A stretch of DNA of 32,220 bases from Acidimicrobiia bacterium (GTDB taxonomy: Bacteria; Actinomycetota; Acidimicrobiia; IMCC26256; PALSA-555): NCBI GenBank assembly GCA_009694435.1, contig SHUY01000014.1:1-32220 (forward strand), written 5' to 3'. A model generated the notes under the pieces. That model saw nothing but the letters and a program-made list of their open reading frames with translations, had not been told where the DNA came from and searched no databases. Each line of letters opens with the position of its first letter. Position 1 is the stretch's first letter. The position numbers and the translations under genes were made by a program. Below are positions 1-32,220 of the stretch, in pieces.

Positions 1-2
1 GG

Positions 3-527
3 GCGGAAGCCATCGCCGTACTTGACCCCTTGCCCGACGCCAGAGGCCCCAGCGCCTCAACTGGTTCAGTCAGTGGCGACCTCGCCGCCGCCCGGCGCCG
101 GCCCAAGGCTTCTCGCCTCGGCGCCAACCGGCGCACCCGCAAGGCGTACGAAATTACCGAACGGGGCAACGTCTTGCTCATTGAATTGCTCTTGGCCGAC
201 GACGAGCGCACCGACGACGAGCGTTCGTTCGGATTGCGCTTAGCTTTTTGTCGCCACCTACCCCCAACCGGCCGGCTCGAGCTTTTGCAGCGCCGGAGGC
301 GAGTTTTACGCGATCGCCTTGAGCGAGTTGAGCGTCCCCGCGCCATTACAAACGGAAGCGATGACGATCGCTACTCGCGATCATTACGCGAACACCGAGC
401 ACGCGCGACCCAACGAGATCTGGAGTGGATCGAAAGTTTGATCGCTCTTGAGCAAGCCGAAGTATCCGCAAACGAGACCCCAGTAAAAGATAAACGCCCG
501 ACCAAATTATCAACTACAACCAACTAA
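3..527 (+). CDS. PadR-family transcriptional regulator, 5' end outside window
   Basis: This is the C-terminal part of a PadR-like winged-helix regulator. The frame is open from the window edge (position 3) to TAA at 525-527, so the true start and most of the DNA-binding helix-turn-helix lie upstream. Visible family features are the end of the wing ([12 protein letters not shown]), followed by a long helical C-terminal part rich in Arg and Glu ([13 protein letters not shown], then [19 protein letters not shown]) of the kind PadR proteins use for dimerisation. The first in-frame start inside the window (TTG at 30) would remove the recognition helix, so I treat the gene as truncated by the window. 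It lies 16 bp upstream of ino1 on the same strand. The same pairing is known in mycobacteria (Rv0047c next to ino1), so control of inositol synthesis is a reasonable inference. The effector is unknown. Confidence 0.8.
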
Positions 528-543
528 CGAGAGGAATCTCAAA

Positions 544-1629
544 ATGAGTTCAGACAAAAACCACCGCGTACGCGTTGCCATCGCCGGAGTAGGAAACTGC
601 GCCAGCAGCTTGGTTCAAGGCGTTGAGTATTACCGCGACGCCGATGCTTCGGAAGATGTGCCTGGGCTTATGCACGTTGACCTCGGTGGTTACCACGTAG
701 GTGACGTTGAGTTTGTGGCCGCCTTCGACGTTGACGCGGCCAAAGTTGGGCTGGACCTCGGTAAAGCCATCCACTCGGGACCTAACAACACCATCAAGTT
801 TGCCGAAGTGGGCGAACTGGGTATCCAAGTGCTGCGGGCCCCGACCTACGATGGTTTGGGTGAGTTTTATGCCGTGGAAATTGAAGAGTCGCCCGCCGAG
901 CCCGTAGATGTGGTTCAGGCGCTGCGTGATTCAAAGGCCGACGTTTTGGTCAGTTACTTGCCGGTGGGTTCAGAAGAAGCCCAGCGCTTCTACGCGCAAG
1001 CGTGCCTAGACGCCAAAGTCGCCTTTGTTAACGCCATTCCGGTGTTCATCGCCAGCGACCCCGTGTGGGCCAAAAAGTTTGAAGACGCCGGCGTTCCCAT
1101 AGTGGGCGACGACATCAAAAGCCAAGTGGGGGCGACGATCGTGCACCGCATTCTCACTCGCTTGTTTGAAGACCGGGGAGTTGAATTAGACCGCACTTAC
1201 CAACTCAACTTCGGGGGCAACATGGACTTTAAGAACATGTTGGAACGCAAGCGGTTAAAATCGAAAAAAATCTCTAAGACCCAGTCGGTAACAAGCCAAA
1301 TGGACCACGCGGTCGAAAGCGACGCCGTGCACATTGGTCCGTCCGACCATGTGCCGTGGCTCGAAGACCGCAAGTGGGCCTACATTCGTCTTGAGGGTCG
1401 CAACTTCGGTGACGTTCCACTCAATATTGAACTGAAACTTGAGGTGTGGGACTCGCCCAACTCAGCCGGAGTAATCATTGACGCGGTGCGGTGTGCCAAG
1501 TTGGCAATGGACCGAGGTATTGGTGGACCGCTACTGGGCCCATCGGCCTACTTCATGAAGTCGCCGCCGGTGCAATACCGTGACGAAGACGCGCACGTGA
1601 TGATCGAGGAGTTTGCTCGGGGCGAATAA
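544..1629 (+). CDS. ino1: myo-inositol-1-phosphate synthase (actinobacterial type)
   Basis: Converts D-glucose 6-phosphate to 1D-myo-inositol 3-phosphate with bound NAD+. In actinobacteria this feeds phosphatidylinositol, its mannosides and mycothiol. The protein is 361 residues, the usual length of the short actinobacterial form and much shorter than eukaryotic enzymes. An N-terminal Rossmann motif [12 protein letters not shown] is near residues 16-27. The family core [17 protein letters not shown] is followed by [18 protein letters not shown], and the lysine-rich active-site segment ([20 protein letters not shown]) is in the second half. The ATG is preceded by GAGAGGA at good spacing. The gene follows a PadR regulator by 16 bp, probably in one transcript. 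Its stop codon directly abuts the stop codon of the convergent cca gene, leaving no room for a terminator. Confidence 0.96.
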
Positions 1630-3015
1630 TTAGGAATCGCGCGCTTGCGCCCAAACTTTTAATCGTTCGTACGCTTCGGCTTCGCTAATCGGACCGTCGT
1701 CGAGTCGCACTTCAAGCAAAAAATCGAGAGCGACACCGACTTCCGGGCCGGGTGCTAGCCCCAAAAACTTCATCACTTGGTCGCCGTCAAGCGCGGGGCG
1801 AATCGCGTCAAGTTCTTCGCGTTCACGAAGTTCACTAATGCGAGCCTCGAGCTCATCCATGCGTTGAGCCAGCGCCGCGGCCTTGCGCTCGTTGCGCGTA
1901 GTGCAGTCGGCGCGCTGGAGTTCGTTGAGCCGATCAAGCAATTCACCGGCGTCGCGGGCGTAGCGGCGGACCGCCTTATCCGTCCAACCCATTGCGTAAG
2001 TGTGAATTCGAAGGTGGAGATAAACCAATTTAGTAACATCGTCAACGTCATCATTAGAAAATTTCAGCGCCCGCATGCGGGCTTGGGTCATACGAGCCCC
2101 GACCACTTCGTGGTGATGAAAACTCACACCCCCATCATCAAACGAACGAGTCTTAGGTTTTCCCACATCATGGAAAAGTGCCGCCAAGCGCACTAATCGG
2201 TCACGGCTCTTTACGTTATTCACTACCGCGATGGTGTGGGCGAGAACATCTTTGTGGTGATGAATAGGATCTTGTTCTAAACGCATGGCGTTAAGTTCGG
2301 GTAAGAACTCGTCCGATAACCCGGTCTCGCACAAAAGCCAAAGTCCCAAACTCGGATCCTCTACGACCAACAAGCGCTCGAGTTCGTCACGTACGCGTTC
2401 AGCACTGACAATCTCTAAGCGATGATGCATAGCCCTCATCGCGGCCACCATGTCCACGTCGGGTTCAAAACCTAGGCTGGCAACAAAGCGCGCCGCCCGC
2501 AACATGCGCAGCGGATCGTCGGCAAACGATTCTTCCGGTGAACGAGGAGTGCGCAAGCGGCGATTCACCAAGTCGTCCACTCCGTCGCACGGATCGACTA
2601 AACGCGGCTCAAGAATAGCCAGCGCCATAGCGTTCACGGTGAAGTCCCGCCGAACAAGATCTTCTTCGATCGTGTCGGCGAAAGTAACTTCGGGCTTGCG
2701 ACTTTCGGGCCGATAAATATCGCCCCGATAAGTAGTGATTTCCATACGGGCGCCATTTTTTTCGCAACTAACCGTGCCGAAGCGTTGGCCCGGAAGCCAC
2801 ACCGAGTCGGCCCAGCCCTTGACCGTGGCGGCAATAACGTCAGGTCGGGCACTAGTGGTTAGGTCAAGATCGGAGTTGGCCCGATCAAGCAACGCGTCGC
2901 GCACCGTTCCGCCGACCAAAAAACACTCGTGGCCGGCAGCCTCGAGCCGCCGCGCCAGAGTGTGCGCGGGTGAGTCGACGGCGAGATACGGCAAAAGCCG
3001 GTCCGGAACAATCAT
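1630..3015 (-). CDS. cca: CCA tRNA nucleotidyltransferase with HD domain
   Basis: Adds or repairs the 3' CCA of tRNAs using CTP and ATP in the cytoplasm. The 461-residue protein has the class II nucleotidyltransferase head near its N-terminus: FLVGGTVRDALLDR, then the metal-binding DLDL pair, then RRDFTVNAMAL. The neck helix carries RMLRAARFVASLGFEPD. A C-terminal HD phosphohydrolase domain contains LAALFHDVGKPKTR and a histidine cluster (FHHHEVVGARM). A late acidic helix (RNERKAAALAQRMDELEARI) looks like a coiled coil. In actinobacteria this gene (often called pcnA) sits divergently from the DUF6049-murJ operon, exactly as here. The one tRNA in this window, tRNA-Ile, does not encode its CCA, so the enzyme is needed for more than repair. 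The 96-bp divergent gap upstream holds a strong palindrome. Confidence 0.95.
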   Translation of the reverse strand: MIVPDRLLPYLAVDSPAHTLARRLEAAGHECFLVGGTVRDALLDRANSDLDLTTSARPDVIAATVKGWADSVWLPGQRFGTVSCEKNGARMEITTYRGDIYRPESRKPEVTFADTIEEDLVRRDFTVNAMALAILEPRLVDPCDGVDDLVNRRLRTPRSPEESFADDPLRMLRAARFVASLGFEPDVDMVAAMRAMHHRLEIVSAERVRDELERLLVVEDPSLGLWLLCETGLSDEFLPELNAMRLEQDPIHHHKDVLAHTIAVVNNVKSRDRLVRLAALFHDVGKPKTRSFDDGGVSFHHHEVVGARMTQARMRALKFSNDDVDDVTKLVYLHLRIHTYAMGWTDKAVRRYARDAGELLDRLNELQRADCTTRNERKAAALAQRMDELEARISELREREELDAIRPALDGDQVMKFLGLAPGPEVGVALDFLLEVRLDDGPISEAEAYERLKVWAQARDS

Positions 3016-3070
3016 CTACCCATTGTCGCCGCTTTGACCAAGCCGAGGCGCCCTATTACCGCGATATCCT

Positions 3071-3095
3071 CGCCACCGCCGTGACGGGGGTGGCG
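3071..3095. promoter_or_regulatory. 25-bp near-perfect palindrome, candidate operator
   Basis: Positions 3071-3082 pair with 3084-3095 around a central G at 3083: 11 of 12 base pairs match, the single mismatch being G3078/G3088. The outer arms are CGCCACC and GGTGGCG. The element lies in the 96-bp gap between divergent cca and the DUF6049-murJ operon and ends two bases before the TACGCT at 3098-3103. An operator over the -35 region, or an RNA hairpin if cca transcription runs through it, are both possible. The bound protein is unknown. Confidence 0.5.
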
Positions 3096-3097
3096 GG

Positions 3098-3103
3098 TAC
3101 GCT
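3098..3103 (+). promoter_or_regulatory. -10-like TACGCT, near-leaderless start
   Basis: TACGCT lies 8 bases before the GTG start of the DUF6049 gene, so transcription would start at or within a base or two of the start codon. No Shine-Dalgarno sequence is visible there, in line with leaderless translation, which is common in actinobacteria. No clear -35 is seen because the palindrome occupies that position. Confidence 0.4.
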
Positions 3104-3111
3104 GAAGTGTC

Positions 3112-5166
3112 GTGACCAAGCGCATTGCCCCACGCGCTCGTTTCCCCGCCTCTTGGGCTGGCGGGGTTATCGCGCTTATTTCTATTACCAGTTTGGTGAT
3201 GGGCGGCGTCTCTACCAATGATCCCTCGGGAGGCGCTTTTGCCGCGCCTTCGCGCGCCACCCAAGCCCTTTCCCTGCTCGGTCAAGACCCCTACGCCATA
3301 AGCGGGGGTGAACTAAATCTCGAAGTATCGATATCCCCCAGCTTGAGCGAGCCGACCGACAACGTGGTAGTCACTGCACAATCATCGGTAACTAATCGCG
3401 CCGCATTCACCCGAGTGGTGAACGGAACCAACACCGGATCGGTGCTTGATCAAGTCGAAATCGCCCTGACCGCTCTCCCCAGCCCGGGGGGCAGCGCACG
3501 CGCCATCTCCCTAACTCTGGGGGCGGCGGGGGCGCTGGCCTTGCCCGCTCTGAGCGCACCTGGGGTTTACCCCTTGACGATCGCCCTCGAGCAAGCCGAC
3601 GGTCAGGTCCGCGAATCATTTACCACCTTTGCCGTCGTAGTCGAAGGCGGGCTGTTTGCTAGTCCCGTAAATAACGAACCTCGTCTCGCGGTGGCGTGGG
3701 TGTGGCCACTAGTCGCCGGGCCCGCGGAACTGCCCAACGGATCGGCCGATCCAGCCGTCAGCGCGGCCGCTCTCCCCACCGGTCGGCTCGGCCGGCAAGT
3801 TAGTGCTCTTTCCCGTCATCTCGACATCCCCATCACCATCTCACCCGGGCCCGAAACCGTGACCGCGCGCAATACCAGTCCGCTGCGCTCTGGTCTGCTG
3901 GCCGTAGCCGCGCGGGCCCAAGTGCTAGCGGGGCCCTACGTTCCCGTTGACATCCCTTCACTAATAGAAAACTTGCTGAGCGGAATTGCCGACAACGAAC
4001 TAGCCACCGGCAACACCGCGTTGAGCGAATACTTTTCTTCTCCGCCCGACATAAGAACCGCGTTGGCTAATCCCGTAAGTCCGGGCGCACTCACCTTACT
4101 TCGGGCTCGGGGAACTACTCGAGTCGCAATTAGCAATTTGGCTCTAGTGAACGGAAGTCGGTCCATACCTACAGCGCCGTTCTCCTTAAAAATCACCCCT
4201 CCGGCCGGGGTCAACGAAACAACTATTAGTGCAGTTGCTAGTGACGACGGCATTGCCAATCTGTTAACCGGAGCAAACCCAGTTCTTAGTGGTCAACGAG
4301 TGCTCGCGGCGCTGGCACTAAATGCTTACGCGAGTGAGGGCGCGGCCCAAGGAACGGTTTTAGTTAATCCCCTTGATCTAGATATTCCCGAAGAAACCTT
4401 TTCTACCATCCTCAACGGACTGCGCAACCACCCTTTGCTAAAACCGGTAACGCTCGAATCTTTCTTTAGTGAAGTGCCCGCAGTACAGACAAGCACGGGA
4501 GCACTAGAGACTCGGGAGTTGACAACCTATTCGCCCCCCGCGCCTCCAGTTAAAGCGTCGGCGCTTAACGCCACCGCCAACCGCGTTCTAGCTCTACAAA
4601 CATTTATCGGAAGCGATGCTCGTGAAGTGCGTACCGCCAACCAATGGCTCTTGCGAGCACCTTCGGCCACCTTTATAGAAGCCGCGGGACAAGCCCGAGC
4701 GCGCCGCTCGCTAAAAGACGCCCAAGCCCGCGTTACGGCGGCCTTGGCCCAGATCGAAATCCCCAACCCCGGCACGATCACCCTAACCTCAGAAAATGGC
4801 TCCATACCCCTTACGTTCCGTAACAATCTCGACCAAACGGTGAGGGTGCGAATTTCGTTGGCCAGCGAAAAACTTTCTTTCCCGACCGGCTCGACCCAAG
4901 AACTTGAACTCCCACCCGCCAATACCACCGTACGGATACCCGTACAAGCACGTACTCCCGGTACGTTCGTGTTGCGACTCAATGTCGCTTCGTCTGACGG
5001 TCTTTTAATAATTGCCGTTCAAGAATTTAAAGTTCGCTCTACCGCAGTTAGCGCAATAGGAATTATCTTAATGATTGGCGCAGTAGTAGTTCTGGCTGCG
5101 TGGTGGATACTTGACGCGCGAGCGCGAAGAAAAAAACGTCGAGAAAAAACTGCGGTGCCGGCATGA
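3112..5166 (+). CDS. DUF6049 family secreted, membrane-anchored protein
   Basis: A 684-residue envelope protein of unknown biochemical role, positional counterpart of mycobacterial Rv3909. The N-terminus has basic residues (MTKRIAPRAR) and a hydrophobic stretch (about 13-33) typical of a signal peptide or signal anchor. The long middle part is rich in Ala, Ser, Thr and Pro with beta-type segments. Near residues 565-635 an immunoglobulin-like stretch (GSIPLTFRNNLDQTVRVRIS) resembles a domain seen in related secreted proteins. A single membrane helix at about 646-667 is followed by a basic tail (RARRKKRREK), so most of the protein should be outside the membrane. Its last codons overlap the murJ start (ATGA), which implies translational coupling and a role linked to cell-wall precursor export. 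The GTG start is chosen because upstream in-frame sequence is non-conserved. Confidence 0.82.
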   Translation: MTKRIAPRARFPASWAGGVIALISITSLVMGGVSTNDPSGGAFAAPSRATQALSLLGQDPYAISGGELNLEVSISPSLSEPTDNVVVTAQSSVTNRAAFTRVVNGTNTGSVLDQVEIALTALPSPGGSARAISLTLGAAGALALPALSAPGVYPLTIALEQADGQVRESFTTFAVVVEGGLFASPVNNEPRLAVAWVWPLVAGPAELPNGSADPAVSAAALPTGRLGRQVSALSRHLDIPITISPGPETVTARNTSPLRSGLLAVAARAQVLAGPYVPVDIPSLIENLLSGIADNELATGNTALSEYFSSPPDIRTALANPVSPGALTLLRARGTTRVAISNLALVNGSRSIPTAPFSLKITPPAGVNETTISAVASDDGIANLLTGANPVLSGQRVLAALALNAYASEGAAQGTVLVNPLDLDIPEETFSTILNGLRNHPLLKPVTLESFFSEVPAVQTSTGALETRELTTYSPPAPPVKASALNATANRVLALQTFIGSDAREVRTANQWLLRAPSATFIEAAGQARARRSLKDAQARVTAALAQIEIPNPGTITLTSENGSIPLTFRNNLDQTVRVRISLASEKLSFPTGSTQELELPPANTTVRIPVQARTPGTFVLRLNVASSDGLLIIAVQEFKVRSTAVSAIGIILMIGAVVVLAAWWILDARARRKKRREKTAVPA

Positions 5167-6803
5167 GTACTGACGATGCTGCGGTTGAACACCAGCGCCA
5201 CAGCACTCACCGATTAATTCGTTCCAGCGCAATTGTTGGCATTGGCACCGCCATATCGCGCGTTACTGGGTTTCTACGAATAGCCGCTATTGCTTACGCG
5301 CTTGGAGTTACCACTATGGCGGGGGTTTACTCCTACGCCAACGAAACCCCTAACATCGTTTATGAACTCTTGCTTGGCGGGATCCTTACTGCCACGTTAG
5401 TACCGCAATTTGTTCGCCACCTACAGTCACGCGACACCAAAGCCACTAGCCAAATAGTCACCGTGGCTCTTTTAGCGCTACTAGGTATAACCGTGTTGGG
5501 CGAAATACTCGCTCCATGGATAATCGACATTTACACTCTGCGGGTCACCGGTCCAGGGCTAGCCGAACAACAAGCCGCGGCCACCAGCCTGCTGCGGCTA
5601 TTTATGCCCCAAATGTTTTTCTACGGATTCACCGCCCTTGCTACCGCCCTGCTCCACGCCCGGCGAAAATTTGCCGCGGCGGCGTTTGCTCCCATCCTTA
5701 ACAACGTGGTCGTCATTGCCATTTTCTTAGCTCTGCCCCAGATCATCAACGGGCCCATAACGGTCGAACGAGTCAACAACGATAAGGGTTTGCTGGTACT
5801 GCTCGGGCTCGGAACCACCGCCGGAATCGTCGCAATGGCACTGGCGCTGATCCCCGCACTGGTTCGATCCGGAGTGCGGTTGTCGTTTTTGCCCGCATTC
5901 AAAAGCGCGGCCGTGCGTACCGTAGTGCGGCTTTCAGGCTGGACCGTTGGGTATGTAGTTGCCAACCAGATCGCTTTAGCCGTCGTTTTAATATTGGCCA
6001 ACAGTCGCCCCGGAGGAGCGTTTGCCTATCTAGCGGCATTCGCCTTCTTTCAACTCCCCCACGGATTGTTTACTGTTTCGGTAACCACCGCCGTGGCTCC
6101 CGACTTAGCGGCCGCGAGTGGACGAGGAGACGCCCCCGGATTTCGCCACCGGTTCGCGCGCGCCTTACGCCTTACTCTCATCGTGGTCATACCCTCGGCG
6201 GTCGTACTGCTGGTGCTCGCCCAGCCCATCGTGGTCGCCCTCTTGCAACGCGGTGCCTTCACTGCTCGTGATGCGGCTCTAGTAGGCGACACGCTCGCGG
6301 GGTTCGCCATTGGACTACCATTTTTCTCAACTTACCTATTCGCGCTGCGGGGCTTTTACTCTCTAAGTGACACCCGCACTCCATTTTTTCTAAACTGTTT
6401 CGAAAATGCAGTCAACATTGTCTTGGCTATTGTTCTTTACGATGCTTACGGAATCCCTGGCCTCGCGTTGGCTTTCTCGGTGGCCTACGCGTTGGCGTCG
6501 GTTCTCACGCTTAGTGTCTTGTCTCGCCGCCTCGGCGGGTTGCGGGGCCGCAATATCGGAGCTACCACGGGGCGCGTTTTGATCGTCAGCTTGGTCGCCG
6601 GAGCAGGTGCATGGGGAGTTAGCCAGGCTATTGGGCACTCCTCAGCCGCCACCGCGCTGATGACCGTGGTGGTCGGGCTGGCGGTGGCGGTAGGAGTAGT
6701 CGTGGCCGGCTATTGGGCTTTACGAATAAAGGAGTTTCAAGAGTTAGTCCGGTTGCGGCGGCGACGGCGAGGTGGCACCGCCGCGCCCAACCTGCCACGA
6801 TGA
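5163..6803 (+). CDS. murJ: MurJ lipid II flippase
   Basis: Moves lipid-linked peptidoglycan precursor (lipid II) from the inner to the outer face of the cytoplasmic membrane; MATE/MOP superfamily. The 546-residue protein has about 14 hydrophobic segments. The first carries the family pattern SAIVGIGTAISRVTGFLRIA with the conserved Arg residues, followed by NIVYELLLGGILTATLVPQF. Mid-protein segments FFQLPHGLFTVSVTTAVAPDL and LRGFYSLSDTRTPFFLNC are also typical. It ends shortly after the last helix with a basic tail (LRRRRRGG). It therefore lacks the large cytoplasmic pseudokinase extension of mycobacterial MviN/MurJ, so regulation through FhaA-type recognition is unlikely. The start overlaps the stop of the DUF6049 gene by ATGA. 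Confidence 0.94.
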   Translation: MSTDDAAVEHQRHSTHRLIRSSAIVGIGTAISRVTGFLRIAAIAYALGVTTMAGVYSYANETPNIVYELLLGGILTATLVPQFVRHLQSRDTKATSQIVTVALLALLGITVLGEILAPWIIDIYTLRVTGPGLAEQQAAATSLLRLFMPQMFFYGFTALATALLHARRKFAAAAFAPILNNVVVIAIFLALPQIINGPITVERVNNDKGLLVLLGLGTTAGIVAMALALIPALVRSGVRLSFLPAFKSAAVRTVVRLSGWTVGYVVANQIALAVVLILANSRPGGAFAYLAAFAFFQLPHGLFTVSVTTAVAPDLAAASGRGDAPGFRHRFARALRLTLIVVIPSAVVLLVLAQPIVVALLQRGAFTARDAALVGDTLAGFAIGLPFFSTYLFALRGFYSLSDTRTPFFLNCFENAVNIVLAIVLYDAYGIPGLALAFSVAYALASVLTLSVLSRRLGGLRGRNIGATTGRVLIVSLVAGAGAWGVSQAIGHSSAATALMTVVVGLAVAVGVVVAGYWALRIKEFQELVRLRRRRRGGTAAPNLPR

Positions 6804-6845
6804 CTTACTAATAGAAATCAACCGACCAAAGCGAGGAGAACAGTA

Positions 6846-7685
6846 GTGGGAGTTCGAATAGTAACGGATAGCGCGTGCGATCTGCCCGAAGATGTCGCGG
6901 CGGCTCTGCACATTGAAGTCGTTCCTCTAACTATTCGCTTTGGTAAAGAAGAGTTTGTCGATCGAGAAGAGCTCGACAACGCAACCTTCTGGAAAAAATT
7001 GCGCGCGTCAGAAACATTGCCCGAGACCGCGGCTCCCTCCGCAGGCGCCTTTGAAACCCGTTACCGAAAACTTATCGACCGAGGCGCCACCGGAATTATT
7101 TGTATCAACATGTCTTCCAAACTATCGGGAACAATGCAAGCAGCCCAAGTAGCGGCTTCAGCGGTTAGTGGTGACTGTGTAGTGCAAGTGGTTGACTCCG
7201 AAACCTGCTCTATGGGATTAGGCGCACTTTGCCTAACCGCAGCGCGGCGGGCGGCCGATGGAGACTCAATCGAAAGTATTGTGCGTGAAGTTATTAGCCG
7301 GCGCGACCGGACCCAACTTTTTGGTGCTTTAGATACTTTGGAGTACCTCAAAAAAGGTGGTCGGGTTGGAAATGCTAAAGCGCTCTTGGGGTCGATGCTT
7401 TCAATCAAGCCCGTGGTTGAAATACGCGCTGGTTTGGTCGAAGAAGCGGGGCGAGTACGCACCCGATCGAAGTCACTCAAGTTGTTAGCCGAAAAAGTTG
7501 CCGCCCAGCCCATCGATTCCCTCTCGGTTTTGCACGGCCAAGCCGATGACCTAGAAGATCTCCTCGACTTGCTCAATCCCATATTCCCCCGCGACGAAAT
7601 TCAGGTCGGTGATGTCGGACCGGTAATCGGGACCCACGGCGGACCCGGAGTCATTGGGGTCACCTATCAAGTAAGTCAGCAATAG
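6846..7685 (+). CDS. DegV family fatty-acid-binding protein
   Basis: DegV proteins bind a fatty acid and in some bacteria serve as the FakB subunit that presents it to fatty acid kinase. The 279-residue length is normal. Seen here: N-terminal VRIVTDSACDLP with the ligand-contacting TDS motif, PLTIRFGKEEF, SETLPETAAPSAGAFE, the INMSSKLSGTMQAA motif, DSETCSMGLG, and the C-terminal LEYLKKGGRVGNAKALLGS. The GTG start is supported by AGGAGA at 6834-6839. It lies 42 bp after murJ on the same strand. DegV is not part of the usual mycobacterial murJ-trxB interval, which has sigM instead. No FakA kinase gene is visible in this window, so a role as a FakB partner cannot be judged from context. Confidence 0.92.
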   Translation: MGVRIVTDSACDLPEDVAAALHIEVVPLTIRFGKEEFVDREELDNATFWKKLRASETLPETAAPSAGAFETRYRKLIDRGATGIICINMSSKLSGTMQAAQVAASAVSGDCVVQVVDSETCSMGLGALCLTAARRAADGDSIESIVREVISRRDRTQLFGALDTLEYLKKGGRVGNAKALLGSMLSIKPVVEIRAGLVEEAGRVRTRSKSLKLLAEKVAAQPIDSLSVLHGQADDLEDLLDLLNPIFPRDEIQVGDVGPVIGTHGGPGVIGVTYQVSQQ

Positions 7686-7707
7686 GTCTCCGCCCACCCT
7701 TGCCCGA

Positions 7708-7713
7708 TACGCT
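7708..7713 (+). promoter_or_regulatory. -10-like TACGCT ahead of the small membrane gene
   Basis: TACGCT preceded by CCGA, ending 8 bases before the ATG at 7722, the same spacing as at 3098-3112. No ribosome binding site is visible between them, so a leaderless or near-leaderless mRNA for the small membrane protein and trxB is plausible. A second promoter inside the operon would let trxB be expressed apart from murJ. Confidence 0.35.
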
Positions 7714-7721
7714 CATTCCGT

Positions 7722-8045
7722 ATGCCTGATCAAGAACCCGAAGCCAAAACCCCGCCCGCGGACGACTGGCCCCAGCAGGCCGCCAGCGCGCTCGAGCAAT
7801 GGGTCGGCTTCGTACGCGACCACACGGTGGCGCCCGCGCAAAGGGTCACCAAGGCGGTGGTCTACGGGCTTTTGGCCACATTTTTCGTGGTCACCGCTAT
7901 CGCGATTTTGGTGATCGGAGTATTTCGTGGGTTGGTCGTACTCACCGGCGACGCCTGGGCGGCGTATCTCATTACCGCAGGAATACTGGTTCTAACTGGA
8001 GCGCTGTTGTGGAGCCGGCGATCTAAACCAAAGAAGAGGTCATGA
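7722..8045 (+). CDS. Small two-TM membrane protein upstream of trxB
   Basis: A 107-residue protein whose function I do not recognise. Residues 1-45 are polar and acidic with many Pro and Ala (MPDQEPEAKTPPADDWPQQA), then an amphipathic stretch (QWVGFVRDHTVAPAQRVTK). Two hydrophobic helices follow at about 47-70 and 78-97, and a basic tail (SRRSKPKKRS) probably stays in the cytoplasm. The layout resembles small actinobacterial holin-like or DUF-type membrane proteins, but no catalytic motif is present and a holin role would be speculation. The stop overlaps the trxB start by ATGA, so the two are likely co-translated. Upstream there is a TACGCT -10-like element and no Shine-Dalgarno sequence. 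Confidence 0.72.
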   Translation: MPDQEPEAKTPPADDWPQQAASALEQWVGFVRDHTVAPAQRVTKAVVYGLLATFFVVTAIAILVIGVFRGLVVLTGDAWAAYLITAGILVLTGALLWSRRSKPKKRS

Positions 8046-8977
8046 GCGAAACCCGCGAAGTAATCATCGTTGGTTCGGGGCCTTCGGGCCTAACGGCCGC
8101 GGTTTACGCCGGCCGAGCACAATTAGCGCCGTTGGTAATTGAAGGCGTAGGCGCGGGTGGACAACTCATGCTAACTACCGACGTAGAAAACTTTCCCGGT
8201 TTTCCCGAAGGGATAATGGGGCCTGATCTTATGATGCGCATGCGCGAGCAGGCGGTTCGCTTTGGCGCCGAATTTGTTACTCAAGATGTAGATCGAGTTG
8301 ACCTCACCACCACTCCGTTTACGGTGGCCGCAGGAACTATTGAGTACAAGGGCGAGTCGATCATCATCAGCACCGGAGCGGCCGCACGTTTATTGGGACT
8401 CGAATCTGAAGCCCGTCTTCTTGGTCATGGGGTTTCAACTTGTGCAACCTGCGACGGATTCTTTTTTAAAGATAAAGCACTAGCCGTTGTCGGTGGAGGT
8501 GATTCCGCTCTAGAAGAAGCCATTTTTCTTACTAAGTTCGCTACGTCCGTAACCGTGATTCACCGTCGAGACGAACTTCGGGGTTCAAAAATTATGCAAG
8601 CGCGAGCTTTCGCCAACGAAAAGATAAAATTTCAGTGGAATTCTGAGCCCATAGACATCATCGGCGACACTCGCGTAGAAGGGATAGAACTGCGCGACAC
8701 CGTAACCGGCGAAACTTCTCGCTTGAACGTCGACGGGGTGTTCGTCGCTATTGGTCATACCCCTAACACCGACCTATTCAAGGGCCAGATTGATCTTGAC
8801 GCCAATGGATACGTCATTACTGCCTCTAACTCCACCGCCACCTCAGTGCCCGGGGTCTTTGCCGGCGGAGACGTTCAGGACCACGTGTACCGGCAAGCCA
8901 TAACCGCGGCGGGCACCGGCTGCATGGCCGCCATTGAGTCCGAACGCTGGCTCGAAGAAAGTCACCACGATCAGTGA
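8042..8977 (+). CDS. trxB: Thioredoxin-disulfide reductase
   Basis: NADPH-dependent flavoenzyme that reduces thioredoxin in the cytoplasm. The 311-residue length fits the low-molecular-weight bacterial class. Seen in order: the FAD-binding motif IIVGSGPSGLTAAVYAGRA at the N-terminus, the redox-active CATC at residues 134-137 (STCATCDGFFF), the NADPH-binding motif VVGGGDSALEEA, the HRRDELRGSK segment that contacts the NADP phosphate, and the C-terminal FAD motif GVFAGGDVQDHVYRQAITAAGTGC. It is co-translated with the upstream small membrane protein through an ATGA overlap. It lies 108 bp before trxA, as in most actinobacterial origin regions. Confidence 0.96.
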   Translation: MSETREVIIVGSGPSGLTAAVYAGRAQLAPLVIEGVGAGGQLMLTTDVENFPGFPEGIMGPDLMMRMREQAVRFGAEFVTQDVDRVDLTTTPFTVAAGTIEYKGESIIISTGAAARLLGLESEARLLGHGVSTCATCDGFFFKDKALAVVGGGDSALEEAIFLTKFATSVTVIHRRDELRGSKIMQARAFANEKIKFQWNSEPIDIIGDTRVEGIELRDTVTGETSRLNVDGVFVAIGHTPNTDLFKGQIDLDANGYVITASNSTATSVPGVFAGGDVQDHVYRQAITAAGTGCMAAIESERWLEESHHDQ

Positions 8978-9049
8978 ACGGAGTAACAACTTAAAGGTAA
9001 ATCTCGGCGGCTAAGGGAATGCTTGCGGGCTCGTCGCCGTTGTACCCGA

Positions 9050-9055
9050 TACACT
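9050..9055 (+). promoter_or_regulatory. -10-like TACACT ahead of trxA
   Basis: TACACT preceded by CCGA, 30 bases before the preferred trxA start. Transcription from here would give a short leader of about 24 bases containing GAAAGGA, a normal ribosome binding site. No convincing -35 is visible. It would let trxA be transcribed separately from trxB. Confidence 0.35.
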
Positions 9056-9085
9056 CAAAAACAACTCCTCATCGAAAGGATCTTC

Positions 9086-9415
9086 GTGTCTGACAAAATC
9101 GTTACTCTTTCTGACAACACTTTTACCGAAACTATCGCGACGGCCGACAAGCCGATCTTGGTTGACTTTTGGGCCGAATGGTGTGGACCGTGCAAAATGT
9201 TGGCACCGATTCTTGATGAAGTTGCCGACGAGTTCGCCGACAAGTTGACCATCGCCAAACTCAACGTTGATGACAATCCCGCCATGGCTCAGCAGTTCAA
9301 CGTCATGAGCATCCCCACGTTGTTAGTATTTAAAAACGGCGAGCAGGTCAAGCAAATCGTGGGTGCCAAGGGTAAGGCCGAGCTCTTAAACGATCTCTCG
9401 GAATTTACCGCCTAA
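9086..9415 (+). CDS. trxA: Thioredoxin
   Basis: Cytoplasmic dithiol-disulfide oxidoreductase, substrate of TrxB. From the GTG at 9086 the protein has 109 residues, the usual thioredoxin length. The active site WCGPC has Cys33 and Cys36, preceded by ILVDFWAE. The cis-proline motif is in MSIPTLLVFKNGEQV, and the C-terminal helix is GKAELLNDLSEF. I prefer this start over an upstream in-frame one at 9023 because GAAAGGA (9074-9080) sits five bases ahead of it and the protein then begins MSDKIVTLSDNTF, like other thioredoxins. The extra 21 residues of the longer version are arginine-rich and unlike the family. Confidence 0.95.
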   Translation: MSDKIVTLSDNTFTETIATADKPILVDFWAEWCGPCKMLAPILDEVADEFADKLTIAKLNVDDNPAMAQQFNVMSIPTLLVFKNGEQVKQIVGAKGKAELLNDLSEFTA

Positions 9416-9447
9416 GTTCGTCCGGCACGGCCGCTTGAGGCCACGTC

Positions 9448-10416
9448 ATGACCAAAGAATTACGCCTAGGGGATTCCGGGGAAGCGGTTCGAGATCTTCA
9501 CCGGCGATTAGTCAGTCGGGGATACTCCCCTTTTTCGGGTGATGTATTCGACGAAATTACCGATGGCGCGGTGCGTTCGTTTCAAACCGAGCGCGGTTTA
9601 CGAGTTGATGGCATAATCGGTCGGCAAACTTTTTCGGCTTTGGTAGAAAGCGGACTCGCTCTAGGCGACCGAATGCTGTACCTCCATCAGCCTCTGCTGC
9701 GCGGCGATGACGTGCTCGACCTCCAACACCAAATGAACGCCCTCGGCTTTGCCGCAGGCCCCGAGGACGGGATTTTTGGACCCCTCACCCACCACGCCTT
9801 GCTGGACTTTCAGCTGGCGGCGGGACTGCCGGTAGATGGGATTTGTGGCGACACCAGCGTGGCCGAACTCTCAAGAGTGGGGGGCCGGGCCGCAGGGTCA
9901 GCCGCGGGACTGCGCGAGCGCGAGGGCTTACGCCAAGAGCATCCCGGTCTTTTGGGTCGACGCCTCTACATAGCCGCCTCACCCGAGATGACCAATCTGG
10001 GCGATCACGTAATCCGAGGCCTGATCCAAGCGGGGGCCACCGGAATACTCGACGGAATCGGCGCCGAAGACTCCGCCACCGCTCAGGCCGCCAATCGGTT
10101 CGAGGCCGATTTCGCCCTCATTTTGCGGCCCGGCGATTATCGCTGCGCCTACTTTGCCTCACCCCGCCACGAGTCGGTTATGGGCCGAGCGGTAGCCGAA
10201 GCGATTCACGGACAACTGGCCGAATTGCTTGTGGGCGACACCGGGGTGCACGGAAAAACGCTGGCGGTCTTGCGAGAAACGTCCATGCCCACTGTCGTTT
10301 GTGAACTAATCGCTCCGGGTGATGCTGCGGCCACTCAACAACTAGCCACTCGAATAGGAGACATCTCCCGCGCGATAGTCAAGGCCTTGCGCGAAGTTTT
10401 AGAATCTAACAGTTAA
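9448..10416 (+). CDS. CwlM-like protein: two peptidoglycan-binding domains plus degenerate amidase_3 domain
   Basis: A 322-residue counterpart of mycobacterial CwlM by position and architecture. Residues about 4-65 and 78-140 are two PG_binding_1 repeats (LRLGDSGEAVRDLHRRLVSRG with VDGIIGRQTFSAL; LLRGDDVLDLQHQMNALGF with VDGICGDTSVAEL). Residues about 165-318 follow the fold pattern of N-acetylmuramoyl-L-alanine amidase family 3, but the zinc ligands look lost: the usual GHGG strand reads RLYIAASPEMTNLG, and the usual SIHANA segment reads FALILRPGDYR. Only a glutamate in TVVCELIAPGD remains. There is no signal peptide. This suggests a cytoplasmic non-catalytic protein. In mycobacteria CwlM acts after PknB phosphorylation as an activator of MurA; the same role here is inference. 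It is convergent with parB, 7 bp apart. Confidence 0.82.
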   Translation: MTKELRLGDSGEAVRDLHRRLVSRGYSPFSGDVFDEITDGAVRSFQTERGLRVDGIIGRQTFSALVESGLALGDRMLYLHQPLLRGDDVLDLQHQMNALGFAAGPEDGIFGPLTHHALLDFQLAAGLPVDGICGDTSVAELSRVGGRAAGSAAGLREREGLRQEHPGLLGRRLYIAASPEMTNLGDHVIRGLIQAGATGILDGIGAEDSATAQAANRFEADFALILRPGDYRCAYFASPRHESVMGRAVAEAIHGQLAELLVGDTGVHGKTLAVLRETSMPTVVCELIAPGDAAATQQLATRIGDISRAIVKALREVLESNS

Positions 10417-10423
10417 AAATTTA

Positions 10424-11317
10424 TTACTTCGCCGAAGATTTACTTTCAGCCATCGCGCGATAAATACGCTCTAAATCTTCTAGGTCGGCAAAATCGATCG
10501 TAACCGTGCCTTTGCCGCCACTAGCCATGCGAACTTTCACTCGAGTTTCAAGATGATCGCTAAGCAACTCTTCCAGTTCTGCTAAACCGGCGGGGCGCAA
10601 CCGACTGCTCGTTGGAGTAGAACGAGCGCCACCTGTGGTCTCTTTGTTGTGAGCCTTTATGACTCCCTCAACATGACGGACAGAAAGATCGTCTTTAATA
10701 ATCTGCAACGCGAGAGCCTCTTGAAACGAACGGTCTGGGGTTCCGAGCAGCGCCCGAGCGTGACCCATAGAAAGTTGCCGCTCCCTAATCGCGCGCTGAA
10801 TCGAAGGCGGTAACTGCAAAAGTCGCAAAGTGTTAGAAACCGACGCGCGACTCTTACCCACCCGGGAAGCAACTTGCTCGTGAGTAAGACCGAAGTCTTC
10901 AATAAGTTGTTGATAAGCCGCGGCCTCTTCAAGTGGATTGAGATCGTCGCGCTGAAGATTTTCCACCAGCGCGTGTTCAAGTGCTGCGGTGTCGTCGGTT
11001 TCCCGCACCAACGCGGGGATGGTCTTAAGCCCCACTCTCTGAGCCGCTCGCCAGCGGCGCTCTCCGGCGATGAGTTCAAAGCCCCCCTCGGCGGGACGAA
11101 CCAGCACCGGCTGGAGAATCCCAACCTCTCTAATGGAATCCGCCAAAGCCCCCAAGGCTTCGTCGTCAAAAGTCGAGCGGGGCTGATAGGGGTTAGGACG
11201 AATCTCGGCCACCGAAATTTCTCGATAACCGTTCCCCGTTTCGGCCGCGATAGTTTCGCTGGTCGGCGCCGGAATTAGTGCACCGAGTCCTTTACCCAGC
11301 CCGCCCTGTCGCGCCAT
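10424..11317 (-). CDS. parB: Chromosome partitioning protein ParB
   Basis: CTP-dependent DNA clamp that loads at parS and forms the origin-proximal segregation complex with ParA. The N-terminal GLGKGLGALIP is the short ParA-contacting segment. The ParB/Srx CTPase core follows, with ISVAEIRPNPYQPR, then GILQPVLVRPAEGGFELIAGERRWRAAQ. The helix-turn-helix reads LTHEQVASRVGKSRASVSNTLRLLQLP, and there is a C-terminal dimerisation region. I choose ATG at 11317 (297 residues) because a full AAGGAGGTGA lies at 11321-11330, which gives normal spacing. A GTG at 11320 would be too close to it. The start lies inside the 3' end of parA (overlap 26 bp), so the two are coupled. Two perfect parS sites are 1.2 kb upstream. 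Confidence 0.96.
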   Translation of the reverse strand: MARQGGLGKGLGALIPAPTSETIAAETGNGYREISVAEIRPNPYQPRSTFDDEALGALADSIREVGILQPVLVRPAEGGFELIAGERRWRAAQRVGLKTIPALVRETDDTAALEHALVENLQRDDLNPLEEAAAYQQLIEDFGLTHEQVASRVGKSRASVSNTLRLLQLPPSIQRAIRERQLSMGHARALLGTPDRSFQEALALQIIKDDLSVRHVEGVIKAHNKETTGGARSTPTSSRLRPAGLAELEELLSDHLETRVKVRMASGGKGTVTIDFADLEDLERIYRAMAESKSSAK

Positions 11318-12218
11318 CACTCACCTCCTTAGCAAGATCACGGTAAGCCTTAGCGCCACGAGACGCGCTGTCAAAAATAATTATGGGTTGCCCAAACGAT
11401 GGTGCTTCGGACAGTCGCACTGTACGCGGCACTACTGTCTTGTAAACTTTCGGTCCAAAAAATGCTCGCACTTCAGATTCAACTTGGTCGGCCAACTTAG
11501 TTCGCCCGTCATACATCGTTAAAACAATTCCTCGTACATCAAGTCCCGGATTTAAGTTAGCTCTAACTAGCGATAAGTTTTTTAATAATTGCCCTAGGCC
11601 TTCAAGCGCGTAATATTCACACTGAATGGGAACAATTACGTCGTCGGCCGCAGCCATTCCGTTTACGGTCAGCAAACCCAGTGACGGCGGACAGTCAATT
11701 AAAAATATATCGTAGTCGTCGCGCACCGCATCAATAGCGCGTTTTAATTTCAGTTCCCGACTAATTTGCGGAACTAATTCGATATCCGCGCCAGCAAGAT
11801 CGATTGTGGCCGGGGCGACAAAAAGATTCTTAATCGCGGTAGCTTCAGCACAGTCATCGAACGACGCTTCCTGTAACAAAACTTCGTACACTGACACCGT
11901 TACGTCGCGCGGATTGATTCCGAGCCCGGTAGTCGCGTTCCCCTGGGGGTCAAGGTCGATAACCAAAGTACGAAACCCCAACTCGGCCAGAGTGGCGCCG
12001 AGATTAACCGCGGTAGTGGTTTTACCAACTCCGCCTTTTTGGTTGGCAATGGCAATAACCCGGGGCAGGGTGAGGGGCGGAGCGGGAGTAACCGTGCCCG
12101 CTTCGGGTAAAGATCCGGTATCAAGGATGGGCTCTTCCGAAAAAGCGGCAACAACCTCGTCCGACTTGGACGAGGAAGAGTCTTTCGCTGAGTCGCCTTT
12201 AGTCTTGGCCTTAGCCAT
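11292..12218 (-). CDS. parA: Chromosome partitioning ATPase ParA (Soj)
   Basis: Nucleoid-binding ATPase that pulls ParB-parS complexes apart. The 308-residue protein has the deviant Walker A motif NQKGGVGKTTTAVNLG with the signature lysine at residue 61 and the P-loop lysine at 66. It also has LVIDLDPQGNATTGLG, the Walker B strand IFLIDCPPSLGLLTVN, and the C-terminal TVVPRTVRLSEAPSFGQPI. Residues 1-50 form an extra N-terminal segment rich in Ser, Lys, Asp and Pro (AKTKGDSAKDSSSSKSDEV) ahead of the ATPase core, likely disordered. Such an extension is common in actinobacterial chromosomal ParA. A GGAGG-like site (CTGGAGGC) lies just upstream of the ATG. Confidence 0.96.
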   Translation of the reverse strand: MAKAKTKGDSAKDSSSSKSDEVVAAFSEEPILDTGSLPEAGTVTPAPPLTLPRVIAIANQKGGVGKTTTAVNLGATLAELGFRTLVIDLDPQGNATTGLGINPRDVTVSVYEVLLQEASFDDCAEATAIKNLFVAPATIDLAGADIELVPQISRELKLKRAIDAVRDDYDIFLIDCPPSLGLLTVNGMAAADDVIVPIQCEYYALEGLGQLLKNLSLVRANLNPGLDVRGIVLTMYDGRTKLADQVESEVRAFFGPKVYKTVVPRTVRLSEAPSFGQPIIIFDSASRGAKAYRDLAKEVSDGATGRAG

Positions 12219-12405
12219 ATTGCCTCCAGGTAGTAGCGCGGCTACTAAAAAGTCTCAAGTTTGGGTTTAGACTTATCAACAGGCTAGCCCATAAACTAGA
12301 ACTACATCAATGTTATTTCAATATTTTATTTTCTTTTTCTCTGCACCCCGTTACCACCAAACCCCGGACGCAAGGCGTCCCGTCTAGCTGGCTCCGGCTA
12401 AAGGC

Positions 12406-12426
12406 TGGGGATAACTGTGGGGATAA
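12406..12426 (-). promoter_or_regulatory. Two tandem DnaA-box-like 9-mers near parS
   Basis: TGGGGATAA occurs at 12406-12414 and again at 12418-12426 (minus strand TTATCCCCA, one base from the classical TTATCCACA). The 12-bp period puts them roughly on one helical face. The same 9-mer occurs in the origin at 17744 and 17804, which supports it being this organism's DnaA box. Confidence 0.5.
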
Positions 12427-12502
12427 CTCCAATGATTCGGCTGGCCTTGGCGCCCAGTTCCTCGTGGACCAAGCTGATAGAAAACTGCCATCCCGAGATC
12501 TT

Positions 12503-12516
12503 GTTCCACGTGGAAC
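12503..12516. other. parS site 1
   Basis: GTTCCACGTGGAAC is a perfect 14-bp palindrome with the CACGTG core and GTT/AAC ends of bacterial parS (typical form GTTTCACGTGAAAC, with one symmetric change here: T to C on the left, A to G on the right). It lies upstream of parA within 6 kb of the origin, where ParB loading sites are expected. Confidence 0.92.
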
Positions 12517-12550
12517 CAGATTACGAAAAGCCGGCCAAATTGGTGGTCTT

Positions 12551-12564
12551 GTTCCACGTGGAAC
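12551..12564. other. parS site 2
   Basis: A second identical GTTCCACGTGGAAC palindrome, 48 bp downstream of the first, centre to centre. Both are preceded by CTT or TCTT. The second lies 12 bp from the stop codon of rsmG. Confidence 0.92.
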
Positions 12565-12575
12565 CCAGCCGCTTG

Positions 12576-13223
12576 CTACCAAAGGGGGCGTTTAGCCGGA
12601 ATTCCCGTTCGTCGAGGCCAGCGATCAGCGTCTTTGGTCAACAATTTTACTGTGGCGATACTCGCACCCCCACCGGAAACTATCTCAGCTGAGCCAAAGC
12701 CCAGAAGGCTTAAACCGTTTTCGGGCCACCGAGGAACATCTCCGGGCGATGAAACTGGCTCGCTGACTACCAATCGCCCACCAATGGTCAAAAAACCTGC
12801 CGCACATTCAGCCGTGACGGGGGGAGAAGCAAAGCTTCTAGCCACTACCAGTGAGAATTGGCCCCTGTATTGGTCCATTCGGGCGGCCACCTCGGCTCTT
12901 TCTCGTACCACCACCAGTCGATCCCCTAGATTGAGGTCAAGTATGGCTTCCTGAAGAAACTGCGTTCGTCGTTCTTGGGCGTCAAGGAGGCATCCCTGCC
13001 AGTTTGGGGCCATTAGCGCAAGAACCAACCCCGGAAGCCCTCCCCCGGAGCCTAAATCAAGGAAATTGACCTTCTCGGCCACCAAAGAGTGCCCGTTTAT
13101 TACCAAATTCGAAAAGGCTACTGCGTGATCTAGTTGCTCCTGCGGCGGACGAGGGCCAATAAAGCCTAATTCTTGGGCTTTTATCAACACCTGATCAATT
13201 GATACTGCGGACACAACCCCCAA
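12576..13223 (-). CDS. rsmG: 16S rRNA (guanine-527-N7)-methyltransferase RsmG
   Basis: Methylates G527 of 16S rRNA with S-adenosylmethionine (formerly GidB). The protein is 215 residues, with the SAM-binding motif NFLDLGSGGGLPGLVLAL at about 68-85. LLDAQERRTQFLQEAI and VVRERAEVAA follow, and VVARSFASPPVTAECAAGFL is the RsmG signature around the catalytic region. The start is uncertain. TTG at 13223 gives the longest frame, while GTG at 13214 begins MSAVSIDQV and is preceded by a GGGGG tract. In the actinobacterial order it sits between jag and parA on the same strand. The C-terminus ends 12 bp from parS site 2. Confidence 0.93.
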   Translation of the reverse strand: MGVVSAVSIDQVLIKAQELGFIGPRPPQEQLDHAVAFSNLVINGHSLVAEKVNFLDLGSGGGLPGLVLALMAPNWQGCLLDAQERRTQFLQEAILDLNLGDRLVVVRERAEVAARMDQYRGQFSLVVARSFASPPVTAECAAGFLTIGGRLVVSEPVSSPGDVPRWPENGLSLLGFGSAEIVSGGGASIATVKLLTKDADRWPRRTGIPAKRPLW

Positions 13224-13269
13224 AGTAGCCCAAAATGGGCGCTCAGTGGGCCTTTACCGGTAAAACTTT

Positions 13270-14103
13270 TTAGGCGGAACGAATGACCACTCGCCGCCGG
13301 GGTTCTTCTCCGTCGGAAAGCGTCTCCAGGCCGTCAATTTCGGCAATCGCATCGTGAACAACCTTGCGATCGGCCGCAGCCATCGGCTCCAGCGCGTATT
13401 CGTCGCCTGATTCTTGCACTTTGGCCGCGACTTCCCGGGCAAAATCCGATAAAGCTACCCGGCGCTTTTCTCTATACCCACCAACGTCTACATGAATTCG
13501 AGCGCCAAATCCCTCGGTGCGGCGCTGCACCGAACTACGTACTAAGTCCTCGATGGCCTTCAGAGTAACGCCTTTGGGGCCCACTAATAGCCCCAAATCA
13601 TCGCCGACGACGTCAATTATCACCACGTCGTCGCCTTCTTTGCGGATAGCCACATCGGCGCTTAAACTAAAGGCGGACAATAGCCCCCGAGTAAACACCG
13701 CGGCCTGTTCGGCCTGCTCATCAACAGTAATTGTCATTTCTCCTGTCCTCTCCCGGCGGTCGCTTTGGCTCTTGGCCGCCGAGGTTTTCTTGACGGGCCG
13801 ACTAGTTTCTTTGCTGGGCGCGGCCTTGGTCGCCGATTTAGCGTTGCTAGTACTCGATTTTTTTGCGCCTCCGCTTGATTTGGACGCAGGTTTGCGCTCT
13901 CGCCGCCGTCGTTCGGGGGCAGGTTTCTCTCTCGACAAGGGCTTGACCCGGGCGCGCAGTCGAGCATCCTTACGACCGAATAACCCGCTGCGGGGCTCTT
14001 CTAAAACCTCGAACTGAGCCTCAGATTCATCAATACCCAACTGATCGAGGGCCAGATCAAGGGCCAGTTCCACTGTTCGTCCGGTAGTTTCAACCCACTC
14101 CAT
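13270..14103 (-). CDS. jag: Jag / KhpB-like RNA-binding protein (Jag_N, KH, R3H)
   Basis: Single-stranded nucleic-acid-binding protein of the SpoIIIJ-associated family. The 277 residues divide into a Jag_N domain (about 1-55: EWVETTGRTVELALDLALDQL and GLFGRKDARLR) and a long basic, Ser/Lys/Ala-rich linker (about 56-125). A KH domain (about 150-205: VVGDDLGLLVGPKGVTLKAI) and a C-terminal R3H domain with the Arg-x3-His element in DRKVVHDAI follow. Homologues in Gram-positive bacteria form a complex with KhpA and influence cell elongation and division through RNA binding; KhpA is not in this window. It lies 4 bp after yidC on the same strand, the usual arrangement. The long lysine-rich linker could add nonspecific RNA affinity (inference). 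Confidence 0.92.
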   Translation of the reverse strand: MEWVETTGRTVELALDLALDQLGIDESEAQFEVLEEPRSGLFGRKDARLRARVKPLSREKPAPERRRRERKPASKSSGGAKKSSTSNAKSATKAAPSKETSRPVKKTSAAKSQSDRRERTGEMTITVDEQAEQAAVFTRGLLSAFSLSADVAIRKEGDDVVIIDVVGDDLGLLVGPKGVTLKAIEDLVRSSVQRRTEGFGARIHVDVGGYREKRRVALSDFAREVAAKVQESGDEYALEPMAAADRKVVHDAIAEIDGLETLSDGEEPRRRVVIRSA

Positions 14104-14107
14104 AGCT

Positions 14108-15178
14108 TTAGCGTCTCCGTTTCTTCTTTTTCGATTGGTTTGGTGATTGCCCCGAGGTCGACCGCTCTTCGGTCGCCGAATCAGGCTCGGTCCACTGAGG
14201 GTGCGTATGAGCGGGGCCAGACTTAGCGCTCGGTAAACCTAGTGCCCCTCGCAGCCCCGAAGGTTTAGTGCCGGAATTATCACCCTCTGGGGGGGTTTCG
14301 GGGCTTTTGGGGGATACGGGAGATTTGAGCGATGCCCCCGGCGGTTTGGGCTTCGCGTCGTCGGTGGCCGACAGCGCCGCCTTGGGTGCGACGACTTCCG
14401 GCGGGAGTGGGCGACGACGACTCTTGGCGGCAATAGCGCCGGTGGAAGTCGTAGATCCGTGACGACTAAAGATGACTTCTTGTTGTCCCAAACGCCACAA
14501 GTTGCTCACGAAGAAATACAAAACTAGTCCCGAAGGAAACTGAATAGAAATTAATCCGAAAAATATTGGTAGAACTTTCATTACTGTTCCCATTTGTTTG
14601 TTCGCGACCGGCGTGCGTTTTTGTGACTGTCGGGTTTGCAAAAATCCCGTAAGAATAACTAAGCCAACCAAAATAAAATATGGAACCGCATCAAGCAGGC
14701 CGTCGTGGGCATCGACCGCAGAAAGTTGCAAATTCAAACCTAGAAAATACTGCGGATTTACTATGCCTTTTGCACATTTAGCCGGTGCATCACACAGCGC
14801 AGAATAGAGCGCGGAGTCTTTAGGAACGTACTGATACGAATCGCGCAAAACTTGAAATAGCGAAAAGAATATTGGCAACTGCACAACTAACGGCAAACAA
14901 CCGGCCAACGGATTAATTTTGTTCTCTTGATAAAACTTCATCATTTCTTGATTAAGTTTTTCGCGGTCCCCCTTGTACTTCGCTTGGAGTTTTTTAATTT
15001 CGGGTTGCACGCGCTGCATCGCCATCATTGATTTAGCCTGCTTGGCCGTGAGGGGGTACAGGAGCAACATGATGGTGGCGGTCAGCAAAATAATCGACAC
15101 CCCCAGGTTGGGAATGACCGAATAAAAGATGGCCAGCAGCCAGCCGATGGCTTCGAAAACGGGGTTTAGGAACGACAT
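14108..15178 (-). CDS. yidC: Membrane protein insertase YidC
   Basis: Inserts and folds membrane proteins, alone or with the Sec translocon. The 356-residue protein lacks the large periplasmic domain of Gram-negative YidC. It begins directly with a hydrophobic helix (PVFEAIGWLLAIFYSVIPNL), followed by VSIILLTATIMLLLYPLTAKQ, where the conserved hydrophilic-groove Arg is not obvious. The cytoplasmic coiled region (MMAMQRVQPEIKKLQAKYKG) and the signature KINPLAGCLPLVVQLPIFFS come next. Further helices occur at about 168-190, 205-235. The last 110 residues are a Pro/Ser/Lys-rich cytoplasmic tail ending in KKKKRRR, like the ribosome-binding tails of some Gram-positive YidC proteins. No lipobox cysteine is present. 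It overlaps the yidD stop by one base (TGATG). Confidence 0.95.
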   Translation of the reverse strand: MSFLNPVFEAIGWLLAIFYSVIPNLGVSIILLTATIMLLLYPLTAKQAKSMMAMQRVQPEIKKLQAKYKGDREKLNQEMMKFYQENKINPLAGCLPLVVQLPIFFSLFQVLRDSYQYVPKDSALYSALCDAPAKCAKGIVNPQYFLGLNLQLSAVDAHDGLLDAVPYFILVGLVILTGFLQTRQSQKRTPVANKQMGTVMKVLPIFFGLISIQFPSGLVLYFFVSNLWRLGQQEVIFSRHGSTTSTGAIAAKSRRRPLPPEVVAPKAALSATDDAKPKPPGASLKSPVSPKSPETPPEGDNSGTKPSGLRGALGLPSAKSGPAHTHPQWTEPDSATEERSTSGQSPNQSKKKKRRR

Positions 15179-15429
15179 CAGAGCACCCGGGTTACTTGGG
15201 GAACTGGGTCAACTCCACCCTCGTGCCACGGGTGGCACCTTCCGACTCGGCGAATCGCCAGCCAGCCGCCCCGGATAGGACCGTGCTGATCGAGAGCATC
15301 TAGGGCGTAAGCCGAACACGACGGATAAAATCGGCATCTATTGGGTAAATGCCGGCTGGCCTGGCGCCAGAGCCGAACTGGCGCGGCTAAAACCCATATA
15401 CAGCAACGATTTAGCCGCTTGGCGGTCAT
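15178..15429 (-). CDS. yidD: Membrane protein insertion efficiency factor YidD
   Basis: Small membrane-associated protein that assists YidC-dependent insertion. The protein has 83 residues. Its N-terminal amphipathic helix ([18 protein letters not shown]) precedes the family signature [21 protein letters not shown], then [20 protein letters not shown] and DPVPQ, with the conserved cysteines present. Its start overlaps the stop of rnpA (ATGA) and its stop overlaps the yidC start, so rnpA-yidD-yidC are translationally coupled. Confidence 0.95.
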
Positions 15430-15758
15430 TTCGTGCCCTCTTCGACAAACCGATTCACCCGGTGAGCCAGCGCCCGCACTGCTTGCCCCAATTCCCCGGT
15501 GGTCATGGTCTGAGCGGACGGAGCGGCCGAGACGAGGTAAGCGCCCGACGGGAACAGGTCGAGGTCGAGCTCAACCGCTCCCCGCAAGCGGCGGCGCAGG
15601 CGGTTGCGCTGAACGGCGTTTCCGGCTGGGCGACCGACCGAGTAGGCAAATTCAAGGTTTTCTCCCGAGACGTAGCGAACCGCCAAAGCACCGGAACGAA
15701 ACCGTTGCGCCCGAGCCAGGGCGCCAAACGTGGCACGACTTCTAATTCGCAGGATCAG
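15426..15758 (-). CDS. rnpA: Ribonuclease P protein component, non-canonical start
   Basis: Protein subunit of RNase P, which matures tRNA 5' ends. The RNR motif region ([20 protein letters not shown]) and the preceding beta strand (LEFAYSVG) are clear. The first canonical start in frame is a TTG at 15686, giving only 86 residues and cutting off the conserved first helix. In-frame sequence upstream of that TTG reads [22 protein letters not shown], a good match to the usual RnpA N-terminus. No ATG, GTG or TTG exists in frame between it and the interior of rpmH. Possible starts are CTG at 15756-15758 (about 110 residues), ATC 15753-15755, CTG 15750-15752 or ATT 15744-15746, all at or just past the rpmH stop (15755-15757). 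Coordinates here use the CTG at 15758; the start is uncertain, the gene identity is not. Confidence 0.88.
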
Positions 15759-15889
15759 GCGCTTAGGCGCTTGCGCCCGCGCTGGCGACGAGTCCGCAGA
15801 ACCGCTCGTCCGGCCTTGGTGCGCATCCGATTGCGAAAGCCGTGCTTCTTTTTACGCTTGCGAATATTGGGCTGAAATGTCCGTTTCAC
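15755..15889 (-). CDS. rpmH: 50S ribosomal protein bL34
   Basis: Small basic protein of the large ribosomal subunit. From GTG at 15889 it has 44 residues: [20 protein letters not shown], then [20 protein letters not shown], the standard bL34 sequence. AAGGAGG lies six bases upstream of the GTG on the minus strand (15896-15902), which decides this start over a longer frame beginning at 15937. It heads the leftward rpmH-rnpA-yidD-yidC-jag-rsmG group. Its stop codon overlaps the region where rnpA translation must begin. Confidence 0.95.
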
Positions 15890-15949
15890 GCGTTGCCTCC
15901 TTGGGGTGGCGGCAACCGATGCATGGGCTGTCCGCAAGAACTTCTGCTC

Positions 15950-15979
15950 AGTCTATGGCGGTGGCGACCTCGGCCGCAA
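15950..15979 (-). promoter_or_regulatory. Candidate rpmH promoter
   Basis: On the minus strand TTGCGG (15974-15979) and TAGACT (15950-15955) are separated by 18 bases. Each hexamer fits the basic sigma-A outline (TTG at -35, TAnnnT at -10). Transcription would begin near 15943 and give a leader of about 54 bases with the AAGGAGG of rpmH. This is pattern matching only. Confidence 0.35.
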
Positions 15980-16166
15980 CGTGGGCCCAGGTCGGGCCGA
16001 GAATTCTCGCCGGCGCCAAAATCCCGCCAGTTGAGAAGGCGGTGGCTCGCTGATACCTTGCGGAACCAACCAAAACTCAATAATTGCCGCCCCGCCATAG
16101 AGGCTCGAGCCCCTCCAGGCGATAACTTCTACGGCTCAGGAACAAAAGGTTCGGTCAGTAAATAAA

Positions 16167-16189
16167 AGTTGTTCGACGTTCGCACAACT
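16167..16189. promoter_or_regulatory. 23-bp imperfect dyad upstream of dnaA
   Basis: Left arm AGTTGTTCGA (16167-16176) and right arm TCGCACAACT (16180-16189) match at 9 of 10 positions around CGT. It lies 25 bp before the leader ORF start and about 100 bp before dnaA. It does not match the usual DnaA box. An operator for dnaA expression is the simplest reading; the factor is unknown. Confidence 0.4.
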
Positions 16190-16213
16190 AAAACCATCAC
16201 GGGGGAATTTGAA

Positions 16214-16303
16214 ATGCAGTTTAACAAAAGGTGGGCCGAGACCCGCGAGGGTCGCGCTCAGGGAATACTTCGGTCGAAGCAGACCATAAGATGGCCGCGA
16301 TGA
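16214..16303 (+). CDS. Possible 29-codon leader ORF overlapping the dnaA start
   Basis: ATG at 16214 opens a 29-codon frame beginning MQFNKRWAETREGR and ending in TGA at 16301-16303. The TGA overlaps an in-frame dnaA ATG at 16300 as ATGA. GGGGGAA (16201-16207) lies six bases upstream and could serve as a ribosome binding site, whereas no dnaA start has a good one of its own. The arrangement is typical of translational coupling. It may be coincidence, because I know no conserved leader peptide here. No stalling motif is evident. Confidence 0.3.
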   Translation: MQFNKRWAETREGRAQGILRSKQTIRWPR

Positions 16304-17730
16304 CCGCAACTAACTCCGAAGCAGCGGGCACAAACGCTGGTGACGGTAGCGACGAAACCGCCAATCGAATTTGGGAGCAATCCGCCCGTAGGTTGCGAGC
16401 AGAATTGGCCGACGCCACTTGGCACACTTGGTTTCAAGGAGTAAAGGCCGTTCGGTTTGAAAACGGCACACTTGTTTTGTCAACACCGAACAGCATTTCG
16501 GCTGACCGCATTCGGTCCAACTATCGTCCGATGTTGATCGACGCCGTCGCAACCGCCGCCGGCGAACAAGTCGAGGTGGAGTTGATAACCGAACTCAACC
16601 CCGAACCAGATTTCTTCGACCCAAAACCTTCAGTTCCTGAAACTGCGAGTGCCGCGAGTGCCGCGAGTGCGCGCGGGTCGGAGTTGCCTACCGGGACTCT
16701 CAACCCGCGCTACACCTTCGACGCGTTTGTTATTGGTTCGGGAAACCGTTTTGCTCACGCCGCGGCCCTGTCGGTCGCAGAAGCTCCCGCATCGGGCTAC
16801 AACCCGCTTTTTATTTACGGCCCCGCCGGACTAGGAAAAACCCACCTATTACACGCTATTGGCCACTACGTACATAACCTCTACCCAAAAAAACGGGTGC
16901 GCTATGTGACCACCGAGGCAATGATGAACGATTTTGTTGAAGCTATTCGCGATCGCGCTCGTATGGCGACATTTAAGCGCAACATTCGCGAACTCGACAT
17001 ACTTTTAATTGACGACATTCAGTTTCTTGAACGCAGCCAAGAACTGCAAGAGGAATTTTTCCACACTTTTAATCACGTGCACGGCGCGAGCGGACAAATT
17101 GTCATCTCGTCCGACCGCACCCCGAAGTCAATCGCTACGCTTGAAGACCGCTTACGCACGCGTTTTGAGTGGGGTTTAATTACCGACGTTCAACCGCCTG
17201 AATTTGAGACCCGTTTGGCAATTTTACGCAAAAAGGCTGAAGCGGATCACCTCGGGCACATTCCCGACGAGGTAATGGATTTCATCGCGAGCAACATCAA
17301 AGAAAACATTCGTGAACTTGAAGGCGCATTAATCAGGATCTCGGCTTACGGGAGCCTTAATCAATCTCCTTTGTCGGCCGAAGTCGCGAAGTCGGTGCTA
17401 GCCGATATTTTGCCGAGCACCAAACTGCGCGAAGTAACGGCTGCCTTGGTGTTGGAGGAAACCGCGCTCATGTTTGGCTGGGAAGTGGCCGACCTGTGCG
17501 GTCGCAGCCGGCGCCGACCGCTAGTCGTGGCTCGACAAACCGGGATGTACGTCATGCGCGAGATGACCGACTTCAGTTACCCCCGCATCGCCGACGCCTT
17601 CGGCGGGAGAGACCACACCACCGTGATGTACGCCGTTGACAAAATTCGCCGCGAGATGGGTGAGCGGCACACCACCTTTGAACAGGTCAATGAGCTGATC
17701 GCTCGTATCCGCCTGGGAAGTGATACGTGA
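16291..17730 (+). CDS. dnaA: Chromosomal replication initiator DnaA
   Basis: ATP-dependent initiator that binds DnaA boxes at oriC, opens the duplex and recruits the helicase. From ATG at 16291 it has 479 residues. Domain I is at about 15-90 (IWEQSARRLRAELADATWHTW). Domain II is a short low-complexity linker built partly from three tandem 9-bp GCGAGTGCS units (16645-16671). The AAA+ domain III has Walker A GPAGLGKT at 177-184, Walker B LLIDDIQF from 238, and sensor/arginine-finger segments SSDRTPKSIATLEDRLRTRF. Domain IV carries the signature GGRDHTTVMYAVDKI from about 438. The start is ambiguous: GTG at 16231, ATG at 16291 and ATG at 16300 are all in frame and none has a strong Shine-Dalgarno. 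The last overlaps the stop of a leader ORF. The origin lies just downstream. Confidence 0.96.
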   Translation: MAAMTATNSEAAGTNAGDGSDETANRIWEQSARRLRAELADATWHTWFQGVKAVRFENGTLVLSTPNSISADRIRSNYRPMLIDAVATAAGEQVEVELITELNPEPDFFDPKPSVPETASAASAASARGSELPTGTLNPRYTFDAFVIGSGNRFAHAAALSVAEAPASGYNPLFIYGPAGLGKTHLLHAIGHYVHNLYPKKRVRYVTTEAMMNDFVEAIRDRARMATFKRNIRELDILLIDDIQFLERSQELQEEFFHTFNHVHGASGQIVISSDRTPKSIATLEDRLRTRFEWGLITDVQPPEFETRLAILRKKAEADHLGHIPDEVMDFIASNIKENIRELEGALIRISAYGSLNQSPLSAEVAKSVLADILPSTKLREVTAALVLEETALMFGWEVADLCGRSRRRPLVVARQTGMYVMREMTDFSYPRIADAFGGRDHTTVMYAVDKIRREMGERHTTFEQVNELIARIRLGSDT

Positions 17731-18043
17731 TTTCTTTCCTTCTTGGGGATAACGCCCCGAAAAACCTTTTATCAGCAACAAATAACCGGCTTGGGGATAG
17801 GGTTGGGGATAAGAAGGAAAAACCGTCTGGTTCTGGGGAGCAAGCCCATAAAAACAAAGGTGTTTTTTTGGGTCCTGGGGAGAGCAGGGGAAAACTCGTT
17901 ATGGCCAAACCTGCCCTGACCAGCACTTTTGAGTGGTTTTCCACAATCCCCAGCCCTACTACTACTACTACTTTATATTTAATAAAAGACCAAAAAATGG
18001 GGAAAACTCGCCCCTTTGCCAACCATCAAGAAACGGTGACCAA
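17731..18043. other. oriC: Replication origin oriC (dnaA-dnaN intergenic region)
   Basis: This 313-bp gap has no gene. Candidate DnaA boxes relative to TTATCCACA are TGGGGATAA at 17744-17752 and 17804-17812 (minus strand TTATCCCCA, one mismatch), TGGGGATAG at 17792-17800, TTTTCCACA at 17937-17945 (plus strand, one mismatch), and TGGGGAAAA at 17998-18006. Downstream of the 17937 box come a GC-rich spacer (17946-17955), five CTA triplets plus CTT (17956-17973), and an AT-rich tract (17972-17988). This matches the DnaA box - GC spacer - DnaA-trio - unwinding region order described for Bacillus subtilis oriC. Gene strands also switch around this neighbourhood, as expected for an origin. Confidence 0.85.
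17956..17973 (+). repeat. (CTA)5-CTT triplet tract, DnaA-trio-like
   Basis: Five perfect CTA triplets followed by CTT. The complementary strand reads 3'-GAT-5' repeated, the DnaA-trio consensus to which DnaA binds as single-stranded DNA. It is placed between a DnaA box (17937-17945) and the AT-rich tract at 17972-17988. Confidence 0.7.
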
Positions 18044-19141
18044 ATGAAGTTTCGTTGCGATCGGGATTCCCTAGCCGCGGCCGTGGGCACCGCCGCCCGA
18101 GCGGTGGCCTCCCGGGCCGGCGCACTACCGGTTTTATCGGGTTTACGGGTAACGCTCAGCCCCGGAAAAGTAGAGTTCACTGGATCAGACCTCGAGTTAA
18201 CAATCCGAGCGCAAACCGTGGCTGAAGTAGACGGAACCGGGTCGGTAGTACTAGTGGCCCGGCTTTTAGTGGACACTCTGGCCAAAATCACTGCCGACAC
18301 AGTCACGGTTGAAATAGGTGATGACCAAGCAATTATCGAGGCCGGACGGTTTCGTTCTGAAATCCGGACCTTAGCTGCGGGCGATTTTCCTCAACTTCCC
18401 GAAGCCGAAGGCGAACCGGTGGTTGTGTCCGGGCCCCCAATGGCCGAAGGCTTGCGCCAAGTGGTGCCGGCGGCATCGCGAGACGACGCTCGGCCAATAC
18501 TCACCGGGGTTTTACTAGCCGCAACCGAAACTGGCTTAAGACTAGTAGCGACCGACTCCTACCGACTCGCAGTTAGAGATCTGCCTGGGGTTTCTTTACT
18601 GACCGGAGACAAAAAAGTTTTGGTGGGGGCCAAAGGTTTGGGCGAGTTGCAAAAAATGATCGGCGAAAGTGACGTCGAAGTTTTTTTAAGCGACCGCTAC
18701 GTCGTTTTTCGGGTTCCCGGCGCCGAACTAACCGCCCGCTTAATTGAAGGTGAATTTCCTAACTATTCTCAACTAATTCCCGACGAGTACCCCAACTGCC
18801 TAACCGTGGGGCGCGACCTTTTAGCTTCGGCGGTCGAGCGCGTAAGTTTGGTGGGGGGGACCAGCCGCGACTCCGCCCCAATTCGGTTGGCAATGACTTC
18901 TGATGGTTTAGAACTTTCTGCCACCGCCACCGACATCGGCCAGTCGTTTGAACCGGTCGAGGCGCAATATTCAGGGACCGACGTAACCATGGCCTTTAAC
19001 GCGCGCTTTCTTCTCGACGGCGTAGAGGCCGCCGGCGCCGAACAAGTGACCATTGAAACCGTAGACCCACTAAAGCCCGCGGTTTTGCGAGGCGGAACAA
19101 AAGAATTTCTTTATCTTTTGATGCCGGTTCGAATCACCTAA
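18044..19141 (+). CDS. dnaN: DNA polymerase III beta subunit (sliding clamp)
   Basis: Ring-shaped processivity clamp of the replicative polymerase; also binds repair factors. From ATG at 18044 the protein is 365 residues, the normal length, and begins MKFRCDRDSLAAAVG. The frame stays open for 37 codons upstream, but these include a tyrosine run encoded by the CTA repeats of oriC and have no family similarity, so the upstream start is rejected. Three clamp domains are recognisable: ALPVLSGLRVTLSPGKVEFTG in the first, ILTGVLLAATETGLRLVATD in the second, and the C-terminal MPVRIT where the clamp-loader groove residues end. A weak GGTGA lies upstream. The next gene, recF, starts 7 bp after the stop. 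Confidence 0.96.
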   Translation: MKFRCDRDSLAAAVGTAARAVASRAGALPVLSGLRVTLSPGKVEFTGSDLELTIRAQTVAEVDGTGSVVLVARLLVDTLAKITADTVTVEIGDDQAIIEAGRFRSEIRTLAAGDFPQLPEAEGEPVVVSGPPMAEGLRQVVPAASRDDARPILTGVLLAATETGLRLVATDSYRLAVRDLPGVSLLTGDKKVLVGAKGLGELQKMIGESDVEVFLSDRYVVFRVPGAELTARLIEGEFPNYSQLIPDEYPNCLTVGRDLLASAVERVSLVGGTSRDSAPIRLAMTSDGLELSATATDIGQSFEPVEAQYSGTDVTMAFNARFLLDGVEAAGAEQVTIETVDPLKPAVLRGGTKEFLYLLMPVRIT

Positions 19142-19148
19142 GCCCAAC

Positions 19149-20303
19149 GTGGAAACCCCGCCCGGCACATCTGTCGCGCGCGTCGAGTTGGTCGACTTTC
19201 GTTGCTACGAAAGCACCCATCTCGACTTACCTTCGGGGGTCACGGTTATTTCCGGCGATAACGGGGAGGGGAAAACCAGCATCCTTGAAGCCGTAGTTTG
19301 GTGTGCCTTGGGGCGATCTTTTCGAGGGGTTCCCGACGCAGCTCTGGTGCGGGCGGGCCAAGAAGAAGCCGTGGTACGTACGTTTATTAGTGCACCCGAG
19401 CGCAGTAGAAAAATTGAAGTCGGTTTGCGCCGAACCGGACGAAACAAAATATTGCTGGACGGAAAAGCCGTACCCCGGTTACGAGATTTGATCGGGGCTT
19501 TGCGAGTTACGGTTTTCGCGCCCGACGACCTCGCGCTAATAAAAGGTGGTCCCGCCGGACGACGAACCTTCATCGACGAACTTCTAACCACAATAAACCC
19601 AAGATTTTCTGGCGTACGCGCCGATTACGAAAAAGTTGTGCGCCACCGCAACGCCCTTTTGCGTGCGGGGGGCCGAGTAAATTCGCAGAGCGATGAAGGG
19701 GCGACCCTAGAAGTTTTCAATCAACAACTCGTCGCCACCGGCTCCGAACTACTAGAAGGAAGACTGCAACTTCTTAATCAAATTTTTCCCGAGGTACAAC
19801 TCGCTTACCGCGAGTTGGCAATAGAACCCGTCGTGCTCGAGGCGGATTACGTATGCGACTGGGCCACCTCGGGGCCCAACGAAACCGGTTTGTCCCAAAC
19901 CTTGACCCGAGAAGAATTAGCTAAAACAATGCGCGCGGCCCTGTCGGCCCTAGCGGGGCGCGAACGCGAGCGCGGCACCACGTTGGTTGGCCCGCACCGC
20001 GACGAGTGGGCGCTCACCTTGGCCGGCCTCGAAAGTCGGTCGCAAGCATCGCAGGGAGAACAGCGCACCTTGGCCCTAGCGTTGCGACTGGCCAGTCACC
20101 GCGCGGTGGCCGCCGCTTTTGGCCAAGAGCCGGTGTTGGTGCTCGATGACGTATTTAGTGAACTCGACGAATACCGCAGCGCCGCGCTCGTCGAACGCCT
20201 GGCCGCGCCCCAAACCCTTATCTCCACCGCGGGCCCACTTCCTTTTGGGGTAGAGGTGGCGGCTCGAGTTTGCGTGGCTAACGCCACCGCGAGGGTTCAA
20301 TGA
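19149..20303 (+). CDS. recF: DNA replication and repair protein RecF
   Basis: SMC-like ABC ATPase that with RecO and RecR helps load RecA at gapped DNA. The 384-residue protein has Walker A ISGDNGEGKTSILEAV near residues 34-49, FAPDDLALIKGGPAGRRTFID, the ABC signature SQGEQRTLALALRLA, and Walker B PVLVLDDVFSELDEYR near the C-terminus. These are all expected for RecF. The GTG start is close to the dnaN stop and has no visible Shine-Dalgarno, so reinitiation after dnaN is likely. Its stop overlaps the start of dciA (ATGA). Confidence 0.95.
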   Translation: METPPGTSVARVELVDFRCYESTHLDLPSGVTVISGDNGEGKTSILEAVVWCALGRSFRGVPDAALVRAGQEEAVVRTFISAPERSRKIEVGLRRTGRNKILLDGKAVPRLRDLIGALRVTVFAPDDLALIKGGPAGRRTFIDELLTTINPRFSGVRADYEKVVRHRNALLRAGGRVNSQSDEGATLEVFNQQLVATGSELLEGRLQLLNQIFPEVQLAYRELAIEPVVLEADYVCDWATSGPNETGLSQTLTREELAKTMRAALSALAGRERERGTTLVGPHRDEWALTLAGLESRSQASQGEQRTLALALRLASHRAVAAAFGQEPVLVLDDVFSELDEYRSAALVERLAAPQTLISTAGPLPFGVEVAARVCVANATARVQ

Positions 20304-20635
20304 GATTCAGCCGGTCCAACAAGGGTGTTCCGGGCGAGGAGCCCGACCCAGTAGTGGTGGGCGACGCACTGGCTCATTTAAGCAAGGAACTCGGTTTGGC
20401 TGACCCTAGAATAATGAAGCAGCTCGTCGACCACTGGCCCGAGATCTTGGGCGCGCAAGTTGCTCAGCACGCAACCCTGCAAAATTTACGCGACGACACA
20501 ATAACGATTGCGGTTGGGTCGGGCGCCTGGGCGACACAGTTGCGCTACCTCGAAGCCGACATTGTTCATCGCGTGGCCGAGGTTATTGGCTCAGATGCGA
20601 TTAATCACGTAAGAATTGTGGTGGATCCTCAGTAG
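20300..20635 (+). CDS. dciA: DciA (DUF721), replicative helicase loading factor
   Basis: DUF721/DciA proteins assist loading of the DnaB helicase in bacteria that lack DnaC or DnaI. The 111-residue protein has the conserved core: LVDHWPEILGAQVAQHATL with the key Trp, then DDTITIAVGSGAWATQLRYLEADIVHRV and a final strand HVRIVVD. This gives the KH-like alpha-beta-beta-alpha pattern. Residues 1-30 are polar. Its position between recF and gyrB is the actinobacterial norm (Rv0004 in M. tuberculosis). It is coupled to recF through an ATGA overlap. No dnaC-like gene is present in the window. Confidence 0.9.
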   Translation: MRFSRSNKGVPGEEPDPVVVGDALAHLSKELGLADPRIMKQLVDHWPEILGAQVAQHATLQNLRDDTITIAVGSGAWATQLRYLEADIVHRVAEVIGSDAINHVRIVVDPQ

Positions 20636-20665
20636 AAGTGTCCTTAAGTTCTCGTTTTGCTCGGG

Positions 20666-20671
20666 TACAAT
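20666..20671 (+). promoter_or_regulatory. Candidate gyrBA promoter -10 (TACAAT)
   Basis: TACAAT, the best -10 match in the dciA-gyrB gap, preceded by CGGG as at other TAC-type -10 elements in the window. A weak -35 (TTAAGT at 20644-20649) is 16 bases upstream. Transcription from about 20678 would give a 100-base leader that starts with a small hairpin (TGTTG 20678-20682 pairing with CAACA 20690-20694). Confidence 0.5.
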
Positions 20672-20777
20672 AAACGGTGTTGTTTAGTGCAACAATTCGC
20701 TCACCGGCACGCGGATACTCGCTTGTTTCATCTAGACCAAGTTTGTAGTTGACGACCTATCGAAAGGCGTGTCCCTA

Positions 20778-22685
20778 GTGGCAGCAACCTATAAAGCCAA
20801 AGACATTACGGTCCTAAAGGGCCTTGAACCGGTGCGGGAGCGGCCGGGGATGTATATCGGGTCCACGGGTATTTCTGGTTTGCACCACCTGGTTTACGAG
20901 GTGGTCGACAATGCGGTTGACGAGGCCATGGCGGGAGAAGCCACTCGAATAGACGTAACTCTCTTGGCCGACGGGGGGTGTCGGGTTAGCGACAACGGCC
21001 GCGGAATTCCGGTCGACCCTCACCCGGACGACCCCAAGAAGTCGGCCGCGGAAATCGTGCTAACCACTTTGCACGCCGGGGGAAAGTTTGGCGGCGAGGG
21101 CTACAAAATTTCCGGCGGCCTTCATGGAGTAGGGGTTTCTGTAGTCAACGCCTTGTCTTCACGGCTCGACCTCGAGATTCACCGCGACGGATCCAAGTGG
21201 ACCTTGTCGTTCAAAGAGGGGGGAAGCCCTATTGGCCGCATAAAGGAAGCGGGCCCATCTAAAAAGCGCGGGACCACGGTTACGTTTTGGCCCGACGCCA
21301 CCATTTTCGAAGAGATCGAATTTCGGGCGCAAACTCTTATTGAGCGCTTGCGGGAAATGGCTTTTCTTAATCGTGGTCTCGAGATCTGCTTTCTTGACGA
21401 ACGAACCGACCCAGTTCACGCCGAAACTTTCCACTTTTCTGGCGGGATCATTGATTTTGTAAAACACCTAAACGGCCCTAAAGATCCGCTCTTTAAAAAA
21501 GTCGTTGCGTTCGTCGAAACGACCGACAACTCCGAAGTAGATGTTGCCATGCAGTGGAATACGGGCTATCACGAAGGAATTCACTCGTTTGCTAATAACA
21601 TCGCCACCACTGAAGGCGGCATGCACGAAGAAGGTTTTAAAAAAGCATTAACTAACGCAATTAATAAGTACGCCAAAAGTAAAGGTCAGTTAAAAGAAAA
21701 TGACGACAACATTGTCGGCGAAGACATTCGCGAAGGGCTCACGGCGATTATTTCGGTAAAGTTGCGGTCCCCTCAGTTTGAAGGGCAAACGAAAACTAAA
21801 CTGGGCAACACCGAGATGCGCTCTCTGGTGGAAAAAGCCACCAACGATAAGTTTGGCCAGTGGTTGGAGCAAAACCCCTCCGAGGGAAGAGCCATCGTGC
21901 AAAAAACCCTTTTGGCCGCTCGCGCCCGTCAGGCCGCTCGCCAAGCCCGCGACTTGACTCGCCGAAAGTCATTGCTGGAGAGCGCGGCCATGCCTGGGAA
22001 ACTGGCCGACTGCTCATCAAAAAATCCGGAAGAATGCGAGCTCTTCATCGTTGAGGGAGACAGCGCGGGCGGGTCGGCCAAGCGGGCGCGCGATCCTCGC
22101 ACTCAAGCGATTTTGCCCATTCGAGGGAAGATTCTCAACGTCGAACGGGCCCGGCTCGACAAGATGCTCAAAAACGAAGAAATCCAAACTCTCATCCAAG
22201 CCATTGGGGGTGGAGTGGGCGACGAGTTTGATAGCGAAAAAGTTCGCTATCACCGAGTGGTGATCATGGTTGACGCCGACGTTGATGGAAGTCACATCCG
22301 CACACTGCTGCTGACGTTCTTTTACCGCCAACTCCCCGAATTGGTTTTACGAGGCCGGGTTTATTTAGCCCAGCCCCCGCTATACCGAGCCGACCTAGGA
22401 AAAGAGCGACATTACCTTAAGGACGACGTGGCGTTGCGCGAGTTTGAAACTAGCCACAAAGGCCGCAACGTCGAAGTAAATCGCTTTAAGGGTTTAGGAG
22501 AAATGGACTGGGAAGAATTGGGCTCAACCACTATGAACCTAGCCAGCCGCACGCTTCTGCAAGTAACCGCGGCCGACGCGGCCATCGCCGACGAGATTTT
22601 TTCTACCCTTATGGGCGATGACGTTGAGGTGCGGAAAAAGTTTATTCAGGAAAATGCTAAAGACGTGAGGTTTATTGATGCCTAA
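20778..22685 (+). CDS. gyrB: DNA gyrase subunit B
   Basis: ATPase subunit of gyrase, which introduces negative supercoils. The GHKL ATPase domain has YEVVDNAVDEAMAG, DNGRGIPVDPHP and GGLHGVGVSVVNALS. The TOPRIM domain has EGDSAGGSAKRARD with the metal-binding Glu, and MVDADVDGSHIRTLLLTFFYR with the DxD pair. The C-terminus carries RFKGLGEMDWEELGSTTM. The length of 635 residues (from GTG at 20778) is standard for a gyrase B without the Gram-negative insert. GTG at 20769 is also possible, but the GAAAGG at 20762-20767 would then be only one base away, so 20778 is preferred. The end overlaps the gyrA start by 8 bp, so both subunits are co-translated. Confidence 0.96.
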   Translation: MAATYKAKDITVLKGLEPVRERPGMYIGSTGISGLHHLVYEVVDNAVDEAMAGEATRIDVTLLADGGCRVSDNGRGIPVDPHPDDPKKSAAEIVLTTLHAGGKFGGEGYKISGGLHGVGVSVVNALSSRLDLEIHRDGSKWTLSFKEGGSPIGRIKEAGPSKKRGTTVTFWPDATIFEEIEFRAQTLIERLREMAFLNRGLEICFLDERTDPVHAETFHFSGGIIDFVKHLNGPKDPLFKKVVAFVETTDNSEVDVAMQWNTGYHEGIHSFANNIATTEGGMHEEGFKKALTNAINKYAKSKGQLKENDDNIVGEDIREGLTAIISVKLRSPQFEGQTKTKLGNTEMRSLVEKATNDKFGQWLEQNPSEGRAIVQKTLLAARARQAARQARDLTRRKSLLESAAMPGKLADCSSKNPEECELFIVEGDSAGGSAKRARDPRTQAILPIRGKILNVERARLDKMLKNEEIQTLIQAIGGGVGDEFDSEKVRYHRVVIMVDADVDGSHIRTLLLTFFYRQLPELVLRGRVYLAQPPLYRADLGKERHYLKDDVALREFETSHKGRNVEVNRFKGLGEMDWEELGSTTMNLASRTLLQVTAADAAIADEIFSTLMGDDVEVRKKFIQENAKDVRFIDA

Positions 22686-25353
22686 GCCGCCGGCCAAGAA
22701 AACTGCGGCCAAGAAAACTGCGGCCAAACCGCCTGCTAAAGCTGCAGCCAAGAAAGCTGCGGCCAAGAAAACTGCGGCCAAGAAAACTGCGGCCAAGAAA
22801 ACTGCGGCCAAACCGCCTGCTACCACTGCGGCCAAACCGCCTGCTACCACTGCGGCCAAACCGCCTGCTACCACTGCGGCCAAACCGTCCGCCGCCACCG
22901 CGCTGGCTTTGGCCGGCGGAGACATTCAGCCCATAGAGATTCAAGACGAAATGGAACGCTCGTTCTTGGATTACGCGATGTCGGTAATTACCGCGCGCGC
23001 CCTTCCCGACGCGCGCGACGGACTCAAGCCGGTGCACCGCCGCATTCTTTATTCGATGTACGACTCCGGCACCCGTCCCGATCGCAAGCACCGCAAGTCA
23101 GCCCAGACGGTTGGTGACGTTATGGCTCGGTTTCATCCTCACGGCGACACCGCTATTTATGACGCCATGGCCCGCATGGCGCAAGATTTTTCTCTGCGCT
23201 TTCCCCTCGTTGACGGTCACGGAAACTTCGGCTCGCCCGACCCCAACGATCGCCCCGCGGCGGCTCGGTACACCGAGGCCCGATTGGCCTTACTGGCTAT
23301 GGAGATGCTGGGTGAAATCGACGAAGAGACGGTGGACTTCATTCCTACTTATGACGGCGAGAACGAAGAACCCACCGTGTTGCCCGCCCGTTTCCCCAAC
23401 CTGTTGGTCAACGGAGTGGGGGGAATCGCCGTGGGTATGGCCACCAACATTCCTCCTCACAACCTGGGCGAAGTGATTGATGCGGTTATTTACATGATTG
23501 ACAACCCCGAAGCCAAAGTGGCCGATCTTTTAAAGATCGTTAAAGGCCCCGACTTCCCCACCGGCGCGTTTATTTTGGGTAAAACGGGCATTAAAGACGC
23601 GTACACCACCGGTCGAGGGTCAATCAAGCTTCGGGCAACGCTCGACGTTGAAGAGGGCGCGCGCGACGGAAAGCGAATTGTTATTACGCAGGTTCCGTAT
23701 CAGACGTCAGTCGAGGCCATCGGCCAGCGTATAGCCGAGCTAGTTAACGATCGAAAACTTGACGGTATCCGTGACGTTCGCAACGAGTCGGCCGGAGTAA
23801 CCAACCGTCTGGTAATCGAGTTACGTAAGGCCGCCAACGTAAATGTTGTAATTAACCAACTTTATAAATTAACTCAACTACAAAGCACTTTTTCGGTGAA
23901 TATGTTGGCCTTGGTCGACGGGGTTCCGCGCCTGCTTACGCTTGATCAATCAATCCGAGTTTACCTTGAGCACCAAGTCGAAGTAGTAACTCGGCGCACG
24001 CAGTATCGCCTGCGTCGGGCCCAAGAGCGTGAGCACATCGTCGAAGGATTGGTAAAAGCACTCGCGGCCATTGATGCGATCATCAAACTCATCAAAGCCG
24101 CCGCCGACGTAGAGGCCGCCCGTAAGGGTCTTATGGCCAAGCCGTTCGCTTTTTCAGAAATTCAAGCGAACTACATCTTGGATATGCAACTACGCCGACT
24201 TACTCAACTAGAAGGCGAGAAGCTGCGTAAGGAACTGGCCGAGCTCCAAGAACAGATCAAGGCCTTGCAGTCAATTTTGCAGAGCAAGGAAGAACTTGAA
24301 GGAGTCATAAAAACCGAATTAATCGCCACCAAGGAAAAATTCGCCAACCCTCGGCGAACGAAATTAATTGCCGACACCGGTGAACTCGATGTTCTTGATT
24401 TGATTGACGACGAAGAAGTAGTCGTGGTGTTAACCAAGAACGGCTACATCAAGACCGTGGCCGCCGACTCGTTCCGCCGCCAAGGTCGCGGTGGTCGTGG
24501 GGTGCGGGGCAGCAAGTTGGGCGACGGCGACTATGTAGCCAACCTCCTTACCACCACCATGCATTCGTACTTATTGATGTTCTCTAATCGGGGCAAGGTT
24601 TACCGCATACGGGCTCACGAGATCCCTATGCAGGCGCGCACTGCGCGCGGCACCGCTTTGGTCAACCTGGTTTCTCTGGCCGCCGGCGAACAGATCGAAG
24701 CGGTAATCGACACCCGCACTTACGAAGAGGGTATGTACCTGATCTTCGCTACCCGCGGGGGACTAGTTAAGAAAACCAAGATGTCGGAGTACGACTCTTC
24801 GCTCCGCAACGGCCTTATCGCCCTAAATCTCAATCGAGGCGACGAGTTGGTCCAGGTTATTCAAACGAACGGCAAGAGCGACTTGATGATGACCACCAAG
24901 AACGGACAGACCATTCGTTTTGCCGAAGAAGATATCCGCCCCACCGGGCGCGCTTCAGCGGGGGTGCACGGAATGAAATTGCGCGAAGACGACGCGGTGG
25001 TTTCTTGTGACTCCTATCGCGAAGGGTCGGTTATGTTATTCATCAGCGCCAGCGGGCACGGCAAGCGCACCAAGGCGGACGCTTTCCATCGCCAAAATCG
25101 CGGCGGACAAGGCGTGCGGGGAATGAAGATCACCGAAACCCGAGGCCAAGTGGTGGCCGCGTTTGCGGTGACCGAAGAAGACGAAATCATGGTGTTCTCG
25201 TCGGGCGGTAACATTCTTAAGATGCCCGCCGCCGACGTTTCTGTCCAGGGTCGTGACGCCACCGGCGTGCGGGTCACTCGGTTAGCCAAAGGTGAATCGG
25301 TGGTAGCAGTAGCACCCGCGCTAGACCATGACGGATCGCCGGAGACAAGCTAA
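22678..25353 (+). CDS. gyrA: DNA gyrase subunit A with Lys/Ala/Pro-rich N-terminal tail
   Basis: DNA-breaking and DNA-wrapping subunit of gyrase. Canonical GyrA begins near residue 83 ([20 protein letters not shown]). It has the winged-helix region [19 protein letters not shown] with Thr158 and Asp162 at the classical quinolone-resistance positions, and the catalytic Tyr198 in ARYTEARL. The coiled-coil region is [20 protein letters not shown]. The C-terminal beta-pinwheel carries a GyrA box (QGRGGRGV). Residues 1-81 form an extra tail with 19 lysines and no acidic residue, made of AKKTA units and three AKPPATTA units encoded by perfect DNA repeats (22693-22878). ATG at 22678 is in the normal overlap with gyrB. 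A TTG at 22909 could start a tail-less form but has no ribosome binding site. Total length is 891 residues. Confidence 0.95.
22693..22878 (+). repeat. In-frame 15-bp and 24-bp tandem repeats in gyrA
   Basis: The 15-mer GCCAAGAAAACTGCG occurs at 22693, 22708, 22762, 22777 and 22792, with a one-base variant at 22747. A 24-bp unit (8 codons, AKPPATTA) occurs three times without change at 22807, 22831 and 22855. All units are multiples of three and keep the gyrA frame. The identity between copies indicates recent slippage or recombination, and copy number may vary between strains. Confidence 0.95.
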
Positions 25354-25754
25354 TGGCTCGCAGCGCTCCGAGCACGGCTCAATCTGCGTCAGGGGGCCGA
25401 CGTTACCGACAAACTATTGTAAAGGTCGATCTTTGGACCGCGCTAAAACTTTCTCTTTGCTTTTATATCTCCGCCATGTTCGTTCTTGTTGTTGCCCTGA
25501 TCTCGCTATGGCTCTTCGCCGAAGCGGCCGGAATTATTAGCAACGTTGAAAAGTTTATTGGCGACCTGTTCTCTGATAAAAGTTTCACCTTTTTGTCAAT
25601 CAAAGTATTGCAAGCCGTAGTGTTGATCGGGCTTCTGTTCGTCGCCCTGCAAGTGGCGATTACGATGGTCGCGGTTTCGTTTTACAACATATTCGCCGGT
25701 CTTTTTGGTGGCCTTGAAGTCACCATAAAAGAAGACGATCCACCGGTGCGCTAA
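25353..25754 (+). CDS. DUF3566 membrane protein
   Basis: A 133-residue actinobacterial membrane protein of unknown function, found directly downstream of gyrA across the phylum (Rv0007 in M. tuberculosis). The first 25 residues are polar ([20 protein letters not shown]). The DUF3566 domain starts with TIVKVDLWTALKLSLCFYIS, running into a first membrane helix at about 34-60. A loop (ISNVEKFIGDLF) and a second helix at about 88-112 follow, then the conserved end YNIFAGLFGGLEVTIKED. The start overlaps the gyrA stop (TAATG), so it is co-translated with gyrase. Whether it acts with gyrase or merely shares the operon is unknown. Confidence 0.88.
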   Translation: MARSAPSTAQSASGGRRYRQTIVKVDLWTALKLSLCFYISAMFVLVVALISLWLFAEAAGIISNVEKFIGDLFSDKSFTFLSIKVLQAVVLIGLLFVALQVAITMVAVSFYNIFAGLFGGLEVTIKEDDPPVR

Positions 25755-25783
25755 TACGGTGGCCGAGTAAGCGAAGAGCCGAG

Positions 25784-25789
25784 TAGGAT
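25784..25789 (+). promoter_or_regulatory. -10-like TAGGAT ahead of tRNA-Ile
   Basis: TAGGAT lies 12 bases before the mature 5' end of tRNA-Ile, a normal distance for a tRNA promoter with a short 5' precursor removed by RNase P. No strong -35 is visible. Readthrough from the gyrBA operon is also possible, as there is no terminator in the 47-bp gap. Confidence 0.4.
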
Positions 25790-25801
25790 TTTGACTTCTC
25801 C

Positions 25802-25875
25802 GGGGCTATAGCTCAGTCGGTTAGAGCGCATCCCTGATAAGGATGAGGTCGCTGGTTCGATTCCAGCTAGCCCCA
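25802..25875 (+). tRNA. ileT: tRNA-Ile (anticodon GAU)
   Basis: A 74-base cloverleaf. The acceptor GGGGCTA (25802-25808) pairs with TAGCCCC (25868-25874), followed by discriminator A. The D arm contains GCTC/GAGC with AGTCGGTTA. The anticodon stem CATCC/GGATG holds loop CTGATAA with anticodon GAT. The T arm is GCTGG-TTCGATT-CCAGC. The CCA end is not encoded (ACA follows). Its place after the gyrBA-DUF3566 block matches other actinobacteria. No tRNA-Ala follows. Confidence 0.98.
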
Positions 25876-25912
25876 CAGACGACGCGCCGACGCTGAACCC
25901 CGGGTCGGCCGT

Positions 25913-25918
25913 TAGGAT
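25913..25918 (+). promoter_or_regulatory. -10-like TAGGAT, near-leaderless start
   Basis: TAGGAT ends 7 bases before the GTG at 25926, the same hexamer as at the tRNA promoter. A GCCGAC/GTCGGC stem (25886-25891 with 25904-25909) ends three bases before it. No Shine-Dalgarno sequence lies between. Confidence 0.35.
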
Positions 25919-25925
25919 TAAACTC

Positions 25926-27524
25926 GTGTCGTCCGCTTTAGAGAGTTCGCGCCAATCGCCACCACTCCGCTTTATCAACTCCAGCCCCGCGCGCGTCGCC
26001 GCGGCAGTTTTGTGGCTGGCCGTAACCATGATAATTGCCGTTGGCGCTATCGCCTCGGTTCGCGATCTAAATAGTGACGACTTGGCCTGGCAGTACCTAC
26101 TTCACGCGTGGGAGTCAACTGGCCACGCTCAGGGGTGGATTTCTGAAGACGTTTTCCCCGTCCGCTTTGCTCTTTACGCCTTGCTTGAAGTACTGGGCTT
26201 CACTGGCCGCGACGAGGTGGTGGTGGCGTCCGTGATTCTAAATTTCGCCGGGGCGTTGAGTTTTTTGGCCGCACTCGCAGTTAGCCAATCAATTCGCGTG
26301 CCCGTGCGGGGACGGGTAGTGGTGGGGGTCGGTCTATTGGCTTCTTGGGGGCTGGTGGCGTGGACCGACGTATTCTTTAGCCCCAATTCGCGTTCTTTAG
26401 AAATCGGACTCGCGTTGTTAGCCGTAGCGTGGCTTGGAGTTCGCACGATTACTGAACGCCGACGCTCGGTTTTAGCGCTAACGGTTTTAGCGTTGGCCTT
26501 GGTTTGGTTCTCCGACCCGTTCGTCTTTCTAGTGATCGCCGCCCCGGCCGGACTGGCCGTCGCCCTTGACGTGCTCAAGCCCGTTCGCCGTCGCGGGAGT
26601 TTGACGATTCTGGTGGTATTGGCGCTTTCGGTCTTACTGACGCTGGCGTTTCGGGCCGGGTTGGCGTTATTTGATCTATCTGCCGAGTCGGTGGCCCGCG
26701 GAGGGTATTTCTTAACTCCCTTGGGGGAAATTCCGCATCGAGCCCTCGCGATACTCGAACGTTCCGCAATTTTGTTGGGGTTGGGTCAAGAAAATCTGAC
26801 CCAAGGCTCCGCGCTCGATTTATTAGTCGCGGTTCTTCGCCTCGGTGTTCTGGGGTTGGCCTTAGCGGGCTTGATCGTCACGGTGCGGGAGTGGGGGCGC
26901 GCAAGTTTGCTCGCCCGCACACTGGGGTTGAGTCTGATTGCTTGTCCGGCGGCAATGATTTTTATCAATATCTACCCTGACCCCGCCATCATTATCGATC
27001 GCTACTTGGTGATGATTTTGGTGGCATTGGCCGGCTTAGCCCTAATCGCCCTTGATCGCGCTCGAGCGAAAGCCGCACGCGTGTCTGGAGTCTTAGTGGC
27101 CGTTTTGGTGCTGGCCGTCTTGGTCACCAACTTTTCTAACTGGCGCGAAAATAACGAAACGGTACGCGACGCCAACGCCATTGCCTTAGGCGATGCGGTG
27201 TCATTTCAGGAGTGGGATCGCGTTTACGCGAACTACTGGATGGCGGTGCGGCAAAACGAGGTCGCGTCCGGCAATACGCGCTGGGTACCCGTAACGTGTG
27301 ATCGCAATGGGCCACTTGAACTATTTAAATGGAATAATGATTCGTCGGTTTTACGCACTCGCCCCAAAACAATCGCGGTCTCGGTTGAGCGACAGTACTG
27401 TGACTCAAGTGATATCGCCCGTCTTTACGGCCCCCCGACCGACCAAGTCGCCCTTGAGGGCCACGAGTTTTTCGTTTATCGCGACCGCTCCGTTTCGCCG
27501 GCCCTAAGAACTTTGCGACCATGA
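25926..27524 (+). CDS. Polytopic membrane protein, possibly GT-C-type glycosyltransferase
   Basis: A 532-residue protein with about ten to twelve hydrophobic helices and an extracytoplasmic C-terminal part; I do not recognise a named family. The first loop after TM1 contains an acidic pair (LNSDDLAWQYLLHAW), where GT-C lipid-linked-sugar transferases carry their catalytic Asp/Glu. The C-terminal segment has VYANYWMAVRQNEVASG, resembling the YWxAY-type motif seen in some uncharacterised GT-C-like membrane proteins. Two cysteines (VTCDRNG and RQYCDSS) could pair outside the membrane. The stop overlaps the start of the following acyltransferase (ATGA), which suggests joint work on a surface polysaccharide or glycolipid. 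The glycosyltransferase assignment is inference. The GTG start follows a -10-like TAGGAT with no ribosome binding site. Confidence 0.6.
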   Translation: MSSALESSRQSPPLRFINSSPARVAAAVLWLAVTMIIAVGAIASVRDLNSDDLAWQYLLHAWESTGHAQGWISEDVFPVRFALYALLEVLGFTGRDEVVVASVILNFAGALSFLAALAVSQSIRVPVRGRVVVGVGLLASWGLVAWTDVFFSPNSRSLEIGLALLAVAWLGVRTITERRRSVLALTVLALALVWFSDPFVFLVIAAPAGLAVALDVLKPVRRRGSLTILVVLALSVLLTLAFRAGLALFDLSAESVARGGYFLTPLGEIPHRALAILERSAILLGLGQENLTQGSALDLLVAVLRLGVLGLALAGLIVTVREWGRASLLARTLGLSLIACPAAMIFINIYPDPAIIIDRYLVMILVALAGLALIALDRARAKAARVSGVLVAVLVLAVLVTNFSNWRENNETVRDANAIALGDAVSFQEWDRVYANYWMAVRQNEVASGNTRWVPVTCDRNGPLELFKWNNDSSVLRTRPKTIAVSVERQYCDSSDIARLYGPPTDQVALEGHEFFVYRDRSVSPALRTLRP

Positions 27525-29464
27525 CCACAACCGTTCGTCCCGACGAAACTTCGGAAACCTTTGGAGTCTTTGGGTATCACCCCGGGCTCGACGGGGTGCG
27601 GGGGATGGCAATGGTGATTATCTTTCTTTTTCACGCGGGGTCGCCAATTTTTCCGGGAGCGGTGCTTTCACTCTCACTGTTTTTTACTTTGTCGGGGTTT
27701 CTTATTACCCGCCTTCTGCTCGACGAAGGCGTTCGCCAGTCCGCCATAGACCTGCCTCGATTCTGGGCCCGCCGATTGCGGCGACTTTTACCCGCGGCGT
27801 TATTAGGAATTGTTTTTGTAATGGTGCTTTCGGCCACGGTATGGAACCCTGATCCGAACGAACTGCGCACCGATATCTTGGCGTCACTGGGCTACGGCGC
27901 CAACTGGCGATTTTTGTTACAAGGCCATTCTTACGCGCAACTATTTCAGGCCCCTTCACCGCTACTGCACTATTGGAGTTTGGCCATTGAAGAGCAGTTC
28001 TATTTTTTACTTCCCTTATTAGTTTGGGCCATCGCGCGCAGAACCAACTCACCCCGAGGATTTCGCTTAACTCTGCGGGCTTCGTTGCTCATCGGAATTG
28101 CAATTTCGCTAGTGGTAACTACCGTCGCGGCGGCTACGGGAAATACCGATTTCGTGTACTACAGCCTTCCCAGCCGTGCGGGCGAACTATTGGTGGGCGC
28201 AGTGGCGGCGACTTCACTCGGCGCAGCTCGACTCGCGCGGCGTCCCGCACCAAAGTGGGTAACCCTCGTCGGCACCCTTGCCCTCATCGCCCTCATCGTT
28301 TTGTGTGCCACCGTTACCCGCACTTCTCCGTGGCTGTCGTGGGGTGGCTTTGTCGGTTTCTCGGTCATCTCGTCGTTATTGATCGTGGCCGTGTTGCCGC
28401 CCGGACCACTAGCCAAAGCGCTGTCCGTGTGGCCGTTGCTAATGCTCGGGAAAATCTCCTACGGGCTTTACATTTACCACTGGCCAGTAATTCTCTGGCT
28501 CACACCCGAGCGAGTTGGGGTAGGCGGAGCGGAGCTAATCCTTATTCAGGCCAGCGTGACTTTGGTGCTGGCGATTATTTCGTACGTATTAATCGAACAG
28601 CCAGTACGCCGGGGCCGAGTTCCGCGCGGAGCCGGGGCGCGCTTTGCCGCCCCAGTCGGAATTGTGGCTATGGCGTTAGCGGGGTTATTGGTCACGAGTA
28701 CGCTCAGTTCGCCGGCGCGGCTGGATTTCGCGGCGGCAATCTCTGTCAACAAGATTCCGGTAACGCTGCCGGCATTCGGCGAAACTTCCGTCGCGTTTTT
28801 TGGCGATTCCACCGCGTTAATGACCGCGGCAGGGTTTGAATCTTGGGCGGCCACCTCGCCCAAAATCTCGCAAGGCGGTGGCGCGGCCTATTACGGCTGC
28901 GGGATTGTGCGCGACGGCAAAGCGCGCTTCGCCGGTCGCGAACTTACTTTTGAAGCGTGCCGATCAATCCCCGAGCAATGGAGCCAAGCGCTCACCGAAA
29001 CCAAACCGCAGGTAGCGATAATTCAAGTTGGGCCCATTGAAGCCGACGACCATCTTTTACCCGGCGACACCCAGTGGCGATTTCTCGGCGACCCCGTCTT
29101 TGATGACTACCTCACCCGCCGAATGATCGAAGCGGTCGATGTTGTGATTGATCACGGTGCGATTCCGGTGTGGCTGAAGAGTCCACTGATTGAACCGGGG
29201 CGCTCAACCCTCCTGCCCAACGACGATCCGTCGGGCGATCCGGCGCGCATGAAACGATTTAACGCAATTCTCGACTCAGTGGCTAAGCGCCGACCCGAAT
29301 TGAGAATTGTTGATCTGGCCGCGTTCGTCAAACGCTGGCCCGCAGGGGAGTTCGACGTGGTTTTACGCCCCGACGGCGTTCATTTTGACCCCGTGGTAGT
29401 CACTGCTTCGGTCGCACCGTGGCTGGAGGCGGAAGTACTTAAGGCCGCGGCCCGTAAGCGGTAA
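27521..29464 (+). CDS. Acyltransferase-3 / SGNH fusion (OafA-like O-acyltransferase)
   Basis: A 647-residue membrane enzyme predicted to O-acetylate a surface sugar. The N-terminal acyltransferase_3 domain has LDGVRGMAMVIIFLFHAG with the catalytic His, LSLFFTLSGFLITRLLLDE, FWARRLRRLLPA, and LLHYWSLAIEEQFYFLLPL, with about ten membrane helices. The C-terminal extracytoplasmic SGNH-like domain (about 425-645) has block I VAFFGDSTALM with the nucleophile Ser, a block III region QVGPIEADD, and block V LRPDGVHFDP with the Asp-His pair. The catalytic triad thus appears complete. The glycine of block II is less clear. The gene is co-translated with the upstream GT-C-like membrane protein. The same architecture is known from OafA and related peptidoglycan or LPS O-acetyltransferases. 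The substrate is unknown. Confidence 0.9.
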   Translation: MTTTVRPDETSETFGVFGYHPGLDGVRGMAMVIIFLFHAGSPIFPGAVLSLSLFFTLSGFLITRLLLDEGVRQSAIDLPRFWARRLRRLLPAALLGIVFVMVLSATVWNPDPNELRTDILASLGYGANWRFLLQGHSYAQLFQAPSPLLHYWSLAIEEQFYFLLPLLVWAIARRTNSPRGFRLTLRASLLIGIAISLVVTTVAAATGNTDFVYYSLPSRAGELLVGAVAATSLGAARLARRPAPKWVTLVGTLALIALIVLCATVTRTSPWLSWGGFVGFSVISSLLIVAVLPPGPLAKALSVWPLLMLGKISYGLYIYHWPVILWLTPERVGVGGAELILIQASVTLVLAIISYVLIEQPVRRGRVPRGAGARFAAPVGIVAMALAGLLVTSTLSSPARLDFAAAISVNKIPVTLPAFGETSVAFFGDSTALMTAAGFESWAATSPKISQGGGAAYYGCGIVRDGKARFAGRELTFEACRSIPEQWSQALTETKPQVAIIQVGPIEADDHLLPGDTQWRFLGDPVFDDYLTRRMIEAVDVVIDHGAIPVWLKSPLIEPGRSTLLPNDDPSGDPARMKRFNAILDSVAKRRPELRIVDLAAFVKRWPAGEFDVVLRPDGVHFDPVVVTASVAPWLEAEVLKAAARKR

Positions 29465-29497
29465 CCCTTGTTTTGCGGGCGCGTTTTGTTGCGCCGG

Positions 29498-29503
29498 TAC
29501 ACT
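29498..29503 (+). promoter_or_regulatory. -10-like TACACT ahead of the 45-aa gene
   Basis: TACACT ends six bases before the ATG at 29510, preceded by CCGG. A GGCGC/GCGCC hairpin (29478-29482 with 29491-29495) ends two bases before it. No ribosome binding site is visible, consistent with a leaderless transcript. Confidence 0.4.
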
Positions 29504-29509
29504 TAGCCG

Positions 29510-29647
29510 ATGAGCGCATGGCGACGAGGTTTGGCGGTGGGCGCTTTAGCGGTCTTGATCGGGCTAGTGGTGCGCGTGTTAGGCAAAAGCGACGTCCCCG
29601 TTTCTTCCGGCGGCTGGCGACAACTTGAAGGCCCTGATTTCCGGTGA
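29510..29647 (+). CDS. 45-residue single-TM microprotein
   Basis: A short frame from ATG at 29510 to TGA at 29645-29647. It encodes MSAWRRGLAVGALAVLIGLV and continues with VRVLGKSDVPVSSGGW and a charged end. One membrane helix covers about residues 7-24, with positive residues before it, so the polar C-terminus (about 20 residues) may face outward. The stop overlaps the start of the next gene as GTGA, the typical sign of translational coupling. A -10-like TACACT lies just upstream. I do not recognise a family; a coding role is supported by the overlap, the spacing and the clean membrane segment. It is too short for most gene finders. Confidence 0.6.
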   Translation: MSAWRRGLAVGALAVLIGLVVRVLGKSDVPVSSGGWRQLEGPDFR

Positions 29648-30642
29648 CGACAATTGCCTTGGTCGGCGCGGGCGCCGTGGGCACTCGGGCCGCACGCCAA
29701 TTAGTAGACACCCCCGGGATAAAGCGATTGTTAATTGCCGATCGTTCTCGTGCTCAGGCCCGTGATCTTGCCGACCGAGTCGGCGGCGAAGCGGTGTCGC
29801 TATCAGCTGACGGGTTGGTGGGTGCTAACGCGGTGGCTCTAACAATTCCCAGTAGCGCCGCCGCTCGGCTGGCAGAAAAAATCATTTCCACTGGAGTTCC
29901 TGTCGCCACTGCTACCGACGACGAGACCGGCACCGCTGCGTTATTTGCCCTCAACGGGTTAGCTAAAAAAAACTCCACCCAAATTTTTGTGGGCTGCGCG
30001 TTGCTGCCCGGGTTGGGCGATGTTTTGGCTCGCCACGGCGCTAACGCACTAGCAAGGGCCGACGAAGTGCAAGCCGCTCGCGTCGGCGCCGCGGGGCCAA
30101 CTTGTGCGGCTTCTGTTCGTCGCTCTCGTCGGGAGCCCGCGCGTGAATGGTCTAACGGTGAGTGGCAGACCAGCCATCGCTCGGGCGCGCAGTTGGTCTG
30201 GTTCCCCGAACCAATCGGCGAGCAAGTTTGTGAGCAAGTTTCGCTCGGGGTAGAAAATCTACGCCGAGCGGTTCCGGAAGCAACTTTTGTTTTGTCCCGG
30301 GCGGGCGAAGCGCCCCCTCGTCGTTCATCATTTTCGTTTCGGGGTCGGAGAGAAACGGGCGACCTGTGGGCCGGAGTTCGGATCGAGGTATTGGGTTGGC
30401 AGGGGTCAGCGCGAGCGTCGATCGTGTACGGCGCCGTTGAGCACCCCGCCGCCGCCGCGGCCACCGTTTTAGCGATCGCTACGGCTCGCCTCGCGGGGCT
30501 CTTGCCCGCGGTGAAACTAGAGCAAACCAAGCCGGGCGCTTGGTCGCTAGGCGAAGCAATCGATCCCACCTCATTTTTGGCCGAATTAGCTGAGCGCGGA
30601 GTTCGGGTGGCGGTGTTTGAAGGAGTAGCGGGCTCGCGCTAA
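29644..30642 (+). CDS. Rossmann-fold, saccharopine dehydrogenase-like protein
   Basis: A 332-residue protein with an N-terminal NAD(P)-binding motif TTIALVGAGAVGTRAARQL and an acidic or basic cofactor-discriminating end of beta-2 (LLIADRSRAQARDLADRVG). ANAVALTIPSSAAARLAEKI and the strand PVATATDDETGTAALFAL follow. IFVGCALLPGLGDVLARHGA matches the catalytic-domain entry of saccharopine dehydrogenase-like reductases (the usual G-x-x-PG-x-x-D pattern). The C-terminal half is a mixed domain that does not resemble true lysine-pathway enzymes, so the substrate is unknown. The GTG start overlaps the stop of the upstream 45-residue membrane gene. A role next to that gene and the surface-sugar genes cannot be deduced. 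Confidence 0.72.
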   Translation: MTTIALVGAGAVGTRAARQLVDTPGIKRLLIADRSRAQARDLADRVGGEAVSLSADGLVGANAVALTIPSSAAARLAEKIISTGVPVATATDDETGTAALFALNGLAKKNSTQIFVGCALLPGLGDVLARHGANALARADEVQAARVGAAGPTCAASVRRSRREPAREWSNGEWQTSHRSGAQLVWFPEPIGEQVCEQVSLGVENLRRAVPEATFVLSRAGEAPPRRSSFSFRGRRETGDLWAGVRIEVLGWQGSARASIVYGAVEHPAAAAATVLAIATARLAGLLPAVKLEQTKPGAWSLGEAIDPTSFLAELAERGVRVAVFEGVAGSR

Positions 30643-30665
30643 CGACCGACCATTCTTCAATAAAC

Positions 30666-30671
30666 TACGCT
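30666..30671 (+). promoter_or_regulatory. -10-like TACGCT, near-leaderless start
   Basis: TACGCT ends six bases before the ATG at 30678, without any Shine-Dalgarno sequence between. It is the same hexamer as at 3098 and 7708. Confidence 0.4.
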
Positions 30672-30677
30672 GACCCA

Positions 30678-31637
30678 ATGACCGACACGACCGACATAAC
30701 CCCCGCGCCGAGCAACCCCTCTCCAAAGACTTCTCGGACGAAACCTAAATTGGCCGGCCTGCGCACTCTGGCCGCCACCGTGTTAGTGATCGTAGGGACG
30801 GTGCTGTTAACGCCCGCGATAACGGCTTACTGGTTCAATACCGAGATACTAGATACCGACGCGTACGTTGAAAACGTAACGCCAACTCTCTCGGACCCGG
30901 CAGTAACAAAGTTCGTGGCCACGCGGGCTACTGACTATTTAGTTGAGCAAGTAAATTCGCGCACCAATGTGCCGGGCGTCTTGTCCGCCACACTGGGTAG
31001 CACTCTCGAGCCCCGAGTCGAAGAACTGCTCACTTTGCCGGTAGTGCAAGATCAATGGGTGGCGGTCAATCGGCTGGCTCACGAGAAGTTGATCAACGCT
31101 CTCCAATATGACAACAGCAACGTGGATATTGATCTCACTTCGATTTTAATCACCCTTCAGGCACAATTAGTAGCGAAAGATATTCCGGTGATTAGTTCCA
31201 CCTTGAGTCAGATAGTTATTCCCCCCGACCAACTAAATCTCCAAATCATTAAGGGCGACTCTGTGAACACGGCCCGCACCGCTTACGATATCGCCGACAC
31301 TTCACAGTGGGCGTTACCGTTGGGCGTCATAGTGTTGTTTGCCCTCGCGCTTATCGTGGCCTGGCGACGCCGAGGAACTTTATTAGCCATTGGCTTAGCG
31401 ATGTTTTTAACCGGCGTATTTTTTGTCGTCTCCCTGGCTACTGGTAGCGAAGTACTTAGGGCTACTGGGCGCAGCAAACTTCAAGCCGACGCCGCCTACG
31501 CTATAGCCACTTCGATCACCGACTCACTCCGCTCGGACGCATTAATCATCTTGATCTCGGGAGCGGCGTTAGCCGTCGTAGCCGTAGTGTTGTTTGTTTT
31601 GCCCAAAATGGGGCCCACAAAAAATAGTTCTGAATAA
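30678..31637 (+). CDS. Actinobacterial membrane protein with large extracytoplasmic domain
   Basis: A 319-residue protein of unknown function. Residues 1-27 are polar with many Thr, Pro and Lys, then TM1 (about 28-50: LRTLAATVLVIVGTVLLTPA). About 160 residues outside the membrane follow, with helical repeats (DTDAYVENVTPTLSDPAVTK and VEELLTLPVVQDQWVAVNRL). Three more helices are at about 213-232, 238-260 and 288-310, and there is a short polar tail. The segment around DTDAYVE with a downstream VQDQWV is shared with a widespread family of uncharacterised actinobacterial integral membrane proteins, as far as I recall. The start is preceded by TACGCT rather than a ribosome binding site. It is followed by an MFS exporter after 21 bp and may be transcribed with it. 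Confidence 0.7.
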   Translation: MTDTTDITPAPSNPSPKTSRTKPKLAGLRTLAATVLVIVGTVLLTPAITAYWFNTEILDTDAYVENVTPTLSDPAVTKFVATRATDYLVEQVNSRTNVPGVLSATLGSTLEPRVEELLTLPVVQDQWVAVNRLAHEKLINALQYDNSNVDIDLTSILITLQAQLVAKDIPVISSTLSQIVIPPDQLNLQIIKGDSVNTARTAYDIADTSQWALPLGVIVLFALALIVAWRRRGTLLAIGLAMFLTGVFFVVSLATGSEVLRATGRSKLQADAAYAIATSITDSLRSDALIILISGAALAVVAVVLFVLPKMGPTKNSSE

Positions 31638-31658
31638 AAACTAGCCGAGGGGGAAAAA

Positions 31659-32220
31659 GTGAAACTCAAAATGTCTCCCAACAACCTGGTCCTTGCCGCC
31701 ATGATTGTGGCGGTTTCGATGACTTTCATCGATCAAACCATCATCGCCTTGGCGGTCCCCGAGATTCAGAAAAACTTGGGTCTATCGGCTTCGGGAGTCC
31801 AGTGGGTTATTAACGGCTACGTGCTCGCCCTTGCTTCTGCGTTTATGGTGGCGGGCAAACTTTCCGACGCCTTCGGCCATCGTAAAATGGTGATTTTTGG
31901 CTCGGTGGCCTTCGCCGCCGCTTCCGCTGCGTGCGGGTTTACCCCCGTAGGCCCAAATTCAGAAGCTTGGATAATAACGTTTCGAGTGATCCAAGGGGTT
32001 GGCGCGGCATTTTTATTCTCCGCCGCCCTCTCGTTAGTGGTGGCAACTTTTCCGCTGCAACAGCGCGGATTTAAATTAGCAATCTTCTTTGCCATAACTG
32101 GAGCCATGACCGGTTTAGGGCCACTTCTTGGCGGTTATCTAACCGAGTGGACTTGGCGGGCAGTTTTCTGGGTCAATATTCCCGTAGCCGTAGTGGCTCT
32201 GATTCTTATTTCCATCTCCC
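31659..32220 (+). CDS. DHA2-type MFS transporter, 3' end outside window
   Basis: N-terminal 187 residues of a major facilitator exporter of the 14-helix EmrB/QacA group; the frame is still open at the window edge. GTG at 31659 is preceded by AGGGGG at 31648-31653, a good ribosome binding site. Seen are TM1 with the DHA2 motif D1 region (VSMTFIDQTIIALAVPEIQ), then SGVQWVINGYVLALASAFMV. The loop motif A (GKLSDAFGHRKMVIFG), the motif B Arg (FRVIQGVGAAFLFSAALSLV) and the exporter motif C (TGAMTGLGPLLGGYL, then TWRAVFWVNIPVAVV) follow. Drug or metabolite export by proton antiport is the family role. The substrate cannot be told. Confidence 0.92.
   Translation, partial: MKLKMSPNNLVLAAMIVAVSMTFIDQTIIALAVPEIQKNLGLSASGVQWVINGYVLALASAFMVAGKLSDAFGHRKMVIFGSVAFAAASAACGFTPVGPNSEAWIITFRVIQGVGAAFLFSAALSLVVATFPLQQRGFKLAIFFAITGAMTGLGPLLGGYLTEWTWRAVFWVNIPVAVVALILISIS

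Follow-up and report, generated by a model that had tools for sequence, protein, structure and literature searches.

The gap between dnaA and dnaN in this stretch of actinobacterial DNA contains an almost perfect run of CTA triplets, which raises the question of whether this is the place where the chromosome origin opens. The earlier note on this DNA had read it as a DnaA-trio unwinding element with the order and polarity of the one in Bacillus subtilis. Comparison with relatives and GC skew supported this reading, and we conclude that positions 17937-17987 are very probably the basal unwinding system (BUS) of this oriC, one that works with DnaA-trios.

The window, i.e., the whole stretch of 32,220 nucleotides that was analysed, carries yidC, jag, an rsmG-like gene and a parA-like gene in its left part and dnaA, dnaN, recF, a DUF721-family gene, gyrB and gyrA in its right part (Table 1; the start codon of dnaA is that of the open reading frame list). 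Fifteen DnaA boxes with at most one mismatch to TTATCC[AC]CA were found in the whole window, five of them inside the 313-bp gap. The cumulative GC skew of the window had its minimum at about 16-18 kb with a slight rise after it, a weak local signal; the genome is in 93 contigs, so its own skew is visible only locally. In a complete, single-contig genome of the same order (G026), dnaA is located at 0.4-1.9 kb, and the sign of the skew switches both at this end and at the antipode: it was positive in 10/10 samples between 0 and 1.19 Mb and negative in 10/10 samples from 1.30 Mb on. The element thus lies where a chromosome origin is expected, in a dnaA-dnaN gap with a box cluster and, in this relative, a skew switch at dnaA, and the skew gave no reason to place the origin elsewhere. 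Its position as an origin follows from gene order and the relative's GC skew; its anatomy, its non-randomness and the conservation of its order, polarity and spacing are read from sequence.

Table 1 Features of the dnaA-dnaN region, with positions in the window
Feature	Coordinates	Strand	Basis
dnaA, replication initiator	16231..17730	+	TIGR00362, E 6e-147; family match from residue 48
dnaA-dnaN intergenic gap, oriC, 313 bp	17731..18043		DnaA box cluster
Upstream three-box DnaA cluster: TTATCCCCA 17744, CTATCCCCA 17792, TTATCCCCA 17804	17744..17812	-	box scan
CTGACCAGC, element kept at a fixed distance in Actinobacteria; its core CAGC lies at -19 relative to the first TCCACA	17916..17924	+	relatives
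DnaA box 1, TTTTCCACA	17937..17945	+	direct reading; kept in relatives
DnaA box 2, CAATCCCCA, CCCC-type	17944..17952	+	direct reading; in relatives, TCC[AC]CA pairs with 7-bp spacing
GCC, true box-to-trio spacer	17953..17955		4 nt in most relatives
DnaA-trios, (CTA)5 (17956-17970) and CTT (17971-17973) on the + strand = 3'-GAT-5' repeats on the - strand, predicted DnaA-bound	17956..17973	-	
All-A/T tract, 16 bp, predicted to open next	17972..17987		direct reading
Downstream DnaA box TTTTCCCCA	17998..18006	-	box scan
dnaN, DNA polymerase III beta clamp	18044..19141	+	TIGR00663, E 7e-77, translated from 18047

Some further observations concern the surroundings of the origin. Between the parA-like and rsmG-like genes, we found two parS-like sites TGTTCCACGTGGAACC (12502-12517 and 12550-12565), each with three mismatches to TGTTTCACGTGAAACA; two such sites occurred in 0/100 shuffles of the window. 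Sites of this kind are typical of origin regions. The same intergenic stretch has two perfect TTATCCCCA boxes on the minus strand (12406-12426), whose starts are 12 bp apart with 3 bp between the 9-mers, a spacing preferred by E. coli DnaA; they are a possible DnaA-regulated or titration site. The gyrA reading frame starts (region 22675-22925) with about 80 residues of lysine/alanine/proline repeats, encoded by tandem DNA repeats (22691-22887), and the GyrA family match begins at residue 84, after this stretch, which looks like an added histone-like tail.

Direct reading of the gap confirmed the order box, (CTA)5-CTT and A/T tract at the coordinates given previously. However, what had been described as a 10-bp GC-rich spacer, ATCCCCAGCC at 17946-17955, is mostly a second DnaA box followed by GCC, since relatives read ATCCACA and about 4 nt at this place. 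As 9-mers, box 1 and box 2 share 2 bp, and their TCC[AC]CA hexamers start 7 bp apart. Box 2 is of the CCCC type, as are the upstream boxes at 17744 and 17804. The A/T-rich tract, 16 bp without a single G or C in the window, is weaker in relatives.

A survey that predicts a BUS in 1755 of 2070 bacterial origins uses as its rule a box with at most two mismatches, a spacer of at most 16 bp and at least three NAN trios (PMC8287927). The window conforms to this rule: TTTTCCACA has one mismatch to TTATCCACA (two allowed) and is 10 bp away from the trios (0-16 bp allowed), and six NAN trios in a row read 3'-5' away from the box. GAT is the commonest trio in the survey, and tandem boxes, present here through CAATCCCCA, are its commonest arrangement (57%), although not an obligatory one. 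The spacer length in the survey peaks at 10-13 bp, and the sections consulted describe neither a clade-specific spacing of 7, 8 or 9 bp nor a loss of the middle adenine nor an upstream element. Triplet unwinding elements of this type are not confined to Firmicutes (PMC8287927, PMC12500396).

We compared the dnaA-dnaN gaps of 50 same-order genomes, that of the window among them, with those of 20 more from elsewhere in the class, allowing box spacings of 5 to 15 bp. Tandem boxes at 7 bp were present in 48/50 and 17/20 gaps, respectively (65/70), and one of the remaining five (G060) had boxes at 8 bp. Exact TCC[AC]CA pairs at 7 bp numbered 43 across 52 gaps, compared to a shuffle mean of 0.01. 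Of the 48 genomes of the order for which the call was confident, 40 had a box-to-trio spacer of 4 nt, the GCC of the window being one base shorter. The box-triplet spacing is therefore almost fixed and the arrangement is kept in relatives. The position tables omit one low call and one gap with none from the order, the same numbers from the other class genomes, G060, and 14 low calls and 20 gaps with none at the phylum level; L134, L135 and L145 (duplicates) and L219 (contig ends) were dropped. Each genus, if known, is represented by a single row, and the spacing calls for L054 and L036 are ambiguous.

A search for TCCACA-N1-4-TCCACA-N4-YTA in 296 genomes of the class gave 114 matches in 111 genomes (tallies counted by hand from the match rows), 106 of them at 7 bp, while the reversed pattern, used as a control with the same genomes, gave 10. 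One match (G032:C4) is off the dnaA contig and probably due to chance. The other 185 genomes, including that of the window, had no exact match, since in many of them a box is of the CCCC type or differs in another base. In a sample of 296 genomes from the phylum, 42 matches were found in 41 genomes (255 had none): the seven within the class were all at 7 bp, and among the 35 outside the class this spacing was not found (12 at 8 bp, 20 at 9 bp and 3 at 10 bp). Named Firmicutes had 8 bp and a four-base spacer in 17/27 gaps and named Actinobacteria 9 bp and a four-base spacer in 24/50; the commonest spacing was 8 in Firmicutes and 8-9 in other Actinobacteria. These counts indicate that box 2 and the first trio are separated by an approximately constant distance and that the distance between the boxes is clade-specific. 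With the strict scan, a confident element was detected in only 34/68 gaps outside the class. Four loci labelled Acidimicrobiales or Acidimicrobiaceae (L032, L034, L035 and L040) have the 7-bp arrangement, and the class sharing it is, as far as can be told, Acidimicrobiia. A contig labelled as a Bifidobacterium breve MAG (L037, 1-4025) also carries a 7-bp tandem-box origin like that of this class; the label may be a binning error.

The triplets themselves are conserved in register but not in number. The description of the CTA run as unusually perfect proved accurate, since five unbroken leading CTAs occur in 2/51 dnaA-dnaN gaps (the window and one relative) and four in 8/51. The count of perfect CTAs is not conserved. 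Among 48 genera with the 7-bp arrangement, the consensus bases C/T/A were counted 37/44/44 times in trio 1, 32/38/43 in trio 2, 39/23/26 in trio 3, 38/23/36 in trio 4 and 36/26/35 in trio 5. In trios 3-5 the middle base was T in 72/144 cases, i.e., in half of them, compared to 53/54 in 18 Firmicutes, and the first base was C in 113/144 and 35/54 cases, respectively (Fisher test, p about 4e-12 for the middle and 0.07 for the first base, values that are optimistic because the genomes are related). At least three consecutive NAN trios (NTN on the plus strand) at the canonical place were present in 29/52 gaps, including the window, and 23/52 had fewer. The published rule demands an adenine in the middle of every trio on the trio strand (PMC8287927); from the trio counts and these 23 gaps, we conclude that the register is kept but that this rule does not always hold.

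A second conserved feature is located upstream of box 1, where a CTGACC[TA]G[CG]-like sequence is common to relatives at a fixed distance of about 20 bp. Counted from the first TCCACA, C[AT]G[CG] begins at -19 in 35/48 class genera, the mean for the other 52 offsets being about 1. Among 20 extra class loci, 14 had a readable element, and 7 of these had C[AT]G[CG] at -19 (by eye), which is weaker than 35/48. In other Actinobacteria with 9-bp boxes, it was found at -18 in 13/22 unnamed and 11/24 named genomes and in additional ones at -17 and -19, and in 18 Firmicutes one had it at any of -17 to -20. The pattern was picked after viewing the first (class) set, and the 9-bp sets are outside that class. 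An AdpA box (TGGCSNGWWY) was rejected as its identity, with two mismatches for TGACCAGCAC in the window and four for TGACCTGCGA, the commonest form in relatives (by eye). A mycobacterial/Streptomyces IHF site is unlikely, as oriC specificity was absent in vitro (PMC10028186). A sigma-70 promoter was not found at the element, and the MtrA consensus GTCACAGCG fits only with a one-base gap (by eye). The DnaA-trio literature on Actinobacteria, Streptomyces and Mycobacterium included, covered in part and with few subscription journals, yielded no description of either this element or tandem boxes at 7 bp, and the titles of the literature on oriC in Acidimicrobiia indicated nothing on origins.

The DnaA of the window was aligned to B. 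subtilis DnaA of PDB 8btg, with residue roles taken from PMC10721633. E183, N187, I193, E228 and R264 of the trio-reading or oligomer set are identical, and I190V and R202K are replacements; the trio-capture residues N187, I190, I193, R202 and E228 and the arginine finger R264 thus read N, V, I, K, E and R, so that the set is chemically conserved. The B. subtilis DNA contacts K222, E223 and N196 are S, Q and R. The loss of the backbone contacts K222 and E223 was not counted as disqualifying because the accessible text does not claim them to be universal (PMC10721633). Among 99 DnaA C-termini, V441/Y450/A454 (SYP.IA) was found in 42 of 47 scored proteins from 7-bp genomes, and L/L/G in 30/30 scored from 9-bp and 21/22 scored from 8-bp genomes. 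These residues were nevertheless rejected as a specificity switch for box spacing, since L/L/G also occurs in seven additional genomes of the class with 7-bp boxes; they are a subclade marker. The distance from the arginine finger to GGRDHTT does not account for the spacing either, being 150-152 in every group.

Among the closest known systems is the BUS of B. subtilis (DnaA-box#6/#7 and DnaA-trios; PMC6669920, PMC10721633), with which the window shares tandem same-direction boxes, a short GC-rich spacer, 3'-GAT-5' trios, an A/T tract and the position beside dnaA. It differs in the 7-bp box distance (8 in most Firmicutes gaps), the CCCC-type box 2 and the three altered DNA contacts. The E. coli double boxes (PMC11317965) are similar in that a pair is needed for binding and a pair is present here, but E. 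coli DnaA prefers 2 or 3 bp between the 9-mers, whereas those in the window overlap. In the putative oriC of Kocuria rhizophila (PMC12500396), DnaA-trios were likewise annotated in an actinobacterial dnaA-dnaN gap, in the text available without comparative or functional analysis. In Mycobacterium leprae (L106), TTATCCACA-AGATCCACA-CCCT-TTAATACTGATACTA, a BUS-like site with 9-bp boxes, precedes dnaN, at a considerable distance from where opening was reported in M. tuberculosis. Judged by the genomes compared, the element of the window is a class-specific variant: its boxes are closer together by one base than those of most Firmicutes and by two than those of most other Actinobacteria in which a pair can be read, and it has the conserved upstream element in addition.

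By analogy with work on B. subtilis, we infer the steps of binding, oligomer formation and melting. Two DnaA molecules would dock via domain IV on the overlapping same-direction boxes and would load an ATP-DnaA oligomer onto the adjacent 3'-GAT-5' trio strand. Base capture in each trio would then separate the strands, and the bubble would extend into the A/T tract, where the helicase would be loaded. The exact melting point at about 17956-17990 is a prediction, since opening by M. tuberculosis DnaA in vitro maps elsewhere in the gap (PMC2607554).

Could the CTA run be a functionless product of chance or slippage, i.e., a microsatellite? Five perfect copies are shared by only 1/50 other gaps and the triplet number differs among close relatives, which speaks for this. 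However, (CTA)5 has a single match on either strand of the draft genome (1.77 Mb, 93 contigs, about 86% complete), at 17956, and a box with at most one mismatch followed within 0-16 nt by (CTA)3 or (CTA)5 was found in 0/20,000 dinucleotide-preserving shuffles of the 313-bp gap (5/20,000 for (CTA)2). Furthermore, the C.A register is in phase with the boxes over five triplets in 48 genera, and we give this explanation next to no weight. The tract could also be the dnaN promoter, with TATATT or TAATAA as the -10 hexamer, rather than an unwinding site; it is 57-107 bp ahead of the dnaN start and contains A/T-rich hexamers. As no sigma-70-like site was found in 17700-18120 and conservation peaks in the boxes and first trios instead of any -10 hexamer, we consider this highly unlikely, although promoter and unwinding roles are not mutually exclusive.

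Finally, boxes and trios may be a real DnaA site that serves for positioning only, with the first melting elsewhere in the gap. This is what the in vitro data on M. tuberculosis oriC suggest, where KMnO4 detected opening at -500 to -518 from dnaN, within an A+T-rich region (PMC2607554). Against this, about 285 bp separate the M. leprae BUS-like site from dnaN, and the oligonucleotide for boxes 8-9 of the same M. tuberculosis study can be read as a tandem of hexamers with 9-bp spacing and CCCT after it. Moreover, the dnaA end of the gap in the window has no CTA array. The opening position in M. tuberculosis and the equivalent place of this element are in conflict, and we regard a role limited to positioning as improbable.

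Assignment of 17937-17987 as a DnaA-trio BUS thus provides a precise opening-site prediction for the origins of a little-studied class, and a recognisable BUS spans many Actinobacteria, including relatives of Streptomyces and Mycobacterium, for which the unwinding site had been assigned to another place or not assigned. That the distal trios lose their middle base questions the NAN rule as a means of predicting trio elements. With its clade-specific values of 7, 8 or 9 bp, the box spacing offers a natural experiment in the way a pair of DnaA molecules is arranged ahead of melting. Tentatively, and with more doubt than confidence, we propose that CTGACC[TA]G[CG], about two turns upstream, serves as the docking site for a so far undescribed partner in the actinobacterial orisome (a non-DnaA protein or a special DnaA contact) and that, together with this, the box spacing is the clade-specific setting of the first two DnaA protomers before opening. 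The upstream element points to a component of actinobacterial replication initiation that may be undescribed.
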